Below, piece by piece: positions 1-59,263 of a stretch of 59,263 bases of DNA (position 1 is its first letter; each line of letters starts with the position of its first letter). The notes under the pieces were generated by a model that saw nothing but the letters and a program-made list of their open reading frames with translations, was not told where the DNA came from and did no database searches. Both the position numbers and the translations under genes were made by a program. The stretch is taken from positions 1-59,263 of IMG/VR virus record IMGVR_UViG_3300037096_000007; one strand, given 5' to 3'. This DNA is from a virus.

Positions 1-105
1 GGCGCCACTTGATTCAAGGTTTAGGCCAGCAGTAGGCGAAGCGTTCGTAGAGTTGATTGCTAAATACTGAGCGCCGGAACCAACTACGTTGACGATGCCG
101 GAACC
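1..105. repeat. Terminal copy of 320-bp repeat (left end)
   Basis: Bases 1-105 are identical to 2971-3075. The identity stops at 106 (aatgg versus gatag). This is the left remnant of the repeat that the window boundary falls into; the right remnant is 59137-59263. Confidence 0.95.
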
Positions 106-1203
106 AATGGTTAGTTCAGACGTGCCAACAACAGTGGTTCCGCTCGCGGCATAATAAGCAACCTGACCTGCTGTAGCAGCGGTAACGGTGCCACCACCAC
201 CACCTGTCGTGCAGGGACCACCAGCGTCTATAAAGTTACCGCTATTGATCGAAACGCAGTCCCCGTTTATTAGTGTTCCGGTAGCAGTAGCAAATTCTGT
301 CGTGCTGCCACTGAGAGTACCCTGAGCGATTGCCGATGTGCCATTTCCGATAAGCGGCAAGTTACTGCTGAATGTCGTGTCACCCGTGCAACCATGAGCC
401 ACGCCGCAACTACCCGTCAGCGTGACATTACTCAGTGCGATGGTGAATCCTGTCGTGGCCGTTCCAGTAGCGAGCGCACCAACGGATGTCAGCGATGACG
501 TGACGATGCCAGATGGCAATGTCGTGCCGGTTATACCGGAGGCTGGAACCGATACCGCAGCCATCGCGCCGTTACAACCAAAACCGCTATTCGTTGTCCA
601 TGTCAATGCATTGGCCGCGCCAGTACAGCCCGAAATAACTTGCGCTGTGATCGGTGCCAGAACGCTTGTCGCGTTCACAAGCACCGAATTTCCGGGCTGA
701 GGCAAAATGCTTGAGAGTGGAATGCCGGAAACGATTGATGATGTCGATATCTGATAATTGGAGCCATCAGATATAATCTGAACGGTTTGCCCTTTCGCCA
801 ATACCAACGTGGACGAGCCACCGATTGTCGATGCTGTTGGCGTGATCGTGACAGCCCCATTCCCAAGATTTGAAACATAAGTGTTCCAAGTCAGGAATGG
901 GCCTGTTGCTTGTGGCAGAGCAACAGCGATGGGACTCGCATTATTGAACGTAACGAATTGTCCGTAGTCGTTGACGGATAGCGTATATGTCGTTCCAGTT
1001 TGTGCATTGACGCCAATGTATTGCTGATAGGAATTTATCAGAGCGTCAAAGCACGCCCTCGTTATTGCCGGTGTAATCAATCCCGAATTTTGATCCGGGA
1101 AACAACTCGCAATCTGGGTAATGATCGCAGCCTTCGTCGTCTGTGCGTGCGCGGGAAGCGCCACAGTCAGAAATCCGAAAACTACTAATATGATGCGAAG
1201 CAT
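1..1203 (-). CDS. Tailspike/fibre A, N-terminal part (runs off window start)
   Basis: Open frame of 401 codons starting at ATG 1203-1201 and still open at base 1. It begins with a Sec signal peptide (MLRIILVVF... ending PAHAQ). A low-complexity Gly/Ser/Thr/Ala-rich region follows, closely similar to the first 401 codons of the next gene upstream (1210-4173), which has exactly the same length up to the matching point. The start lies 6 bases after the stop of that gene, so the two are tandem paralogues in one transcript. The remainder is at the other window end (57474-59263). An 88-base stretch present at 2883-2970 is missing between the two pieces; with it restored the frame runs through to about 1026 codons. 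Role inferred: a trimeric tail appendage. The N-terminal signal peptide is unusual for a virion protein. Confidence 0.85.
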   Translation of the reverse strand, partial: MLRIILVVFGFLTVALPAHAQTTKAAIITQIASCFPDQNSGLITPAITRACFDALINSYQQYIGVNAQTGTTYTLSVNDYGQFVTFNNASPIAVALPQATGPFLTWNTYVSNLGNGAVTITPTASTIGGSSTLVLAKGQTVQIISDGSNYQISTSSIVSGIPLSSILPQPGNSVLVNATSVLAPITAQVISGCTGAANALTWTTNSGFGCNGAMAAVSVPASGITGTTLPSGIVTSSLTSVGALATGTATTGFTIALSNVTLTGSCGVAHGCTGDTTFSSNLPLIGNGTSAIAQGTLSGSTTEFATATGTLINGDCVSINSGNFIDAGGPCTTGGGGGTVTAATAGQVAYYAASGTTVVGTSELTIGSGIVNVVGSGAQYLAINSTNASPTAGLNLESSGA

Positions 1204-1209
1204 ATCGAC

Positions 1210-4173
1210 CTAACAGCTTGCGTTGTAAGAAAGCGCGCCGGTCGCGGTATCATAACAAACATACAGACTGCCACCCGCGTTGTGTGGCAACGCCGATGCG
1301 AAAAGCTGTCCTGTATAGAAGCTATTGCCTATAAACTTATGAAAGGCCAAGCTGCCGGCATTCAACAATTGGACAACATATTCTCCAGTCTCCGATCCTG
1401 CCGTCGCAATATTGACTTCCGCATATTCGCCAGCAAATCCAGTGAGAGTTCCAGCGCTATTAGGATTGTACCAGCCAAATCCAGCGATCAAATCTCCGCT
1501 GATACCAACCCATCCGGGCGGTTGACGGGTTATGGAAATCGACGGATCAACGTCGCTATTGCCAAAATACACGTTGTTTCCGCCTGCCGCAGCACCGGAG
1601 AGCGAAGGTGAATATGATACCGTGCCACCGCTGACACCGCTTACTAGCGCACCAACAAAAGCCCCGCTGTTAAGTTGTATTCTAATTGGCGTTCCGGTTG
1701 TGACAAATGATGGCACCGATATGACGGTGATCGACGTGCCGCCAGACCATGCACTATTAACCGTAGTTTGGCTTGATGTTGTGAGAAACGACCCAGACGC
1801 AGATGCGTATGTAAGGCCCGCACTCAGATTTACGGTCGTCCCGCCAGAACACGCCGCCCCAATGCTTGAGACATAAGACAGCGATACATTAGCCGCTGGC
1901 GCGACAGTGCTTCCGACCGCAATAAGTTGCCCCTGATACATCCCACTGGTGCTGACAACGCAGATGCTTGTTGCGCCAGAGAGGGCGGACGCAGCCAGAC
2001 TTGAGGTAAATTGCCCGGCGACAGAATAGGAAGGACTGGCAAACGTCCAAAGATTGCCACCATCGTAATAATTCTTGTCCGTGCTGCCACCTGACCACGT
2101 AAATTCCTGACCCGTCCAGACGATATTCTGATCGGCACGTAGCCATTGAGCGCCAGCTATTCCCGTAGTCTGGAAAGGAAATACACCGAGCGGATAGTTC
2201 TGGAATGTCGCATCGTTAATTCTGCCATTACCATTCACATCAAGCAAATAAGCCGGCGTGCTTGTCCCAAGGCCGAAGTTTCCGGCAGGTGAAAGTGTAG
2301 CATAAACAGTATTGTTGGTCGCGAATTGCAGCGGATAGTTGCCGGTGGCGCTGACAAAGGCGGCATAAGAACTCGATCCGCTTACCGAGCAATTAGAACT
2401 TATACATTCGACCCCAATCAACATTCCACTAGCGGAGTTTTCTATAACCTGATCGGCCTGGCTTGTGGTTGCTGCCGCAGAAAGAACGAGCGGCGTCGAA
2501 CCACCAGCACCAACCACCTCAAGCTGACCGGAGGGTACGGACGTTCCGATCCCAACAAGGCCGCTATTGGTGATGTACACGCGCCCACTATCATCCGTGA
2601 AAAACTCTACGGCTGTATTGGAGATGCTCCCAAAAGCAGAAGCGTAGGCTACGCCATTGGTCCCGAGGCCCGTTCCGGCGCTATTATCCGCACCAATGAC
2701 TGTCTCGCCGCCTGTGTTTTGGATCAGACCAAAGACTTGATTGGTCGCGCTGGAGCTGGCATAGGCTTTAATGAATGGGGTTGAACCAGCGGCCCCGCGA
2801 ACATCGAGATATGCGGTCGGTGCCGTAACGCCAATTCCAACATTGCCAACAGCTGTGATCCGCATGATCTCAGAATCATTGCTATAAAATGTATCAAACG
2901 CATCAGCATTCGAGGCCACGCCGCCGAATCTTGTTTCGCCAGATGAAAGATATTCATATACGGCAACGCCGGCGCCACTTGATTCAAGGTTTAGGCCAGC
3001 AGTAGGCGAAGCGTTCGTAGAGTTGATTGCTAAATACTGAGCGCCGGAACCAACTACGTTGACGATGCCGGAACCGATAGTTAGTTCGGACGCACCAGCG
3101 ACAGCGGTTCCAGTGGAAGCATAGTAAGCGACTTGTCCGGCTGTCGCCGATGTAACCGTGCCGCCGCCGCCGCCGGTCGTGCATGGACCGCCGGCGTCGA
3201 TATAATTTCCGTTGCTGTCGATGGAAACACAATCGCCATTCACAAGAGAGCCAGTTGATGTGGCAAAGGTCGTTGTATTGCCGCTAAGAGTGCCCTGCGC
3301 TATTGCGCTTGTACCGTTGCCGATCAGCGGCTTATTGGCCGTGAATGTCGTATCTCCAGTGCAACCGTTAGCAACGCTACAATGTCCCGTTAGTGTGACG
3401 CTGCCAAGCGCAATGGAAAAACCCGTCGTAGCGCTTCCTCCTGCAAGCGCGCCAACAGATGTCAACGAGGATGTCACGATGCCGGAAGGCAGCGTTGTTC
3501 CAGTAAGACCGGATGCGGGTGCTCCCGCAGCAGTAATCGCAGTGTTACAACCAAAGCCTGCATTGGTCGTCCAAATCAGCGCGGCGGAAGGGGCGGAACA
3601 ACCACCAACAACTTGCGCTGTGATTGGGGCAATGCCTCCTGTCGCATTTACCAGAACAGAATTTCCAGTTTGCGGCAATATGCTAGACAGCGGAATTCCA
3701 GACGATATGGACGACGATGCTTCCTGATAATTTATTCCATCAGATACAATCTGAGCAGATTGCCCGCTCGCCACTGCCAATGTGGTTTGGCCGCCTATTC
3801 TTGAGATTGCCGGCGTGATTGTTACAATCCCGGCTCCAAGGTTAACGATATAAGCATTCCACGTCGAAAATGGGCCTGTTGCTTGTGGCAGCATTACGGC
3901 TACAGGATTAGCGTTATTGAAAGTAACGAATTGCCCGTAATCGCTTACCGATAATGTATATGAGGCTCCCGTCTGAGCGTTGACGCCAGTATATTGCTGA
4001 TATGAGTTGACAATATTTGCCAGACAATTCCGCTGTATTGCAGGCGTGATCTCCCCTGCATTTTGATCTGGGAAGCAGGTTCCGATCTGTGTAATAATCG
4101 CAGACTTTGAATATTGCGCGTGTGCAGGAATCGCCGTGAAAATTCCCAACGCTATAAGCAATATGCGAAGCAT
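1210..4173 (-). CDS. Tail fibre/spike B, 987 aa, with signal peptide
   Basis: A complete frame beginning with a signal peptide (MLRILLIALGIF... ending PAHAQ). Residues ~50-400 are repetitive and Ala/Gly/Thr-rich. From about residue 435 it carries repeats of the type VGIGT-x-x-P-x-x-x-L-x-V (for example NVGIGVTAPTAYLDV, LVGIGTSVPSGQLEV, NFGLGTSTPAYLLDV). Such repeats are common in the beta-structured stems of phage fibres. The C-terminal ~280 residues are unrelated to the paralogue A and are presumably the receptor-binding end. Start: ATG 2 bases after the TAA of the 635-aa gene, with GAGG just upstream. It is followed after 6 bases by gene A. Function as a host-recognition appendage is inferred from composition, stem repeats and position after the ejection genes. 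Confidence 0.85.
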   Translation of the reverse strand: MLRILLIALGIFTAIPAHAQYSKSAIITQIGTCFPDQNAGEITPAIQRNCLANIVNSYQQYTGVNAQTGASYTLSVSDYGQFVTFNNANPVAVMLPQATGPFSTWNAYIVNLGAGIVTITPAISRIGGQTTLAVASGQSAQIVSDGINYQEASSSISSGIPLSSILPQTGNSVLVNATGGIAPITAQVVGGCSAPSAALIWTTNAGFGCNTAITAAGAPASGLTGTTLPSGIVTSSLTSVGALAGGSATTGFSIALGSVTLTGHCSVANGCTGDTTFTANKPLIGNGTSAIAQGTLSGNTTTFATSTGSLVNGDCVSIDSNGNYIDAGGPCTTGGGGGTVTSATAGQVAYYASTGTAVAGASELTIGSGIVNVVGSGAQYLAINSTNASPTAGLNLESSGAGVAVYEYLSSGETRFGGVASNADAFDTFYSNDSEIMRITAVGNVGIGVTAPTAYLDVRGAAGSTPFIKAYASSSATNQVFGLIQNTGGETVIGADNSAGTGLGTNGVAYASAFGSISNTAVEFFTDDSGRVYITNSGLVGIGTSVPSGQLEVVGAGGSTPLVLSAAATTSQADQVIENSASGMLIGVECISSNCSVSGSSSYAAFVSATGNYPLQFATNNTVYATLSPAGNFGLGTSTPAYLLDVNGNGRINDATFQNYPLGVFPFQTTGIAGAQWLRADQNIVWTGQEFTWSGGSTDKNYYDGGNLWTFASPSYSVAGQFTSSLAASALSGATSICVVSTSGMYQGQLIAVGSTVAPAANVSLSYVSSIGAACSGGTTVNLSAGLTYASASGSFLTTSSQTTVNSAWSGGTSITVISVPSFVTTGTPIRIQLNSGAFVGALVSGVSGGTVSYSPSLSGAAAGGNNVYFGNSDVDPSISITRQPPGWVGISGDLIAGFGWYNPNSAGTLTGFAGEYAEVNIATAGSETGEYVVQLLNAGSLAFHKFIGNSFYTGQLFASALPHNAGGSLYVCYDTATGALSYNASC
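2756..3075. repeat. 320-bp block shared with both window ends
   Basis: Bases 2756-2882 equal 59137-59263 and bases 2971-3075 equal 1-105. The 88 bases between (2883-2970) are not present at the ends. Flanking sequence of the two paralogous tail genes is clearly diverged, so this block is a sharply bounded stretch of identity inside two homologous genes. Confidence 0.92.
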
Positions 4174-4174
4174 T

Positions 4175-6082
4175 TTAGCCTCGATAGCTCACGGTAAGCT
4201 GCATATCGCCATTCGTACCAAAGAATGTATTGGTAATGCTTGATGTGGCGTTACCCTGTTCAAGCTGATTGAAATTATTGAGGCCCAATGTTGGCTGCAA
4301 GATCAATATTGCTGTAGCAACACCAAAGCTGGAAAGGCCTGTCGCGCCGCTGCCAATAGAACCAAAAGTCCCGACTTGACCGCTGTATGCGGTCAAAGAA
4401 TTAAGACCGATGCCGATGCTCGATGTTTGCAATGTCGAGCTACTGTTGCTATTTTGCATTTCGACGGCTTGCGTGAACGTCGCCGTGATTGATGTTGTCG
4501 GCAATCCGGTGAAAGCCGCAACGGTTGCGGCGCTGTTGGCGTCAGATGCGCGAATTGTTGCTACATTATAAGCCCAACTTGAGGTGCTTAGGCCGGCCAT
4601 CATCGTAATAGTGTTCTGATTATAAGCGTTCCACACGCCAAATTTTCGACTTACTCCAAATGTCCGATAGGCGCTGACTTGGCCCGGCGTCGCATCCGTA
4701 AATATTGAACCGACATACGTGCATTGTAGTGCGGGAACGGTGTAGATTGTTGCTCCGTTATTACCGACTACTTGCGCCGCATTGACCCAAAGGCCATTTT
4801 GGTTTTGCAATTGAGCCGTGCCACCTCCTGTCCCACGGCTACCGGCGCCGGCTGTAGAATTTGACCAAGCGGGACCGAAGATTGCAACCGGAGAACCATT
4901 GTTATTGAAAATACAAACATCGTAGGCCGACGAACCGGATTGCGCCGAACTCAAAGCAAGAGACAGTTCCGCAAACGTCAGGATCGAGAATGACGAACCG
5001 TTCCAGATTGGGATTTGATTACCGACATACGGGCTATAATAGACCATTGTTGCGCCCGTAATGTCGCTTTGGCCTTGAACGGGGCCACCAGCGGCCAGGT
5101 TTTGAAGCGTCAAGTATCCCTGTGGTGTGGCTATCGAGGCTGACGCGCTTGCGGCGGCTGGCACCAAATTGATGATATGAAAATTCTGTTGCGACGCGCT
5201 AAACGAAACATAGACGACGTTCGACGGCGAACCTGCAACAATCTCGCCACCTGACAAAGCTACCGCACCTGTAGCTGTATCCTTGACGATTGGATAGGTG
5301 CCAAAGCCGGACGGATTGATCGTTGTCGCGCCAGTATTGGTGCTGAGAGGAATAAACCCGATGATCTGGCCATCGGTGCCAGCGAACGCAGTATCGACAA
5401 CCGTAATCGCGTTGGGCGTGCCGCCAGCGAGATTGGCCCAATATGGATTGTTCTGATTTGTGGATGCAGTGAGCTGATCCCAAATCGTGTTCCCGAGCGA
5501 ATCCTTGAGAACCTGCCGGTAAATTCCCGAGCCATAGATAATCGCGCAACCGTTGGCATCGAGCATAACCGGATTGGTATTGAGAATGGTTTGCCCGGCA
5601 TTCTGCCACGTTTGTTTGAACGTATTGGTATTCGGAATATAATAGCCGACCGTTCCGCCAGCGAGCGATTGATTGATGTAAACGCTCGAAATCGGAATAC
5701 TAAAGCCCGCGACATTGCCGATGTTGGCGGATGACGCCGAGAGAACATCGCCGACAACATATTGAACGCCGGGATTGAGGATAGCGACCGCCGTAACAAT
5801 GCCGCCCGATACGGTGATATTTGCGGTCGCTCCGGTGCCATTGCCGCCTATAAGTGGAACGCCGCCATACGTTCCGCTCGTGCCGCCAGAGCCGCCCGTA
5901 ATCGTGCCGAGCAATCCGACAAAGCCCGTGCCGGTGCCATTGGGGCCGCCGCTTGTTGGCGTCAACGCCGTAAAACACTGCTCGCCGGGAGGCAAAAGCG
6001 TCGCCTGCGCAAACGCCGATACCGGAAAAATGACCGATAGCAACGCGCATAGAATTACGCTAAGAGCGCGCAATCGTTTCAC
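4175..6082 (-). CDS. Tail protein with P22-tailspike-head-like segment, 635 aa, signal peptide
   Basis: Begins MKRLRALSVILCALLSVIF and ends its hydrophobic leader with VSAFAQ, a clear Sec signal peptide. Residues ~145-215 (GTVGYYIPNT..., NPVMLDANGCAIIYGSGIYR, LKDSLGNTIWDQLT) match the pattern of the P22 tailspike head-binding domain family: a short beta-strand set followed by 'NPVxLDxxG' and 'YRxxLKDxxGNxIWD'. The remainder is Ala/Ser/Gly/Thr-rich and not recognised; no obvious catalytic motif. Position directly after the ejection protein genes and before the two fibre paralogues suggests it anchors the tail appendages to the neck. The leader peptide is unexpected for a protein assembled in the cytoplasm. 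Confidence 0.75.
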   Translation of the reverse strand: MKRLRALSVILCALLSVIFPVSAFAQATLLPPGEQCFTALTPTSGGPNGTGTGFVGLLGTITGGSGGTSGTYGGVPLIGGNGTGATANITVSGGIVTAVAILNPGVQYVVGDVLSASSANIGNVAGFSIPISSVYINQSLAGGTVGYYIPNTNTFKQTWQNAGQTILNTNPVMLDANGCAIIYGSGIYRQVLKDSLGNTIWDQLTASTNQNNPYWANLAGGTPNAITVVDTAFAGTDGQIIGFIPLSTNTGATTINPSGFGTYPIVKDTATGAVALSGGEIVAGSPSNVVYVSFSASQQNFHIINLVPAAASASASIATPQGYLTLQNLAAGGPVQGQSDITGATMVYYSPYVGNQIPIWNGSSFSILTFAELSLALSSAQSGSSAYDVCIFNNNGSPVAIFGPAWSNSTAGAGSRGTGGGTAQLQNQNGLWVNAAQVVGNNGATIYTVPALQCTYVGSIFTDATPGQVSAYRTFGVSRKFGVWNAYNQNTITMMAGLSTSSWAYNVATIRASDANSAATVAAFTGLPTTSITATFTQAVEMQNSNSSSTLQTSSIGIGLNSLTAYSGQVGTFGSIGSGATGLSSFGVATAILILQPTLGLNNFNQLEQGNATSSITNTFFGTNGDMQLTVSYRG

Positions 6083-6148
6083 GGATATCCCATGCGGCTA
6101 AACTGGTATTTCATCGCGGCCTATCTTTTTTGTTGTTTCAGCTACGGT

Positions 6149-8473
6149 TTATTGACCGGACGGCGCATTGGCATTCCGATAGGTAAGCGCAGCGGCAGGC
6201 GCAGCACGCGACAAGAGATTCGCCGATGGATAGCGAACGCCGCCGCCCATCCCGGATCGAATAAGCGAGTTGGCTAGAGCATGGCTGCGTAGGACGGCGC
6301 TAAGAGCACGGCCGCCAGCCAACGCACCGATGCCAAGGGCCGCATTGCGCTGGAAATTTTCGGGATCAATCTCATAAGCTGCACCGCCGATACCAGCAGC
6401 ACCCAACGCGGTTGCCCCTAACTTCATCGCAAGCAATCGTTCCGACGTTCCCGAGCTTGGCGGCTCGGTCAGAAAGCGTTGCCCAATGGCCGCAAGGTCG
6501 GAAAGCGGCCCGTTGCCACGCGGATAAGACTTGGCGGCCTGCGTAGCGAGCAGAGCGGGACGAATATCGCCCGTAGGAGCTTTCTTTGGCGTTGCAATAG
6601 GCTCAACGGTTTTTAATGCTCGCCATTGTCGCCGCGCCTCAAGCAAATCGTCTTGTGCCCCTTGCGGTGCTGATCGCTGCATTGCATCGTCAAGAGCCTC
6701 GCGGACCTGTGCTGCATAATAACGAACGTTCGGGTCTTTCGATTGTATTGCGCGGTCGAGCGGAGCACCCTTGCGCGTCAATGCCTGGTAAGTCTCACCG
6801 CTGAATGTGTGGGTCTGAGGGTCAACCGTCGTTAAGAGATCGCGCATTTGATTTTCAAGCGGCGCAATTTCCGATTGTGGAAGTACCGAACGAGCATCAT
6901 TCAGGATGGTGCCAAGATGCTGATAAAACGGCTGATCGGCTTGGATAACAGGCGTCCGAGCCGCAACACTATCGAACATTGTTCCGATGCGATCTCGCGC
7001 CCGGTTAATGGTCGCCGAATTAACCGTGTCGGTATTTTCTCCAAACGTTTGAGCGACGCCGCGATTAAAGGCGGATTGTTGTTCCGCTGTTCGGGCGCCA
7101 TATCCAGAGAACGGTAATCGCTGCAAGACCGAATCAGCAAACCGCATCATCGGATTGGAACTGATCTGCCCTGCCGTAACTGGAATGCCGTATTGGTTGC
7201 GCGCGGTTTGAGCGAGTTGTGCCGTCTCAGGCGATGCGGCACCAAAGATACCGCGACGCAAACCAGCGCCGAGCGCCGATGCAGCATATCCAGCCGGAAA
7301 CATTGCCGCCCCGGTTAGACCTCCAAATGCAATCTGATTACCTAACGGCTCATCCGATGCCGATGATGTTAAGGCCGACGCGCCTGCCCCGGCACCAGTG
7401 CCAGCCATTAATGCGCTTTCAACCGGACCAGCAGCCGCGCCGATGCCTGTTGCGCCTTCAATCGCAGCGCCGCCAGCGCCTAGCAATGGCGCGGTGCCAA
7501 TAATCTGTCCGCCGACACGGCCGACTTGTGCCGCCGGACTATTCGCCGCAACCGCATCAAAATTGTTGCGATCAACGACAATCCCTTGATTAACGCCAGC
7601 ACCCCAATTCTGGACGGCCGCATTAGTGCCCGGCGCAATGACGCCAGCGTTGGCGAGCAAATTAGCGCCGCCTGTCCCGGTCGCCGCAATACCTTGCGCT
7701 ATCGTGTCAGCGACATCACCAACACCGCGCACGGCACCGAGGCCAAGACGCTCCGCTGTTCCGGCAAGATCATCGGGCGATTGTGCTATCTGACGATTAA
7801 GCCATTGCGGCGTTGTTTCAGGACCAGATGGCGGCGTATAACCCTGCGGATGGATCGTAATACGTGGCACGCCTTGCGGCGTCATGGTCACGTCAGGATC
7901 GCCCGATGCTTGTCCCGGCTTGCTACCCCATTCGGCCAATAAATCAGGGCCTTCATCAGCGGGTGCTGGTACGGACGAGCTAATAGCTTTCGGTTGGCTT
8001 CCCCATTCGCTGAGAAGATCAGGCGTAACCGGACCATTCGCGCCTGCGTAAAATGTGTGATGACCAATTTGGGCGGTCTGTGAATATTTAGTAAATTCAG
8101 GCATTGGCCTGTTATTTGCGGCGCGATCCTGCTGAATTAATGGAATATTGCCATAATAAGTTGCACCATTTGTTTGGTCTTGCGTGTCGCCATTCCAAAC
8201 CGATTCCACAATATCACGGGCGCGCTGCAAATCAGGATCAGCCTTATTAAATCCAGCAGGATTATTTTTGTCATTCTTCGGCAGATTCCAAGCCGAGAAT
8301 TGATTAGGCTGCAAGACAACATCTTTTGGATTGCTCGGAAACTCACCGCTTTGAGTTCTGTTTTTGATTACAGACGCAACGGCACTCATGCCACTCGCGC
8401 CGTCCGAACCAGCCTCAGACAGGACCGTTCTAGCTACCGCGTCTAAATCGTCTGGCGCTATATTGTCCGCCAT
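6149..8473 (-). CDS. Large ejection protein with N-terminal SleB-type cell-wall hydrolase domain
   Basis: 774 aa. Residues ~8-145 match the SleB/Hydrolase_2 family: LDAVARTVLSEAGSDG near the start (Glu20 is the likely catalytic residue), SAVASVIKNR, NQFSAW and later GATYYGN. The rest has long Ala/Gly-rich hydrophobic stretches (~235-400), then helical segments, and Gly/Ala-rich potential membrane segments near the C-terminus. This resembles virion proteins that are injected into the periplasm and locally open peptidoglycan while forming a conduit. It occupies the place of the P22 gp16/gp20 ejection proteins. The start ATG overlaps the stop of the upstream gene at 8473. Confidence 0.8.
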   Translation of the reverse strand: MADNIAPDDLDAVARTVLSEAGSDGASGMSAVASVIKNRTQSGEFPSNPKDVVLQPNQFSAWNLPKNDKNNPAGFNKADPDLQRARDIVESVWNGDTQDQTNGATYYGNIPLIQQDRAANNRPMPEFTKYSQTAQIGHHTFYAGANGPVTPDLLSEWGSQPKAISSSVPAPADEGPDLLAEWGSKPGQASGDPDVTMTPQGVPRITIHPQGYTPPSGPETTPQWLNRQIAQSPDDLAGTAERLGLGAVRGVGDVADTIAQGIAATGTGGANLLANAGVIAPGTNAAVQNWGAGVNQGIVVDRNNFDAVAANSPAAQVGRVGGQIIGTAPLLGAGGAAIEGATGIGAAAGPVESALMAGTGAGAGASALTSSASDEPLGNQIAFGGLTGAAMFPAGYAASALGAGLRRGIFGAASPETAQLAQTARNQYGIPVTAGQISSNPMMRFADSVLQRLPFSGYGARTAEQQSAFNRGVAQTFGENTDTVNSATINRARDRIGTMFDSVAARTPVIQADQPFYQHLGTILNDARSVLPQSEIAPLENQMRDLLTTVDPQTHTFSGETYQALTRKGAPLDRAIQSKDPNVRYYAAQVREALDDAMQRSAPQGAQDDLLEARRQWRALKTVEPIATPKKAPTGDIRPALLATQAAKSYPRGNGPLSDLAAIGQRFLTEPPSSGTSERLLAMKLGATALGAAGIGGAAYEIDPENFQRNAALGIGALAGGRALSAVLRSHALANSLIRSGMGGGVRYPSANLLSRAAPAAALTYRNANAPSGQ

Positions 8474-9636
8474 TAGGTTCCAGGACGCTTAATAACGCCA
8501 TCGCGATATGCCATGCCAAGCGATGCATTGAATTTGGCTTTATCCGATCCGGTCAGACTGCTTTTGAGCTTATCAACCTGTTGTGGGTCCATTTGATCAA
8601 TCAAAAATGCACGCGGGTCCAAATTCGGAGCAAGACGTGCAGCCTCAGCCGTATATCCGGGACCGCCGACCTTAGCGGCCTCTAACGTTTGGACTTGCTC
8701 CATACGTCGCAACGCGATTGCAGCTTTGGTTACATCAACGTTTGAGAGATCGTTAATGTGAACGTTCGGCGAGCCGCTGATCGTGGTAGCAAGTTGCATA
8801 TCAGTATGAGCGCCAAATCCAGCCGCACGTTGCTGTGTAGCTTGCGTGAGGTATTTATCAGCCTCCGCATAGTTCCTAATCTTCTCGGGATCAATGCCGG
8901 CCCATCGAGCGATTGTCGGGCTTAGACCATATACATACGATTCCATCGCCTGACGGCCAGCCGAACCGGGAGCCGTACCGCCAGGACCAAGCGCCTGCAA
9001 TTTCTGCAATGCTTGTTGCCAGGGAAATATCTCCTGCCCAAAATTTTTGGCCCGAGCCAAATCACCTTGCATAATTTCTGACGACTTATCAGCGCCAAGC
9101 GGCAATCCTGTTGCGGTTGTTCCTTGCGCAGTCTGTGCAGCGAGGGATTGAGATTGCGGAGCGCCAAATTGATCTGGCGGGGCTGTAACGCGCTGAGCAG
9201 CACCTTCCGGTGAAAGAAGCGATGCCATCCCCCGTTTGACGTTGCCAGCGATATCGCCGCCAGCCTTTAGCTGATCGGCGACGGCATTTGGCATACCCAT
9301 GACAGCGGCGGCGGGATATTGCCGAGAGAAATTCGTAACCGCGTTATCTACATCATCCGGCTTCGGGTTTTTGATACCCGCCAAGCTATTCACAACCGCG
9401 CCAGTATAAGCCTTTCGCATCGCGTCTTGCTGCTGAATTTGCGCCGTCTGATTTTGAATTTGCTGGCCGATTAATTGCTGCTGCGGTATTTGACCGAGCG
9501 CGCCGGCCTGCTGCTGCAAAATTCCTAATCGCGTAATGCCTTCGACAGCGCTTACTAATGATTGCGGATTGCTCAGCAGGCTTTGCGGCTGCGCTACGGG
9601 CTGGGGATATAAGGAATCGACCCCGCCGTCAGGCAT
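8473..9636 (-). CDS. Putative ejection/internal virion protein, 387 aa
   Basis: Not recognised by a specific motif. The N-terminal ~75 residues are very Gln-rich (LQQQAGALGQIPQQQLIGQQ), then mixed helical sequence. Gln/Ala-rich helical proteins between the neck genes and the SleB-domain ejection protein are typical of P22-like E-proteins (gp7/gp20/gp16). It overlaps its upstream neighbour by 8 bases and its downstream neighbour by 1 base, consistent with translational coupling. Confidence 0.6.
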   Translation of the reverse strand: MPDGGVDSLYPQPVAQPQSLLSNPQSLVSAVEGITRLGILQQQAGALGQIPQQQLIGQQIQNQTAQIQQQDAMRKAYTGAVVNSLAGIKNPKPDDVDNAVTNFSRQYPAAAVMGMPNAVADQLKAGGDIAGNVKRGMASLLSPEGAAQRVTAPPDQFGAPQSQSLAAQTAQGTTATGLPLGADKSSEIMQGDLARAKNFGQEIFPWQQALQKLQALGPGGTAPGSAGRQAMESYVYGLSPTIARWAGIDPEKIRNYAEADKYLTQATQQRAAGFGAHTDMQLATTISGSPNVHINDLSNVDVTKAAIALRRMEQVQTLEAAKVGGPGYTAEAARLAPNLDPRAFLIDQMDPQQVDKLKSSLTGSDKAKFNASLGMAYRDGVIKRPGT

Positions 9637-10219
9637 TCGGATTACTCGGCGTATAATGCTGCTGAACCATGCGCGCCATCATCCCCATATGGTCGTCGTC
9701 GGATGGCGCCGCTTGCGGCGGTTGACCGGCAAATGCCATTGCATGATGGGCCACCACAGCATCCCTGGCCTGCATGGTTTGCTGAAAATGCGTCTCGGCC
9801 CATTGCTTTTGCTGGAACGGCCTCTCCGGCACGGTCGCAAGCTGCGTCACCGCTTGGGCAGGTGCCATAATGCGATCAGCCACCAATTTAGCCGTCCCGT
9901 CGATAATGGCCGATTTCATGTCGGCTTTGCCAAGATCAGGGTCGGCTAGAAGCCCCTTCAATTCGGCTAGGATGGCGTTGAAATGGCGTAGCGCAGCCAC
10001 GGTCTGTTCATGGGTAGGAGCCGGAGGGGCCTGCGGAGGCTGTCCGGGCTGGCCCTGTGGTGCCATTTGGCCGGGACCAGCCAAAGCGGACGGAGGCTGA
10101 GCCGTCGGCATAGGCGGCGGCTGCCGCTGTTGCAGCATTTCCGGCGGAGGGGGTGGCGTAGAGCCGTTGAGCGCCGAACCACGCGAACGTGGAGATAGGG
10201 AGGCTGTGAGGGCGGCCAT
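9629..10219 (-). CDS. Proline-rich virion-associated protein, 196 aa
   Basis: N-terminal ~70 residues are Pro/Gln-rich and probably disordered. Residues ~75-195 look helical and end in a His/Met-rich region (DDDHMGMMARMVQQHYT). No family recognised. It lies between two likely ejection proteins and overlaps both by 1-8 bases. A helper or component of the ejection set is the simplest reading, inferred from position only. Confidence 0.55.
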   Translation of the reverse strand: MAALTASLSPRSRGSALNGSTPPPPPEMLQQRQPPPMPTAQPPSALAGPGQMAPQGQPGQPPQAPPAPTHEQTVAALRHFNAILAELKGLLADPDLGKADMKSAIIDGTAKLVADRIMAPAQAVTQLATVPERPFQQKQWAETHFQQTMQARDAVVAHHAMAFAGQPPQAAPSDDDHMGMMARMVQQHYTPSNPNA

Positions 10220-10956
10220 TAACCGTAATCCTCTGAGGTCAGGCCTTGCAATGGATTTGCCGCGCTACCACCATAAGCGTCGCCGCTGAATATGTTGCCG
10301 CCACCATAATTCGAGCTAGAGCCGAGCGGGCTATTCGGGTTTCCATAAATTCCTGTATTGCCCCGGTTAAGCAGGCTGCTCAACAGCGTGGCGTTTCCAA
10401 TCCCATTTACACCGCCAGCCAAGGCATTTGCGGAACCAAGCGTACCTGCGGCCTGCGCTTGGCCTATTCCGGTCAAGGTATTGGTCGCCTGTCCGCTAAA
10501 TTGCCCCGCCGATCCAGCCAATGCGCCAGCGGCCTGCGCGCCCGTGCCATAGAGGCTGATAAGCGGATTTATGAGGTTGCCAAAATTTTGTTGCGCGAGG
10601 CCGGTAGCATAATTTGCACCTGCCGCAAGCGTGTTACCACCCAATCCGGTTGTCGTGCCGAGATTTTGCACGGCCTTTTGGCCCCAATCCTGAGCGAATT
10701 GATACCCCGGAATTTGCGATAGCGCAGCGGTTTGATTTGGTCCCGGCGTCAAGAGCGATGACAGAACACTGCCATATTGCTGTCCACCGCTAATATATGG
10801 TGACAAGGCCGATTGCGCCGTATTGAAAAATCCTTGCTGCTGCTGCAATGCGGCTTGTTGCGCGGCAACCTGCTGCGAGGATGCTTCCTGCGATGCGCTC
10901 GATCCGATCAGCGCCGCACCGATGCTTCCTGCTCCAATCGCTGCACCTACCGGCAT
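10219..10956 (-). CDS. Putative DNA-ejection (pilot) protein, 245 aa
   Basis: Starts with a Gly/Ala-rich hydrophobic segment (GAAIGAGSIGAALIGSSAS) followed by a Gln-rich helix (QQVAAQQAALQQQQGF). A segment with SALSPYISGGQQYGS and LSQIPGYQFAQDWGQKAVQN comes next, a pattern I associate with small pilot/'DNA transfer' proteins of podovirus-type neck clusters. C-terminal half is Gly/Asn/Ala-rich. Candidate counterpart of P22 gp7, based on composition and position rather than on a decisive motif. Confidence 0.6.
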   Translation of the reverse strand: MPVGAAIGAGSIGAALIGSSASQEASSQQVAAQQAALQQQQGFFNTAQSALSPYISGGQQYGSVLSSLLTPGPNQTAALSQIPGYQFAQDWGQKAVQNLGTTTGLGGNTLAAGANYATGLAQQNFGNLINPLISLYGTGAQAAGALAGSAGQFSGQATNTLTGIGQAQAAGTLGSANALAGGVNGIGNATLLSSLLNRGNTGIYGNPNSPLGSSSNYGGGNIFSGDAYGGSAANPLQGLTSEDYG

Positions 10957-10965
10957 GGCGTTACC

Positions 10966-11415
10966 TCAATTTCCATACGAGTAGAATTGCGTTGCGGACC
11001 AGCATTGAAAACAACGCAACTTGCCATTTGCTAGAACGAACGGAGCACCGGCACCGAGAGCGTCGATTTGAAATGCGGCGGATGGCGGAAAAATGTTTTT
11101 GTTGGTGCCAGAAGCATTCACAACCCAAATATCATTGCCGGGTTGAAGATTGAGCGCGGCGGCAATTGCGACGCCTGTTCCAGCACCACCTCCCGTTATG
11201 TTGTTCCAATCTGTCGTCAATCCAAGCGCCGTTGCGAGCGTGGCCCCGGTCGCAACCAGAGGGTCACTGACGTTCGGGACAATCCCGGTGCCGGCTCCGG
11301 TGCGCTGATAAAGCGCATTGATAAATCCTGTTCCGTAGCTTGTGGTCGGTATGCCGTTTTGATCGACAAGTTGAGCGCGAGGCTGGAATAGCGCCTGAAA
11401 CTTTGAAATGCTCAT
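10966..11415 (-). CDS. Small structural protein of unknown role, 149 aa
   Basis: No family recognised. Sequence is mostly small and polar residues with predicted beta character (LQPGNDIWVVNASG, GAPFVLANGKLRCF), reminiscent of small head- or tail-decoration proteins. Its start overlaps the end of the gp10-like gene by 4 bases, so it is co-translated with a neck protein. A decoration or tail-needle-associated role is only a guess from context. Confidence 0.55.
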   Translation of the reverse strand: MSISKFQALFQPRAQLVDQNGIPTTSYGTGFINALYQRTGAGTGIVPNVSDPLVATGATLATALGLTTDWNNITGGGAGTGVAIAAALNLQPGNDIWVVNASGTNKNIFPPSAAFQIDALGAGAPFVLANGKLRCFQCWSATQFYSYGN

Positions 11416-12917
11416 GCGCCGCCTGGTATCGGTTCGATATATGCACCATTCAATGCGCCGGACATTTCGGCGGTTGAGCTAATCTCCAATACCCAATCGC
11501 GCGCCAAGCCATTGCCACGCCAACGCATCATCGAACGATAGCGGCCAGAGCTTGTCATTCCGAGCGGCCGATTATTTCCGTATGAGCCGCCGCCGTCGCG
11601 CGAGACGCGAAGGTTGACAGTGGGCGATGAAACCTGAGAGAGCGGCCCAAACCCCGTGCTAAAACCGGCACTCCACGGGCTAGTAAACGATACCGGAACC
11701 TCACCCGTCCCCGCTCGCGTTCCCGTCGAAACATCGGCAACAATTGACGATAGCGTGACGTATTTCAATTCGTTGGTGAAATGAGGAAATGACCTAATCC
11801 ACGGAATAGGCATCCCATTGTCCGTATAGGTGCCTTGGTCAATCTGATAAAGCTGTCCGGTTGCCCAATCCAGCGCAAGATTTTTCCCGTAAGCGTATGC
11901 CGTGAAGGTATTTCTGGCTCTATGCAACACGCCATTATTGTCGATTGAACAATCCTCGAACCATTGTTCGGTCGCTTGGTCGAATGCCCAAGTCTTATCG
12001 GCTGTCGGGAAATGCAATTCGTAGAATGAATGCCCCTCGATCTGATAAACCGACCCTATCGCGTCATCGACACGCGCATAGGTAAGAAGCTCTTTCTCAA
12101 TCGCGTGCGTCGAAATCCTGTGCGCCACATTCTGCGCATTGCCCTGCATGACCATACGGCCACCTTCGGGACTCTGACACAACCAATAGACGTTGCTGTC
12201 CATTTTCTGGACGGAATACACCGCCGCACAGCCCTGCTCGATGATAATTCCGGGCAGGATTTGAAACGGGAACGGGGTAGCTCCCGCATTGAACCACGGC
12301 TCGCTTTTTTGCGGGCCGAATATCCAAACCTCACGCTCAATTGCTACGCAGCAAAGGATGTTATCAGGCCACGCCGTCTTGACACCGATATAGAGCGCAT
12401 TGAACGTCACGGTATCGGATAGCGTGCAATACCATTGGTTCGTAGCAGGATTGTTAAGAATGAGAAATGAATCGATGAAATCAACCCGCGTCGATCCAAG
12501 GAAATTAGGATCGGTGATTTGCGTGAATACGCGGGTTTTCAGATTGATCGTATAGCCCTGCGCAGAGCCATCAACGAGAATGATATTCGTGCCGTTGTCC
12601 GCCATATAGGCAGGCGTGGAAGCGTTCGTGATGACAACGCCGATTTGGGTATATTTCCAATTCGGATCAATGTAATAGACCCGCTGCGCTATGACCGCGT
12701 AAAGATCGCCATTCGTAGCGCGATACAGACAACGGCCAGCGCCAATAACCCCAACATTACTAAGTAGCAGCAAACCAGGCCGTACATACTGCGTCGTCGG
12801 GAATGTCGGTTTTGTTTCCTCAGGGTTGCGTTCGGCATACAGATTGATCGACCGCTGGCTATTCGCGATATAGCTTTCCGATGAATAGGCCCCAGAATTC
12901 AGCGCAATTTGCACCAT
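11412..12917 (-). CDS. P22 gp10-like packaged-DNA stabilisation / tail hub protein
   Basis: 501 aa. The N-terminus (AYSSESYIANSQRSINLYAE, then a 'PTTQYVRPGL' segment) and the long beta-propeller-like stretch of short strand repeats (LYRATNGDLYAVIAQRVYYID..., REVWIFGPQKSEPWFNAG, IIEQGCAAVYSV, VYWL) fit the gp10 family. That protein plugs the portal channel and binds the tailspikes in P22-like phages. Family lengths are around 470-500 aa, as here. Upstream neighbour shares one base with it; downstream neighbour overlaps by 4 bases. It is flanked by the gp4-like and ejection genes, the canonical P22 order. Confidence 0.82.
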   Translation of the reverse strand: MVQIALNSGAYSSESYIANSQRSINLYAERNPEETKPTFPTTQYVRPGLLLLSNVGVIGAGRCLYRATNGDLYAVIAQRVYYIDPNWKYTQIGVVITNASTPAYMADNGTNIILVDGSAQGYTINLKTRVFTQITDPNFLGSTRVDFIDSFLILNNPATNQWYCTLSDTVTFNALYIGVKTAWPDNILCCVAIEREVWIFGPQKSEPWFNAGATPFPFQILPGIIIEQGCAAVYSVQKMDSNVYWLCQSPEGGRMVMQGNAQNVAHRISTHAIEKELLTYARVDDAIGSVYQIEGHSFYELHFPTADKTWAFDQATEQWFEDCSIDNNGVLHRARNTFTAYAYGKNLALDWATGQLYQIDQGTYTDNGMPIPWIRSFPHFTNELKYVTLSSIVADVSTGTRAGTGEVPVSFTSPWSAGFSTGFGPLSQVSSPTVNLRVSRDGGGSYGNNRPLGMTSSGRYRSMMRWRGNGLARDWVLEISSTAEMSGALNGAYIEPIPGGA

Positions 12918-13996
12918 TACCGAACAACGACAACCTTGAACGTGTCGCCCGTGATTTGAATTAGCGCGTTGCCGATATCAATAACGGCCGGAATTTTGGA
13001 GACAAGGCGGATAATGCCGTATCCCGCGAATGAGGCCCAGCGGTTGTACAATATCACAGCCTTTTCCAGTTGACCGCCGTAGATCATTTCCACACACGCT
13101 CCGACATGAAGATCATGGCAATCCTCATCTGCGTGTTGTTCATCGCACCGACCATGACGCTCGAATTCAGTCGCCACGCGATCATGAAAGGCGCGACCGG
13201 ATTGCATCAATTCCGGCGTCTTGCGCACCCAATCGTCATAGCGCAATGCACAGAATGTCATTCCAACAATGCCATCTGATACGGACGACCAGCAATTCTC
13301 GCGCTCGAATTCCTTGGTCCATCCGGCCATCGTAGCAAATATCCGCGCCGCACGATTGTTTCCCGGAATACGGGTAAGCAATGTCACGCAATCGGTATTT
13401 ACGAACATCCAGCGATAAGCGGCGCGCGAAACATAGAGAGCGTAACGCGAATCATCCCGCTCGGCCTTTAGGAAATTTGTATGGACTTCATATGTCCCAT
13501 CAGCCAACCAGCAACAAAGTATTCCACCATGATCGCCCATTAGCAAAACATTGCGCTTATCGGCAACAATCGGCGTTAGGTCCAGACTTTCCATTCCCTC
13601 GACAGCAACATATTTGAACACGGATGGATCATTGACAATCGGATTAATCTCACTGGCATCGAATGATCGCCTTACGAGACTTGTGGGTATTGCATCGGCA
13701 AGAGATCGTCCGGCAGATTCCCCGGCAAGACCGGCCACCAGAGGATGTTCGCCCGCTTGCGTTCCATCATCGCTAATAGGTCGCTCTTTTTCATGAACGC
13801 TATCGACGGGCGCGTTGGCGAATCCGGTGGCATCCGGCTCACTCGGTAAACTTTCGTCTGCGGATCGTACCAGCCGTAATAGAGGGGACGCTGGCGCATG
13901 GTCGATCTTCTCAGATGCTAAAACATCAACGGGCGCAGCCAATCGTTGCGCCCGTTCGGCCTCGCGCCGTTCTTTGCGTTTTTTGCTGCTTCCCAT
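12917..13996 (-). CDS. GNAT/DUF2824-like acyltransferase-type protein in neck cluster, 359 aa
   Basis: Residues ~1-130 are charged and likely disordered (KKRKERREAERAQR at the start). The folded part, from ~130, has a strand-loop-helix order like GNAT acetyltransferases. It includes YALYVSRAAYRWMFVNTDCVTLLTRIP and then NNRAARIFATMAGWTKEFER, which resembles the acetyl-CoA-binding 'N..A..L....GF' end of GNAT folds. Such domains sit next to neck/tail genes in several podophages. Target unknown. Alternative: a purely structural head protein with a degenerate fold. Confidence 0.5.
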   Translation of the reverse strand: MGSSKKRKERREAERAQRLAAPVDVLASEKIDHAPASPLLRLVRSADESLPSEPDATGFANAPVDSVHEKERPISDDGTQAGEHPLVAGLAGESAGRSLADAIPTSLVRRSFDASEINPIVNDPSVFKYVAVEGMESLDLTPIVADKRNVLLMGDHGGILCCWLADGTYEVHTNFLKAERDDSRYALYVSRAAYRWMFVNTDCVTLLTRIPGNNRAARIFATMAGWTKEFERENCWSSVSDGIVGMTFCALRYDDWVRKTPELMQSGRAFHDRVATEFERHGRCDEQHADEDCHDLHVGACVEMIYGGQLEKAVILYNRWASFAGYGIIRLVSKIPAVIDIGNALIQITGDTFKVVVVR

Positions 13997-13999
13997 GGG

Positions 14000-14473
14000 C
14001 TATTTCGCCGACCAGACACCGTTTTTGGCACACGAAAACGTCTTGGCCGCGTAGGTCGTGATCGTCGTGGATGTGGTATTGTTGATCGTATCCTGCGCGG
14101 CGGTAATGCTGTTGTTCGCAATCGCCGGATACACGTCGATTGTATAGGCTGTATTGTCATTGAGCGTGATCTGAGCACCCTGAAAACACGGCGGCAATGC
14201 AACTCCGGTTGCGCCACCTGAGCCAGCCGTATCGACCTCAAGCAATGCAATGCCAGCAGGAAGCTGCAAAGCGGTTGCCTGGGTGGTTCCGACCGCCGTG
14301 AAAGCGTATTGGTATGAATAATTCTGACCGCTCGCCAATCCATTCAGCCACGTTCCATCAACGAGGCCGGGGCCTGTCGCGGGCGTTGGCGGGGTTCCGA
14401 CCACGGCCATTGCCGCGCCAATTGAAGCGCAGACAATTGCGCCGAGAAGCATATCGCGGATGGTTTTAAGCAT
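14000..14473 (-). CDS. Small secreted-type protein in the neck operon, 157 aa
   Basis: Start chosen at ATG 14473 because a GGAG lies 8 bases upstream; the frame is open further upstream but without a good ribosome site. The protein starts MLKTIRDMLLGAIVCASIG and continues to a signal-peptidase-like AMA site. About 125 residues of beta-type, Gly/Thr/Asn-rich sequence follow with two Cys (PPCFQGAQ, FSCAKNG). No family recognised. It lies between the gp4-like protein and the acyltransferase-like protein, where one would expect a virion protein, so it is another case of a signal peptide on a structural-cluster gene. Confidence 0.65.
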   Translation of the reverse strand: MLKTIRDMLLGAIVCASIGAAMAVVGTPPTPATGPGLVDGTWLNGLASGQNYSYQYAFTAVGTTQATALQLPAGIALLEVDTAGSGGATGVALPPCFQGAQITLNDNTAYTIDVYPAIANNSITAAQDTINNTTSTTITTYAAKTFSCAKNGVWSAK

Positions 14474-14486
14474 TGAATATCTCCGG

Positions 14487-15260
14487 TTAATAGTCGCCTG
14501 CATCGTCCGATTGGTACGAATAAGCTCTGTTCCTGTTGCGCAGAAATCCAGGCATCCGCAGCACGCCGACCTGTTGATTGGCGAGACGAATTGTATTGAG
14601 GGCATCACGCGCGAGACTGTCGATTGTCGGGTCAGCTGGCATCTGATAGCTCACCCGCACACGCCGCGCGCCGCACCAATTCAGGGCGGCTTCGTACTCA
14701 GGTGGGAAATTAATCGGTTGCTGTATGCTGCTGAAACGAGGCAGCACCACCTTAAACCCGACATGGATTTCATAAATTGTAGCTTGAGGCACCGGCCACG
14801 GCAGCAAGAGGCCAACCGGCCATAACGGATCATAGAAAATCCGCCATGATAGCGTGCCGATATTCTTGACCGTTATCTGCGAATAATCCTCATGGCTCTG
14901 AATTATTCGGAGCGGAATATCGACGAATAAACCGCCCGGTGGCGATTGATTCAGAAACCGAATAAAAGCATATTCAAGCCTATCAGGCCTCGGATTGATA
15001 TTGATCGGAGCATTAAACCCAACGCCATAGCTTTGAGCGCCGGTCGAGATAACCGAATAGTCCTGAATGCGATAAACCAGCCATCGCTTGCGTGCCCATT
15101 GCGCGAGAAGCCAATTGACCTGCGTAAACGCCCGATTGAGCATTGCTGGCTCAATCGCTTCATCGACGCCAATCACACCGGAATCGACAAGCATATTGGT
15201 GAGCAACGCCCCGCAGGTATCAACCGGAATATTTCCAGCTTCGGCGGGAGGGCCTGCCAT
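14487..15260 (-). CDS. P22 gp4-like head-completion / tail accessory factor
   Basis: 257 aa. The N-terminal half (VDEAIEPAMLNRAFTQVNWL, LLAQWARKRWLVYRIQDYS) and the C-terminal helix (RDALNTIRLANQQVGVLRMP) fit the gp4 tail-accessory family, which binds under the portal ring and connects it to gp10. It is longer than P22 gp4 (166 aa), as in many related alphaproteobacterial phages. No lysozyme motif can be seen. Its place between coat-side genes and gp10 agrees with the P22 order. It starts 3 bases after the preceding stop. Confidence 0.7.
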   Translation of the reverse strand: MAGPPAEAGNIPVDTCGALLTNMLVDSGVIGVDEAIEPAMLNRAFTQVNWLLAQWARKRWLVYRIQDYSVISTGAQSYGVGFNAPININPRPDRLEYAFIRFLNQSPPGGLFVDIPLRIIQSHEDYSQITVKNIGTLSWRIFYDPLWPVGLLLPWPVPQATIYEIHVGFKVVLPRFSSIQQPINFPPEYEAALNWCGARRVRVSYQMPADPTIDSLARDALNTIRLANQQVGVLRMPGFLRNRNRAYSYQSDDAGDY

Positions 15261-15263
15261 TTA

Positions 15264-16082
15264 TCAGGCGGCTTTCTGCACTTCCGATTTCAACCGATCA
15301 AGGTTCCATCGGCCATCGACCTTGATGCCTTTGCGTTCGGCTTCGGCAACCCAAAGCGTTCGTTCTTGATCGGGCGTGAGATTGGTCAATGCAGGAGATT
15401 CGGCCTCGTCCTCAATCGGAACGTAATCGGTAAGCGTTTTCATTGCCGCAGGATCAGCTTCCGGCTGCAAGACCGTTTCCACAACATCCTTGGTCTTTTG
15501 CCAAGCCTGGAATTGCAGGAATTGATCCCACTGTGCCGGATCGACGGTCGAAGGTGCAGCCGGACCATTGGCTTTGAGCGCGGAGGCAACAGCCGCCGCA
15601 ACCTGCGGAATCAGCATTGCCACAAGCTCATTCTGTGCCACGACAGGATTAGCCGGCGAACGGATGTATTCCTTGCCCTGCGCAGCCTTGAGCGGGTCGA
15701 ATTTCAGCGTGCCTTCATACGGCTGCGGCCTCCAAAGGCATTCGTCCTTCCAATCCCAAACATGATCGCGACCATAGCGGCCACGCTCATCAATGGATGC
15801 CTCACGGTAGCAAACGCCCAAATCCGCCGCTTCGTTGGCGTCCTTGACCACGCGCGGTTCCTCGGTCGGATGATAAAGCCAAGCCGGGAATACGCGATAG
15901 CCGGTGCGATTGAAATAATGCGCAATGGCCTTGATGCCGCTCATATCCGGTATGACCGGCTTCGCCGCCGGAGGATTAAATGAAACAATATCACCATCGG
16001 ACAGCATAACCTTCACACCCTCCCCGGCAATATCCGGGGAGAGGACGCCGACTTCACGCCTGGACGGTAGGACGAATGCCAT
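15264..16082 (-). CDS. Unrecognised protein of the coat-neck interval, 272 aa
   Basis: No clear family. Residues ~60-125 are rich in aromatic and charged residues (YFNRTGYRVFPAWLYHPTEE, VCYREASIDERG), the middle is a helical Ala-rich stretch, and the C-terminus (LTPDQERTLWVAEAERKGIK, VDGRWNLDRLKSEVQKAA) looks like a small LEM/SAP-like helical end. Follows the 272-aa Pro-rich gene after 3 bases. A virion or assembly role is suggested only by location. Confidence 0.6.
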   Translation of the reverse strand: MAFVLPSRREVGVLSPDIAGEGVKVMLSDGDIVSFNPPAAKPVIPDMSGIKAIAHYFNRTGYRVFPAWLYHPTEEPRVVKDANEAADLGVCYREASIDERGRYGRDHVWDWKDECLWRPQPYEGTLKFDPLKAAQGKEYIRSPANPVVAQNELVAMLIPQVAAAVASALKANGPAAPSTVDPAQWDQFLQFQAWQKTKDVVETVLQPEADPAAMKTLTDYVPIEDEAESPALTNLTPDQERTLWVAEAERKGIKVDGRWNLDRLKSEVQKAA

Positions 16083-16085
16083 GGA

Positions 16086-16904
16086 TTACCTCCCCGTCCT
16101 TTCGGGCGGAACGGATTGCGGATTGGTATTCGGATAAGACGGCGCGGGCTGCGTCGGCTGGCCTGCCGGGTAATTCGGATTACCCGGCGCATTCGGATCG
16201 GGATATTGTTGCGCCGGGTTGCCGTGCTGGTTTAGCGGAGGCTGATAGCCGGGCGACGGCTGCATTGCCTGAGGAGGTAGACCCTGCGGCGGATATGTCG
16301 GAGGATTAGGCTCGGCAACCGGAGGCGGAACATAATCAGCCGCATTGCCACCATTGCCAAGCGTTTTGCTGAGACGCTCGCGCTGTTTGGTCGCCATGGC
16401 CTCCGCCGCCTCATGCTCGCGCGCAAGGCGCTCGTTGTTTTCCGTGACGCGCCGTGCGGCTTCCTCCTCCTCAAGAGCAGCCTGCTCGTCAGATGCCTCC
16501 TTATTCAGGAGCGTCACCTGTTCGAGCTTGATGCGTTCCACGTCGGCATGAACGGCACGACGGGTTGCATCATCAATGACCAGCACGTCGTTGCCATCCT
16601 CAGCCTTGGCATCGGACGTGGCGATCTTTTCCTCGTCCTCGTTGTCAACGAGCACGGTTACATCGCCATTCGTCCGGTCAACGTGGTAATTCGGCCAGCC
16701 CGGAACGCTGACATGATCGGGCGCACCATCGCGCTTCTGGCGAACGATCTGACTATCGCTCACCTTGACCCATTTCGGCCATTCGGGATTGCCAAACGGC
16801 TTGGCAGGCGGTGCTTGCTCAAGGCCGATAACGTGGCCGTCGTCTTTGTGGACGGCGAAGCCCGTTGCCGGGTTGATTTCGTGGTTTGCGGCATCAAAAG
16901 CCAT
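16086..16904 (-). CDS. Pro/Gln-rich tailed protein downstream of the coat gene, 272 aa
   Basis: Residues ~1-95 form a compact-looking N-terminal domain (PKWVKVSDSQIVRQK, PNYHVDRTNGDVTVLVD). Residues ~110-190 are a strongly charged helix suited to coiled coil (EQAALEEEEAARR, NNERLAREHEAAEAMATKQR). Residues ~200-272 are an extended Pro/Gln/Asn/Tyr tail. No family recognised. First gene downstream of coat in the transcript; a minor head protein is plausible. Confidence 0.6.
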   Translation of the reverse strand: MAFDAANHEINPATGFAVHKDDGHVIGLEQAPPAKPFGNPEWPKWVKVSDSQIVRQKRDGAPDHVSVPGWPNYHVDRTNGDVTVLVDNEDEEKIATSDAKAEDGNDVLVIDDATRRAVHADVERIKLEQVTLLNKEASDEQAALEEEEAARRVTENNERLAREHEAAEAMATKQRERLSKTLGNGGNAADYVPPPVAEPNPPTYPPQGLPPQAMQPSPGYQPPLNQHGNPAQQYPDPNAPGNPNYPAGQPTQPAPSYPNTNPQSVPPERTGR

Positions 16905-16952
16905 GTGAGGCTCCTTTGTTTGAATTAACGTAAGGCGTCGGCATCCTCAATG

Positions 16953-18212
16953 CTACGGCGTACTATCGGCAACTTGGCACAGCCACTCGGGGCGAGGCAC
17001 ACCACTACCGAATAGCATATCTAATCTGTCTATCGGCTGATCTGTTGAGGGTTCATAACAGACCAAGGAACGCATACTCAGCCGATCATACTCATGCCGC
17101 GCCGCAGCAATGACGCCCTTTTCGTTCGGTGGAATCCACAACGGAGCGACAACAAGCGTGATCGCATCCGGCGCATATGCGAGGTTTTCACGATACGTGA
17201 CCGACGCATTGGCGAACGGCGTCAGCACAGCGTTATTCGCAGGCGATGCCGTGACGGTCATGTATTGCTGCGGAGTATAAGGGAGGCCCGCATATGGCAC
17301 CGACGATGCAGGCGGCACAATCGGCGGATAGAACGAGATCGACGTTGCGCCTGCCGCCGCATTCTGCGTGGCAACGAACTGCGCCAGCGTACCGAGGCTT
17401 CCGTAATTCACGCGGTTGACCGCATTGACGCCGGCAAGCGTGAACACATCACCAGCGTTGACGGTGCCGCCGAGCGCGGTAACGGTGAGCGTCTGTCCGG
17501 TCTGGTTCGCACCATTTACGGTCGCTGTCGTTAGCGAGCCCGTGGTATGTGACACAACCGACTGATCCTCAAACCAGCGGAATTGCAGCGCTTCGTACAT
17601 CATACCGCTGTTGTACTGATCGCTGATCGACTTCACCGGATTGAGCAATCCGCGCAATGCCTGCTGCACTCGGGTATCCGAACGCGGCGCCATGACCACT
17701 TTCCGCATACCCTGCTCGCCGAAATTCGGGGCCGAATTTTCCTCCAATAGCGCGCGGGCGAGAGCAAAAGGCCCGTCCGTTACCGGCAGAATGTTGTTAT
17801 TGGCGTCCACATTCGCGGTGATATTGCGAACCGCCGTGGCCGTATTGACCATGACCTGCAATGCGACGTTGCCAGCCAGCGCATTGACGCGCGGAAGTAC
17901 GATGCGCTCCATGTAATCGTCAACATCCAACGTGGTTTCCGCCGACGTGAAGGCAACGTCCACATGCCGCTGCGTCGCGACAGTGAGCAAAAATTGCTGT
18001 TCCGTCGTGTCCTGAATGGCAATTCCAGGACCGTCAGTGACAGTGTATTGGTTCGCATACCGGATGCGAAGCTGCGCACCAATCCGCGCGCCTTCGATGC
18101 CGAATTGCGATTCGAACTGGCGCGATACGTTTTGGATGAAATAGTTGGTATTCAGAAACATGCGAATTGAGTACCGAGTGATCATGCTCGGCGTAAGGAT
18201 GTTGTTCGCCAT
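16953..18212 (-). CDS. Major coat protein, P22 gp5-like
   Basis: 419 aa, close to P22 gp5 (430 aa). The N-terminus (TPSMITRYSIRMFLNTNYF, QNVSRQFESQF, ARIGAQLRIRYANQYTVTDG) and core (QRHVDVAFTSAETTLDVDDY, GPFALARALLEENSAP, KVVMAPRSDTRVQQALRGL) fit the P22 coat family with the HK97 fold. A Gly/Thr-rich inserted segment at ~230-260 may correspond to the I-domain region. It is preceded in the transcript by the scaffolding gene and a small membrane protein and has a roughly 180-base untranslated leader. Confidence 0.85.
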   Translation of the reverse strand: MANNILTPSMITRYSIRMFLNTNYFIQNVSRQFESQFGIEGARIGAQLRIRYANQYTVTDGPGIAIQDTTEQQFLLTVATQRHVDVAFTSAETTLDVDDYMERIVLPRVNALAGNVALQVMVNTATAVRNITANVDANNNILPVTDGPFALARALLEENSAPNFGEQGMRKVVMAPRSDTRVQQALRGLLNPVKSISDQYNSGMMYEALQFRWFEDQSVVSHTTGSLTTATVNGANQTGQTLTVTALGGTVNAGDVFTLAGVNAVNRVNYGSLGTLAQFVATQNAAAGATSISFYPPIVPPASSVPYAGLPYTPQQYMTVTASPANNAVLTPFANASVTYRENLAYAPDAITLVVAPLWIPPNEKGVIAAARHEYDRLSMRSLVCYEPSTDQPIDRLDMLFGSGVPRPEWLCQVADSTP

Positions 18213-18330
18213 CGGGATGGCTCCTGCTTAAACCGCGCCATCTCCAGGCGCTCAAATTTGGGGAGCACATTTCTGTGCGGGTTCGTGTCCAGTCCCGAGT
18301 TGGACAGAGGCGGGAAAACCGTGTGCTTAA

Positions 18331-18368
18331 TGCCCCACGTTGGGCAAGCTAGCGTTAACCGGCGCTAG
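18331..18368. promoter_or_regulatory. Two short hairpins in the leader of the coat gene
   Basis: TGCCC (18331-18335) and GGGCA (18342-18346) can pair with a 6-base loop. CTAGCG (18349-18354) and CGCTAG (18363-18368) can pair with an 8-base loop. They lie in the ~178-base gap between a 56-aa gene and the coat gene. They could stabilise or process the coat mRNA, or be a weak attenuator; there is no U-run. The rest of 18213-18390 shows no gene that I can support. Confidence 0.35.
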
Positions 18369-18390
18369 ACCGTGAAACCTTAGCTTCCGT

Positions 18391-18561
18391 TCAATCCATT
18401 GGCATCGGCGAACCTTGCAGTCCGCCGCATAGCCATACTGGCCAGAATAACGACCGAATGAGCGCTAAGCCGAGCGTCGTAGGCATCTGCGTATGCATTA
18501 CGAATATTGCAATGGCGATGAGCATGTAGCTGCCAATTGCCATATAGAGCGCTATTCGCAT
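18391..18561 (-). CDS. 56-aa membrane protein between scaffold and coat
   Basis: Frame of 56 codons beginning MRIALYMAIGSYMLIAIAIF, a clear transmembrane segment at residues ~4-22, with a second hydrophobic stretch near residues 35-48. The ATG shares a base with the TAA of the scaffold gene (TAATG), the same junction type as at portal/46-aa gene. That supports genuine translation. No family recognised; a membrane protein inserted between scaffold and coat is unusual. Confidence 0.5.
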   Translation of the reverse strand: MRIALYMAIGSYMLIAIAIFVMHTQMPTTLGLALIRSLFWPVWLCGGLQGSPMPMD

Positions 18562-19397
18562 TAACGTCGCATCGCAGCCCGCTCTTTCATCCGCGCATTG
18601 AATTGCGCCGTGAATTGTTCGTCCGACGCTTCGTCGGAATATCCATCAACCTCTTTCGAGGCGCTCGGCGTGACGACCGGAGCGGGCGCTGGAGCCTTGC
18701 TGACAACCTTCGGCGCCGGCTTCGGCTCGACAGCGGGGATGACGGGATCAACTTTCGGTGCAGCCGCAGCGGCGATTGCCATTCGTGTAAGCTCCGCAAT
18801 TCTTCGGTTTGGGTCCATTGTCACAAGGGAAGCGGTTTTTTCGAGGTCTTGGGCGAGAGTATTCAGCAATTCATGGGCCTTATCGTTATCGACCGCCATT
18901 ACCTGAGAGACAAAATTGTCATCGTCCGCGCCCACGGCTCCAAGGGCTTTAATCGTTTCATTGAATGTTGGGCCAAACTCTTTGAAGCCCTTTTGCTTCA
19001 TCGATTCGACATCGCGGGTGAATACGAGATATTGAGCGCGCTGTTCAACATCACCATTGGCCTGCGGTGAGGGCCGGCGCTGTTCCGGTGCGGGCGCGGT
19101 AGGATCAGGTTTTGCAGCCAATCGCTCAGCGAGGCTTCTAGCCTCGGCGGCTTCGCGTTCGGCGCGCGTCGCACGTTCCTCGGCTTCACGCGCCCTTGCC
19201 CGTAGGCCGGTAGCAATATGCATTGGTACAGATTGCGGTCTTGCAGGGACAACCGGCGCTGGCGGCTCGATAACCGGCTCGGGCGCGATGACAGGCTCAA
19301 TCGGCGGCTCCACGGCGGCAATAACAGGCTCCGGCGCCGGCTCAACCGGCGTGTCGGGAGCCTGAAACAGCGGTATTCGGTATTTTAGCAGGTTCAT
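18561..19397 (-). CDS. Putative scaffolding protein, 278 aa
   Basis: Pro/Glu/Val-rich N-terminus (~10-55, repeats of EPVI/APEP), then a charged helix with coiled-coil character (ARAREAEERATRAEREAAEA). The Ala/Val/Pro-rich middle leads to a basic C-terminal end (AQFNARMKERAAMRR), which in P22-type scaffolds is the coat-binding helix. Located between portal and coat as in P22 gp8. No sequence motif is decisive; assignment rests on composition, length and order. Confidence 0.65.
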   Translation of the reverse strand: MNLLKYRIPLFQAPDTPVEPAPEPVIAAVEPPIEPVIAPEPVIEPPAPVVPARPQSVPMHIATGLRARAREAEERATRAEREAAEARSLAERLAAKPDPTAPAPEQRRPSPQANGDVEQRAQYLVFTRDVESMKQKGFKEFGPTFNETIKALGAVGADDDNFVSQVMAVDNDKAHELLNTLAQDLEKTASLVTMDPNRRIAELTRMAIAAAAAPKVDPVIPAVEPKPAPKVVSKAPAPAPVVTPSASKEVDGYSDEASDEQFTAQFNARMKERAAMRR

Positions 19398-19406
19398 GGG
19401 CTGATC

Positions 19407-19844
19407 CTAGTGGCGTGTAGCGGCGGAATTCAGCAAAAGCGCGCGGAAATTCGGCACTTTTCCAAATCGCTCGATGATTTTCTTATTTTCGTTACGATCA
19501 CCGAGAAATTGCTGCGAATTCGGTGCGATTTGCAGCCTATTGTCGGTTTCCTGACCGTCCGCCAGCATCGCTTGCAGCACCAATGCAAGGTGCATCTTGC
19601 GCGCGTCCTCGGGCGGTGTTTTTGGGTCGCCCAACCGCTCCGCATATAGTTGGCGGCATGGCTCGATAAAGGTTTTCCAGTTCGCATCGGCGAATTTGTA
19701 TTCATCGGGCCAGTTGATACGGAATTTATCCGAGCGATTCATGCCGTGAAACTCGCCAGCGATTTGCTTGGCGTCATTACAAAGCATCCGCACCAGGCTC
19801 ATGGCCTCTCGTTTGGTGATTTTCTCGCCGTTGATTTCGATCAT
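19407..19844 (-). CDS. Unrecognised protein, 145 aa, portal-scaffold interval
   Basis: Mostly helical charged sequence (TKREAMSLVRMLCNDAKQIA, GEFHGMNRSDKFRINWP, FIEPCRQLYAERLGDPKTPP, KMHLALVLQAML). No family recognised. Its ATG overlaps the TGA of the 49-aa gene (ATGA), so it is translationally coupled. Presumably a phage assembly accessory. Confidence 0.6.
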   Translation of the reverse strand: MIEINGEKITKREAMSLVRMLCNDAKQIAGEFHGMNRSDKFRINWPDEYKFADANWKTFIEPCRQLYAERLGDPKTPPEDARKMHLALVLQAMLADGQETDNRLQIAPNSQQFLGDRNENKKIIERFGKVPNFRALLLNSAATRH

Positions 19845-19990
19845 TTCCCGCTCGGCGGCTTGCCGGGATTGACGACAAGCTTGCCGCCCTTGATACCGGC
19901 CTTCAATTCCATATCGCGCTGGTTGTTCGGATCATTGCGATCCGGCATCCCTGTCGTCGGCATCGGTTTTGGAGTGACATATTCAGGCAT
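19841..19990 (-). CDS. 49-aa basic/Pro-rich protein
   Basis: MPEYVTPKPMPTTGMPDRND begins this frame; the C-terminus is Lys/Gly/Pro-rich. Both ends are shared with neighbours: the start base is the last base of the preceding stop, and the stop overlaps the next ATG. This is what one expects of a real gene in a packed operon. Function unknown, probably disordered. Confidence 0.55.
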   Translation of the reverse strand: MPEYVTPKPMPTTGMPDRNDPNNQRDMELKAGIKGGKLVVNPGKPPSGK

Positions 19991-20313
19991 TATTCAGCTC
20001 CATATCCCGGCATTTGCTTTACCGGCATCCACCCGCTGCAAAATGACCACGCGGGCGACTTCGGACGCCTAATTTCCGCCAATTCACGCATCACGTCAAT
20101 AAGCCTGTCATTCGTGGCCATCAACCTGCCTTGCGTCTCAATTAGCCGCGCATAGGTGATAATATGCGCCTTATGGCTTTCTTCAAGTTCGTTGGCCGCC
20201 GCTTCGATCATACCGCGCTCGGAAACCGATAGCTCTTTCCTGTCGCGAGCGATAATCCGCAAATCATCGAACGCATTGGTTTGCTCGTTCATGATGGCGG
20301 CCATATCCATCAT
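19990..20313 (-). CDS. Helical protein, 107 aa
   Basis: Start chosen at the ATG at 20313 (GGAAGG 7 bases upstream) rather than the earlier GTG. Helical and charged throughout (NAFDDLRIIARDRKELSVSE, RGMIEAAANELEESHKAHII, RLMATNDRLIDVMRELAEIR), compatible with a coiled coil. C-terminal Cys/Trp/Pro-rich end. No family recognised. Confidence 0.55.
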   Translation of the reverse strand: MMDMAAIMNEQTNAFDDLRIIARDRKELSVSERGMIEAAANELEESHKAHIITYARLIETQGRLMATNDRLIDVMRELAEIRRPKSPAWSFCSGWMPVKQMPGYGAE

Positions 20314-20510
20314 GCCGAGACCTTCCACGGAAGGCGAATTTCGCCGTGGTCATGCTGCTTTTTAATCAGTTTACATTCCTGCACTATGGCCGGATGATAG
20401 AACCGTTGAGCGAATTCACTGTCGGCGATCATCAGTGCGAATGCGAACTTATCGGCACTAAACCTACGCGATTGCAATTGATGAAACATGCACTCTTGAG
20501 CGGGCGTCAT
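20310..20510 (-). CDS. 66-aa protein
   Basis: Short soluble-looking protein (MTPAQECMFHQLQSRRFSAD, FALMIADSEFAQRFYHP, ECKLIKKQHDHGE). Overlaps both neighbours by 4 bases (ATGA junctions). Function unknown. Confidence 0.55.
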   Translation of the reverse strand: MTPAQECMFHQLQSRRFSADKFAFALMIADSEFAQRFYHPAIVQECKLIKKQHDHGEIRLPWKVSA

Positions 20511-20647
20511 TTGCGTTTTTTCCTCTTGGCCTCGCGCTGGACAGAGTAAGCAATCGCCGCCGCTTGCTTCACGGGCTTGCCTGCCAATACCTCGCGGCGA
20601 ATATTACCGCTCCGCGCCGCATTGGAGGACGATTTTTTCAGAGGCAT
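20507..20647 (-). CDS. 46-aa Lys/Arg/Ala-rich protein next to portal
   Basis: MPLKKSSSNAARSGNIRREV then GKPVKQAAAIAYSVQ and a basic tail. The pattern 'P.K..SS...  S.NI...... GKP.KQA.AIA.S' is a recurrent small phage protein beside portal genes, of unknown role. It starts within the TAATG junction with the portal stop. The basic tail suggests nucleic acid or capsid contact (inference). Confidence 0.65.
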   Translation of the reverse strand: MPLKKSSSNAARSGNIRREVLAGKPVKQAAAIAYSVQREAKRKKRK

Positions 20648-22833
20648 TATGAACCGCTCCCATTCATCCCCGGTGGATTTGGATCAGGATTTAACGCTGC
20701 CTCATTGACCTGCGAAATGGTGTCGTAAATGTGCTGATGACCGGCCATCATAATGTCGTGGTTGAATTGCGCTTTCTGTGCTGGCGTTAGCAACAATTCC
20801 TTGAGCGCCTTGATTTCATATTCCATGCGCTTCGTGTCAGCATTGAACGCCTCAATATCGTGCCGCTCATCGCGCCCGCGAACCTTCAAATTCATGTCGG
20901 CTAGCTTCGTCATTAGCTCGGCATTGAGAGCGGTAAGCCGCTGCGCTTGCTGTTGCAGCGCGATCATCTGTGGCTCGGCATTGTCATTAAAGAGATAGGG
21001 CTTTTGCGCCTTAATCTCTTTCTGTAACCGCTCCATGATTTCGGTGGCGCCGGGGAAATCGCCATACTTGAACAACAAATCGGCGGCAACAGCAGCCAAT
21101 TCCTTGTTGTTTTGCATGATTGCCGACATGGCGTCCCACGCTTCCTGACGTTGCGTCGCATAATCAGGACCAGGATCGGAAACGCATTCGTATTCGCCAA
21201 CCTTCGGATTGAATACGAGTTTGACGGCTTCCTCATCCTCTTTAACCTGAGACAATTCCTGCACGGCTTCGTCCTGGTTCGGATCAATCTTGATCCACCG
21301 TTTGTCGTTATTCTCGTCCAGAATATGAAGCGTGCGCTCGGTATCGTAAATCTTCGGGATCAAGTCGAGAAGCTGGACGCCGATATAGCGCAGCATGTCG
21401 CTTTGATGCTCGGGGAAATGATAGGTGGCCTCATCGCCTTGCTGTTGGCGCATACCAATAGCTTTACCCGATGCTGCCGCCTGCTGATCCTCCATTCCCA
21501 TTTTGGATTGGTATTGACCAGATATCATCATCATATGGCGATCAGCAGCCTCCATTCCCTGCATATGCGCTTCGGATGGAGCGGGAGGCTGTAGCCGCGT
21601 GGGCGGATCAATCTTTTGCAGCCCTTCCGGGGCTTCGTCATCAATGTCGTTATAGAGAATGACCGGGAAGCCGTTGATATTTAGCGTCTTGTATTGCTCT
21701 TGCCCCTCAATCGAACGGGCCGGAGCCATGAACGGCGATTTAGGTTGTAGCGCAACAATCTCGACCGCCATACTGGAATTGTAATTCAGCATTCGTTGGG
21801 CGTCGATCAATGGTCGCGTGTGACCCTTAAGATCAAGCGTCGCGTCGATGACAAGCTCGCGCCCGACACACCTGCAAATCGGAATATATTTCCCAGCCCA
21901 ATCGCCACGATCAATAATCGTATTGCCGGCTATCAAAAACCACTTGACCTCATCGTTGAAAACACTGCGTGTTCCGCCGTCGATCACGCCATTCTCAATG
22001 TCGTCCATCAAGGCTTTGTAAATCTCAGCGCCGCTTTCCTCTCGAATTTCTGATGCGAGCTTTTCAACCTCGTTGCCGTCATCCTGCTTATACCAAACAT
22101 AGGTATCCGGCGTCTGTTCCTTGCGAAAATACTTCGCAAGCATGATTTCCTTATCGGTCAGCCAGCTTGCAAACGCGCTATCAACCGGTGCGGTGCCAAC
22201 CTTATCCTTCCACTTCGGATACTTCCGGTTGAATTCTTTGCGCGGCATCCGGTCAAACACGAAACCGAAATTTGCGTCGGAGCCATCAGTCTCACGAATC
22301 CATGGATCGAGATAAACACCAGTCGGATCGCGTGACGCCTTGAGGTAAATATCCTGATTGCGCGAGCGATTGGAAACATAGGCCGTCTCGATCAAACAAT
22401 AGCCGATACCACCATCAACCTGTTGCTCGGTGATCTTGCGTTTGACCGCCCCGAACTTTGAAATGTCCTCAATCCGTTTGATGATGCTATTCATCACCTT
22501 GGCGGATTCGTAGGTCGCTAATCCTCCGGTCGGGCGAACCTTGACGCCGAAATTACTCTTGGAAAGCTGGTTGATGATAAGATCGTTATGAACGCGCGTG
22601 TTGTTAATCGTGAGGCAAACGCCATCCTCACCATTCCGCGTCTCGTAAATCTTTGTTGGCCATTGCCATGCATTGCGTGCATCGGCATTGGCGAATTTTA
22701 TATCCTCTCTGATTCGTTCGTCTTGGACGCCCTGCCAATCCTGACAGGCTTTCCACCGCTCGGTCGCCTCTAGGACAATAGCCGCATCGGTCGTGGCCGG
22801 CTTGCCATCATCAGGCTCGATAGGAGCAACCAT
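20647..22833 (-). CDS. Portal protein, P22 gp1-like
   Basis: 728 aa, matching the P22 portal (725 aa). Characteristic segments: WQGVQDERIREDIKFANADA, NAWQWPTKIYETRNG, LTINNTRVHNDLIINQLSKS, RRITEQQ-like ITEQQVDGGIGYCLIETAY, and CVGRELVIDATLDLKGHTRP. The C-terminal third is a long helical barrel region (LTALNAELMTKLADMNLKVR and following). Forms the dodecameric DNA-entry vertex and docks the terminase; shares its first base with the terminase stop. Confidence 0.9.
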   Translation of the reverse strand: MVAPIEPDDGKPATTDAAIVLEATERWKACQDWQGVQDERIREDIKFANADARNAWQWPTKIYETRNGEDGVCLTINNTRVHNDLIINQLSKSNFGVKVRPTGGLATYESAKVMNSIIKRIEDISKFGAVKRKITEQQVDGGIGYCLIETAYVSNRSRNQDIYLKASRDPTGVYLDPWIRETDGSDANFGFVFDRMPRKEFNRKYPKWKDKVGTAPVDSAFASWLTDKEIMLAKYFRKEQTPDTYVWYKQDDGNEVEKLASEIREESGAEIYKALMDDIENGVIDGGTRSVFNDEVKWFLIAGNTIIDRGDWAGKYIPICRCVGRELVIDATLDLKGHTRPLIDAQRMLNYNSSMAVEIVALQPKSPFMAPARSIEGQEQYKTLNINGFPVILYNDIDDEAPEGLQKIDPPTRLQPPAPSEAHMQGMEAADRHMMMISGQYQSKMGMEDQQAAASGKAIGMRQQQGDEATYHFPEHQSDMLRYIGVQLLDLIPKIYDTERTLHILDENNDKRWIKIDPNQDEAVQELSQVKEDEEAVKLVFNPKVGEYECVSDPGPDYATQRQEAWDAMSAIMQNNKELAAVAADLLFKYGDFPGATEIMERLQKEIKAQKPYLFNDNAEPQMIALQQQAQRLTALNAELMTKLADMNLKVRGRDERHDIEAFNADTKRMEYEIKALKELLLTPAQKAQFNHDIMMAGHQHIYDTISQVNEAALNPDPNPPGMNGSGS

Positions 22834-25598
22834 TACCTGCGAGCCATCCAGCCTGTACCGCGCTCGGTGGGCATATCAGAGGATGGTTTATTGAGAATGG
22901 CAGGCGTAACGCGCATGGCCTTTTTCATGGCGATCACCATTCCCTTTTCACCCTCCGACCACGCCATCATGACCGCATCGCCCTTGTCCGGGCTTCGTCC
23001 AAGCCGATCCGGTTTTTTCAGATCGTCTTTCGGCTCAACCAAAATGCCGTTCGGCGTAAGTTTCCACCGTGGCGATGTCAGATCGGCGAGCAACTGAGGA
23101 TCAGGCGGCAATGCGATTGGCGAGCCACCATCCTGGTCCGGGTCAAGCGCCTCACGAAATCGCCATGCGATCTCAGCGCGTTTGTTAAAAAATGAAAGCT
23201 GTTTATCCTTCGTGCGCTCATTAGAGCTATTGGCCGCATTGAATGGCCGAACGTCAATCCGGTTGTCGTTCAACCGCTCCTTAGCCGCGCCGCCATAACC
23301 GCCGCCCATGTCCATCACGATCACGGCGCTATTTCTGCGAACCTCAACCACAAGCGCAGCGACCGATGAACCTGTCGGCGTTAATATGCCGGGTCGCTCA
23401 ATCAACGAGCCATACCAAGGCCCAAACCGAGGCGCTAAAACCGTCCTATCAGCGCCGCCCTGCGCAACGTCCACACCGACCGCTGTCATTTGCGCGCCGC
23501 TCGGCGCGGTAGGTCGCCATCGTTCCTGCGCGGCCCTTACCCATGCGGTCGGGATAACCTGCCACTCGTGGTCCTCGCGCCCGACAACGAAATCGCCGTT
23601 GAGCAATTGGCTTCGCAAAGGCTCCGGTAATGCCTGGATTTGCGCGCGATAGCCTGTGTTAGCGAGATACGGATTATTCCGCAGTAGCGATTGAATGAAC
23701 GTCCGCGTCTGAGGCTGCACGACCTCCGTGTTGTCGTCGCCCGCGTTTATCTCGGCTTCGGTGGCATAGCGCCAATCCAAGCCGTCGCCCTTGAATACGA
23801 TTGGCGCACCATCTGGCACCCAAACGGTCGAACCATCCCTGTCAGGACCAGTAACCGCCCATCGTAATTCGCCTTGGACCGCAGGCTTAGAGAATTTTGG
23901 ATCGAGCCAAGGCGCAAACCACTCAATGAGCCATTCGCCTTCGCCACCAGTCGGAGGGTTGCTGGCGATTATCATACGGCGACGCTGCTGCGGATCAACG
24001 CTACGCAGCCAGCCTAGAACGAACCGAACCTTTTGCTTTCCGAGTTGCGCACCTTCGTCAAAGCCGATGAAATCATGCGGCCGGCCGCGCCAGCTTTCTT
24101 CAGAGCCGGGCCGCTCCAAGTGCCCAAGCTCAAGCAATTTATTTCCCGTTCGCAGCGTTTTTTGCTGGCCGTTCCAGCCGTCACGTCCAGCCAGCGCTAG
24201 CAATCGTTCCTCAAGGCCGCGAAGGTCCGTACTTTGCTTGCGGAATATGACCGCGTTTTGATGATTGTTAAGCGCTATGCCGCAAAGTAAATCGCTGTTG
24301 TGCGTCGGGACCATTCCATAGCCGCATAGATACTGACGCGACGGACTGTCAACCGAAATACATTTCACCGGAACAGAACTAATCTCTCTGATACTCTCAA
24401 TGTATCGCCGGAAAACTGTCGACCTATGGCCGGCTGTTTTTTGTCGTTTTAATTTCCTATCAATACGAAATGCTTGGAATGAAGCGAGGAATTTGATTCT
24501 ATATTTTGGGCCAATTAGCCGTCCATTTAACTTAGCATCGCCGATGCTAATATTCGCTTTGCAACCAAGCGACCTAATTAACTCCAGAACGCCAAACGCC
24601 AATTTTTCGGACACCACAGAAAATTCACATTGCCCTCGTGCGTCAGCATAACCATCAGTATCCATAAGCCCTTGAAGCAGGGCTATGCGCTGCATGATCG
24701 AGGAACGCAAATATATTTCAGGGATCGCCTTAGCTCGGATAAGGCCAGCCGCGCGAAGGGCAACTCTTAATCCACCGACGACACCATAGTCTAGCTTTGT
24801 TGAACCTTTTGTAAGTTTCCATCCGCTCTGTTCAACAGTTTGCGAAAACAACTCCACCATTTGCGGCTCGGCCATCGTAATGCGAGCGCCGGAACTTGTG
24901 CCATCACCGAGCCACGCACCGAGCAAATATGGCTCAATCGGGAGTTTGATATCATCGCAATCTAGTGGCCCGCATACGGCTACAGAATGATTTAGGCGTT
25001 TCGCGTCGAAAATAGTTTGTGAAAGCTCCAGTGTTGTTCGTACGCCGCCAAGGAAACGTTGCGGTCTAAGCGGCCTTGCTGCATTAGCTAACTTATCACG
25101 CGACCATTTTCCAGTTGATCTACTAAGACGCCGTGAGCGGCGTTTGGCCCGCCACATTACGCTCTGTCGAAGAAACGCCATTCTCTCGGAAGCAGAAAAA
25201 GTAAACCAACCATGTTCAGCATCGGCAACAATAGAGTTTCCATCGGAAAACCCAATCTCAAAGCATCGCCTTCCGATCATAACTGGAGACACAGCAGTAA
25301 TACGGCATACTTTCCCGTCATTATCAAAAACGTTATCGCCTACCTGAAGTTCTCCCATTGATTTCCAGCCGCTAGGGACCGGGATGGGAGTCTTGATATA
25401 AAGAGCTTTCCCGCCGCCCGCCGCGCCGCCGAATAGCATTAAATCGGCTTCACTATAATAAGCCTGTAGCTGCGGCTCATTGCGAGGATCAGGAAGCCAT
25501 TTAGCTGCCAATTCCGGCTTCAATAGCGCGTCAAGCTGCGCTTTCTCATCCGGCTTTAATGAGGCGATGTATGCGCGAGGATCGGATATGGCGAGCAT
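22833..25598 (-). CDS. Terminase large subunit interrupted by an intein (921-aa precursor)
   Basis: Exteins: residues 1-64 and 435-921, 551 aa after splicing. The Walker A loop is split: ...LFGGAAGGGK (57-64) ends extein 1 and S435 begins extein 2, restoring GGAAGGGKS. Walker B is DFIGFDEG with Asp514 and Glu515. The C-terminal nuclease domain has the RNase H-like pattern GVDVAQGGADRT (Asp710, Asp717) and IVMDMGGGYGG (Asp763), and a later SPDKGDAVMMAW. The enzyme translocates DNA through the portal and cuts concatemers. Without splicing the P-loop is broken, so packaging depends on the intein. The gene lies directly upstream of the portal gene; the TerS-like gene is 4 kb upstream, separated by fibre genes. 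Confidence 0.93.
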   Translation of the reverse strand: MLAISDPRAYIASLKPDEKAQLDALLKPELAAKWLPDPRNEPQLQAYYSEADLMLFGGAAGGGKALYIKTPIPVPSGWKSMGELQVGDNVFDNDGKVCRITAVSPVMIGRRCFEIGFSDGNSIVADAEHGWFTFSASERMAFLRQSVMWRAKRRSRRLSRSTGKWSRDKLANAARPLRPQRFLGGVRTTLELSQTIFDAKRLNHSVAVCGPLDCDDIKLPIEPYLLGAWLGDGTSSGARITMAEPQMVELFSQTVEQSGWKLTKGSTKLDYGVVGGLRVALRAAGLIRAKAIPEIYLRSSIMQRIALLQGLMDTDGYADARGQCEFSVVSEKLAFGVLELIRSLGCKANISIGDAKLNGRLIGPKYRIKFLASFQAFRIDRKLKRQKTAGHRSTVFRRYIESIREISSVPVKCISVDSPSRQYLCGYGMVPTHNSDLLCGIALNNHQNAVIFRKQSTDLRGLEERLLALAGRDGWNGQQKTLRTGNKLLELGHLERPGSEESWRGRPHDFIGFDEGAQLGKQKVRFVLGWLRSVDPQQRRRMIIASNPPTGGEGEWLIEWFAPWLDPKFSKPAVQGELRWAVTGPDRDGSTVWVPDGAPIVFKGDGLDWRYATEAEINAGDDNTEVVQPQTRTFIQSLLRNNPYLANTGYRAQIQALPEPLRSQLLNGDFVVGREDHEWQVIPTAWVRAAQERWRPTAPSGAQMTAVGVDVAQGGADRTVLAPRFGPWYGSLIERPGILTPTGSSVAALVVEVRRNSAVIVMDMGGGYGGAAKERLNDNRIDVRPFNAANSSNERTKDKQLSFFNKRAEIAWRFREALDPDQDGGSPIALPPDPQLLADLTSPRWKLTPNGILVEPKDDLKKPDRLGRSPDKGDAVMMAWSEGEKGMVIAMKKAMRVTPAILNKPSSDMPTERGTGWMARR
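24297..25406 (-). mobile_element. Intein with LAGLIDADG endonuclease, class 3 (WCT) signature
   Basis: Residues 65-434 of the terminase precursor (370 aa). The first residue is Ala, so there is no N-terminal Cys/Ser/Thr nucleophile. Block B reads IVADAEHGWF with His129 and Trp131 (position B:12). Block F has VKCISVD with Cys413 (F:4). Block G ends VPTHN with Thr432, His433, Asn434 and is followed by Ser435 (+1). Trp-Cys-Thr at these three places is the defining triplet of class 3 inteins, where the block F Cys makes the first branched intermediate. Two LAGLIDADG motifs are present, YLLGAWLGDG (~224-233) and LLQGLMDTDG (~307-316), so the homing endonuclease appears intact. Confidence 0.93.
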
Positions 25599-25603
25599 AC
25601 AGT

Positions 25604-25798
25604 TTAGTTTGCAATGTCCAATTCTGCCTTCGGCTCAATAGTTAGTCCTATGCGGCCAACAGTCGTGACGTTAAGATGAGTAATGGCATGTTCGGCGCTA
25701 GCACCGAGACCGCGCAATGCTAGCGGCAATATTGAAAGTATCATCCCGACCAACAACAGCCGGCGCGCATTTAATTGGTGGAACAGCGGGGACTGCAT
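25604..25798 (-). CDS. 64-aa membrane protein upstream of terminase
   Basis: Good ribosome site (GGAGAGAG a few bases before ATG 25798). Residues ~14-33 (LLLVGMILSILPLALRGLGA) form a membrane span, preceded by a His/Arg-containing N-terminus. No family recognised. Lies between the S74 fibre gene and terL in the same transcript. Confidence 0.55.
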   Translation of the reverse strand: MQSPLFHQLNARRLLLVGMILSILPLALRGLGASAEHAITHLNVTTVGRIGLTIEPKAELDIAN

Positions 25799-25829
25799 TT
25801 TCTCTCTCCAACAGAAGATGTGTCGCTTG

Positions 25830-26939
25830 TTAATGGCTGGCGCGGTAGGCGTCGAACTCTGCTCGCTGTTCTTGAATGGCCGCCACTAAGAGTGCCGTTA
25901 GTTCCATGTAGCGAACGCCACGTAACTCGCCATTTGCTCCATAGCCGACGAGGCGTTTATCGACGGCCTCGACTTGGTGAGCGCCAAAACCGGGTTGCTC
26001 TGCTAAGTCGCTACCGGCCGGGCGATTGATCGGGGAGAACCAGAATGGTTTAAGCGCGAGGACTTCATCAAGAGCGCCAGTAATTGGGCCGTGGATGTCC
26101 TTCATTTCCTCTAGGGAGGACAGGCATCCTAGTGTGGCGTCATAGGTGAGTAGCCCTGTACCAGAATTATAACAAACCGTTCCGTTTTGAGCGACGGAGG
26201 TCTGGCCCATCGTACCGACAGCGAGAGTATTAACAATAGAGAGACCGGCAGAAGTAAATGTCGCAAAAGTGGTGCCCCCGCCGGGGCTTTGCATAAAAAT
26301 AGATGAGGCACGTATCCCAATACTATCACCACTAGGTGACCCGCTGCTCGTTGAGTTCACAGCTAAATCCGACCCAGCCGCAGAGCCGCCATACAAATTT
26401 ACGGCAGTAAGGGAAGTTGCCGAGGCCGCGCCAAGCACAGGCGTGACCAGCGTTGGCGAAGTGGAAAACACCAAGTTCGTTGAAGTCGTGCCGGTCGTTC
26501 CAGTCGCAGCTCCCAACGCGGTAGCTACTCCCGTGCCCAACCCCGTCACCGAACCAATAGCCGGCGTAATCGTGGCACTCGTGAGCGCCGTAATTTGTCC
26601 GGCGGCGTTGTAGGTGATGATTGGCGCGACTGTTGCAGAGCCGGTCGGGCCACCAGCCGTAACCACGCCGCCCTGCGGGCACGTTCCGCTCGCCGTGCCA
26701 AATGCAGTACATGGCGCCGGGGTCGCAAGACCGCTGTTCGCAATCGACGCATTGGTGATATGCGAGCCGTTGGTGACGGTAGGATTTGGGTAGGTGCCAC
26801 CGAGATCGCCGCCAGCAGAACCGGACGGAGCTGCACTCCCGCTGAAATTATTATTGATCCCATCGGCTTGTGCGAGCGCCCACGGCCCGACACAGAATAT
26901 TGCTATGGCAAGAATACTGCCTTTATTGATTATCGACAT
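25830..26939 (-). CDS. Tail fibre with signal peptide and C-terminal Peptidase_S74 chaperone domain
   Basis: Start taken at ATG 26939 (369 aa), because the upstream Arg/Cys-rich extension is unlike the rest and a signal peptide starts here (MSIINKGSILAIAIF... WALAQA). The middle is Gly/Ser/Thr/Ala-rich with strand repeats. The last ~95 residues fit the intramolecular chaperone domain of endosialidases and fibres: SLEEMKDI gives the Ser...Lys pair (Ser275, Lys280) used for self-cleavage, then KPFWFSPI, GFGAHQVEAV, GVRYMELTALLVAAIQEQ. The domain drives trimerisation and is then cut off. It overlaps the upstream 129-aa gene by 17 bases. Confidence 0.8.
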   Translation of the reverse strand: MSIINKGSILAIAIFCVGPWALAQADGINNNFSGSAAPSGSAGGDLGGTYPNPTVTNGSHITNASIANSGLATPAPCTAFGTASGTCPQGGVVTAGGPTGSATVAPIITYNAAGQITALTSATITPAIGSVTGLGTGVATALGAATGTTGTTSTNLVFSTSPTLVTPVLGAASATSLTAVNLYGGSAAGSDLAVNSTSSGSPSGDSIGIRASSIFMQSPGGGTTFATFTSAGLSIVNTLAVGTMGQTSVAQNGTVCYNSGTGLLTYDATLGCLSSLEEMKDIHGPITGALDEVLALKPFWFSPINRPAGSDLAEQPGFGAHQVEAVDKRLVGYGANGELRGVRYMELTALLVAAIQEQRAEFDAYRASH

Positions 26940-27312
26940 AAAGCGTGTCTGAGTTTGACGCACATGTCGCCTGAATGGCGTCCGAAGGCACAAACGGCCA
27001 ATATCGCGTATAAGAACCGCCCGGCAGCAACAGCATCGACGTAGCCTTAGTCGCCGTCGCCCCAATATAAATCCAACAGCTATCGGAGGCGTTGTTGTTC
27101 TCAATCGTCAGGGCTTGGCGTTGTGTGCTCGTTCCAAGATTGGACGCTAAGACCGTCTGGAACGTATTGCCCGTGGTGATCGTGACGGAGCTATTTAGCG
27201 TTGATCGATTGACAGCCTGACCAGATACTGGAGTGGCGCCGCCGCCAGCGTTTTGCGCTGAGGCGACGCCATACCCCGCAAGCAATAGAGCGAGCGCAAG
27301 AAATATACGCAT
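26923..27312 (-). CDS. Small exported-type protein, 129 aa
   Basis: Start at ATG 27312; the ATG nine bases upstream is too close to the GGGGA ribosome site. Signal peptide MRIFLALALLLAGYGVASAQ. The mature part has the pattern of small beta-sandwich proteins placed beside fibres in alphaproteobacterial phages (RQALTIENNNASDSCWIYIG, LLPGGSYTRYWPFVPSDAIQ, CASNSDTLYVD). Possibly a fibre-associated or baseplate-like adhesin; function not known. Confidence 0.6.
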   Translation of the reverse strand: MRIFLALALLLAGYGVASAQNAGGGATPVSGQAVNRSTLNSSVTITTGNTFQTVLASNLGTSTQRQALTIENNNASDSCWIYIGATATKATSMLLLPGGSYTRYWPFVPSDAIQATCASNSDTLYVDNQ

Positions 27313-27340
27313 TACCTGCATTCCCCGCGCTCGCTAGCCG

Positions 27341-27511
27341 TTATTTCGCAATCTCAACCGACTTATCCGAATCCATCGGTGGCTTGGTGCCGCCAGGATC
27401 AGCCTTGCCGCCCATCGCGGATGGCTTCTGAGTGCCAGCGCCGCTCTGATTATTCAGGGCCATCGAGGTTCCGCGAATGCCTTTAACATTACCGATTTCA
27501 TTCATTGCCAT
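27341..27511 (-). CDS. 56-aa Gly/Lys/Pro-rich protein
   Basis: Frame of 56 codons starting MAMNEIGNVKGIRGTSMALN, with GGAGAA upstream at good spacing, ending with SDKSVEIAK. Probably disordered. It lies alone between the 129-aa and 478-aa genes. Function unknown. About 127 bases on its upstream side (27512-27638) hold no other gene. Confidence 0.55.
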   Translation of the reverse strand: MAMNEIGNVKGIRGTSMALNNQSGAGTQKPSAMGGKADPGGTKPPMDSDKSVEIAK

Positions 27512-27638
27512 TGTCGTTCTCCGTCATTGAGGAATTGGGGAGGCGGTTCCCAGCTAGGGTGCGGGGAGTGGGGATGGCCGGGAACCGCCTAATCGCTACG
27601 CTGGCTTGGTCAGGGAAGGCGAACGCAGCGATATTCGA

Positions 27639-29075
27639 TCAGAACTCAGCACTTGCCCGGAAATATGCGGTTGTCGTCGAGCCAAGCGTCCACAGAAAGC
27701 CTCCCGTGCCAGCTGCCCCGAAGCCAGCGCTTGACGCACAATCCATGATTGCATTCTGAGTGCTCGCCGCCTGACCGGAGAGCGTGGCGCTCAGGGTAAA
27801 GCCAGTGCAAGCAGCCGTTGACGTGCTGGCCGTGGTCGCGGATGCCGCAAAGCCTGTAGTGGAGCTAATCGTCGGCGCAATCCGCATAGTCACAGGGAAC
27901 TGAATGAGACAGTTCGCAATGCTGCTGGTGCTGATTGAACATTGACCAACGCTATACTGCGTGGTCGCATTGTCGGCGATTTCGTAAAATAACTTCTGCG
28001 CTTCCGCTAAATCCCAATAACCAGGATGGAATTCGTAAGCGGTCGGGCTAGGAGCTACCTCAAGCTGAGCGCCAGTCCAAGCGAAGCCGTCCGTGGTGCC
28101 CGAGCCGGAAGCGGTCGGCGTAAAGCAGATTTGAACGCCCACCTCAGTTGCGGTCGTGGGGATCGTGCCTGTCACCGAATAACGAGTCGGCGTCGTGGTG
28201 ATGACAATCGGAGCCTGATTGACCGCAGTACCAATCCCCGTCCACGCCGGCGTAATAAGAGGCGACGTGGAAGGCGTTTGAATACCCTGATCGCTGCCGG
28301 TGCCGTAAATGACCGACAGCGTGGTCGTGTTGTTGTTATCGGCGGCGAGGCCGGCTAGCGCGGCTTCATAAACGCTCAATGTCACAGTCTTGCCAGCAAG
28401 CGCGGTGCTCGCAACAGCGCTGATTTCCTGCGTTGCGCAAACTGGCTGGGTCAAAGCGCCAGACGTGCGATAAAGCAGGTTGACATTCTGAAATCCGACC
28501 GGGAGCAATGCCGCCGTGGTAACGAGCGATGAACGGCCGGCACCAGATGTCACATTGGTCTGACACGCCCAGCGATCAGCACCATACACAGCCGTCGTGG
28601 TCGTGCCACATGTCACGATGCCAACGCCGCGCTGCTGGATATTCAGCGAGCCATTGTCGAGATAGTTGCGCGGGGTGCCGCTCATGTTGGCGAGCAATGC
28701 GCTGGGAATCGTCCCCGTTTGCATCGGAGCACCACCTTGGGCGGTGGTTATGGTGCTGGCTAGATTGGCGTCAGCCGGGATGGCCTCGTTGCCCGTAATG
28801 ACAGCCGGACCAGCCGGGATGGTCTGGGCGCAAATGGATGATCCGGTGCCCTGCGTAGAGCCGGGAGACACGCCATAAGGCCCCTGCGACGCAGGCAGCG
28901 TCGTGCCGCTTACGGTCGAAGCGCAGTATGAAGGCTGTCCATAAATCGGCAGAGTTGACCACAACCCAGCCGCATCGGCCGAAATCAGCGAAATCTTGGC
29001 AGGCGTGAGGGTCATGCAAGCAACCGCAACGGCAGAAAGGCCAGCGGCAATCAAACCCATGCGAGTTCGATTCAT
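27639..29075 (-). CDS. Tail/fibre protein with carbohydrate-binding-like region, 478 aa, N-terminal leader
   Basis: AAGGAGAAT lies before ATG 29075. The N-terminus MNRTRMGLIAAGLSAVAVAC is a leader, possibly of lipoprotein type because a Cys follows AVA at position 20. Residues ~135-170 (NYLDNGSLNIQQRG, VYGADRWAC) and ~345-370 (YEFHPGYWDLAEAQKLFYEI) follow a pattern seen in phage structural proteins with a jelly-roll carbohydrate-binding domain: 'NG.F...QRG... .DRW' and 'E..LAEAQ.YY'. No catalytic motif visible. Sits upstream of terminase, far from the other fibres. Confidence 0.65.
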   Translation of the reverse strand: MNRTRMGLIAAGLSAVAVACMTLTPAKISLISADAAGLWSTLPIYGQPSYCASTVSGTTLPASQGPYGVSPGSTQGTGSSICAQTIPAGPAVITGNEAIPADANLASTITTAQGGAPMQTGTIPSALLANMSGTPRNYLDNGSLNIQQRGVGIVTCGTTTTAVYGADRWACQTNVTSGAGRSSLVTTAALLPVGFQNVNLLYRTSGALTQPVCATQEISAVASTALAGKTVTLSVYEAALAGLAADNNNTTTLSVIYGTGSDQGIQTPSTSPLITPAWTGIGTAVNQAPIVITTTPTRYSVTGTIPTTATEVGVQICFTPTASGSGTTDGFAWTGAQLEVAPSPTAYEFHPGYWDLAEAQKLFYEIADNATTQYSVGQCSISTSSIANCLIQFPVTMRIAPTISSTTGFAASATTASTSTAACTGFTLSATLSGQAASTQNAIMDCASSAGFGAAGTGGFLWTLGSTTTAYFRASAEF

Positions 29076-29167
29076 CGGGATTCTCCTTGATGAGTTGCCG
29101 GTGGGCCGGCGGTGACGTAGGTGGATTTCGGCTACCCGCCGTGGGCCGTCCCGCCACTTTTCAGTTG

Positions 29168-29182
29168 CGTAATCGTATTACG
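29168..29182. promoter_or_regulatory. Inverted repeat upstream of the 478-aa gene
   Basis: CGTAAT-CGT-ATTACG is a perfect 6-bp inverted repeat in the 140-base gap 29076-29215. It is short; it may be a protein site or nothing. A GGAG-like stretch and a Gly/Cys-rich GC segment occupy the rest of the gap; I see no gene there. Confidence 0.3.
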
Positions 29183-29215
29183 GGGGAGTAACGTTGGCGG
29201 AATACGGCTTCCAAT

Positions 29216-29425
29216 TCAGCGCGGATGTTCATCGGGAAGCTTAATTCTGATTTGAGCGCCGACCTTGGCGTTGCTCCAGTCCGCATTCCACCATGGCCAA
29301 GTCTGGCGTGCATAATACAGCGCCGTCTCGTTCAAATCGCGCATCGACCGCTGATGTTGATAGCTTCGCGGTGTTGTCGGCTGCGGCGGAATATCCCAAA
29401 CCCATAAAGCGGATTGTTCCATCAC
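29216..29425 (-). CDS. 69-aa Trp-rich protein
   Basis: Contains many aromatic residues (SALWVWDIPPQP, YYARQTWPWWNADW). Starts within the last bases of the upstream gene (4-base overlap), so it is coupled. Function unknown; small Trp-rich proteins near TerS genes have no established role. Confidence 0.55.
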   Translation of the reverse strand: MMEQSALWVWDIPPQPTTPRSYQHQRSMRDLNETALYYARQTWPWWNADWSNAKVGAQIRIKLPDEHPR

Positions 29426-29637
29426 GCTTCATTCCTTCGCTTCCGCACAATCCTGAAACCAGCAATATCAATCGCAGCCATGATTTGCTCAAACGTCGCT
29501 GGCTTGCCCCATTGATCGCCTGCGGTTTCGATTGCGTCCTTTAGGCGTCGGCGATGGATTTCCTTTGCCCATTTGCCGCATTGACGAACACGCAAGCGCA
29601 ACACGCCGAGCATCGCTTCATCGATTAGCTCGCTCAC
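29422..29637 (-). CDS. 71-aa helical basic protein
   Basis: Helical, with repeated basic residues (VLRLRVRQCGKWAKEIHRRR) and a C-terminal RIVRKRRNEA tail. Overlaps both neighbours by 4 bases. Could bind nucleic acid; unrecognised. Confidence 0.55.
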   Translation of the reverse strand: MSELIDEAMLGVLRLRVRQCGKWAKEIHRRRLKDAIETAGDQWGKPATFEQIMAAIDIAGFRIVRKRRNEA

Positions 29638-29960
29638 GGCACCTTCCCCGCATTCTTAGCCATGAATACCTCTAGCGCCCTAGCGCGCTGTTCATCCGTT
29701 GGCTCGCCCATTCGTATCGGGTCTTGCGTGTCGTCGCCGACGAGGGCTTGGGGAACCTTGCCATCCATGCGGTCGAATATCTCTCGCATTACCGGACCGT
29801 CGCCGCCTATTGCCTTTTGAACCATCGCCTCGGCGACCTGCCGAAATCGCTTGATCTTCTTGCCCTCGATTATATCGTCCCGATGCAATTCGATCATCAA
29901 GGCATCGCGCATTATCTTGTCGGGCTTGCCACCTTTTGAGGGCGTTTTTCGTGCGGCCAT
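29634..29960 (-). CDS. Terminase small subunit-like protein (DUF5681-like), 108 aa
   Basis: Pattern of small phage proteins of the DUF5681/TerS-like group: basic start (ARKTPSKGGKPDKIMRDALM), helical centre (RFRQVAEAMVQKAIGGDGPV) and the typical 'MREIFDRMDGKVPQ' stretch, followed by an acidic end. Such proteins are usually the first gene of the packaging block and recognise the packaging site. Unusually for this class, terL is not adjacent but about 4 kb downstream. Confidence 0.65.
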   Translation of the reverse strand: MAARKTPSKGGKPDKIMRDALMIELHRDDIIEGKKIKRFRQVAEAMVQKAIGGDGPVMREIFDRMDGKVPQALVGDDTQDPIRMGEPTDEQRARALEVFMAKNAGKVP

Positions 29961-29972
29961 AGGCTTTAGCTT

Positions 29973-30140
29973 CTAACCCGTTGTCTTTACAGGTCTTTCC
30001 TCGTCATAAGACCGCTGCGCAGCCGCCATAATGCAATCCGCTCGCTCACATGGCGCTGTTACCATTTCATCGCAGGCGAAACATGGGACGGCGATGCCAA
30101 ACCGGCGAGGCTCAGGAATGGTTTTTAGCTTTTGGCTCAT
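29973..30140 (-). CDS. 55-aa Cys-containing protein
   Basis: Start at ATG 30140, which overlaps the stop of the preceding gene (ATGA). Contains VPCFACDEMVTAPCERADC, five Cys in a pattern compatible with zinc binding (CxxC...CxxxxC). Function unknown. Confidence 0.5.
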   Translation of the reverse strand: MSQKLKTIPEPRRFGIAVPCFACDEMVTAPCERADCIMAAAQRSYDEERPVKTTG

Positions 30141-30319
30141 TGCAAAGCCTTCGGAGCCGGATTGCATAAAATGCTGATATCCTCGGAACCGCAGCGATCA
30201 CAGCGGAATGTGTCGCCCCCGACGCAATCGCCTGCAATGCCGAGCCAGATGCAGGCGTTACATACCACGGCGCGCTGTAACGGATCGGGAAGTCTAACCT
30301 CGCGCTCCTGCAAACTCAT
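30137..30319 (-). CDS. Zinc-ribbon-like protein, 60 aa
   Basis: Start at ATG 30319, overlapping the stop of the HNH gene. Two CxxC pairs (VVCNAC and FRCDRC) spaced by ~18 residues indicate a zinc ribbon. Translationally coupled on both sides. Role unknown, likely nucleic-acid or protein contact. Confidence 0.55.
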   Translation of the reverse strand: MSLQEREVRLPDPLQRAVVCNACIWLGIAGDCVGGDTFRCDRCGSEDISILCNPAPKALQ

Positions 30320-30780
30320 CGCCGCACCCATCCATGGTTGAATGTCTTTTTCCAGCCACTTGCGCGCGAACCTGGTAATGGGTTGCGCGTTGTTTTGGCT
30401 CGGATGCGTTTGTCTTGGATGCGTTTGGATTTTGCGATAACACCTTGATCTATCGCGGTTTTTGGCTTATCACATGCGGGGCATAATACTTGGCAGTTGT
30501 CCAGCGCATTATCGCCGCCGATCCAATCTGGAATACGATGATCGTAGGTGAATTTAGCCCCCAACGGGGCATTGCAGCGGATAAACATCACGCGTTCGCC
30601 ATTGGCTGCAATAATCTGGCCTTCACACCAGCCACCGCATCGCTCCCAAGCGGCGCGTTTCGTGGCTCGGCTGAATTCCTTGCGTGGGGTTTTTGCTCGC
30701 CTACCGGACCCGACCTCGCTCGATTTTTGAGCGGATAGGTCAGGTTGCAAATTCGTCGTTAGCATATCTCGCGGGACCAT
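30316..30780 (-). CDS. HNH endonuclease, 154 aa
   Basis: The core FTYDHRIPDWIGGDNALDNC then QVLCPACDKPKTA is the HNH beta-beta-alpha-metal fold with the Asp-His pair, the Asn and a CxxC zinc pair; an upstream WCEG..C pair may complete the zinc site. The C-terminus is basic. HNH proteins located just upstream of terminase genes are often needed for cos or pac cutting with TerL. Start uncertain: ATG 30780 lacks a good ribosome site and an in-frame ATG occurs five codons later. Confidence 0.75.
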   Translation of the reverse strand: MVPRDMLTTNLQPDLSAQKSSEVGSGRRAKTPRKEFSRATKRAAWERCGGWCEGQIIAANGERVMFIRCNAPLGAKFTYDHRIPDWIGGDNALDNCQVLCPACDKPKTAIDQGVIAKSKRIQDKRIRAKTTRNPLPGSRASGWKKTFNHGWVRR

Positions 30781-30941
30781 GCAAGCGGCTTTCTAGGGAT
30801 AGTGGCCGCCCCGCCTCGCGGGTACGCGACGGAGCGGCCTGTCGTGGGAGGAGACACAGATTTATCCAAGGGTTTTGGAAAAACCTTCGTTTCGGGAGAA
30901 CCTCATAAATCCCGCCGTTTGATGCGCTGGCGGTTTGGCGC

Positions 30942-30965
30942 TTAATAGCGGGTTTCCGCTATTAA
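30942..30965. terminator. Perfect 10-bp inverted repeat between HTH and HNH genes
   Basis: TTAATAGCGG-GTTT-CCGCTATTAA forms a stable stem with a 4-base loop in the 200-base gap 30781-30980. There is no U-run on either side, so it could equally be an attenuator, an mRNA processing site or a protein operator. The rest of the gap carries no supported gene. Confidence 0.4.
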
Positions 30966-30980
30966 CTGGCTGCTGGTGCA

Positions 30981-31250
30981 TCAGAGTTCAAAATTTGATT
31001 TGTAGAACCGACTTTCCTTGTCGATCTTCTTGCGAACTGTCCGAGGCTTCGTTTGGTGTCTGACTGGCGTTTCGCAGCGGAGCAATGCGTAGCGAATGTT
31101 GATGGTGCGCGTGGCGCATTTGAGTTCGCGCGCTACATCCCTAGCGGGACGATCCGCGTAAAAAGCGTTCCGAACGAGATCACATTCAGCTTCCGTGAAA
31201 CGCTGCCCATGTGAGCGCGGCTTGTCCCAATCGTCAGGGTCTCTAGGCAT
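30981..31250 (-). CDS. Helix-turn-helix protein, 89 aa
   Basis: GGGGAAC precedes ATG 31250. Residues ~17-60 (RFTEAECDLVRNAFYADRPA, RDVARELKCATRTINIRYAL) form an HTH of the Myb/SANT or GcrA-like type, followed by a basic tail. Immediately downstream of the GcrA-like gene, with which it may share ancestry or a regulatory task. Targets unknown. Confidence 0.6.
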   Translation of the reverse strand: MPRDPDDWDKPRSHGQRFTEAECDLVRNAFYADRPARDVARELKCATRTINIRYALLRCETPVRHQTKPRTVRKKIDKESRFYKSNFEL

Positions 31251-31280
31251 CTTCTGTTCCCCTCGTCGTCCGCCATTAAC

Positions 31281-31679
31281 TCAGTAATTATGCGTTATCC
31301 GGTGATGGTGCCCGCAATAGCTCGACCTGTCCTGTTTTGGATCGCCGCAGAATAGCGCCTTGGAACCGCCCTCATTGACCACAAACCGGCAATGGCCGTT
31401 CTTTAGCTCTAGGAACGTCACTGGCGAGAGTGACGGGATAAGGGCTCCCGGAGGGCTGACCACACGCCTAAGGCGCTTGGTGGCCATGGCTGGCCGATTA
31501 TGAAGCTTCTCAGGATGCTGGCTATTTCCACGCAAGCCGAGACGATGAATTCGCCCCATGACCGCATTGCGGGTCCGGTTGCGGACTTCGGCGAAATGCA
31601 GCGCGGCAATACTGCCGGCCGACAATCCTTCGGCGACAAAGCCAGCGAGCGCCCTATCTTCTTCCGGTAGCCATTCCAT
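31281..31679 (-). CDS. GcrA-like cell-cycle regulator homologue, 132 aa
   Basis: Start at ATG 31679, with GAGG 7 bases upstream. N-terminus MEWLPEEDRALAGFVAEGLS followed by IAALHFAEVRNRTRNAVMGR and IHRLGL is the GcrA N-terminal DNA-binding pattern ('W..E....L..L...G.S...IA....  TRNAVIGK.HRLGL'). The C-terminal end (VTFLELKNGHCRFVVNEG, ALFCGDPKQDRSSYCGHHH) matches the GcrA sigma-70-contacting domain. In Alphaproteobacteria GcrA activates promoters with CcrM-methylated GANTC sites via sigma-70. It is the first gene of the leftward late block and divergent from 31809. Confidence 0.8.
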   Translation of the reverse strand: MEWLPEEDRALAGFVAEGLSAGSIAALHFAEVRNRTRNAVMGRIHRLGLRGNSQHPEKLHNRPAMATKRLRRVVSPPGALIPSLSPVTFLELKNGHCRFVVNEGGSKALFCGDPKQDRSSYCGHHHRITHNY

Positions 31680-31737
31680 AATCGCGCCTCGTTCGGGGAT
31701 GATTTGCCTGTTCGGTTTTCCCGTCAAGGAAAATATA

Positions 31738-31760
31738 TTGTAATCTGTGCTTGATTACAA
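31738..31760. promoter_or_regulatory. Operator-like inverted repeat in divergent intergenic region
   Basis: TTGTAATC-TGTGCTT-GATTACAA, perfect 8-bp arms, lies between the GcrA-like gene (leftward from 31679) and the plus-strand gene at 31809. AT-rich sequence (AAAATATATTG) abuts the left arm and could be a -10 region. Likely binding site of a dimeric regulator controlling one or both directions. Confidence 0.5.
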
Positions 31761-31808
31761 GTTTGGGCTGTGTCATTATCCACAACGTCGAAACAAGGAG
31801 GCGCAGCC

Positions 31809-32204
31809 ATGAACGAAATCACATTCGAGTTTGACGAACTCGCATTGATCGTCGAAGGCGGCTTTGAAGCCGCGCTGATCGCAGGCAATGCCACGATCCG
31901 ATTTGAGAACGATGGCGAGTGGTCAATTCAAAGTATCGCCCTTGACGGCCATCGGAAACGATCATGGGAGGAACGCGAAAGGCTTGCCGCGAGTTCGGCG
32001 CCATATGTCCCTCGACTATTCGAGCGCAAGCCGGTCCATCTTTGCAAAGATAGCAATCCGTGGCTCTACGGCGCAATCGTCGATAGGCTGGAACATCATC
32101 ACGCGGACGATATCGCCTACGCAATCGGCGAGGCTAAGGTTGATGCTCGCGACGAATACCGCGCGCAACTCGGCAAGGATCGCGCGAGAGGTCTTGAGCG
32201 ATGA
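31809..32204 (+). CDS. Unrecognised protein, 131 aa
   Basis: Start at ATG 31809, with a strong AAGGAGG 7 bases upstream. N-terminal strands (NEITFEFDELALIVEGGFEA, ATIRFENDGEWSIQSIALDG) then a helical acidic C-terminus. First gene of a short rightward operon; its stop overlaps the next start. Function unknown. Confidence 0.65.
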   Translation: MNEITFEFDELALIVEGGFEAALIAGNATIRFENDGEWSIQSIALDGHRKRSWEERERLAASSAPYVPRLFERKPVHLCKDSNPWLYGAIVDRLEHHHADDIAYAIGEAKVDARDEYRAQLGKDRARGLER

Positions 32205-32332
32205 CGATGCCACACTACACCTTTACCTGCACTGGGCGTGAGGCCATCGGGATTGCAGTGCTAATATTTCTTTGTGGATTTATGGTGGGCACATTGCTGG
32301 TAGGCACCTTGATTGAAATACCAAAGGTATAG
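32201..32332 (+). CDS. 43-aa single-span membrane protein (MPHYTFTCTG family)
   Basis: Begins MTM then PHYTFTCTGREAIGIAVLIF, with a hydrophobic span to about residue 38. Overlaps the upstream stop (ATGA). The MPHYTFTCTG N-terminus and following membrane segment recur in another tiny gene at 50484-50591, with many synonymous base differences. The true start may be the second ATG at 32207. Function unknown. Confidence 0.6.
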   Translation: MTMPHYTFTCTGREAIGIAVLIFLCGFMVGTLLVGTLIEIPKV

Positions 32333-32342
32333 GAATGGGGAC

Positions 32343-32621
32343 ATGACAACAGAGCAAAATCGCCGCTACAATCCGCAGGAACATGCCTACCTGATCCGGT
32401 CACGCCTCGACGCAGCGATTGAGCAATTCAACGCGGGCACGATCTCTGAGGATGTTTTCAAGGCCACGCTTTACGCGCTCGGCTTTCGCGGCGCCAACCT
32501 AGCCTGCGAATTCCGCTATCGCGATGAGGAACGCCACGCTATGCGGGAGCGACAAAAGGCGCGGGCGCAAGCCGCGAAAGCTGTACCGGCTGGCGATGTT
32601 GGCGACCAAGGAAACTCATAA
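32343..32621 (+). CDS. Unrecognised helical protein, 92 aa
   Basis: GGGGA precedes ATG 32343. Helical and charged (NRRYNPQEHAYLIRSRLDAA, FRYRDEERHAMRERQKARA). Its last 83 bases overlap, on the opposite strand, the end of the NusG-like gene (32539-33045), so the two convergent transcripts share antisense sequence. Function unknown. Confidence 0.55.
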   Translation: MTTEQNRRYNPQEHAYLIRSRLDAAIEQFNAGTISEDVFKATLYALGFRGANLACEFRYRDEERHAMRERQKARAQAAKAVPAGDVGDQGNS

Positions 32622-33045
32622 ACACCATAGCGCGGCGATGATCGAGCGGCTCATCAAATATCAATTGCAGCGGATGGCCCTTCATTGTCACCATATCGCC
32701 TTTCTTGAATTTGCATTGGATGCGCGGCGGGAGCCTTACGAGGCCATCAACCTCGCGCTCTTTGATGCCGTCAATAATCCAATCGGATACCCATTGCGGG
32801 CGCTCGCCTGAATGCAGCACGGTTCTCATACCGTAAGTCGAGAAGATGGCTCTCCACCGCTCGTTATCCGCATCAATGCGGATGAAAATATATCCTGGAA
32901 GGAATGCTTTTATTCGCGGTCGGCTTGACCACGATCCTGAAATGCAAAGCGGCAAATAATTCTCAAATCCCTGGTTTTCCAATTCGCGTTTGACGAAACT
33001 CTCTTTCCCCTGATGCGGACAGCCGACGGCCCAACGCTTACCCAT
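32539..33045 (-). CDS. NusG/RfaH-family transcription factor, 168 aa
   Basis: N-terminal NGN domain: GKRWAVGCPHQGKESFVKRE, LENQGFENYLPLC, then RIKAFLPGYIFIRIDADNER and WRAIFSTYGMRTVLHSGERP, the RfaH/NusG core. C-terminal KOW-like part (FKKGDMVTMKGHP, RRAMVFMSFLGRQ). NusG binds RNA polymerase and suppresses pausing; specialised paralogues act as operon-specific antiterminators. A phage paralogue could replace host NusG to allow long late transcripts here. Convergent overlap with 32343-32621. Confidence 0.8.
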   Translation of the reverse strand: MGKRWAVGCPHQGKESFVKRELENQGFENYLPLCISGSWSSRPRIKAFLPGYIFIRIDADNERWRAIFSTYGMRTVLHSGERPQWVSDWIIDGIKEREVDGLVRLPPRIQCKFKKGDMVTMKGHPLQLIFDEPLDHRRAMVFMSFLGRQHRQPVQLSRLAPAPFVAPA

Positions 33046-33085
33046 TCAATCCTCCATGGTTTCCAGAATCAATTTGATTTTCGAT

Positions 33086-33316
33086 TCATGGCTTGCCTAT
33101 TCGCCACGTCTGAGGAATTCCGGGGAATAAACCGTCGTGGCAACTAACCACATCGCCATCCGCGATTACCTTTTTCGCTATTTCCTCCTCAACCTCTCTC
33201 CCCGGAACCGTAAACCATCTTTTGCCAGACGGCGTATGCATCTGCATTAGCGACGCGCCCATGCGCATCCGATCTTTGACGCGAGACACAGCGACCCTTG
33301 TGCTACCTTTGAGCAT
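33086..33316 (-). CDS. Unrecognised protein, 76 aa
   Basis: Start taken at ATG 33316, which overlaps the end of the IbrA-like gene by 14 bases. Contains TPSGKRWFTVPGREVEEEIA and VISCHDG-like VVSCHDGLFPGIPQTW; compact, mixed strand/helix. No family recognised. Cotranscribed with the ibrA/ibrB-like genes. Confidence 0.5.
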   Translation of the reverse strand: MLKGSTRVAVSRVKDRMRMGASLMQMHTPSGKRWFTVPGREVEEEIAKKVIADGDVVSCHDGLFPGIPQTWRIGKP

Positions 33317-34568
33317 TTGCGTTCTCCACAAAACCAAAAGCGTTTGGAGCTTTGTTCCAACCCTTTTTGCGGCGTTCCATCAGGTCGAGATATTTTTGAT
33401 AGGCTTCGCTTTTATGCTGAGTAAAGCCGATGCCCTTGCACCAATAATCATTGCGCAATAGCGATTTGCATACGCGACGCCATGATGGCGCACCACGTGA
33501 GGCCTCGGCGTCATAGGGAGCCTCGTCGGGGATACCGTTTTCGTATCCTCTAGTGCTCCACCACTTTTCAAATAGCATGATTTTATTTCGGAAATGCTCG
33601 CGCGTTTTTGGCGGCATGGATTCAAATAATAGCTTAGCAAAGCTGCGCCACGTATGACCGGCAGGCTTTGTGATCCTTCGGTAGCCGTTTATATTACCCC
33701 ATTCCTGGACATACAACGCACCGCCATTTGCGCCATTCACCCGCGCAACAACGCGTGCCCATGTCTCAGGCTCGATCAAATGGAAAAGCCATAAGCCCTT
33801 GCGCTGATCGTCACCGTACGGCTGGCAAATTCTCATTTGGTGAATTGATAACCCGGCTTTGTACATCAAATCGTAAAGGCGATTGTACGGCATTTCCGGA
33901 TGGCGAGCGTGCCACGTCCACAGATCGGCAGTCCGCCAATCGTAAATCGGATATATGTTGAAAACATCCGCAATGACTTTCGAGGTCCAGCGCTTACCGT
34001 CTTTCATTTCCTTGTGCGATGTGGCGATGGTACGGAAACGGTTTAGGCTTTCATCGGTTCGGATGCCAACAAAACAGGCGCACGATTGCCATTGCGCAAA
34101 CCATTCGCCAAACAGCGGCACGAATTCCTCAAATTCCATTCCTGAATGAAAGAACGGAAAATAATTTGGGTCAATTACGGCGCGATCCGGCAAATCGCGA
34201 ATCCAGGCGTCTTTTTTGTCGGGGTCCCAACACAGCCAAAACGGCATATAAACGCTAACAGCGTTCCGCAGATGTAGTGGCAGGCAGACCCAATAAAGCT
34301 CAATGTTATCCTTATAAAGATCGAAACATTTTTTCGCGTGGTCGATTGTGAGTTTGTATTGGCCCTCAAGATCGACCAGCAAAATACCGATCTTACGATT
34401 GCGTCTGATCGCCTCCGCCATGACAAGGTGTAGCATAACCGTGCTATCCTTACCGGCGCTAAAGCTGAGATAAATCCGCTCAAAATTATCGAATGTCCAG
34501 GCAATGCGCTCTTGCGATGCCTGCACCACATTAATCCCAATCGAATGTTTTAGGAGCGATTGCTTCAC
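33303..34568 (-). CDS. ibrA: IbrA-like PAPS-reductase-family protein (DUF3440), 421 aa
   Basis: GTG start at 34568, chosen because GGGAGGGGA lies 8 bases upstream; the open frame continues upstream without a site. The PP-loop SFSAGKDS (residues 35-42) marks the ATP-pyrophosphatase/PAPS-reductase superfamily. Further family-typical segments are IGILLVDLEGQYKLTIDH, CFVGIRTDESLNRFRT, IYPIYDWRTADLWTWHAR and the downstream DUF3440-type end. E. coli IbrA has this architecture and acts with the ParB-like IbrB; biochemical activity is not settled. Here an IbrB-like gene lies two genes upstream with one unknown gene between. The start overlaps the unknown gene by 38 bases. Confidence 0.8.
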   Translation of the reverse strand: MKQSLLKHSIGINVVQASQERIAWTFDNFERIYLSFSAGKDSTVMLHLVMAEAIRRNRKIGILLVDLEGQYKLTIDHAKKCFDLYKDNIELYWVCLPLHLRNAVSVYMPFWLCWDPDKKDAWIRDLPDRAVIDPNYFPFFHSGMEFEEFVPLFGEWFAQWQSCACFVGIRTDESLNRFRTIATSHKEMKDGKRWTSKVIADVFNIYPIYDWRTADLWTWHARHPEMPYNRLYDLMYKAGLSIHQMRICQPYGDDQRKGLWLFHLIEPETWARVVARVNGANGGALYVQEWGNINGYRRITKPAGHTWRSFAKLLFESMPPKTREHFRNKIMLFEKWWSTRGYENGIPDEAPYDAEASRGAPSWRRVCKSLLRNDYWCKGIGFTQHKSEAYQKYLDLMERRKKGWNKAPNAFGFVENANAQR

Positions 34569-34956
34569 GATATTTCCCCTCCCACAAGGCAATAGCCTCG
34601 TCCGCCACTCGGTTCGCTTCGTCCTGTTCTGGCTGTGATAGTGTATGCCACCCAAGCCGCGTGCAATTCTCAGGTGAGTTGACTGCGATACAACAGGCAG
34701 CATGACCAAGCCACGCTTGTCGATTCATCCCCTGTGCAGTTAGATTCACCTCGCATGATATCGGCCATTCCTCGATTGCCTTGAGCATTGCGAGCTTAAA
34801 TTCCTCGGGCGAGCGCATAAGATCGCCGGCGGCGTTAATATACGATTGCGCTTTATCGCCGCTGACATTGCGCCACATCCCGGCTGGAAATTCCTCCCAT
34901 TTGTCATGCGGATAATATCTCCGCTTCAACGCTTTCGCCAATCTCGCCCTCCACAT
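34531..34956 (-). CDS. Unknown gene between ibrB- and ibrA-like genes, 141 aa
   Basis: Overlaps ibrB-like upstream by ~53 bases if it starts at ATG 34956. A TTG five codons in (34941), with GGAGG just before, is an equally good or better start. Conserved-looking stretches: RRYYPHDKWEEFPAGMWRNV, CEVNLTAQGMNRQAWLGHAA, RLGWHTLSQPEQDEANRVAD. Two adjacent Cys (AACCIAV). No family recognised. Tight embedding suggests it works with the pair. Confidence 0.65.
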   Translation of the reverse strand: MWRARLAKALKRRYYPHDKWEEFPAGMWRNVSGDKAQSYINAAGDLMRSPEEFKLAMLKAIEEWPISCEVNLTAQGMNRQAWLGHAACCIAVNSPENCTRLGWHTLSQPEQDEANRVADEAIALWEGKYREAIAPKTFDWD

Positions 34957-35668
34957 TCAAATTATCATCTTCGTTGATACGATCAGCTTCCCAAGCTTCG
35001 GAAAACTCGCGATCCTTAAACATTTCCGCAAGTCCGGTTATTTGGGCGAGACGTAATACTTCGTCAGGGTCCATTCCTAAATTTTTGCCGATCTTTTCAT
35101 TCGACCAATTGCGGCGCTTTAATTCCAAAACAATTTCGGACATTCCATCGACACGGTGCTTACCGCGCGCTCGATTGTGTCGCACGGTCGCGGCAATGCG
35201 ATCCGAACGGTCTGTTTGCTCTGATCTGATTTGCACGACAGGCAGATAGCCCATAACCCGAGCGCGAATATCATCGCATTCTCTGCCAACACGATGGCGA
35301 TGGAAGCCATCAACAACTTCGTAGGCATCGGCTTCTTTGTTGGTGACGATCGGCTGCGTGTAACCATCAGCGGCGATTGATAATCGCAGCAATTCCATTT
35401 CGGGTGGCGCAACGCTGTTAGGATTGTAATCGTTTGCGCGGACTTGATCGGAACGCACCCACCGCACGCAATCAACAGGTTCATTTCCAAATGGGCTATG
35501 TTCCGAGATTATTGCGCGGAGGCGATTGATAGCCTCGATTTTATCGGCGAGCGACAAATCATCCAAGGCGTCAATCTTTTTCGTCACCGTCGCCACGACT
35601 TTCGCAACCGCGCTCTCATTTATCGGCGACGGTCTTTCAGCAACATCCAAAGGAAATAACGTATCCAT
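34904..35668 (-). CDS. ibrB: IbrB-like protein with ParB N-terminal domain, 254 aa
   Basis: Residues ~65-140 contain the ParB/Sulfiredoxin fold: VRWVRSDQVRANDYNPNSVA, LRLSIAADGYTQPIVTN, then AYEVVDGFHRHRVGRE, the 'G.HR...' nucleotide-binding box. Residues ~165-225 are a helix-turn-helix segment (RGKHRVDGMSEIVLELKRRN, WSNEKIGKNLGMDPDEVLRL), ending acidic. IbrB is the usual partner of IbrA. ParB-type folds of this kind bind CTP or ATP and can have nuclease or kinase activity; the activity here is not known. Confidence 0.78.
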   Translation of the reverse strand: MDTLFPLDVAERPSPINESAVAKVVATVTKKIDALDDLSLADKIEAINRLRAIISEHSPFGNEPVDCVRWVRSDQVRANDYNPNSVAPPEMELLRLSIAADGYTQPIVTNKEADAYEVVDGFHRHRVGRECDDIRARVMGYLPVVQIRSEQTDRSDRIAATVRHNRARGKHRVDGMSEIVLELKRRNWSNEKIGKNLGMDPDEVLRLAQITGLAEMFKDREFSEAWEADRINEDDNLNVEGEIGESVEAEILSA

Positions 35669-35677
35669 CCCTATCCC

Positions 35678-35953
35678 CTATGTTGCCAATGAAAGCATCG
35701 CCGACGCGTCGGCAACATCAACGTAATCTGATAAGAGAAAACCCAAAGCGCGCGCACCCGCCATCCATTCAACAGCCGAATCAGCATCCACTATTCCGCC
35801 GCGTAATGCAATGCCGATTGTCTCGATTTCATTCACAACCAATAATGCGCGGGTGCGAGCCGCGCGCAATTCCGCAAGAACATATTCGCGATAGGCAATC
35901 TCACCGGGATGATCGCCGCGCACCATCATCGCAAATTCGGAAACCTTTTTCAT
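35678..35953 (-). CDS. Unrecognised helical protein, 91 aa
   Basis: Helical (YREYVLAELRAARTRALLVV, NEIETIGIALRGGIVDADSA, VEWMAGARALGFLLSDYVDV). Start overlaps the helicase stop by 4 bases. A helicase or ibrB partner by position only. Confidence 0.55.
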   Translation of the reverse strand: MKKVSEFAMMVRGDHPGEIAYREYVLAELRAARTRALLVVNEIETIGIALRGGIVDADSAVEWMAGARALGFLLSDYVDVADASAMLSLAT

Positions 35954-37446
35954 GCGACGACATACTCGGCGTTGCGTTTAGATTTTGCCCATTGGATATT
36001 TTTACTTCTAATCCAAGATAAGGTTTTTGGACCCGGCTCAATCGGCATTGCATCGCGAATTGACGGAATGTTCGGCCATACTTTGAATTTCTCGCGATAT
36101 TTATTTGCTGCCCACCCCTCCTTGTAGCCGTGCTGAGCCGCGTACCAGCGCAATTCAGCGAACAACAACTGTTTCTCCGCAAGCGTGTATTCTTTTTTCG
36201 CAACGCGCTTTTGTCCACCAGTGACATCAACAAGCTCGCCATCACGCTCGATTACGCCGTTTACCGCCCGCGATTCAAATCCGCAATGCGGGCATTTTGA
36301 AACCTTCGGCGGCTTCAAATATCCGCATGATTTGCATTCCTTCGGTAGTGCGATGCGCGGCTTGGCTTCCTGCGGCTCGGCTTTCTTTCCCGTATTCAGC
36401 CTATCGTGGTGAATGTCGGTTACGAATCCCAATCGCTGCGTCGAATCACTGTGATCGAGGATCAGCGCGTAATCTTTTCCCGGCGTCGTGCGTAATGCTC
36501 GCCCGATGATTTGCGTGAAAAGAATTTCGCTTTTCGTTGGCCGGCACAAAACCAAACAGCGAACATCGTAATCAACTCCGGTCGTCAGCGTCGCCACGTT
36601 GCAAACGATCTGACATTCTCCGCTATGAAATTTTCGTTTTATCTCGCGGCGCTCAAGGTCGGTCGTGTATGCGTCCTGATATTCCGCTTTGATGCCAGCT
36701 CGGATAAATCGTTCCTGCAAATTCTTGGCGTGCGCACGATCAACGCCGTAAACGAATGTTTTATCCCTCCCCCAAAGTTTTTTCCATGTCTCGATTACGT
36801 CGGCAACGAGCGTGCCTTGCTGCATCGCTTCGCTCAATTGGCCTTCGTGGTAATCGCCTGCAACAATCTTGATGTTGCGTAGGTCGGGATGGCCAGCAGC
36901 AAACACGCGGAACGGCGACAACAAACCTTCTGAAATTAGCTCCTTCGTGGTCGCAGCGATCAAAAGCGTATCAAAATATCGCCCGAGTCCAATCGACCAT
37001 GGCGTAGCAGAGATTCCGATAAACGGAACGTTTTTCCAATCGTCATGGGTCAGCCATTCCCGGTGGCGCTTGTGCAGCGAATGAACCTCATCGATGATTA
37101 CAATATCAGCGCGGGGAAATTCCGATCTCCGGTCTAGCGTCTGAATGCTGCAAATTTGCACCGGCTTCGACCAATCCTGCAATTCATGCGCTGCTTGGAT
37201 AACCCCAATATCACGAATTCCCTCGTTCCAAAACATTTCGACCGTCTGCGAAACCAACGAAACCGCATTGACACAAAATGCTACACGCTTGTCCTTTTCG
37301 CGGGCGCTCTCGACAATCGCCGCCGATAGCTTCGTCTTGCCCGAGCCGGTCGGCGATTGAACCACAATCCGTCGCACCCCTTGGCGCACGGTTTGCCGCA
37401 ATGCCTCAAGGGCGCGCGATTGGTGTGGCCATAAATCGGTTTTCAT
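35950..37446 (-). CDS. SF2 DEAH-type helicase with zinc ribbon (RadD-like), 498 aa
   Basis: Motif I SPTGSGKTKLS (~residues 30-40), motif II IIDEVHS, motif III GISATPW, motif V TLTTGVDYD, motif VI QIIGRALRT. After the core comes a four-Cys zinc finger, CKSCGYLKPPKVSKCPHCGF, as in RadD-type repair helicases and several phage replication helicases. A basic tail follows. Likely unwinds or remodels DNA during phage replication or recombination. First of the genes read with the ibr module; preceded by a 72-aa gene. Confidence 0.85.
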   Translation of the reverse strand: MKTDLWPHQSRALEALRQTVRQGVRRIVVQSPTGSGKTKLSAAIVESAREKDKRVAFCVNAVSLVSQTVEMFWNEGIRDIGVIQAAHELQDWSKPVQICSIQTLDRRSEFPRADIVIIDEVHSLHKRHREWLTHDDWKNVPFIGISATPWSIGLGRYFDTLLIAATTKELISEGLLSPFRVFAAGHPDLRNIKIVAGDYHEGQLSEAMQQGTLVADVIETWKKLWGRDKTFVYGVDRAHAKNLQERFIRAGIKAEYQDAYTTDLERREIKRKFHSGECQIVCNVATLTTGVDYDVRCLVLCRPTKSEILFTQIIGRALRTTPGKDYALILDHSDSTQRLGFVTDIHHDRLNTGKKAEPQEAKPRIALPKECKSCGYLKPPKVSKCPHCGFESRAVNGVIERDGELVDVTGGQKRVAKKEYTLAEKQLLFAELRWYAAQHGYKEGWAANKYREKFKVWPNIPSIRDAMPIEPGPKTLSWIRSKNIQWAKSKRNAEYVVA

Positions 37447-37452
37447 GATTAT

Positions 37453-37671
37453 TTAGCTTTTTGAAAGTAAGATCAATTCGTCGGTCGTCAAGCCAGCGAT
37501 TGCCTTATCAAAATCGCGAGCCGCAGCGATGTAAGCTCGATGCGCAATTTCGTATTGAGCCGCCTGTCTCAGCCTGTCCTCGGACTTTATCGCTGTATTC
37601 ATCATGCCGAGAGTTTGCATAAACATCATCGCTTCGGCCTTGCGCGTCGATAGAGTTTTGATGTCGATCAT
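37453..37671 (-). CDS. Unrecognised helical protein, 72 aa
   Basis: Helical (KAEAMMFMQTLGMMNTAIKS, RLRQAAQYEIAHRAYIAAAR, DFDKAIAGLTTDELILLSKS). Its ribosome site (AAGGGAAC) belongs to the purine-rich tract described for 37679-37778. Upstream of the helicase. Function unknown. Confidence 0.5.
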   Translation of the reverse strand: MIDIKTLSTRKAEAMMFMQTLGMMNTAIKSEDRLRQAAQYEIAHRAYIAAARDFDKAIAGLTTDELILLSKS

Positions 37672-37678
37672 GTCCGAG

Positions 37679-37778
37679 TTCCCTTCTTACCGTCCTGATA
37701 GTCTCTTACTTCCCTAATCTTCCTTGCTTCCCTTACTACCTCGCCAAGCCGTTTTCTTTCTTTCTTCCTTACTACTGT
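37679..37778. other. Polypyrimidine tract with short repeats, candidate replication origin or leader
   Basis: The plus strand is almost pure pyrimidine for ~100 bases with recurring units: CTTCCCTTACTACC (37727-37740), CTTCCTTACTACTG (37764-37777) and related TCTTACTTCCCTAATC and TTCCTTGCTTCCC. The tract separates the replication genes (DUF1376 and DnaA-like, 37790-38550) from the helicase block. Iteron-like repeats with strand asymmetry next to an initiator-like gene are what a phage origin can look like. It could instead only supply ribosome-binding purines on the minus-strand mRNA. Confidence 0.4.
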
Positions 37779-37789
37779 GAGTGTGTGTC

Positions 37790-38155
37790 CTAATGCTTAT
37801 CAATTGGATTGCTTTTGCTATGCAATTGCATCACGTTTGCATTGCTTTTGCTGTGTCTCGCCTCCGCTGCGGCCTGTCGTTTGCTGGAAATGTCAATTGC
37901 CTTCGCTATTTCGCCGTCAAGCTCTAGGTGTCTAAAATCGCTAGTAAAAAAGGCTAAAATCGTAGGTTTCACTCTTTTCCACTCAATTGGCCTCATACAG
38001 GCAATTTGAGCGAGTTCGTCGTCATCAGTCGGGATGGTTCCGTTGATCCAATAGTGCATGATTAGAAGCAGATAGGCACCATGCTTGGCGGCGTTCAAAT
38101 GCGCCGTTTTGGCTTTATAATCAGTGATATAGAGGGGCATCCAAGGTCGTTTCAA
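37790..38155 (-). CDS. DUF1376 (YdaU-like) replication-region protein, 121 aa
   Basis: Start taken at TTG 38155, which overlaps the TGA of the DnaA-like gene (TTGA) and places the family-typical 'KRPWMPLYITDY' at the N-terminus. DUF1376 signature: PLYITDYKAKTAHLNAAKHG, AYLLLIMHYWINGTIP, DDELAQIACM, WKRVKPTILAFF. These proteins lie in lambdoid-type replication modules and are thought to act as initiators or initiator partners. The C-terminal ~30 residues are polar (SKSNANVMQLHSKSNP). Confidence 0.75.
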   Translation of the reverse strand: MKRPWMPLYITDYKAKTAHLNAAKHGAYLLLIMHYWINGTIPTDDDELAQIACMRPIEWKRVKPTILAFFTSDFRHLELDGEIAKAIDISSKRQAAAEARHSKSNANVMQLHSKSNPIDKH

Positions 38156-38550
38156 AGTGTTCTTTCTCCGACAAATTGAGCGATCAATCGCCATGATCGG
38201 GCCGTCCCTATACGATAAGGCCGAGAGGACCGTGAAACACGAGATGGCCAGAAAGAACCCCGTGGATAATTCAAATTGTGCGATGCGGCATATTTGGCGG
38301 CGCCGTCTGCAGCAATTGTGTGGTCGCGGTATAAAAATGCCCCTATGTGGTTGATTGAGCGAGATGTTTCGGAGAGCGCGCGATAATAAAACTCATGCCG
38401 CGCCGCAACAAGAGGCGCAAACCGGCGCCTCGATTGTATTTGGCGGACAGTTAGGTGATGCTTGTGACAAACCTCGATAGCAATCCGCCGCAAGGGCGGA
38501 ACAGGCTTGCCCGCCAAAATGATTGTGGATATATCTTGTAGCAATTCCAT
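38152..38550 (-). CDS. Stand-alone DnaA domain IV-like DNA-binding protein, 132 aa
   Basis: Residues ~22-90 fit the DnaA C-terminal domain: RRIAIEVCHKHHLTVRQIQS, RRRFAPLVAARHEFYYRALS, SINHIGAFL, then YRDHTIAADGAAKYA (corresponding to the 'RDH.TV..A..K' DnaA-box-reading motif). There is no AAA+ domain. The C-terminal ~40 residues are Arg/Ser-rich and unlike DnaA. Stand-alone domain IV proteins in phages may bind DnaA boxes at the phage origin or compete with host DnaA. Followed by the coupled DUF1376 gene. Confidence 0.72.
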   Translation of the reverse strand: MELLQDISTIILAGKPVPPLRRIAIEVCHKHHLTVRQIQSRRRFAPLVAARHEFYYRALSETSRSINHIGAFLYRDHTIAADGAAKYAASHNLNYPRGSFWPSRVSRSSRPYRIGTARSWRLIAQFVGERTL

Positions 38551-38596
38551 GGCTGTGTTCCCTACAGCTTGTGGACACGCCCAATTTCAGGGCGCA

Positions 38597-38625
38597 GGGC
38601 TCGGTGACGCCTCATCACCGAGCCC
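38597..38625. promoter_or_regulatory. Perfect 11-bp hairpin between ruvC-like and dnaA-like genes
   Basis: GGGCTCGGTGA (38597-38607), loop CGCCTCA, TCACCGAGCCC (38615-38625). On the minus-strand mRNA it is not followed by a U-run, so it is not a classical terminator. A processing site, attenuator or protein site is possible. The remainder of 38551-38651 shows no gene. Confidence 0.5.
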
Positions 38626-38651
38626 AAACTTTATGCCCCTTCACGCGATTG

Positions 38652-39185
38652 TCAACGATTTATTGCGACGGCGCCGAGCGGCCCAAGATCGAACCGCATT
38701 TTGCGCGCGGCTTCCGGGTAAAGCTGATGGATCATATAAAACCGCAATGCGAGCGCATCGGCCTGGTTGTCATCCGTCACGCGATAGCCGCGCGCCATCG
38801 CCATTTCAATCATCGCCGGTTTTTTCGCCCACCCGTCGCCGGTCCAGAATTGTTTGATTGTTGACGGCTGCGCTTCCTCGCATCTGATTTGTTGCTCGGC
38901 GCAATGCAATTGCACGAGCGCGGCCATCCCGTACAGTCGGCGCAACGTCGTGAGCCGAGCTTGACGCGGTAGGATCGGCGATTCAAAAATAACAATCTCA
39001 GGATTTGTTTGTTTGATGATGGCGAGCAGCCAGCGATTGAAAACCTGCATGAACGTTCCAACATCGGTCGGCGGCGCTTTGAAAATCTCGGTGCCGAACA
39101 ATGGCCGCTGATGCACATAGCCGCTTGTCCAGCCGGTTTTGCCGGACAGATCGAGCGATACGAGCATAGGGCCGATGGTGTCCAT
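38652..39185 (-). CDS. RuvC-like Holliday-junction resolvase / RNase H-fold nuclease, 177 aa
   Basis: First acidic site in VSLDLSGKTGW (Asp12), second in EIVIFESPI (Glu), third in TDDNQADALALRFY (two Asp). A KKPAM-type segment precedes the last motif (GWAKKPAMIEMAMARG). This is the RuvC/RNase H arrangement and the length suits RuvC (~170 aa). Likely resolves recombination or replication intermediates made by the ERF recombinase. Transcribed leftward from the divergent control region at 39186-39302. Confidence 0.75.
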   Translation of the reverse strand: MDTIGPMLVSLDLSGKTGWTSGYVHQRPLFGTEIFKAPPTDVGTFMQVFNRWLLAIIKQTNPEIVIFESPILPRQARLTTLRRLYGMAALVQLHCAEQQIRCEEAQPSTIKQFWTGDGWAKKPAMIEMAMARGYRVTDDNQADALALRFYMIHQLYPEAARKMRFDLGPLGAVAINR

Positions 39186-39191
39186 TTTGTG

Positions 39192-39232
39192 CCATATATA
39201 GCGTTTTCAACGCTTTAGCACACAATATATGG
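39192..39232. promoter_or_regulatory. Nested inverted repeats in divergent promoter region
   Basis: Outer arms CCATATAT (39192-39199) and ATATATGG (39225-39232) are perfect complements. The inner palindrome AGCGTT-TTC-AACGCT (39200-39214) is also perfect. They lie between the divergent RuvC-like (start 39185) and HTH (start 39303) genes. A dimeric HTH repressor, perhaps the product of 39303, is the natural candidate ligand. AT-rich arms may double as -10 elements. Confidence 0.55.
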
Positions 39233-39302
39233 GGATGCAAAATAGGGCTTGCAATTTCCGAATTTATGGTTTTATGTGGCGTTACCGATAGGGGATAACG
39301 TC

Positions 39303-39515
39303 TTGGACAAAAAAATAACCCAAACCGACGTGCGGAAAGAACTTCGCGCTTGCGCCGCCAATGCGGGCAGTGTTCGCAAGCTGGCGATCATGATGGACCT
39401 CTCGCACGTTTACGTCGCCAACGTCATTCGCGGATTGCGTGAGCCGGGACCATCGGTGTGCCGCTATCTCGGATTGCGTCGTGTCGCTGAGATTTATTTC
39501 GAGAGGATCAGATGA
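39303..39515 (+). CDS. Cro/C1-like helix-turn-helix protein, 70 aa
   Basis: Start proposed at TTG 39303, with GGGG 8 bases upstream; the frame also has upstream TTG (39249) and GTG starts. HTH region: NAGSVRKLAIMMDLSHVYVA, NVIRGLREPGPSVCRYLGL, typical of phage Cro-like or lambda-repressor-like folds lacking a C-terminal domain. First gene of the rightward recombination operon, likely autoregulatory on the nested repeats. Confidence 0.65.
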   Translation: MDKKITQTDVRKELRACAANAGSVRKLAIMMDLSHVYVANVIRGLREPGPSVCRYLGLRRVAEIYFERIR

Positions 39516-39733
39516 AAGTAAAATTACAGGAAATTCCTGTTCAAATCTTGAATGTCAATGACGACGATATTCTTATATTGCGCATTGATCCTGAAATGGA
39601 CGAAGAACAGCGGTATTATCTTAGGCACGCTTTAAGTAGCGCATTGCTGGATGCTGGCAAAAATAATCCCGTGCGTTGCATCTCCAAAGATGTTGATTTG
39701 GCTGTCGTCAAGTCTGAGGACGCAAAATCATGA
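39512..39733 (+). CDS. Unrecognised protein, 73 aa
   Basis: Acidic, mixed strand/helix (VQILNVNDDDILILRIDPEM, DEEQRYYLRHALSSALLDAG). Overlaps both neighbours by 4 bases. Function unknown. Confidence 0.55.
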   Translation: MKVKLQEIPVQILNVNDDDILILRIDPEMDEEQRYYLRHALSSALLDAGKNNPVRCISKDVDLAVVKSEDAKS

Positions 39734-40662
39734 CCGACCAATTCGCAGGATGGCGCGCATTGCTCGCTGGTGAGCCGGTTCAATTCGACGGCAATGATCC
39801 GCTGCCGGGATATTATCGCATCCGCAAGGGACGCGGGTCGGATGAATGGTCGCCGGTTGGGGTTTGGGAGGACGGCGGCACGGTACTCGTTTTCCTTAAT
39901 AGCAAATCGGTCCCCGTTGACCGCGTATGGCCCTATTGCGCCAAAAACCCGATTACCTACGAGGTTTATGCCGCCGTAGCCGAGCGGGGCGAGCCGTGGC
40001 CGGATTTGCACCCTGCCGTGACCCGTCACCATAATAATGCCCCGCCCGCCAACTCATTGGAAGCGTTGACGGAAGCCATAAACGACCTCGCTAGAGAGGC
40101 CAAAACCATGATCGAGCATGGCGCGGCCAAGTCTCAGGATGAATCCGACAGAGCTGCGGACCTCTCGAATGAGATCGCCAAGCTATGGAAACGGGCCGAT
40201 AAGGCGCGGGCGGATGAAGGCCAGCCGTCCTTAGACGCTGTACGGGCTATAAATGACCGCTGGCGAGGGATTTTAGAGGCGGCCAATATCTACAAGGCCC
40301 TTAAGGATAGCGTCTGCTTACCCTTCCTAGCGGCGCGGAAAGCCGCAAAGGCTAAGGCCGAGTCTGAGGCCCGCGAACAGGCCGAATCCGCCACCAAAGC
40401 CGGAAGGGCTGAGGAAGCTGTCGAGGCTGCCAAACGAGCCGACGCCATAGCCGCTACCAAGACCACGGCTGGCACCCGTGGCCGCGCGGTCCATTTGCAG
40501 GAGCGCGTCACCGTGACGATAATCGACCGTCACAAGGTCATGGCGTTTTTCTCGAATAATCAAAAGCTGATCGACGTGCTGCAATCGCTGGCGCAGGATG
40601 CCGTAGCGGCTGGCGTCGAGGTTCCGGGAACGAAAGTTGGGAAAGAGGATAAGGCGCGATGA
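39730..40662 (+). CDS. Unrecognised protein preceding ERF recombinase, 310 aa
   Basis: N-terminal ~80 residues look globular (PGYYRIRKGRGSDEWSPVGV, NPITYEVYAAVAERGEPWPD). Residues ~115-235 are charged helices with coiled-coil character (KAKAESEAREQAESATKAGR, EEAVEAAKRADA). The C-terminal ~50 residues (RVTVTIIDRHKVMAFFSNNQ) look folded. Proteins of this build often sit just before ERF/Erf-like or Bet-like annealases in Hyphomicrobiales phages. Role unknown; overlap with the ERF gene indicates coupling. Confidence 0.6.
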   Translation: MTDQFAGWRALLAGEPVQFDGNDPLPGYYRIRKGRGSDEWSPVGVWEDGGTVLVFLNSKSVPVDRVWPYCAKNPITYEVYAAVAERGEPWPDLHPAVTRHHNNAPPANSLEALTEAINDLAREAKTMIEHGAAKSQDESDRAADLSNEIAKLWKRADKARADEGQPSLDAVRAINDRWRGILEAANIYKALKDSVCLPFLAARKAAKAKAESEAREQAESATKAGRAEEAVEAAKRADAIAATKTTAGTRGRAVHLQERVTVTIIDRHKVMAFFSNNQKLIDVLQSLAQDAVAAGVEVPGTKVGKEDKAR

Positions 40663-41771
40663 ATACCGACACAGCCGAACAAGATGTTCAATTCGCGGAA
40701 TTAGAGACGTTGGCGAGCAAGGGCGAAATCGCTGTCCGCGAACCGCGCTCGAATGGCGCGATGCCGATCACCGAGCCGTCAACGCCGCCCCCGGCAATCT
40801 CGCGCAACGATGTTGCGGCGCTCGCTGGCGCTATCGCCAAGGTCATGCAGGCGATTGGGATGGTCGAAAAGACCGGCGAGCACCAATATTTCAAATACAG
40901 CTACACGACCATGAATGACATGCTGAAAAAGCTAACCCCGCTCATGGCCGAGAATGGCATCGCCATCATTCAGGATGAAATCAATCGGCATTTTGTCGAA
41001 GGCAATTACGTCGCCGCGTCCTATGAATTCACGATTCTTCACAGCAGCGGCGCAATATGGCCGCACCGCCCTCGATTTACGGGCTTGTCATTGGCAAAAA
41101 GCGAAAAGGGCGGTTTTGATCCCGCATGTCTGAATAAATGCGCCATCGCCGCGCGTAAGTATTTCCTGCTTTCGCTATTCCAAATTCCGGCTGGCGACGT
41201 TGATGATGCGGACCAAGGCGACAATGATCATTCAGCGCCGCCGAAACAAGCCGCACGCGCCAAGGCGCCGAATCCGTCGCAATCAACTACGCCGCCAAAA
41301 CATCAAAAGCCGCAAATGATCGCCGCCGAAGGTAGCCGCGCCGGATGGGTCCAATCATTCAATACCGCCATCGCCGGATGCGAGAACGTTGCCGAATTAT
41401 CGGCATGGAAAAATCTTAACCAAAAGGCGCTGGACGATATCAAGGAGCACGCGCCGAAATTGTTTTCGGATATCGACGCCAATTTCAAGGCGATCGCATC
41501 CAAGTTTGCGCCATCGAAGCCGGAAAAGCCCGTTGCCGATTTCGACCTGGAATCGCCGTCAACATGGGCCGACAATCCCGATGCGCTGCTCAAGGCCGTC
41601 GAGGCCAAATGCAAGACATATTCGGACCAGCCCGATCCGGGTGGATTAGGCGATTGGTTTTACCAGGAAATTGAGGCGCATTTAGTTGACGCTGGCATGA
41701 TGGTGCCGGACCTCGATAAGATAGCCGAGATTTATCAGCGGCATCTTAAGCGGGCGAAGGGTGGATCATGA
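40659..41771 (+). CDS. erf: ERF-family single-strand annealing recombinase, 370 aa
   Basis: ERF core at ~48-175: LAGAIAKVMQAIGMVEKTGE, FKYSYTTMNDMLKKLTPLMA, GIAIIQDEI, AASYEFTILHSSG, then FDPACLNKCAIAARKYFLLSLF with DVDDADQ. The C-terminal ~190 residues are a linker and a separate helical part (GWVQSFNTAIAGCENVAELS). In P22, Erf anneals single strands to circularise or recombine the genome after entry. Here it probably works with the RuvC-like nuclease. Confidence 0.85.
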   Translation: MNTDTAEQDVQFAELETLASKGEIAVREPRSNGAMPITEPSTPPPAISRNDVAALAGAIAKVMQAIGMVEKTGEHQYFKYSYTTMNDMLKKLTPLMAENGIAIIQDEINRHFVEGNYVAASYEFTILHSSGAIWPHRPRFTGLSLAKSEKGGFDPACLNKCAIAARKYFLLSLFQIPAGDVDDADQGDNDHSAPPKQAARAKAPNPSQSTTPPKHQKPQMIAAEGSRAGWVQSFNTAIAGCENVAELSAWKNLNQKALDDIKEHAPKLFSDIDANFKAIASKFAPSKPEKPVADFDLESPSTWADNPDALLKAVEAKCKTYSDQPDPGGLGDWFYQEIEAHLVDAGMMVPDLDKIAEIYQRHLKRAKGGS

Positions 41772-42034
41772 TGGACATAAAATGGCCTCAACATAAAGCA
41801 TCGCTGACGTTGACACATAACGATCACAAGTCCTATTACCGGACGGTCGCTCAATCAATCGCGGAGGAAGATCACGGATACCGCGACCGCGACTGGATTA
41901 GCGATGAACAAAAACACAAAGCCATAGCGACAAACGATTGCTGGACGCTGCAATGGTATCCTGACACGCCGAGCGGTTTTTGTATGTTTGCTGCTGCTGA
42001 TCTGGATGCGCTGTTGGAAGCAGCAAACGCCTAA
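41768..42034 (+). CDS. Unrecognised protein, 88 aa
   Basis: Polar, with several Trp/His (MMDIKWPQHKASLTLTHNDH, SYYRTVAQSI, NDCWTLQWYPDTPSGFCMFA) and an Ala-rich C-terminal helix. Overlaps the ERF stop by 4 bases. Function unknown. Confidence 0.6.
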   Translation: MMDIKWPQHKASLTLTHNDHKSYYRTVAQSIAEEDHGYRDRDWISDEQKHKAIATNDCWTLQWYPDTPSGFCMFAAADLDALLEAANA

Positions 42035-42036
42035 TC

Positions 42037-42471
42037 ATGCCAATCGAAACAACCCTCCGCAAACGACCGGCTAAACATGCAGGCGAGCTAGGTCTATTCC
42101 CGGATTCCGCGCTATCGCACGACGATATGGAATTGCTACCGTCGAATGAGGACATTTGGATTGAGGCGACAACGCCGCGCAATCAAAAGCTGATGCGGTT
42201 TTTGTGGGCGCTCGCAACAAAGCTGGCTTACGGCGGATTATTTGGAGACAAGGACGAGGCAATGTCGGCATTGAAAGTCTCAGCCAAATTCGCACGGTTC
42301 GGATATGATAAACAGGGCCGCATCGTGATCGTGCCGAAATCGTTGGCGCGTGCCAGTGGCATAACACTAGCGCGCCTCGCCGACCGCATGGTGTTTATAA
42401 CATGCACAGAATTGTTGCCTGGAATGGCTGAGGGCGATTTGCGGAACGAGATTGAACGGATGATAGGTTGA
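42037..42471 (+). CDS. Unrecognised recombination-operon protein, 144 aa
   Basis: ATTPRNQKLMRFLWALATKL, DEAMSALKVSAKFARFGYDK, IVIVPKSLARASGITLARLA are compact helix/strand stretches. This is somewhat reminiscent of the DUF1367/NinB-like proteins that accompany phage annealases, but I cannot assign it firmly. Followed by a TTGA-coupled gene. Confidence 0.6.
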   Translation: MPIETTLRKRPAKHAGELGLFPDSALSHDDMELLPSNEDIWIEATTPRNQKLMRFLWALATKLAYGGLFGDKDEAMSALKVSAKFARFGYDKQGRIVIVPKSLARASGITLARLADRMVFITCTELLPGMAEGDLRNEIERMIG

Positions 42472-42719
42472 AGACCATGCGATTTATGCCTCATCCGCTG
42501 TCTCTCAGTATTTTAGAATTGAGATATGCGTATTGCGCATTGGCTGGTAAATTTTCCTTCATGATTGTGAAACAGGACGATGGGAAATGGTACACAAGCT
42601 GGCAAGATCGCAAAAACGGCGGCAGCGCATCAAATACGATTGAAGGACCATTCCTCGGCCGTGATAAAGCAGAGGCGAATTGTCGGCACATCTTCAAAAG
42701 TTTACAGCAAAAACAATAA
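42468..42719 (+). CDS. Unrecognised protein, 83 aa
   Basis: Probable TTG start at 42468 overlapping the TGA of the preceding gene; an in-frame ATG is three codons later. Strand-rich (GKFSFMIVKQDDGKWYTSWQ) with a C-terminal helix (DKAEANCRHIFKSLQQKQ). Function unknown. Confidence 0.5.
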   Translation: MKTMRFMPHPLSLSILELRYAYCALAGKFSFMIVKQDDGKWYTSWQDRKNGGSASNTIEGPFLGRDKAEANCRHIFKSLQQKQ

Positions 42720-42750
42720 ATTTATTTGTGATTGAACAGGGAACAGAAAA

Positions 42751-43296
42751 ATGTCCACCAAACGGGGCGAAGGCGTAACAGCCGCGTGGCTTCATTCTCA
42801 CGCCAGTTATGACGGGTCGGATTGCCTGATCTGGCCCTTCGCGCGCACGACTGCTGGCTATGGCTGCTTTGGTCATGAAGGCGAGCATTATCGCGCACAC
42901 CGCTATATGTGCCGCCTTGTGAATGGGCCACCGCCAACGCCGAAACACGAAGCTGCTCACTCTTGCGGACGTGGCCACGACGCCTGCGTGCATCCGAAGC
43001 ATCTTTCGTGGAAAACACGGAAAGAAAATCAAGACGATAGGATAGCGCATGGCACGGTGCCAAAGCGACCGCGCCGTGTGATGCTGACACCCGAGCAGGT
43101 TATCGAGATTCGTGCGGCGCAAGGCAGGGAAACGACGGCCTCGTTGATGGCGCGATTTAATACCTCGCATTCAAACATTCTGGATATTCAGCGTGGCGTC
43201 ACTTGGAAGGGTGGCATAGCGGGTAAGGGCGGCTTTGCCGTCAAGCCCTATCGCGGCGGTCGTCCGAAAGTTTGTTCCCTTCCCAAGGCTGAGTAA
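42751..43296 (+). CDS. HNH endonuclease (homing-type), 181 aa
   Basis: HNH_3 type: SDCLIWPFARTTAGYGCFGH, HYRAHRYMCRLVNGPPPTPK, HEAAHSCGRGHDACVHPKHL, followed by WKTRKENQDD. The His-Asn/His metal site and the CxxC-like Cys pair are in the right order. The C-terminal part (LTPEQVIEIRAAQGRETTAS, LMARFNTSHSNILDIQRG) is a helix-turn-helix of the NUMOD type. Freestanding HNH genes of this architecture are mobile in phages. Preceded by a GGGAACAGAAAAATG start element. Confidence 0.82.
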   Translation: MSTKRGEGVTAAWLHSHASYDGSDCLIWPFARTTAGYGCFGHEGEHYRAHRYMCRLVNGPPPTPKHEAAHSCGRGHDACVHPKHLSWKTRKENQDDRIAHGTVPKRPRRVMLTPEQVIEIRAAQGRETTASLMARFNTSHSNILDIQRGVTWKGGIAGKGGFAVKPYRGGRPKVCSLPKAE

Positions 43297-43297
43297 G

Positions 43298-43579
43298 ATG
43301 AAGCTGCGCCCGGAAACGATCAAAGTCCTCAAATGTCTTGCAGACAATTACGATACCTATGAGGGCTTTCATTACCACACCTTCAATGGCATTTGCAGTG
43401 AGACTAGCTTGAATCGCCCGACCGTTCGCAGAGCGTGTCGGTTGCTCACACGAAAGGGTCTGGCACAATTCGGGCGTGGCCTTTGGACTGAAGATGGGAC
43501 ACCAGCCGGAAGCGGCTATGCCGCCACGAGCGCCGGAAAAGAGTTCGTAGTCTCCGGGGGTGAGAGAACAGATGGCTGA
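43298..43579 (+). CDS. Winged-helix-like protein, 93 aa
   Basis: Start at ATG 43298, one base after the HNH stop. Residues ~5-55 resemble a winged helix (ETIKVLKCLADNYDTYEGFH, ICSETSLNRPTVRRACRLLT, RKGLAQFGRGLWTEDG). Could be a small transcriptional regulator, or only a host-takeover protein with that fold. Confidence 0.55.
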   Translation: MKLRPETIKVLKCLADNYDTYEGFHYHTFNGICSETSLNRPTVRRACRLLTRKGLAQFGRGLWTEDGTPAGSGYAATSAGKEFVVSGGERTDG

Positions 43580-43793
43580 CCGCGATCCTATTGTTGATCC
43601 AAAGCCCGGCGATGTCGTCAGGTCTTGCTATGTGACGATTGGCGAAAGACACGTGACGCACGTCAACGACTGTGGCGTGACCTACAAGCGCGTTCGCCCG
43701 AATGGTCGGCGATATGATGGCTACTGCCTTCCTGGCATCTGGACGAAATGGTGTCGCTCGCACTACGTCGCGATCATGCTACGCGCCGAATAA
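43572..43793 (+). CDS. Unrecognised protein, 73 aa
   Basis: Start at ATG 43572 within the preceding gene's end (GAGAGAACAG before it). Strand-rich (PGDVVRSCYVTIGERHVTHV, VTYKRVRPNGRRYDGYCLPG). Function unknown; one of the run of tiny early genes. Confidence 0.5.
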   Translation: MADRDPIVDPKPGDVVRSCYVTIGERHVTHVNDCGVTYKRVRPNGRRYDGYCLPGIWTKWCRSHYVAIMLRAE

Positions 43794-43820
43794 TCGGCAT
43801 GCTCACTAGGACTCCATGCG

Positions 43821-44021
43821 ATGAAAACGAAACGGCATAAAGCGCAACATGAGCTTGTTGTCTTTCTTGCGCTGTGGGCCGACCGATATCAGCGTGATTA
43901 TGGCCTCGATGGCCTGCATCCAACTCATTATGATTTGATGGAAAAGTACGGCGCAAGAATGAATAGCTTCAAACGCGCAACAAACGCCGTGGTCGCTTCT
44001 GCTCAGGAAACAGAAAAATGA
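43821..44021 (+). CDS. Unrecognised helical protein, 66 aa
   Basis: Helical and basic (MKTKRHKAQHELVVFLALWA, RYQRDYGLDGLHPTHYDLME). Its last codons, encoding AQETEK, are also the ribosome site of the next gene (CAGGAAACAGAAAAATG) and are repeated at the end of that gene. Function unknown. Confidence 0.5.
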   Translation: MKTKRHKAQHELVVFLALWADRYQRDYGLDGLHPTHYDLMEKYGARMNSFKRATNAVVASAQETEK

Positions 44022-44233
44022 AATTCGCTACCAACCTCTACGGACTTCGTGCAGCGAAACGAATTGTTCGCAATGGGCGCGCTACGGTCAAAGGAGAAAC
44101 TGACCCATACGCGAAAGGATTTCGCGCCGCGCTGCGCCAAGCGGAGTTCGATATTCAAGCCGAGATTGAGGAAATTAGAAACTTCACATCCGCCAAGTTG
44201 GTGGTCAAGACTGCTCAGGAAACGGAAAGATGA
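44018..44233 (+). CDS. Unrecognised basic helical protein, 71 aa
   Basis: MKFATNLYGLRAAKRIVRNG, then KGFRAALRQAEFDIQAEIEE; ends AQETER, almost the same as the end of the preceding gene. Coupled on both sides by ATGA overlaps. Function unknown. Confidence 0.5.
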   Translation: MKFATNLYGLRAAKRIVRNGRATVKGETDPYAKGFRAALRQAEFDIQAEIEEIRNFTSAKLVVKTAQETER

Positions 44234-44337
44234 ACAAAGATCATGATGAAACGCGCACGCCCGCCGAAGAATTGGCGGTGGCAATTGTTGACATCATGCT
44301 TATCCGGTTGCCACACACAAACGCTGAGACCTACTAG
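44230..44337 (+). CDS. 35-aa protein
   Basis: Starts inside the repeated GGAAACGGAAAGATGA junction. Sequence MNKDHDETRTPAEELAVAIV then DIMLIRLPHTNAETY. Very short; support is the coupling only. Confidence 0.4.
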   Translation: MNKDHDETRTPAEELAVAIVDIMLIRLPHTNAETY

Positions 44338-44349
44338 GGATAGAGACAA

Positions 44350-44742
44350 ATGAGAACTATCACAGTCGAGGAATTTCAGGCCGAGTTGAAAGCGCAAGGC
44401 GTGCGCTCGCATGAACACTCTGCCTTCCGATGCGTAATGTGCGGCACGATCCAATCCGGACGCGATCTCATAGACGCGGGCGCTGGTAAGACTTTCGACG
44501 ATATTGAAAAATTCGTCGGCTTTTCGTGCGTCGGGCGATGGACGAAAGCCGGGCCGCACAAGAAGGGCAATCCTCCGGGCATCGGCTGCGATTGGACGCT
44601 TGGCGGTCTCTTCACCCTGCACGATCTGGCGGTAAAGACCGCTGACGGGAAAGAACATCCCCGCTTTGAGCTTGCAACGCCGCAAGAGGCGCAAACCCTC
44701 CAAGCTAAACACGAAACACAAGATGCAGGGCTGTGTGTCTAA
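44350..44742 (+). CDS. Cys-containing phage protein, 130 aa
   Basis: Contains FRCVMCGTIQSG (CxxC), later FSCVGRW and GIGCDWTLGGLF, suggesting a zinc-stabilised small domain. A recurrent type of phage protein of unknown role ('CxMCGTxQS...GCDWTLGGLF'). Stop followed by a 20-base gap. Confidence 0.6.
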   Translation: MRTITVEEFQAELKAQGVRSHEHSAFRCVMCGTIQSGRDLIDAGAGKTFDDIEKFVGFSCVGRWTKAGPHKKGNPPGIGCDWTLGGLFTLHDLAVKTADGKEHPRFELATPQEAQTLQAKHETQDAGLCV

Positions 44743-44762
44743 ACCGGATAAGCACGGTTGAC

Positions 44763-44858
44763 ATGATTAATGCGGGGCACCTTCGCGGAAAAGATCAGCA
44801 TCCCCGGTTTGCTAGACTTGTTCAGGCAATAGATCGTGCGCTCAAGACCGCTGAGTGA
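44763..44858 (+). CDS. Possible 31-aa peptide
   Basis: Frame MINAGHLRGKDQHPRFARLV and following, without a strong ribosome site. Placed only because it fills the gap between two genes; could be noncoding. Confidence 0.25.
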   Translation: MINAGHLRGKDQHPRFARLVQAIDRALKTAE

Positions 44859-44868
44859 GGGAGCAAAC

Positions 44869-45162
44869 ATGGCCCTTAGTGAAACAAGTAAAGGTGAGGT
44901 TGCCTCGTTCGTGAAAGAGCGCGATGAAATATTAATGGCTTGCGACGTTGACCAAATGTACGCCTTCCATGCGAAGCACAATCCATGCCGTCGGTTTCCA
45001 AACCGGGCGGTTGCCGAGATCGCGCTGCATAAAGCTAGAACTGCCGCTAAAAACCTTCCGATGTTTGCTCGGGTACTATCGAAGCAATGGCTCGAAGAGC
45101 GCGGCTATACGTCGCTGGACGACGGCGACGTGAATACGACTCCACTTTCTCCCACAAAGTGA
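44869..45162 (+). CDS. Unrecognised protein, 97 aa
   Basis: Start ATG 44869, with GAGGGAG upstream. Helical N-terminus (LSETSKGEVASFVKERDEIL) and RTAAKNLPMFARVLSKQWLE; possibly a small DNA or protein binder. Function unknown. Confidence 0.55.
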   Translation: MALSETSKGEVASFVKERDEILMACDVDQMYAFHAKHNPCRRFPNRAVAEIALHKARTAAKNLPMFARVLSKQWLEERGYTSLDDGDVNTTPLSPTK

Positions 45163-45164
45163 AC

Positions 45165-45653
45165 ATGAACCACTACCTTGAAAACGACGCGGTGATCTCG
45201 GATTGCGGCAAGTATCGCTATTTGCTGCGCCGGACTTGGGACCATAAGAAGCCGCGCGCCATGCTGGTCATGCTCAATCCGTCTACCGCAGACGCCAAGA
45301 AGGACGATGCTACGATCCGTTCCTGCGTTCGATTGCTGTCCGGGCTTGGCTACGGCAGCATGGAAGTGGTCAACGTGTTCGGTTTCCGCGCGACCAAGCC
45401 TGATGAGCTTTTGAAGGCCGCTGATCCTTGCGGTCCTCGGAACGAGGATTGTGTGCGAGCGGCAATTAAGCGGTGCGACATTGCGATTGTCGCGTGGGGA
45501 GCATGGCCGCCAGCAGACCAAGCCAGCATCTATATCCGCAATGCCATTCGGGCAGAGCGACCGGCGATGTTCTGTTTCGGCAAGACTCAATCCGGGGCGC
45601 CGCGTCATCCGCTGTACGTAAAAAGTGGAACGCCGCTCGAAACCTTTGCGTAG
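45165..45653 (+). CDS. DUF1643 protein, 162 aa
   Basis: Start ATG 45165. Family signature: RRTWDHKKPRAMLVMLNPST, ADAKKDDATIRSCVRLLSGL, GYGSMEVVNVFGFRATKPDE, and CDIAIVAWGAW. DUF1643 proteins occur in many phages and bacteria; enzymatic role not established. Only reliably classed protein in this part of the early region. Confidence 0.8.
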   Translation: MNHYLENDAVISDCGKYRYLLRRTWDHKKPRAMLVMLNPSTADAKKDDATIRSCVRLLSGLGYGSMEVVNVFGFRATKPDELLKAADPCGPRNEDCVRAAIKRCDIAIVAWGAWPPADQASIYIRNAIRAERPAMFCFGKTQSGAPRHPLYVKSGTPLETFA

Positions 45654-45683
45654 TTCTAAGACCACAGGAAACACAAAATAATT

Positions 45684-45733
45684 GCCCTAGGGCTATTTTA
45701 CCCCCTTGACTTGGCCCTAGGGCCCTGTATCTT
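45684..45733 (+). promoter_or_regulatory. Sigma-70-like promoter with two CCCTAGGG palindromes
   Basis: -35 TTGACT (45706-45711), 16-base spacer, -10 TATCTT (45728-45733). One palindrome, GCCCTAGGGC (45684-45693), lies upstream; a second, GGCCCTAGGGCC (45713-45724), fills the spacer. Their centres are 30 bp apart, about three helix turns. A dimeric repressor bound at both could shut the promoter. The operon it starts includes an XRE-type gene (46139), a candidate ligand. The gap 45654-45773 holds no gene. Confidence 0.6.
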
Positions 45734-45773
45734 AGGCTTTGTCGAGGGCAATCAGGCCCAGATGGAGAGACAG

Positions 45774-45956
45774 ATGGCTAAGGCACATTTCAAGTTTGCG
45801 CCCGGCGATCAGGTTCAAGACCTAACCTTCGATCCGCCGCCGAGCGGCATCGTGGTTGCCAAGCACGATAAGCCAGACGCCTATTATGTGCGGCTGGAAA
45901 ATGGAGCCAACGACGTTGTGATCCACGCGCGCAACCTTCGTATGCTGGAGGGCTGA
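45774..45956 (+). CDS. 60-aa SH3-like small protein
   Basis: Start at ATG 45774, with GGAGAGAC before it. FAPGDQVQDLTFDPPPSGIV, VAKHDKPDAYYVRLENGAND, VVIHARNLRML: strand-rich, like a small SH3/Tudor barrel. First gene after the CCCTAGGG promoter. Function unknown. Confidence 0.55.
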   Translation: MAKAHFKFAPGDQVQDLTFDPPPSGIVVAKHDKPDAYYVRLENGANDVVIHARNLRMLEG

Positions 45957-45959
45957 GCC

Positions 45960-46142
45960 ATGATCCGGTTCATTGGACGCGACCTGCGCGGCATCAAACG
46001 AGTTTGGGGCGAAGGCGCCACAGAGGTTGAAGCCGCCGCAGAGTGCGAAAAGGCGATTAACGAATACGTGAAACGGCGGCCGGACTGCTGGCCGATGCAG
46101 ATGGAGCGTGTTCCCGATAGTGAGGCGCAATACTATCCATGA
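45960..46142 (+). CDS. Unrecognised protein, 60 aa
   Basis: MIRFIGRDLRGIKRVWGEGA, then helical TEVEAAAECEKAINEYVKRR. Stop overlaps the next start by 4 bases. Function unknown. Confidence 0.5.
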   Translation: MIRFIGRDLRGIKRVWGEGATEVEAAAECEKAINEYVKRRPDCWPMQMERVPDSEAQYYP

Positions 46143-46321
46143 CGGCAACTCAATTTCGCGCCATGCTGAAACGTCTCAAGCTGTCTCAGCGTGGCGCGGC
46201 TCGTCTGTTCAAGGTGGACGAACGCACGGCCCGACGATGGGCGTTAGGTGAGCGCAACGTGCCGGTTGCCGTCGCGGTCAAGCTCAGTGAACTTGTAGAG
46301 GGCGCCAATGCTTTCCGCTGA
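46139..46321 (+). CDS. XRE-family helix-turn-helix regulator, 60 aa
   Basis: FRAMLKRLKLSQRGAARLFK, VDERTARRWALGERNVPVAV, AVKLSELVEG: a clean XRE-type HTH of minimal length. Third gene of the operon behind the CCCTAGGG promoter, so autoregulation is plausible. No C-terminal dimerisation domain. Confidence 0.7.
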   Translation: MTATQFRAMLKRLKLSQRGAARLFKVDERTARRWALGERNVPVAVAVKLSELVEGANAFR

Positions 46322-46538
46322 GGAATGCCACGCCAAGCGCAACGAGCTTAACGCCATGGCGCGCAAGGCCAGGAAGGCCGGTGACGAAGCCTTGGAGAGC
46401 CGCTGCCGTATTCTGGCGCAAAATCTTCGCCTGATGGCTACCGACAATGCTTATTTTATTCGCGAGCGCGCGGCGGCGATGTACGAGAAAAACAAGTTTC
46501 GGTTTGAGCGGGATATGGCGCGCACGGTCGGCGCATAG
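46308..46538 (+). CDS. Unrecognised helical protein, 76 aa
   Basis: MLSAEECHAKRNELNAMARK, then ALESRCRILAQNLRLMATDN and YFIRERAAAMYEKNKFRFER. Charged helices; possible coiled coil. Overlaps the XRE stop by 14 bases. Function unknown. Confidence 0.5.
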   Translation: MLSAEECHAKRNELNAMARKARKAGDEALESRCRILAQNLRLMATDNAYFIRERAAAMYEKNKFRFERDMARTVGA

Positions 46539-46550
46539 GAGTGTGGGATA

Positions 46551-46733
46551 ATGGGCCTCAAATATACAGTCGAGACTATCGGTGAACTCAAGAAAGCAAT
46601 CGCGCTTATTCCCGAGGACGTGACGTTCCAGTGTGAGTTCGACGGCACGGACTATCGGAAACTTGACGTGCAGCTTTGCTACGACTTCGATCCAGAAGCG
46701 CGGTTCGTGAAGTTCACGTTGCCGGAAGATTGA
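46551..46733 (+). CDS. Unrecognised acidic protein, 60 aa
   Basis: KYTVETIGELKKAIALIPED, VTFQCEFDGTDYRKLDVQLC; strand-helix-strand, acidic. Function unknown. Confidence 0.5.
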   Translation: MGLKYTVETIGELKKAIALIPEDVTFQCEFDGTDYRKLDVQLCYDFDPEARFVKFTLPED

Positions 46734-46766
46734 ACCATTATTGATGGGTCACTACGGAGAAATCGT

Positions 46767-46940
46767 ATGTCCAGAGATACTGCGGCACGTCGGGAAGCAA
46801 AGCGCAAAGCAGTAGTTGCTCGGCTGAAAGAGGCCACAGCTTCTCTCGATCTTCTTTCGGGCATGTGGGAAGAAAAAACTCTCGACACGCTGATCCTGGC
46901 TTTCGGGATCGGCCATGTCGAACTTGATCCAGACTGTTGA
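46767..46940 (+). CDS. 57-aa charged protein
   Basis: MSRDTAARREAKRKAVVARL is very basic at the N-terminus; the C-terminal part is hydrophobic/acidic (TLDTLILAFGIGHVELDPDC). CGGAG lies upstream of the ATG. Function unknown. Confidence 0.45.
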   Translation: MSRDTAARREAKRKAVVARLKEATASLDLLSGMWEEKTLDTLILAFGIGHVELDPDC

Positions 46941-46960
46941 TGGGAGAGGGAACAGAAATC

Positions 46961-47143
46961 ATGGCATCACGCAGAACTCTATTTTCGGTGATCGAAGTCA
47001 TCAGCAACGACGGCGAGAAATCGTTTGAGGTTGAGTGGCATCCAGAAATGTATCCATTTTTGGATGAAGCTTACGCCAACGGACAAATGACTGATCGCCT
47101 CATCGAATTGGCGGAAGAATTGTTGCAGCCAATCGAAGTTTGA
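46961..47143 (+). CDS. 60-aa acidic protein
   Basis: Start at ATG 46961 after the GGGAACAG element. SRRTLFSVIEVISNDGEKSF, EVEWHPEMYPFLDEAYANGQ. Acidic, typical of inhibitor-like small proteins, but no function can be assigned. Confidence 0.5.
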   Translation: MASRRTLFSVIEVISNDGEKSFEVEWHPEMYPFLDEAYANGQMTDRLIELAEELLQPIEV

Positions 47144-47174
47144 TACCAGTCTTGATGAATTAGGAAACAGGAAA

Positions 47175-47366
47175 ATGAAGGCAATTTATTTCGACGCAAA
47201 GACTGGCACCGAGATACCTGCGCACTCCGTTAGCGGGATTACCGGGTTTGTCTCGTGGCGGCGGTTGGCTGAAATCTTTCGCGCCGCACATGAGGTCAAG
47301 TCATTTGAGGATTTGGTGTCGTATCAAATTGATGATCGCGGCATCACGTTTCGCGTCGAAGTTTAA
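47175..47366 (+). CDS. 63-aa protein
   Basis: Start ATG 47175, after AGGAAACAGGAAA. MKAIYFDAKTGTEIPAHSVS, SWRRLAEIFRAAHEVKSFED. Mixed alpha/beta, unrecognised. Confidence 0.5.
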   Translation: MKAIYFDAKTGTEIPAHSVSGITGFVSWRRLAEIFRAAHEVKSFEDLVSYQIDDRGITFRVEV

Positions 47367-47394
47367 AGCTAATGCGCCATAAGGGGACAAAACG

Positions 47395-47583
47395 ATGGCA
47401 GCAACAGCATACGATATGGGCCGAAGCGATTACATGCTTGGCAAGAGCATGTCGGATAATCGTTTCAAGGCTGCTCACCCTGCTTACAGAATGTGGGAAC
47501 GCGGCTGGGTTGATGCTGTGCGCGCTGATCCTCTGATTGACGCCGACGAGCGCGCTGCGTTGCTTGGCGAGGAAATATCCTGA
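47395..47583 (+). CDS. 62-aa protein of the 'Rmf/CrpP-like' small type
   Basis: YDMGRSDYMLGKSMSDNRFK, then YRMWERGWVDAVRADPLID. The layout 'G...G......  NP......W..GW..A' resembles ribosome-modulation-factor/CrpP-like small proteins; this is a weak pattern match only. Confidence 0.5.
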   Translation: MAATAYDMGRSDYMLGKSMSDNRFKAAHPAYRMWERGWVDAVRADPLIDADERAALLGEEIS

Positions 47584-47584
47584 A

Positions 47585-47722
47585 ATGGCCCGAGCGCAGA
47601 ATGCACCAAACGGAGCTTACGTCATGGACGCCGTTCAAGTCGGCGCGATTTGCTGGGACTGGCAATGGCGGAAAGGTAACGAATGGAAGCCGTGCGATAC
47701 GGCTAGGGCTTTGCACCACTAA
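47585..47722 (+). CDS. 45-aa Trp-rich protein
   Basis: MARAQNAPNGAYVMDAVQVG then AICWDWQWRKGNEWKPCDTA. Follows the previous stop by one base. Function unknown. Confidence 0.4.
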   Translation: MARAQNAPNGAYVMDAVQVGAICWDWQWRKGNEWKPCDTARALHH

Positions 47723-47737
47723 CGCGGAGGGTTTGAA

Positions 47738-47944
47738 ATGATTGTTGGGAAAAGAAACAAGAGCGGCGAACTTCGGTTCGGCCAATGGGCAGGCAACCCA
47801 AAAGGAATAGCAGAACGCAAGACCGACTGTATTGCCGAGGTCCACGACAGCCCCTCGTTTCTGTTTTACCAATGCAGCCGCAAGCGCGGACACGGACCAA
47901 ACGGCGAATTTTGCAAGCAGCACGCTAAAAAGTTAGCGCGCTAA
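47738..47944 (+). CDS. 68-aa Cys/His-containing protein
   Basis: Start ATG 47738, with GGAGG upstream. FGQWAGNPKGIAERKTDCIA, FYQCSRKRGHGPNGEFCKQH: four possible metal ligands (Cys, Cys, His, Cys/His). A zinc-binding small protein, unrecognised. Confidence 0.5.
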   Translation: MIVGKRNKSGELRFGQWAGNPKGIAERKTDCIAEVHDSPSFLFYQCSRKRGHGPNGEFCKQHAKKLAR

Positions 47945-47967
47945 CGCGGCGTTAGGAGACCAGAATC

Positions 47968-48222
47968 GTGAGCATCCGATCGCTTGAATATGCAAAAGCC
48001 CTCAAGGCGTCGGGATCGCAGCTCGGTCGTGAAGGACTGTCCAAACGCGTCCTTGCCATCGTTGCTGATTTCGACGGTTCTTACAAAGGAGCAATGGTTC
48101 TCGCTGGCAGGATGAAGGCAATAGCGCAAGCAGCAAAGAGCGACGGCTATTGGTCTGAAAAAGTTGATGACGGATTCCACAAGGAGCGCGTCGAGCTAAC
48201 CACTCGTCTCACACGGGGCTAG
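47968..48222 (+). CDS. 84-aa helical protein
   Basis: MSIRSLEYAKALKASGSQLG, LSKRVLAIVADFDGSYKGAM. Its final codons overlap the convergent RHH gene by 4 bases. Function unknown. Confidence 0.5.
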   Translation: MSIRSLEYAKALKASGSQLGREGLSKRVLAIVADFDGSYKGAMVLAGRMKAIAQAAKSDGYWSEKVDDGFHKERVELTTRLTRG

Positions 48223-48380
48223 CTGGAGGACTTATGGCGGCGTTTCAGCTCTTTCTCGATAGCCAGCCGGATCAAGTCCAGCCGGGTTTCATCCTTGTGC
48301 AGCGCGTCATCCAACGCCTCAATCATCTCCGTCGAGATCGGGAGGGTAATGCGTTCGTCCCAAAGTTTTTTTCGTCCCAT
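48219..48380 (-). CDS. Ribbon-helix-helix (CopG/Arc-like) repressor, 53 aa
   Basis: MGRKKLWDERITLPISTEMI, then EALDDALHKDETRLDLIRLA and IEKELKRR: an N-terminal strand (RITLPIS) followed by two helices with the 'ETRLDLIRLAI' second helix is the RHH fold. The only leftward gene in 39.3-53.1 kb. A perfect 13-bp inverted repeat lies immediately upstream, so it very likely represses its own and the divergent rightward promoter. Confidence 0.7.
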   Translation of the reverse strand: MGRKKLWDERITLPISTEMIEALDDALHKDETRLDLIRLAIEKELKRRHKSSS

Positions 48381-48388
48381 GGCTCTTT

Positions 48389-48438
48389 TTTCATACATAC
48401 GTTATTGACGGCCACCCGAATATAGCGTATGTATGAAA
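48389..48438. promoter_or_regulatory. Perfect 13-bp inverted-repeat operator over divergent promoters
   Basis: TTTCATACATACG (48389-48401) and CGTATGTATGAAA (48426-48438) are exact reverse complements, centres 37 bp apart. Rightward promoter: -35 TTGACG (48405-48410), 17-base spacer, -10 TATGTA (48428-48433), the -10 lying in the right arm. The mirror-image TATGTA in the left arm can serve the leftward RHH gene. Each arm is itself built of a TATGTATG-like half-site. Confidence 0.72.
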
Positions 48439-48458
48439 TACAAGCAAGGGAGATGGAC

Positions 48459-48599
48459 ATGGACACGGTTTACCGGCAGCGCGCGAATGGACGTTATGAG
48501 TATTGGACCTATAGCGACGGGCGCCGCTACGCCATTTCAGAAAAGACAGCCATGTCTTGGCTTCAAAAGCGCACCGCAAAAATCGTCTACGTCAAATAA
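48459..48599 (+). CDS. 46-aa protein
   Basis: Start at ATG 48459 (GGGAG six bases upstream); an in-frame ATG two codons earlier abuts the ribosome site. Sequence MDTVYRQRANGRYEYWTYSD then AISEKTAMSWLQKRTAKIVY. First gene of the operon controlled by the RHH operator. Unrecognised. Confidence 0.5.
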   Translation: MDTVYRQRANGRYEYWTYSDGRRYAISEKTAMSWLQKRTAKIVYVK

Positions 48600-48609
48600 G
48601 GAGGTTGGC

Positions 48610-48840
48610 ATGAAAACTCTCAAGGTCACACTCGAAATCCAGGTCGATGAATGGGAGCCAGCTTTTGAGGAGGACGAGATCGAAGGCGAGGAAGTCCTGG
48701 ACGATTACGAGGCTCGCGACGTTGCGGGCGTCCTAAGCGGACTGAATGAACATACGAGCATCGAGCTATTCGCCGGGAGCGAAATCAACGCCACGTTCAA
48801 AGAGTGCCGCGTACTCGATGCGACGTGGGTCGAGAAATAG
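48610..48840 (+). CDS. 76-aa very acidic protein
   Basis: Strong AAGGAGG before ATG 48610. LKVTLEIQVDEWEPAFEEDE, IEGEEVLDDYEARDVAGVLS. Strongly negative, as in some DNA-mimic inhibitors, but this is only composition. Second gene of the RHH-controlled operon. Confidence 0.55.
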   Translation: MKTLKVTLEIQVDEWEPAFEEDEIEGEEVLDDYEARDVAGVLSGLNEHTSIELFAGSEINATFKECRVLDATWVEK

Positions 48841-48865
48841 TCCGCGTTCATGGGGAGAGACTGAC

Positions 48866-49066
48866 GTGACTGATACTTATTTGATCTGCAAAGGCGCGGG
48901 CTATTTCTTTAGCTCACAGACGCCTCGCCGGATCAGCGGCAACGTCATGTGCTGGTATTCGTGGTTCACCTGTCCGCAATGTTCCGGCATCGGAACGGTT
49001 CGGACGTACTCGCCGCCGACGATCAAACTGAGAATGGCTGCACCGAAACCCAAATCGCCCCACTAA
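48866..49066 (+). CDS. 66-aa CxxC protein, GTG start
   Basis: GTG 48866, with GGGGAGAG upstream. TDTYLICKGAGYFFSSQTPR, SWFTCPQCSGIGTVRTYS: one CPQC pair plus further Cys suggests metal or DnaJ-type finger. Unrecognised. Confidence 0.45.
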   Translation: MTDTYLICKGAGYFFSSQTPRRISGNVMCWYSWFTCPQCSGIGTVRTYSPPTIKLRMAAPKPKSPH

Positions 49067-49087
49067 ACAGGAGAAAGTTCGAGGATC

Positions 49088-49246
49088 ATGGCAAAGCCCC
49101 AACGTAACTTCTTCTGGAAGTGGCCGCGCGATGGCATGGCGTGGTTCATGTGGGCGCGTCAGAATTACGGCTCACGCTGGATCATATGGCGCTGTGGCCC
49201 GATCAATTATTGGGTCGAGATAGCGGAGCCGGGCGAGTGTTCGTAA
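49088..49246 (+). CDS. 52-aa Trp-rich protein
   Basis: MAKPQRNFFWKWPRDGMAWF, MWARQNYGSRWIIWRCGPIN: six Trp in the first 35 residues. Ribosome site weak (GAGGATC). Possibly membrane-surface associated. Unrecognised. Confidence 0.45.
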   Translation: MAKPQRNFFWKWPRDGMAWFMWARQNYGSRWIIWRCGPINYWVEIAEPGECS

Positions 49247-49271
49247 CCGCCGTCAGCAAGGGAACGGAAGC

Positions 49272-49451
49272 ATGAGCAAACGGACGTTTCACAAACTCGC
49301 GCGCCTGATCTTCGATGCGCAGTGGGCTGTAGCTGGGCACAAATACTCTACGCGCCGCGCGTCGGATTTGCGCTCGCGCGATGCTCGCCGCGCCGCCGAG
49401 TTTGTGCTTGTCAAATTTGAGGTCAAAGAGAAACCGGCGGTTTCGTCATGA
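49272..49451 (+). CDS. 59-aa basic protein
   Basis: GGAACGGAAGC precedes ATG 49272. SKRTFHKLARLIFDAQWAVA, STRRASDLRSRDARRAAEFV; strongly basic. Stop overlaps the next ATG. Unrecognised. Confidence 0.5.
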   Translation: MSKRTFHKLARLIFDAQWAVAGHKYSTRRASDLRSRDARRAAEFVLVKFEVKEKPAVSS

Positions 49452-49675
49452 AAGAGCGAGATGGTTCTATCGATGCATCTAACGAAATATTCTCGATTCT
49501 TCGGAACCTGCCGTCACCCCGCGACGCCGGCAGAGCTTTGGCAGGAGCGCACGTTTTGTTGATGGAGGCCGATAAAGCGGAGAATGAAGCCGGAGTTCGC
49601 GCTCGTTTAAAGGATCACAATGAAGCCGTGCTTGATACATGGGCCGCGCGCTCTGGCGTCAAGCTCGCTTCCTAA
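49448..49675 (+). CDS. 75-aa helical protein
   Basis: MKERDGSIDASNEIFSILRN, SPRDAGRALAGAHVLLMEAD, KAENEAGVRARLKDHNEAVL. ATGA-coupled to the previous gene. Unrecognised. Confidence 0.5.
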   Translation: MKERDGSIDASNEIFSILRNLPSPRDAGRALAGAHVLLMEADKAENEAGVRARLKDHNEAVLDTWAARSGVKLAS

Positions 49676-49702
49676 CGTGTCGGCAAGGAACAGGAGGTCG
49701 GA

Positions 49703-50020
49703 ATGTTTGATTTTTATGCTCACCTGAGACGCCAGCGTGAGTGGTCAGAAAAGACCTTTGGTCCAGGTCCACGCGCGAAGGGCGTTGTCGATCATATCCG
49801 CAAGGAACTGACAGAGATCGAAGCAGCGCCGGAGGATTTATCCGAATGGATCGACGTTGTGATTTTGGCACTTGATGGCGCATGGCGCAGCGGTGCGACG
49901 CCCGGTCAGATCATAAACGCCTTGCTCGACAAGCAAGATAGAAACGAACAGCGCAAATGGCCCGACTGGCGAACTATGCCGCCTGATAAAGCCATCGAGC
50001 ATGATCGCAGTCATCAGTAG
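49703..50020 (+). CDS. DUF550 / MazG-like dNTP pyrophosphohydrolase, 105 aa
   Basis: FGPGPRAKGVVDHIRKELTE and LSEWIDVVILALDGAWRSG give the ExxE (Glu35, Glu38) and ExxD (Glu48, Asp51) metal sites of the all-alpha NTP pyrophosphatase fold. DUF550 members hydrolyse dATP/dGTP; the MazZ branch serves phages with modified adenine. No PurZ or phage polymerase is seen here, so ordinary nucleotide-pool control, or removal of nucleotide signals, is more likely. Confidence 0.78.
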   Translation: MFDFYAHLRRQREWSEKTFGPGPRAKGVVDHIRKELTEIEAAPEDLSEWIDVVILALDGAWRSGATPGQIINALLDKQDRNEQRKWPDWRTMPPDKAIEHDRSHQ

Positions 50021-50034
50021 TAAAGGGACTTGTC

Positions 50035-50283
50035 ATGGCTACCTACGAACTCGGCAGATGCGAAAATTGCCGCAAGAAGCTTCATGACGGTGAGCGAGGG
50101 TTCCGGTACAGCGACGGCCCGATGGCCTGTGAAGCATGTTCGCCTACCTATGAGGAAGCCAAACGAGGATTTACCGAACAGGCGTTTGAGGAACCGGAGA
50201 GCTACCGAACTTTTTGCCAGAGGATGAACAATCATCTTCGATCTGGCGGTGCCATGTCCGAAAAATATACCGTCGTTTTATAG
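50035..50283 (+). CDS. Zinc-binding protein, 82 aa
   Basis: GRCENCRKKLHDGERGFRYS with CENC near the N-terminus and ACEACSPTY ~20 residues later form a four-Cys zinc ribbon. The C-terminal half is helical. Unrecognised beyond that. Confidence 0.55.
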   Translation: MATYELGRCENCRKKLHDGERGFRYSDGPMACEACSPTYEEAKRGFTEQAFEEPESYRTFCQRMNNHLRSGGAMSEKYTVVL

Positions 50284-50313
50284 ATCACGCTAACATTACA
50301 CAACGGAACGAAC

Positions 50314-50481
50314 ATGCCCTTCATCTATCTCTTGATCGTCGTTACTGCTGCCCAGCCAGCGTCTTGGACAATTCCAACCGCCTGGGGATCAATGGAGGCG
50401 TGCGAGGCGGCTAAGAAAGAGCGCGGCTTGGACAAGCTCGGCGGCATGTGCGTCGAAATCAAAACCGAGAATTGGCGCTGA
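50314..50481 (+). CDS. 55-aa exported or membrane-anchored small protein
   Basis: MPFIYLLIVVTAAQPASWTI then AWGSMEACEAAKKERGLDKL. A short hydrophobic N-terminus and two Cys (ACEAA, GMCVEI) in the mature part suggest a small periplasmic protein. Unrecognised. Confidence 0.5.
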   Translation: MPFIYLLIVVTAAQPASWTIPTAWGSMEACEAAKKERGLDKLGGMCVEIKTENWR

Positions 50482-50483
50482 CT

Positions 50484-50591
50484 ATGCCACATTACACGTT
50501 CACTTGCACAGGCACAGAATTGTTCGCGATGATCGTTTTAGTTTTCATCGCCGGTTCTGCGGTTGGCGCTATCATAGTGGGAGTCCACTGA
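50484..50591 (+). CDS. 35-aa membrane protein (MPHYTFTCTG family, second copy)
   Basis: MPHYTFTCTGTELFAMIVLV and a hydrophobic continuation to residue 34. Begins two bases after the previous stop. Same N-terminal ten residues as 32201-32332 but with different codons. A 14-codon frame follows at 50594-50638, leading into the next gene. Confidence 0.6.
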   Translation: MPHYTFTCTGTELFAMIVLVFIAGSAVGAIIVGVH

Positions 50592-50634
50592 CCATGACTC
50601 CGCTGCGGGAAGATATAGATGAGGCACACTCACG

Positions 50635-50847
50635 ATGACTAACCGCGACGCAAATTGTGGCAATTGCCAATGGTTCAAGCCTGCGGAGGACAGATACCAT
50701 TCGGGCGGCTTCTGCAATTGGCGAGCGCCGATGAACATGCGCGGTCTGATGTGGGGCTTGAACAACAACAGGATTCCAGCGCCAAAAAAGGAATGGTGCA
50801 ATCAACATAGCCGCAGTGGCGGTGAGACAGGCGACAAAGATGCTTGA
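50635..50847 (+). CDS. 70-aa Cys-rich protein
   Basis: MTNRDANCGNCQWFKPAEDR, GGFCNWRAPMNMR, KEWCNQH: CxxC plus two Cys, the 'C..C..W... C.... P...... WC..' pattern of small zinc- or iron-binding phage proteins. Unrecognised. Confidence 0.5.
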   Translation: MTNRDANCGNCQWFKPAEDRYHSGGFCNWRAPMNMRGLMWGLNNNRIPAPKKEWCNQHSRSGGETGDKDA

Positions 50848-50923
50848 CCCTCACAAAGTCACCATCGCCATACTGTGCCTAGGCGCGGCCGTCGTGTTGC
50901 TGTTTGTGTTGCGTCTTACCTGA
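50840..50923 (+). CDS. 27-aa membrane peptide
   Basis: MLDPHKVTIAILCLGAAVVL then LFVLRLT. Overlaps the previous gene by 8 bases. A single membrane span makes up almost the whole product. Confidence 0.4.
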   Translation: MLDPHKVTIAILCLGAAVVLLFVLRLT

Positions 50924-50937
50924 ACACTGAGGCTAAA

Positions 50938-51147
50938 ATGACCGATACTATCTCGATGATCGACTATCTGGATATGAAGGCCAAGGCCGAGCGCCTGACC
51001 GCCGAGAACGAGAAGTTGCGGGCGACGGTCAAGGAAATGGCTGATCTGGCTGGACGCGACGGACCTCCTGATTCTATTAACGCCCTCAACGCGATCGAGG
51101 AAATAGGGCGTCAATCTATTAAAGCTTGTGAGCAACAAGGAAAATAA
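50938..51147 (+). CDS. 69-aa coiled-coil protein
   Basis: Start ATG 50938. SMIDYLDMKAKAERLTAENE and KLRATVKEMADL give a heptad-like leucine zipper. Ends with acidic/polar residues. Unrecognised. Confidence 0.5.
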   Translation: MTDTISMIDYLDMKAKAERLTAENEKLRATVKEMADLAGRDGPPDSINALNAIEEIGRQSIKACEQQGK

Positions 51148-51149
51148 AC

Positions 51150-51470
51150 ATGAGCGCGATGTTCGACTATATCTCTGGCGAAAAATCTGGACGCGAGGCT
51201 GAGCTTAAAGCGTCGCTTGAGCATACCGCCGGCCATCTTGGCGTTGAACTCGATGAAGCCGCCAAACTGCGCGCTTGGATCGAGCGCCTGACCGCAGAGA
51301 TCGAGGGCTGGAAGCACACAGCGTTGGCTATGCGCGACGCCGCTATCTTCTGGAAACAAGACGGCCGAGATCGAAGCGACGACATTCAAAACATATATTT
51401 TGACGCCGCGATGTTTGGTCGATGGTATGGCGTCTATCGTGGTACATGTGAGCAGAAAGGGAACGAGTGA
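51150..51470 (+). CDS. 106-aa helical protein
   Basis: ATG two bases after the previous stop, with ACAAGGAAAATAA before it. LKASLEHTAGHLGVELDEAA, LRAWIERLTAEIEGWKHTAL: coiled-coil-like region similar in style to the preceding gene. Unrecognised. Confidence 0.5.
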   Translation: MSAMFDYISGEKSGREAELKASLEHTAGHLGVELDEAAKLRAWIERLTAEIEGWKHTALAMRDAAIFWKQDGRDRSDDIQNIYFDAAMFGRWYGVYRGTCEQKGNE

Positions 51471-51604
51471 TGGTCGCATACATCGAGGTAGAGACTAAGA
51501 TGATATGGCGATGGCAACTCAGTCGCTATGTCAGAGAGGGATGGTCGATTGATCGGACTGACGCATGGTTACTCCGCGTCCGCGTCGAACGTTGTATCGG
51601 CTAA
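51470..51604 (+). CDS. 44-aa Trp/Arg-rich protein
   Basis: MVAYIEVETKMIWRWQLSRY, VREGWSIDRTDAWLLRVRVE. ATG overlaps the previous TGA. Its stop (TAA) overlaps the first GCTTATAAGC repeat. Unrecognised. Confidence 0.45.
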   Translation: MVAYIEVETKMIWRWQLSRYVREGWSIDRTDAWLLRVRVERCIG

Positions 51605-51625
51605 GCTTATAAGCGATTTGAGCAG
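51604..51625. repeat. Intercistronic repeat, copy 1
   Basis: AGCTTATAAGCGATTTGAGC plus AG, containing the 10-bp palindrome GCTTATAAGC (51605-51614). Identical over 22 bases to 51840-51861. Confidence 0.8.
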
Positions 51626-51642
51626 TAAGCGTGAGACGAATA

Positions 51643-51840
51643 ATGACCCAACTTGATCCAGAGCAAGAAATTACCGTGAATGTGCTGAGCCAAATCAAAA
51701 CAACGTTGATGCTGCACGAAGAAGTTCCACCTCGCCTGCTTTACCGTGCGCTCGATTGGTCTATGCGTCGGATCATGACGCTGGAACAAACAGTCGATTT
51801 GGTGAAAGACGCACTCGAAAGACCCGTGGAAATCGGATGA
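51643..51840 (+). CDS. 65-aa helical protein
   Basis: Start at ATG 51643 preceded by AATA, as for the next gene. TQLDPEQEITVNVLSQIKTT, LLYRALDWSMRRIMTLEQTV. Flanked by two copies of the same 22-base repeat. Unrecognised. Confidence 0.5.
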   Translation: MTQLDPEQEITVNVLSQIKTTLMLHEEVPPRLLYRALDWSMRRIMTLEQTVDLVKDALERPVEIG

Positions 51841-51861
51841 GCTTATAAGCGATTTGAGCAG
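51840..51861. repeat. Intercistronic repeat, copy 2
   Basis: Identical to 51604-51625; palindrome at 51841-51850. Base 51840 is the last base of the preceding stop codon. Confidence 0.8.
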
Positions 51862-51878
51862 AAAGTGCGGAACAAATA

Positions 51879-52151
51879 ATGGCAGAAGATGTAGACACAG
51901 TTGATGCGGTAATGCGGGCCATGCCAGAGGCGTGGAGAACGCGATGGTGTGGCGGTGAGCGCGGACCATGCGGTTGTCTAGGCTGCGTTCAAATCGGCAA
52001 CAGGCTCATAATGACTGGACTGAAAGCCAGTCAGATCGATCCCGAACACATCGATGAGAGCAAAATCCCCGCCGAGGTATTCAAGATATACAAAGTTACG
52101 AAAGAGGAATGGGCTGAATGGATGGCCCGCAATACATTGTCGAGCTTATAA
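51879..52151 (+). CDS. 90-aa Cys-containing protein
   Basis: RTRWCGGERGPCGCLGCVQI (four Cys within 14 residues) and FKIYKVTKEEWAEWMARNTL. A small metal-binding protein by Cys density. Stop lies inside the third GCTTATAAGC copy. Unrecognised. Confidence 0.5.
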   Translation: MAEDVDTVDAVMRAMPEAWRTRWCGGERGPCGCLGCVQIGNRLIMTGLKASQIDPEHIDESKIPAEVFKIYKVTKEEWAEWMARNTLSSL

Positions 52152-52153
52152 GC
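52144..52153. repeat. Intercistronic repeat, palindrome-only copy 3
   Basis: GCTTATAAGC followed by GAATAG, diverging from copies 1 and 2 after the palindrome. A weaker relative (ATAAGCGAATAG) follows the next gene near 52361-52372. Confidence 0.6.
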
Positions 52154-52169
52154 GAATAGGGAACAAGCT

Positions 52170-52364
52170 GTGCAGGTTTTTGTCGTACAGAAAAAGCCTA
52201 AGCGACCCGGCGACGGTGAGCAGGTTTGGGTTTTCACCAAACACGCGGACGCCCTTCGCTGCCGCCAAGAGCAAAAGATTGATAGCCACGGCTTATGGGG
52301 TTGTGCGATTGATTGCTACGAGTTCAAAGAAAGCGGTACTCATGGACAACCGGAAACCGAATAA
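52170..52364 (+). CDS. 64-aa protein, GTG start
   Basis: GTG 52170, with AGGGAAC upstream. MQVFVVQKKPKRPGDGEQVW, VFTKHADALRCRQEQKID; small alpha/beta domain. Unrecognised. Confidence 0.45.
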   Translation: MQVFVVQKKPKRPGDGEQVWVFTKHADALRCRQEQKIDSHGLWGCAIDCYEFKESGTHGQPETE

Positions 52365-52386
52365 GCGAATAGCTCGGAGAAATTTA

Positions 52387-52590
52387 ATGGATGTGAACAG
52401 CCCGGAAGCCGCTGAATGGACGGACCATATGAAGCGCCTGAGTGCTCAAGAGGCCGAGATTGTACGGCTTCGCGACGCCCTCGATCATGTCACGGAACTT
52501 CTGGTGAATTCGTGGGCCTTTGAAATGAAAGGCGACGCAGAGCATGAGGTTGCAGTAATTGACGCCAGAAAAGCTCTTGCTAATGGGTAA
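52387..52590 (+). CDS. 67-aa helical protein
   Basis: CGGAGAAATTTA precedes ATG 52387. EWTDHMKRLSAQEAEIVRLR, DALDHVTELLVNSWAFEMKG. Coiled-coil-like. Unrecognised. Confidence 0.5.
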   Translation: MDVNSPEAAEWTDHMKRLSAQEAEIVRLRDALDHVTELLVNSWAFEMKGDAEHEVAVIDARKALANG

Positions 52591-52598
52591 GAAACAAA

Positions 52599-52766
52599 AT
52601 GACCGGCAAGGAGGCTTTTGAACAGCTACAGAAAACGGTTCGCGACTACTTGAGCGAAATCGACAATCCTGTACCAGACGCAACCATGCGGCTGATACTT
52701 CGCGACAGGCTGCGTGCCCTCGTAGGTGCGCCGGATGATCCCCGATTAAAACGACCACACAGTTAG
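52599..52766 (+). CDS. 55-aa protein
   Basis: MTGKEAFEQLQKTVRDYLSE, then RLILRDRLRALVGAPDDPRL. Upstream AAGAAACAAA fits the local start element. Unrecognised. Confidence 0.45.
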   Translation: MTGKEAFEQLQKTVRDYLSEIDNPVPDATMRLILRDRLRALVGAPDDPRLKRPHS

Positions 52767-52788
52767 ATGACAATCACGGAGAAGTCGC

Positions 52789-53100
52789 ATGGCTGGAATT
52801 GCTTGTCACCTGCTAGGTCTCTGGTGCTCTATTTATGTAACCGTCCCACAGCCCGTAGAATTGTTTAGACCGCCGCCGCAAGAAATCGTTGATTCATGCA
52901 AGGCTGACGGGCACTGCACATGGCTGACTGGCAACCTTGTGCCGCCGGGGTCAACGCCGCCCGATGCATATATGGATATGTGCCAGCACGTTGATCCAGT
53001 GACTGGAAAACCCGATGCGATTTGGCAGCCAACCGAGCGACTAAAAATCTTCTGGAATCAAAACATCATGAATAGCGGATGGTTTAAGACGTGCGAATGA
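52789..53100 (+). CDS. 103-aa protein with short hydrophobic N-terminus
   Basis: GGAGAAGTCGC before ATG 52789. MAGIACHLLGLWCSIYVTVP, later DSCKADGHCTWLTGNLVPPG and DMCQHVDP. Several Cys after a hydrophobic start suggest a secreted, disulfide-bonded product. Last gene of the rightward early block, convergent with 53130. Confidence 0.5.
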   Translation: MAGIACHLLGLWCSIYVTVPQPVELFRPPPQEIVDSCKADGHCTWLTGNLVPPGSTPPDAYMDMCQHVDPVTGKPDAIWQPTERLKIFWNQNIMNSGWFKTCE

Positions 53101-53129
53101 AATCCCGTATTTGCAAGAGATGAGCGCGC

Positions 53130-53744
53130 CTAAAGCCGCGCCCATTTGCCGCCGCCGTTCGGGTTCACAACGGTATAGCCACGCAGCGAAACTTCGTGCA
53201 GCCGCGTAGCATGTCGGCCCGAGTTGGCATCGTATGCCATGACGTTGCCATTGCCGAGATTTTCAGTAATGACAAAAACGTGGTGGCGGCGTACAGCGGC
53301 CATTCCCGGTCCCGGTGCCGCTGGCGGAAAGCGAAACCACTCGCTTGCCAACCATAGCGACCTGTCGTGCAGCCCGAGATAGGCGGCGGCGGCGCAGCCG
53401 CAGAAAGCCGTTCGTGGGCATCCCGCAGGGTGCGGTAGGACTTGCTCGATGCCCTCCACAAACCGCCCCACGACCCGCTGTACGGGGTTGTGGTAGGGCT
53501 GCATAGGCCATCCGTGGGGCGGTACGTCAACCAGGTTAGGCCAGCCAGTGCCATCCCTATCGCGTTTGGAGGCCTCTGCGCGTTCAAGCATGACGGCTAG
53601 GCCCATACCGAGGCCTTCGACGACCGGGTTTATGCGGTGTTGGGCGTAATGGTGCCGATAATGATGGTGATGGTGCCTTGGATGGGCTGAGGCAGGAGAG
53701 AGAAAGAGCGCAAGAATTATCGCCGTGAAGGTTGCCGACTTCAT
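53130..53744 (-). CDS. His-rich exported protein, 204 aa
   Basis: Signal peptide MKSATFTAIILALFLSPASA, then a His-rich stretch (HPRHHHHHYRHHYAQH). A conserved-looking C-terminal part follows: CPRTAFCGCAAAAYLGLHDR, SEWFRFPPAAPGPGMAAVRR, HHVFVITENLGNGNVMAYD. Close relatives, as I recall, are found in Bradyrhizobium-type chromosomes; function not known. The last part resembles small secreted papain-like or NlpC-like folds only in the Cys...His order. A host-derived accessory gene at the end of the late transcript. Confidence 0.6.
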   Translation of the reverse strand: MKSATFTAIILALFLSPASAHPRHHHHHYRHHYAQHRINPVVEGLGMGLAVMLERAEASKRDRDGTGWPNLVDVPPHGWPMQPYHNPVQRVVGRFVEGIEQVLPHPAGCPRTAFCGCAAAAYLGLHDRSLWLASEWFRFPPAAPGPGMAAVRRHHVFVITENLGNGNVMAYDANSGRHATRLHEVSLRGYTVVNPNGGGKWARL

Positions 53745-53787
53745 GGTTTTTTACCCTGTGCTGTTGGGAATGTTTTAGACTAGCCGC

Positions 53788-53946
53788 TTAAAACCGACCG
53801 AGCAAGACCAAAATAAGGACCACAACGAGGATGAGGCCCAATCCCCCGCCGCCATACATGCCCGTGCCGTAAAATCTGCCACCTCCAATCCCGCTAAAGC
53901 CGCCCAAAAGCAGGATTACCAGCACGATCAAGAGAACTATACCCAT
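53788..53946 (-). CDS. DUF3309-type small membrane protein, 52 aa
   Basis: MGIVLLIVLVILLLLGGFSG and GLGLILVVVLILVLLGRF: two hydrophobic segments around a Gly-rich loop. Family common in Hyphomicrobiales genomes, function unknown; a holin role is possible by size and topology. Confidence 0.65.
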   Translation of the reverse strand: MGIVLLIVLVILLLGGFSGIGGGRFYGTGMYGGGGLGLILVVVLILVLLGRF

Positions 53947-53959
53947 TGGCTTGTTCCTT

Positions 53960-54322
53960 TCAGTGAATGAGGGTCGAGAAATGAGACAATGCCCAACCAG
54001 CCAAAGCTACCGCACCGCCAGCCAGCAAATAGACACCCTTGCCGAGAATGCTTGCGGCGGTCTTTGCGCCCATCGCCTGATTCTTTGAGTTGACCCAATC
54101 TGTCACGGCGGGTTTCATTTCGGCAATATCTTTAACTGCGGTTGTCACTTGATGTGTTAGTGACTGCACTTCGCGACCGATGACCTTCACTTCGTCATAA
54201 ACATATTTTCGACTATCGGCGGCGCGGCGATCCTGTTCAAGCCAGTTTTCCTTGAATGACTTAATTTCAGCGGCGAGGCCTCCGACTAGAAGGGTAATAT
54301 CGCGTTGCTGCTTCTCGTCCAT
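53960..54322 (-). CDS. DUF1515-like protein with C-terminal membrane span, 120 aa
   Basis: LLVGGLAAEIKSFKENWLEQ, DRRAADSRKYVYDEVKVIGR, EVQSLTHQVTTAVKDIAEMK form a coiled-coil-type part. GVYLLAGGAVALAGWALSHF (~95-115) is a membrane span. Phages of Hyphomicrobiales carry such proteins next to endolysins; antiholin or membrane tether are possible. Confidence 0.6.
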   Translation of the reverse strand: MDEKQQRDITLLVGGLAAEIKSFKENWLEQDRRAADSRKYVYDEVKVIGREVQSLTHQVTTAVKDIAEMKPAVTDWVNSKNQAMGAKTAASILGKGVYLLAGGAVALAGWALSHFSTLIH

Positions 54323-54381
54323 TCCAATTTGCCTATTCTTTCGCCTGTTTAGGTCTCAAAGATATTGTTTCGGCAAGTCTA

Positions 54382-54873
54382 TCATGGCGGAGGCTTCCGC
54401 ACACCGGCATTGTTGTCGATAATGATGAGAGCTGCGGCAATCTGCCGATTAATGTCTGCGATCTGCGCTTGCGTCTGGTCGATTTGTTTGCCAACTGCCG
54501 AAATGACAGCCTGGAATGTTTTGTCCTCGACAGGATCATGAGCGAGCCTGGCGATGAGAACTGCTTGCTGCGTTTCGACAATGGTAAGCCGCGCTCTCAA
54601 GCTGTCGAGTTGCTCCAGAGTACCTGTCAAATAGGCTTTATGCTCATCCTTAGTGAGATACTTATCGAGCGATTCATATAGATGCTGAGTGGTGGCCTTG
54701 GTGACGTTGAAGTCGGTTGCTAATCGTTCACGATCAGCGGCTTCTATTTTTTCGACATTATTAAACTGCGTCTGAAAGATCGTCCATTGTGCAGCCCACA
54801 TCATACCGACGACGCTAATGGCGCCTACAATGGTCATCCATGAGATTTGCGGTTCGGCTTTGCCGTTAGCCAC
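54382..54873 (-). CDS. Membrane-anchored coiled-coil protein, 163 aa
   Basis: GTG start at 54873. One N-terminal span (ISWMTIVGAISVVGMMWAAQ), then long charged coiled coil (ADRERLATDFNVTKATTQHL, EQLDSLRARLTIVETQQAVL) and a Pro-rich end. The N-in/C-out topology suits an inner-membrane spanin-like or tether protein in the lysis region; not proven. Confidence 0.5.
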   Translation of the reverse strand: MANGKAEPQISWMTIVGAISVVGMMWAAQWTIFQTQFNNVEKIEAADRERLATDFNVTKATTQHLYESLDKYLTKDEHKAYLTGTLEQLDSLRARLTIVETQQAVLIARLAHDPVEDKTFQAVISAVGKQIDQTQAQIADINRQIAAALIIIDNNAGVRKPPP

Positions 54874-54881
54874 GGCGCCAG

Positions 54882-55217
54882 CTACCCTCTATAATCAGGG
54901 TTTGGAATGGCCATAATGCCGCCATCCGGCCCATAACCGCTGATCGTTGGCGGTTGATTGGCGAAGTAGTAATCCGCCGCTTGAGCGGCGGCGGTTGTCG
55001 AGCCGCTCTTATTCAAAACCGCCGCGAACGCGGACAATGCCGGATGGGCTTGCGCTAAAAGCCCTATTGCGTCCTCGCCGAGCGGCAAAACCGTTTCGGC
55101 GAGGCTGATCCATTCTGCAATGGATAGCCCCGCCAAGATCGCCCGAGAGATTGTCCGCCAGCTAAGGCGATGACAAGGGCGATCAGCGGCATTAGAGAAC
55201 CGAAGTCTGCGCAGCAA
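54882..55217 (-). CDS. Small protein with uncertain start, up to 111 aa
   Basis: The convincing part is the C-terminal ~80 residues (SIAEWISLAETVLPLGEDAI, AHPALSAFAAVLNKSGSTTA, NQPPTISGYGPDGGIMAIPN). The Arg/Cys-rich N-terminus from ATG 55217 overlaps the previous gene and looks noncoding. A natural TAATG start at 55192 lies in another frame and stops after 42 codons. A TTG at about 55130 is in frame. Possibly a frameshift or assembly indel. Confidence 0.4.
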   Translation of the reverse strand: MLRRLRFSNAADRPCHRLSWRTISRAILAGLSIAEWISLAETVLPLGEDAIGLLAQAHPALSAFAAVLNKSGSTTAAAQAADYYFANQPPTISGYGPDGGIMAIPNPDYRG

Positions 55218-55530
55218 CCATCGCTTCGATTTGCGAGATAAGTTGAGAGACTTGCAGGGGATCGGTCGCCACTTTGAGTTCCTGCAATTGAGGCAGAACG
55301 CTGGTCGGCAGGCCGGGGATGCTTTCGATCTTGATGATGATTTCCGGTGCCGCAGCGGCGTAAGCCGGAATGTTGTTCAAGAGCGCGCCAAGCTGAGTAA
55401 GCTGAGCGGTGACTTGCGCGCTGACCGAGTTGAATGCCGAAACGGAGCTTAGAACGCTTGTAAGCTGCGTCCCGGTTACGCCGGAGTTGGTGAGAGCGGT
55501 AAGAATCGAACCGAAGTTGAAGCTTGCCAT
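55192..55530 (-). CDS. 112-aa helical Ala/Ser/Leu-rich protein
   Basis: Start at ATG 55530. MASFNFGSILTALTNSGVTG, TQLTSVLSSVSAFNSVSAQV, PGLPTSVLPQLQELKVATDP. Amphipathic helices, no membrane segment. The open frame continues upstream with a Pro-rich extension. Unrecognised; lysis/tail accessory region. Confidence 0.55.
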   Translation of the reverse strand: MASFNFGSILTALTNSGVTGTQLTSVLSSVSAFNSVSAQVTAQLTQLGALLNNIPAYAAAAPEIIIKIESIPGLPTSVLPQLQELKVATDPLQVSQLISQIEAMVAAQTSVL

Positions 55531-55618
55531 ATCAGGGGGTGTCCTTGGTTGAGGGTTGAAGATGTTAGGGCGGCTAGGGAACGGTGGTCGATTGAAAAGA
55601 GGCAGCATCGGGGCGTCC

Positions 55619-55819
55619 TTATTTCTGAGCGACCGCAGAAGGAGCGGCCTTTGCACGTACTTGTGCAGCCGCAGTCAGAATGTCACCCACAATCAGCGTA
55701 ATATCGGCGTCTGGAACCTCTGCGGCTTCCCAACCGAGAAGCGCAGCAATTCTCGTTTTCGCCGCATTAAATCCTGCGGTTGCTTCGCTTGGTGAATAGA
55801 GCGGAGTTGTCATTTTCAA
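55619..55819 (-). CDS. 66-aa helical protein
   Basis: AAAGGAGAT precedes ATG 55819. TPLYSPSEATAGFNAAKTRI, DADITLIVGDILTAAAQVRA. Ala-rich, soluble. Unrecognised. Confidence 0.55.
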   Translation of the reverse strand: MKMTTPLYSPSEATAGFNAAKTRIAALLGWEAAEVPDADITLIVGDILTAAAQVRAKAAPSAVAQK

Positions 55820-55825
55820 TCTCCT

Positions 55826-56446
55826 TTATGCCGCAACCTTTGGGACCACGGTATCAAGAACCGGCGGCGTTGGCGTGGCGGGATCGGCTATAGCCGTTTC
55901 AATTCTCGCCTTGATTGCCTCCACAGCTTCGCCACTTTGAGGATCAAGCCCCAGCGCTTTGATGGTATCGGCAGCATGAGCCTGAGCGTATGCCACAGCT
56001 TTCGCTACAACCTCATTTTTGATTTGGACTTGTCCTTTTCCGGCTGCATCTGCCTCCGCTGCGGCTGCGCCGGCATTAATACCATTCAAGAGAATGCGGT
56101 CCAGTTTATCGCTGAGAAGTTCAGCACCTTGCACCCCGGCATTTTTTAATAGCCGGATGATAAGCGCTGTCAGAAACCCACTGAGAGTGCCACCAAAAGC
56201 CAGTGTGGCCCAATCCAGCACTTGCCCTGCCAGCGTGCCGGTGCTGATTGTCGTGCTGCTCGTCACCGGGGCTGTCGTGGTGATCGTGTTTTGCGTCGCT
56301 GGCGCGTTTGGCATCGGCACGGCGGTTGAGGTCACAGACTCCGCAACCGTTGGAGAGGCGGCTTGAGGCGTCGTCGTCGTTGGCGCTTGCGCAACAGCCG
56401 GGCAGATCGAAAACGCCAAAACGATGCCGAAGATTATTTTGCGCAT
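55826..56446 (-). CDS. Exported/membrane protein with holin-like helices, 206 aa
   Basis: Signal peptide MRKIIFGIVLAFSICPAVAQ, a Thr/Pro/Ala-rich linker (~22-70), then a hydrophobic helix (WATLAFGGTLSGFLTALIIR). The C-terminal helices (KNEVVAKAVAYAQAHAADTI, KALGLDPQSGEAVEAIKARI) resemble phage LLH-type holin-associated proteins. Close to the endolysin, so a lysis role is plausible; not firm. Confidence 0.55.
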   Translation of the reverse strand: MRKIIFGIVLAFSICPAVAQAPTTTTPQAASPTVAESVTSTAVPMPNAPATQNTITTTAPVTSSTTISTGTLAGQVLDWATLAFGGTLSGFLTALIIRLLKNAGVQGAELLSDKLDRILLNGINAGAAAAEADAAGKGQVQIKNEVVAKAVAYAQAHAADTIKALGLDPQSGEAVEAIKARIETAIADPATPTPPVLDTVVPKVAA

Positions 56447-56456
56447 TGTCTTTTCC

Positions 56457-56564
56457 TTAAATCATTCCTATTGCCATTATTAGCATAGTTGCCACGAACG
56501 CGCCACAAACAAGCGCCAGCGCGGCCCAACACGTTTCGGACCAATCCTCATATAGCCAACTCAT
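56457..56564 (-). CDS. 35-aa membrane peptide, candidate holin
   Basis: MSWLYEDWSETCWAALALVC then GAFVATMLIMAIGMI. One long span. ATG overlaps the endolysin stop (ATGA), so it is translated with the endolysin. Position and topology suit a small holin or pinholin-like peptide. Confidence 0.5.
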   Translation of the reverse strand: MSWLYEDWSETCWAALALVCGAFVATMLIMAIGMI

Positions 56565-57214
56565 GCCCCTAATTCCCGCCGCCAGATATTGGTCCATGAG
56601 GTACGTTCCGATAACCCGATTGTGCCGCCGTTGAGTTTCTTGGTCGTATTGAAAACGTCGCCATTTTCAGCATAGGGTAAGCATCCGCAGAGAATGAAAT
56701 CGGCCACGCCACATTCTAATGCATTGGTTGGCGATGAAAATAATTCAGGATGGGTTAGCACGTCAATTCCGGTTTTCTTTGCTACCGCCGCGTAGCCGTC
56801 TTTGCCGGTGCATTGCGATAGGCCGCGACCGATATAATTTGATCCATCGTGCGTGCTGGGCGGCCCATTACCCATGCGGTTGCCGTAGGTGTCGTCCATC
56901 AGCTTAATATCGAATTGCGGATCGCTGACATAGGAACCGATGCGCTCATATACCTGCTCAACGCTGGTATAGCGATTCGGCCAAAGTTGGCAGGCGCGGG
57001 CTGGCGTGTAGCGAATGTCCTCAACCATATCGACGCCGCCGCCCGTTTCCTCCGAGAATTGTCCGAACATCATGGCGACAGTCAAAGCGGTCGTGACGCC
57101 ATATTTTGCGAATACCATATCAACGCTTGCCGCAATACCCTCCATTAACCCCGCCACGGCTGAATCCCCGTGAGGCCAATGTCTCTGCAATTGAGCAAGC
57201 GTAATAAGGCTCAT
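56561..57214 (-). CDS. GH19-family endolysin, 217 aa
   Basis: Chitinase-19 fold: VAMMFGQFSEETGGG gives the catalytic Glu pair region (Glu55/Glu56), RYTPARACQLWPNRY, YGNRMGNGP, SNYIGRGLSQCTGKDGYAAV. Phage members of this family cut the peptidoglycan glycan strand. No signal peptide; export presumably by holin. Flanked by an exported 82-aa protein and a 35-aa membrane peptide, making a compact lysis cassette. Confidence 0.85.
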   Translation of the reverse strand: MSLITLAQLQRHWPHGDSAVAGLMEGIAASVDMVFAKYGVTTALTVAMMFGQFSEETGGGVDMVEDIRYTPARACQLWPNRYTSVEQVYERIGSYVSDPQFDIKLMDDTYGNRMGNGPPSTHDGSNYIGRGLSQCTGKDGYAAVAKKTGIDVLTHPELFSSPTNALECGVADFILCGCLPYAENGDVFNTTKKLNGGTIGLSERTSWTNIWRRELGA

Positions 57215-57459
57215 TTCGGCGGAACATCTGGCGTGGTTGGCACCGTTGGTTTTTTAAATTCCGCTACCTGCTTTTGGAGATCGTCATTTGTGCGCTGTGC
57301 CTGCACCAACGCGGCGCGATATTGGATATTCTGATTGATTTCCTCCATCAGTTTGCCACTCAGGCTTTGCTCCATTGGGGATGCTGGCGGCTGCTGCGCC
57401 ATTGCGGCATTGGCATAACAAGTCATAATAATTGTCGCGCAAAACAATCCAAATTTCAT
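57211..57459 (-). CDS. 82-aa exported coiled-coil protein in lysis cassette
   Basis: Start at ATG 57459 (AAGGATCGACACG upstream); an ATG six codons earlier lacks a site. Signal peptide MKFGLFCATIIMTCYANAAM ending AQ, then a helical part (KLMEEINQNIQYRAALVQAQ) and a Pro-rich tail. Overlaps the endolysin start. Possible u-spanin-like or periplasmic lysis helper; no lipobox seen. Confidence 0.5.
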   Translation of the reverse strand: MKFGLFCATIIMTCYANAAMAQQPPASPMEQSLSGKLMEEINQNIQYRAALVQAQRTNDDLQKQVAEFKKPTVPTTPDVPPK

Positions 57460-57473
57460 CGTGTCGATCCTTT

Positions 57474-59263
57474 TCAAAAGAGGCCGAAAGTGCAGCCGGG
57501 ACCAGACCCGGAAGAGACAGGAATGGACGGGCTACCGAAGCACCCAACCCTTGCGCCGGACGTTCTGTTTATAATTAGGCCATTTGGCCGAACGCTATAC
57601 AGGTAGGTATCGGAAGCGATACTTGAAGTACCATCCATGGCTGATCCTGTAATCGTAACAAGATCAGAAACGCCAACAACAAGACCGTCAATTTCGCCAT
57701 TGACCCATGATGTTAAAAAAGCCGCAGAGCCAGAAAGTTTAGCAATATAGACACAGGCATTATCTGTTGTGTTGATGCAAGAGCTGACGCTATCGCTATC
57801 CACAAATGTATCGCCGCCGTTGCTGTTGGCGTCGGCAACTTCCACTATGGAGTAAGATATTGAACTGCTTAAAGCATTGTGGTCAAATTTGCTCCTGATA
57901 AAATGACTACCACCATCGAGAGAATAAAGATTGCAGCCGCCCGGAGGGGTAGCGTTGCCAGAGCCTCCTGTCGGCCCCCACCCCGAGGCATAAATATCAA
58001 AGAACGTCCAATCTGCTAATCGCAAGTTTGCTAACGCGCAATAGCCGCCCCAAATCCGAACATGCTCAAAATAACCGCCTGGACCAACAATTGTGCCGTT
58101 TACGACAACACAATTATTTGCAACCGCGTTGCTTTGCTCGCAGTCAACAGAAATGTCACGCAGTCCTTGTGTAAATTGCCCGACGCTTCCGCCTATCGGC
58201 GCATTTGAAAATGTAACCGCGACCTCATCATCTGTGACAAATATGGAGATACATTCTCTTGATGGCGCTTGTAAAAATACACCAGCCTTTACTATCAGGC
58301 CGCCGCCGTTGACAAAATAACTTCCGCAATCCAACCAGACAATGCCCCCGCATTCAGTGACAACTGGGCTGGAATTGCAGGTGCTTGACAAAAAATCGAT
58401 CTGACATTGGATGGCGGCGCGATCATTGGTTGATCCATTCCCGGTCGCTGCTGGAAAGCAACCGTTCGCGCCAGACTTTGCGCTTGCAAAGGGCTGGCCG
58501 CTAAATAGGGCCTCACCACGCACTAATGCATTGCCATTAACATCCAACGGTTGTGCTGGCGTGGCCGTCTGGATGCCAAGGCTTCCTCGCACCACGCCGC
58601 TACCATTAACATCTAGTGGTTGCGCTGGCGTAGCTGTTTGAATTCCGAAATTTCCTGAGCCCGCCAGCGTCGCGTAAACTGTATTGTTGGTAACGAATTG
58701 CAGCGGAAAATTGCCAGTAGAACCGACAACAGATGCATACCCGCTGGTCCCCACTGACATACAGGCACCAGCAAGACAATCAACCCCGACAAGAATAGAG
58801 CCGCCGCCGGTATTTTCAATGAGTTGATATGCCTGGCTAGTTCCACTTGAGTTGGTAGTGAGCGCCAGTAACGGGGTTGACCCGCCTGCATTGGCAACCT
58901 GCAATGGGGCTGCTGGTGCCGTGGTGCCAATACCAACATAGCCATTGGCTAATGCCGTAAGTCGAGGTATGAAATCCGTTACAAGTTCCGTAGCAGTTGC
59001 GCCCACACTACCGAATGCGGCGGCATACGCTAGGCTTCCTGTACCAAGATCGCCACCAGCGCCGCTATCCACTCCGATTAGCGCTTCGGCGCCAGTGTTT
59101 TGAATCAACCCGAATACCTGATTGGTGCCACCTGAACTGGCATAGGCTTTAATGAATGGGGTTGAACCAGCGGCCCCGCGAACATCGAGATATGCGGTCG
59201 GTGCCGTAACGCCAATTCCAACATTGCCAACAGCTGTGATCCGCATGATCTCAGAATCATTGC
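57474..59263 (-). CDS. Tailspike A, C-terminal part with pectate-lyase-like beta-helix (runs off window end)
   Basis: Continuation of the gene at 1-1203, joined by the 88 missing bases. Near its start it has the same stem repeats as gene B (NVGIGVTAPTAYLDV, YVGIGTTAPAAPLQV). Two tandem GIQTATPAQPLDVNG units follow, encoded by a 69-bp duplication. From ~residue 260 of this fragment the sequence is a right-handed beta-helix of the Pectate_lyase_3 type: GCFPAATGNGSTNDRAAIQC, ECGGIVWLDCGSYFVNGGGL, GLRDISVDCEQSN, YFEHVRIWGG. Such domains in tailspikes bind or cleave surface polysaccharide; catalytic residues cannot be named. Ends with a Cys-containing tail (GPGCTFGLF). Confidence 0.85.
   Translation of the reverse strand, partial: NDSEIMRITAVGNVGIGVTAPTAYLDVRGAAGSTPFIKAYASSGGTNQVFGLIQNTGAEALIGVDSGAGGDLGTGSLAYAAAFGSVGATATELVTDFIPRLTALANGYVGIGTTAPAAPLQVANAGGSTPLLALTTNSSGTSQAYQLIENTGGGSILVGVDCLAGACMSVGTSGYASVVGSTGNFPLQFVTNNTVYATLAGSGNFGIQTATPAQPLDVNGSGVVRGSLGIQTATPAQPLDVNGNALVRGEALFSGQPFASAKSGANGCFPAATGNGSTNDRAAIQCQIDFLSSTCNSSPVVTECGGIVWLDCGSYFVNGGGLIVKAGVFLQAPSRECISIFVTDDEVAVTFSNAPIGGSVGQFTQGLRDISVDCEQSNAVANNCVVVNGTIVGPGGYFEHVRIWGGYCALANLRLADWTFFDIYASGWGPTGGSGNATPPGGCNLYSLDGGSHFIRSKFDHNALSSSISYSIVEVADANSNGGDTFVDSDSVSSCINTTDNACVYIAKLSGSAAFLTSWVNGEIDGLVVGVSDLVTITGSAMDGTSSIASDTYLYSVRPNGLIINRTSGARVGCFGSPSIPVSSGSGPGCTFGLF
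58534..58646. repeat. 69-bp tandem duplication inside tailspike A
   Basis: CCATTAACATC begins at 58534 and again at 58603, each followed by a closely similar ~44-base stretch ending in an attc/atgcc segment. It encodes two consecutive 23-residue units with PAQPLDVNG. Period 69 bp keeps frame. Confidence 0.7.
59137..59263. repeat. Terminal copy of 320-bp repeat (right end)
   Basis: Identical to 2756-2882 over 127 bases. Together with 1-105 it shows that the window breaks inside a repeat. Confidence 0.95.

What the first reader, a model, noticed from the sequence alone, without database searches (positions are those of the whole stretch)
24297..25406. Class 3 (WCT) intein inserted exactly inside the terminase P-loop
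Seen: TerL is interrupted between Lys64 and Ser435 of Walker A (GGAAGGGK|S). The insert starts with Ala, has Trp131 two residues after block B His129, Cys413 at block F position 4, Thr432-His433-Asn434 at block G, and Ser at +1, plus two LAGLIDADG motifs. Known: class 3 inteins lack the N-terminal nucleophile and use this Trp-Cys-Thr set; few are characterised and they are thought to have spread through phages. Inference: packaging ATPase activity is strictly conditional on splicing, so the intein could act as a timing or redox switch as well as a homing element.
Basis: partly seen in the sequence, partly recalled or inferred. Interest (0 to 1): 0.8.

Follow-up and report, generated by a model that had tools for sequence, protein, structure and literature searches.

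The report
Class 3 intein in phage terminase
The phage's DNA-packaging motor gene carries a self-removing protein insert (a class 3 intein with a homing nuclease) exactly in its ATP-binding loop; it is real and cleanly inserted, but dozens of relatives occupy the same spot in other phages, so it is an ordinary new member of a known mobile family.

Summary
TerL (window 25598..22833, minus strand) is split between Lys64 and Ser435 of Walker A by a 370-residue in-frame insert, 25406..24297. It aligns from first to last residue with two crystallised class 3 inteins (6RIX, 6BS8; E 7e-31 and 4e-28), with Trp67, Cys349, Thr368 and His65 in register. It has the Hint-LAGLIDADG fold in a confident model and both LAGLIDADG aspartates. 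All 80 nearest sister terminases (best 84% identical) have an uninterrupted GGxxGGGK|T/S site, so the insertion is clean. The insert is AT-richer at third codon positions (GC3 0.43) than its host gene (0.60).

It is not unusual in kind. Of 191 distinct related inteins collected here, all have the Cys and Thr, 190 the Trp, and 182 sit between Lys and Ser/Thr; about 48 sit in homologous terminases, and named phages have it too. Splicing is almost certainly needed for packaging, because this is the only TerL found in the window. The proposed timing or redox switch is unproven: the Cys48/F:4-Cys pair of the redox-sensitive M. smegmatis DnaB intein is present, but Cys48 is common in this family and missing from over half of the inteins in homologous terminases.

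The parts
22833..25598 (-). Large terminase (TerL) precursor ORF, 921 aa, interrupted by the intein
   Evidence: Open frame; Terminase_6N match to the C-extein; PHROG terminase families; the only Terminase_6N match in the record
25407..25598 (-). N-extein, residues 1-64, ending in GGAAGGGK of Walker A
   Evidence: Translation; alignment with empty-site sisters
24297..25406 (-). Class 3 intein with LAGLIDADG homing endonuclease, 370 aa (A1..N370)
   Evidence: phmmer to 6RIX/6BS8; model pLDDT 91, pTM 0.87; Foldseek to PI-SceI and the class 3 DnaB inteins
25206..25226 (-). Block B ADAEHGW: D62, H65, W67 (B:12)
   Evidence: H65 191/191 and W67 190/191 of related inteins
25260..25274 (-). GRRCF: Cys48, aligned with the redox-active Cys48 of M. 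smegmatis DnaBi1
   Evidence: Gap-free alignment; C in 141/191 relatives
24900..24926 (-). LAGLIDADG motif 1 (LLGAWLGDG, D168)
   Evidence: D in 182/191
24651..24680 (-). LAGLIDADG motif 2 (LLQGLMDTDG, D251)
   Evidence: Pfam Hom_end / LAGLIDADG_3; D in 189/191
24351..24368 (-). Block F VKCISV with F:4 nucleophile Cys349 (precursor C413, codon 24360-24362)
   Evidence: C in 191/191 relatives
24297..24308 (-). Block G PTHN: Thr368 (G:5), His369, Asn370
   Evidence: T and N 191/191, H 186/191
22833..24296 (-). C-extein, from Ser435 (+1 nucleophile), with Walker B FDE (24051-24071), SNP motif (23955-23969) and nuclease-type aspartates
   Evidence: motif roles from general knowledge of TerL

Best explanation
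The insert is a full-length, probably active class 3 intein with an embedded LAGLIDADG homing endonuclease, mobile between phage terminase genes. After translation the Hint domain folds. The F:4 Cys349, assisted by His65 and Thr368, attacks the Lys64-Ala1 bond and forms a branched thioester. Ser+1 (Ser435) then takes over the N-extein, Asn370 cyclises, and the exteins are joined as GGAAGGGKS. Until this happens TerL has no P-loop and cannot be the packaging ATPase. The endonuclease cuts uninterrupted TerL genes of co-infecting phages at the conserved P-loop codons, and the repair copies the intein in. Shown here: sequence, register, predicted fold, intact motifs, empty sister sites, many same-site relatives. 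Inferred: splicing, cleavage and homing.
For: End-to-end register with the crystallised class 3 inteins. Confident Hint+HEN model matching PI-SceI (E 3.9e-20) and the class 3 DnaB inteins (TM-score to target 0.82-0.88). Invariant H65, C349, T368 and N370, with W67 190/191, in 191 distinct relatives; the later scans that supplied most of them used endonuclease peptides, not WCT peptides. Flush uninterrupted site in all 80 nearest TerL relatives and in all 12 readable relatives of L002's TerL. GC3 0.43 in the intein against 0.60 in the exteins and a lowest value of 0.45 in 23 other ORFs. Same-site inteins in L002, L003 and L204 (57, 57 and 53% identical); the C-exteins of L002 and L003 are 53 and 48% identical to the window's. 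Tree clade of these four at support 99. Extein motifs intact and only one TerL in the record.
Against: No splicing or cleavage was measured. The intein is only slightly more similar than the exteins between window and L002 (57 vs 53%), so an old insertion with losses cannot be excluded against recent horizontal transfer. GC3 is low but not far below that of some other genes here.
Confidence: 0.93

Rival explanations
1. The intein is also a regulatory switch: oxidation pairs Cys48 with the catalytic Cys349, stops splicing and holds TerL inactive, so packaging waits for reducing conditions or for a late stage of infection.
For: Cys48 and the F:4 Cys occupy the positions that form the inhibitory disulfide in M. 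smegmatis DnaBi1, a class 3 intein also in a P-loop (PMC6195587). H2O2 inhibits N-cleavage by the related MchDnaB1 intein (PMC7664689).
Against: Cys48 is widespread in the family (54 of 81 representatives at 50% identity), not tied to this phage, and absent in 28 of 49 inteins in homologous terminases. The same insertion site recurs in many inteins that lack Cys48. Sister phages do without any insert.
Confidence: 0.1
2. The splicing domain works but the endonuclease is inactive or drifting, so the intein is now inherited only vertically.
For: No close copy of this intein was found (best 57%), so no recent transfer is seen. Uninterrupted TerLs are the rule in near sisters.
Against: Both LAGLIDADG aspartates and other invariant endonuclease residues are intact; the endonuclease part of the model is confident for most of its length.
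Confidence: 0.2
3. Class 1 intein or non-splicing insertion rather than class 3.
For: Pfam's Intein_splicing model does not find it.
Against: There is Ala at position 1, a full WCT set, and the best solved relatives are class 3; the class 1 intein gp41-1 scores far lower (6QAZ E 7e-4). The control genomes show that the Pfam model works elsewhere, so it simply does not reach this divergent class.
Confidence: 0.02

Closest known systems
Class 3 DnaB inteins MchDnaB1 (6RIX/6RIY) and M. smegmatis DnaBi1 (6BS8)
   Same: Ala1, H65, W67, F:4 Cys, G:5 Thr, HN end and Cys48 aligned without gaps; DnaBi1 is also inserted in a P-loop before Ser (PMC6195587; PMC7664689)
   Different: Those are mini-inteins without an endonuclease and lie in a replicative helicase; this one keeps a LAGLIDADG domain and lies in a terminase
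Class 3 inteins at the TerL P-loop of other phages (e.g. Mycobacterium phage Manda, Stenotrophomonas phage SOVA965, Clavibacter phage CMP1, Gordonia phage YungMoney, Vibrio phage 489E54-1; uncultivated L002, L003, L204)
   Same: WCT set, LAGLIDADG domain, Lys/Ser-Thr junction of Walker A
   Different: 33-37% intein identity in the named phages, several in other terminase families; L002, L003 and L204 are 53-57% and in homologous terminases
Mycobacteriophage TerL1-a P-loop inteins (PMC5050341)
   Same: Described insertion site between the invariant Lys and the Thr of the TerL P-loop
   Different: That study names TerL1-c and -e as the class 3 ones related to DnaB-b and describes the P-loop site in terminase_1; this TerL matches Terminase_6N
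Class 1 intein-endonuclease PI-SceI
   Same: Same two-domain Hint + LAGLIDADG architecture
   Different: N-terminal Cys nucleophile and class 1 chemistry (general knowledge)

Membership tests
Class 3 intein | No Cys/Ser/Thr nucleophile at intein position 1 | tested here: met
   Ala1
Class 3 intein | Trp at block B:12 | tested here: met
   W67 aligned with W67 of 6RIX/6BS8; W in 190/191 relatives
Class 3 intein | Cys at block F:4 | tested here: met
   C349 aligned with C124 of MchDnaB1; 191/191
Class 3 intein | Thr at block G:5, then His-Asn end and +1 Ser/Thr/Cys | tested here: met
   T368-H369-N370, +1 Ser435
Class 3 intein | Hint (horseshoe) fold | tested here: met
   AlphaFold2 model pLDDT 91; Foldseek TM-score to target 0.82-0.88 against class 3 DnaB inteins
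Class 3 intein | Splicing through a branched thioester on the F:4 Cys | not testable with these tools
   Needs expression and mutation of Cys349
LAGLIDADG homing endonuclease intein | Two LAGLIDADG motifs with catalytic acids | tested here: met
   D168 and D251; Pfam Hom_end and LAGLIDADG_3 above cut-off
LAGLIDADG homing endonuclease intein | Clean insertion relative to uninterrupted alleles | tested here: met
   80/80 nearest TerL relatives uninterrupted at this codon junction
LAGLIDADG homing endonuclease intein | Cuts the uninterrupted allele | not testable with these tools
Redox-switch intein of the M. smegmatis DnaBi1 type | Cys48 plus F:4 Cys | tested here: met
   Both present and aligned
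Redox-switch intein of the M. smegmatis DnaBi1 type | Reversible disulfide that blocks splicing | not testable with these tools
   Needs purified protein; Cys48 not conserved across inteins of the same extein group (21/49)

The most novel reading that the evidence does not exclude
A phage packaging motor whose activation is gated by redox-controlled intein splicing: the Cys48-Cys349 pair delays P-loop assembly until conditions are reducing, so that packaging is timed by protein splicing.
Probability: 0.08. Interest if true: 0.6.

Novelty: new member of a known kind. Interest (0 to 1): 0.25.

Why it matters
It adds a clean, full-length case of a class 3 intein at a Terminase_6N P-loop, with close uninterrupted sister alleles that make homing directly testable. 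The wider collection shows the TerL Walker A Lys|Ser/Thr junction as a major home of class 3 inteins, and that Cys48, described as non-conserved in the M. smegmatis DnaBi1 study, is present in about two thirds of this family sample. If the redox idea held, it would give phage packaging a post-translational switch, but that is not shown.

Tried and rejected
Redox-switch uniqueness: rejected as a special feature, because Cys48 is common in the family and absent in many inteins of the same extein group. Rarity of the class at this site: rejected. A second terminase that could make splicing dispensable: none found (only the Terminase_6N family was searched). Further LAGLIDADG domains or Pfam-detectable inteins in the window: none beyond this one. 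Nearly identical phage records: none in INPHARED by megablast. Reverse transcriptase (because TerL resembles that of Bordetella phage BPP-1): none. tRNA and Rfam scans: nothing. Generic intein models in Pfam and NCBIfam do not recognise the splicing domain. The original class 3 definition paper (PMC3133030) was not held.

Full report
The observation. The large-terminase ORF runs from 25598 to 22833 on the minus strand (921 aa). Its Walker A motif GGAAGGGK ends at Lys64 (25407-25409) and resumes at Ser435 (24294-24296). The 370 residues between them, 25406..24297, are in frame without stops. With the insert numbered from 1, they are Ala1, His65, Trp67, Cys349, Thr368, His369 and Asn370, followed by Ser+1.

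What it is. A sequence search of solved structures gives the class 3 inteins MchDnaB1 (6RIX, E 6.8e-31) and M. smegmatis DnaBi1 (6BS8, E 4.2e-28) as the best matches. They align without gaps over the first 80-81 and last 35-36 residues, so that the Trp, Cys, Thr and block B His fall exactly on their catalytic counterparts. An AlphaFold2 model from an 18-sequence alignment has mean pLDDT 91 and pTM 0.87. Foldseek matches it as a whole to the intein-endonuclease PI-SceI (E 3.9e-20), and its splicing part to the class 3 DnaB inteins (TM-score to target 0.82-0.88). Pfam recognises the endonuclease half (Hom_end, LAGLIDADG_3) but not the splicing half. Both LAGLIDADG aspartates are present.

Clean insertion. 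The 80 best IMG/VR relatives of the C-extein, up to 84% identical, all have an uninterrupted GGxxGGGK|T/S-type junction. At DNA level the joined flanks of the window match L025 and L026 at 96 and 97 of 120 bases. Relatives of the L002 terminase, which does carry an intein here, are also uninterrupted where readable (12 of 12). The intein has GC3 0.43, against 0.60 for its exteins and a lowest value of 0.45 among 23 other ORFs of the window. The extein motifs FDE and SNP and the nuclease-type aspartates are intact, and no second terminase of this family is in the record. Splicing is therefore almost certainly required to make the packaging ATPase. This is inferred from the site, not measured.

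Relatives. I collected 191 distinct complete inteins (the window's and its relatives) from viral contigs, bacterial genomes and named phages. In them C349, T368, H65 and N370 are invariant and W67 is present in 190. The later scans, which supplied most of them, used endonuclease peptides, so this conservation is not simply built into the search. 182 of the 191 lie between Lys and Ser or Thr. Grouping the exteins by homology places 49 in the window's terminase group, 48 of them with Lys at -1. Other groups are further terminases, DnaB-type helicases and dCTP deaminase (group names other than TerL/Terminase_6N and dCTP deaminase are my reading of the P-loop context). On the intein tree the window joins L002, L204 and L003 with support 99, all at GGxxGGGK|S of homologous terminases. 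Named phages with a class 3 intein at the TerL P-loop include Manda, SOVA965, CMP1, YungMoney, 489E54-1 and SPLA3. The caveat is that the set was gathered by similarity to this intein.

How it most likely works. The chemistry is taken from the characterised class 3 inteins (PMC6195587, PMC7664689, PMC7891396): attack of the F:4 Cys on the Lys-Ala bond, transfer to Ser+1, Asn cyclisation, and extein joining. Mobility through the endonuclease is the standard homing route. Intact motifs, differing base composition and sporadic occurrence support it, but the intein is only slightly more similar than the exteins between window and L002 (57 vs 53%), so the age and direction of transfer are open.

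The switch idea. The pair Cys48 and F:4 Cys that forms an inhibitory disulfide in M. smegmatis DnaBi1 (PMC6195587) is present here in the same positions. This makes a redox effect possible. But Cys48 occurs in 141 of 191 inteins, and in 54 of 81 representatives at 50% identity, across terminases, helicases and dCTP deaminases, while 28 of 49 inteins in the window's own extein group lack it. It is a family trait rather than a sign of a packaging switch. I give the switch about one chance in ten.

Known or new. TerL P-loop inteins and class 3 phage inteins are described (PMC5050341), 1,701 class 3 inteins were catalogued by 2020, and 82.5% carry LAGLIDADG motifs (PMC7891396). This is a new member of a known kind.

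Noticed in passing
L130 3001-4038 and 18 further loci (L134, L135, L137, L138, L140 and others): Class 3 inteins in bacterial (many Chloroflexi) dCTP deaminase genes, between Lys and Ser of RLEGK|SSLGR. This is a Lys|Ser junction outside any P-loop NTPase. A cyanophage dCTP deaminase intein is known to self-excise (PMC6293099; its class was not checked).
   Followed up: partly
191 related inteins, incl. L115 and L122: 182 of 191 class 3 inteins have Lys at -1 and all have Ser/Thr at +1, also in non-P-loop hosts such as a Cas4-type exonuclease (VVDYK|TG). This may reflect a -1 preference of the splicing chemistry or of the homing site.
   Followed up: partly
Intein position 48 across the family: Cys48, called non-conserved in the M. 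smegmatis DnaBi1 study, is Cys in 141/191 relatives and in every member of the DnaB, RKNGK-terminase and dCTP deaminase groups, but in only 21/49 of the window's terminase group.
   Followed up: partly
L109 (Acidovorax phage ACF1) and L255/L256: Inteins with the class 3 F:4 Cys and block G Thr that appear to begin with Cys at position 1, i.e. mixed class 1/class 3 features.
   Followed up: no
L118 (Vibrio phage D284), L112 (phage LittleE): Intein-split terminases annotated in public records as 'DarB-like antirestriction' or 'exonuclease'; likely misannotations caused by the insert.
   Followed up: no
33303-35668, minus strand: Adjacent genes for a DUF3440/PAPS-reductase protein and a weakly ParB-like protein, resembling an IbrA/IbrB pair, next to a ResIII/DEAD helicase at 35950-37446.
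   Followed up: no
6149-8473, minus strand: 774-aa protein matching endolysin families at its N-terminus and a DNA ejection protein family over the rest.
   Followed up: no
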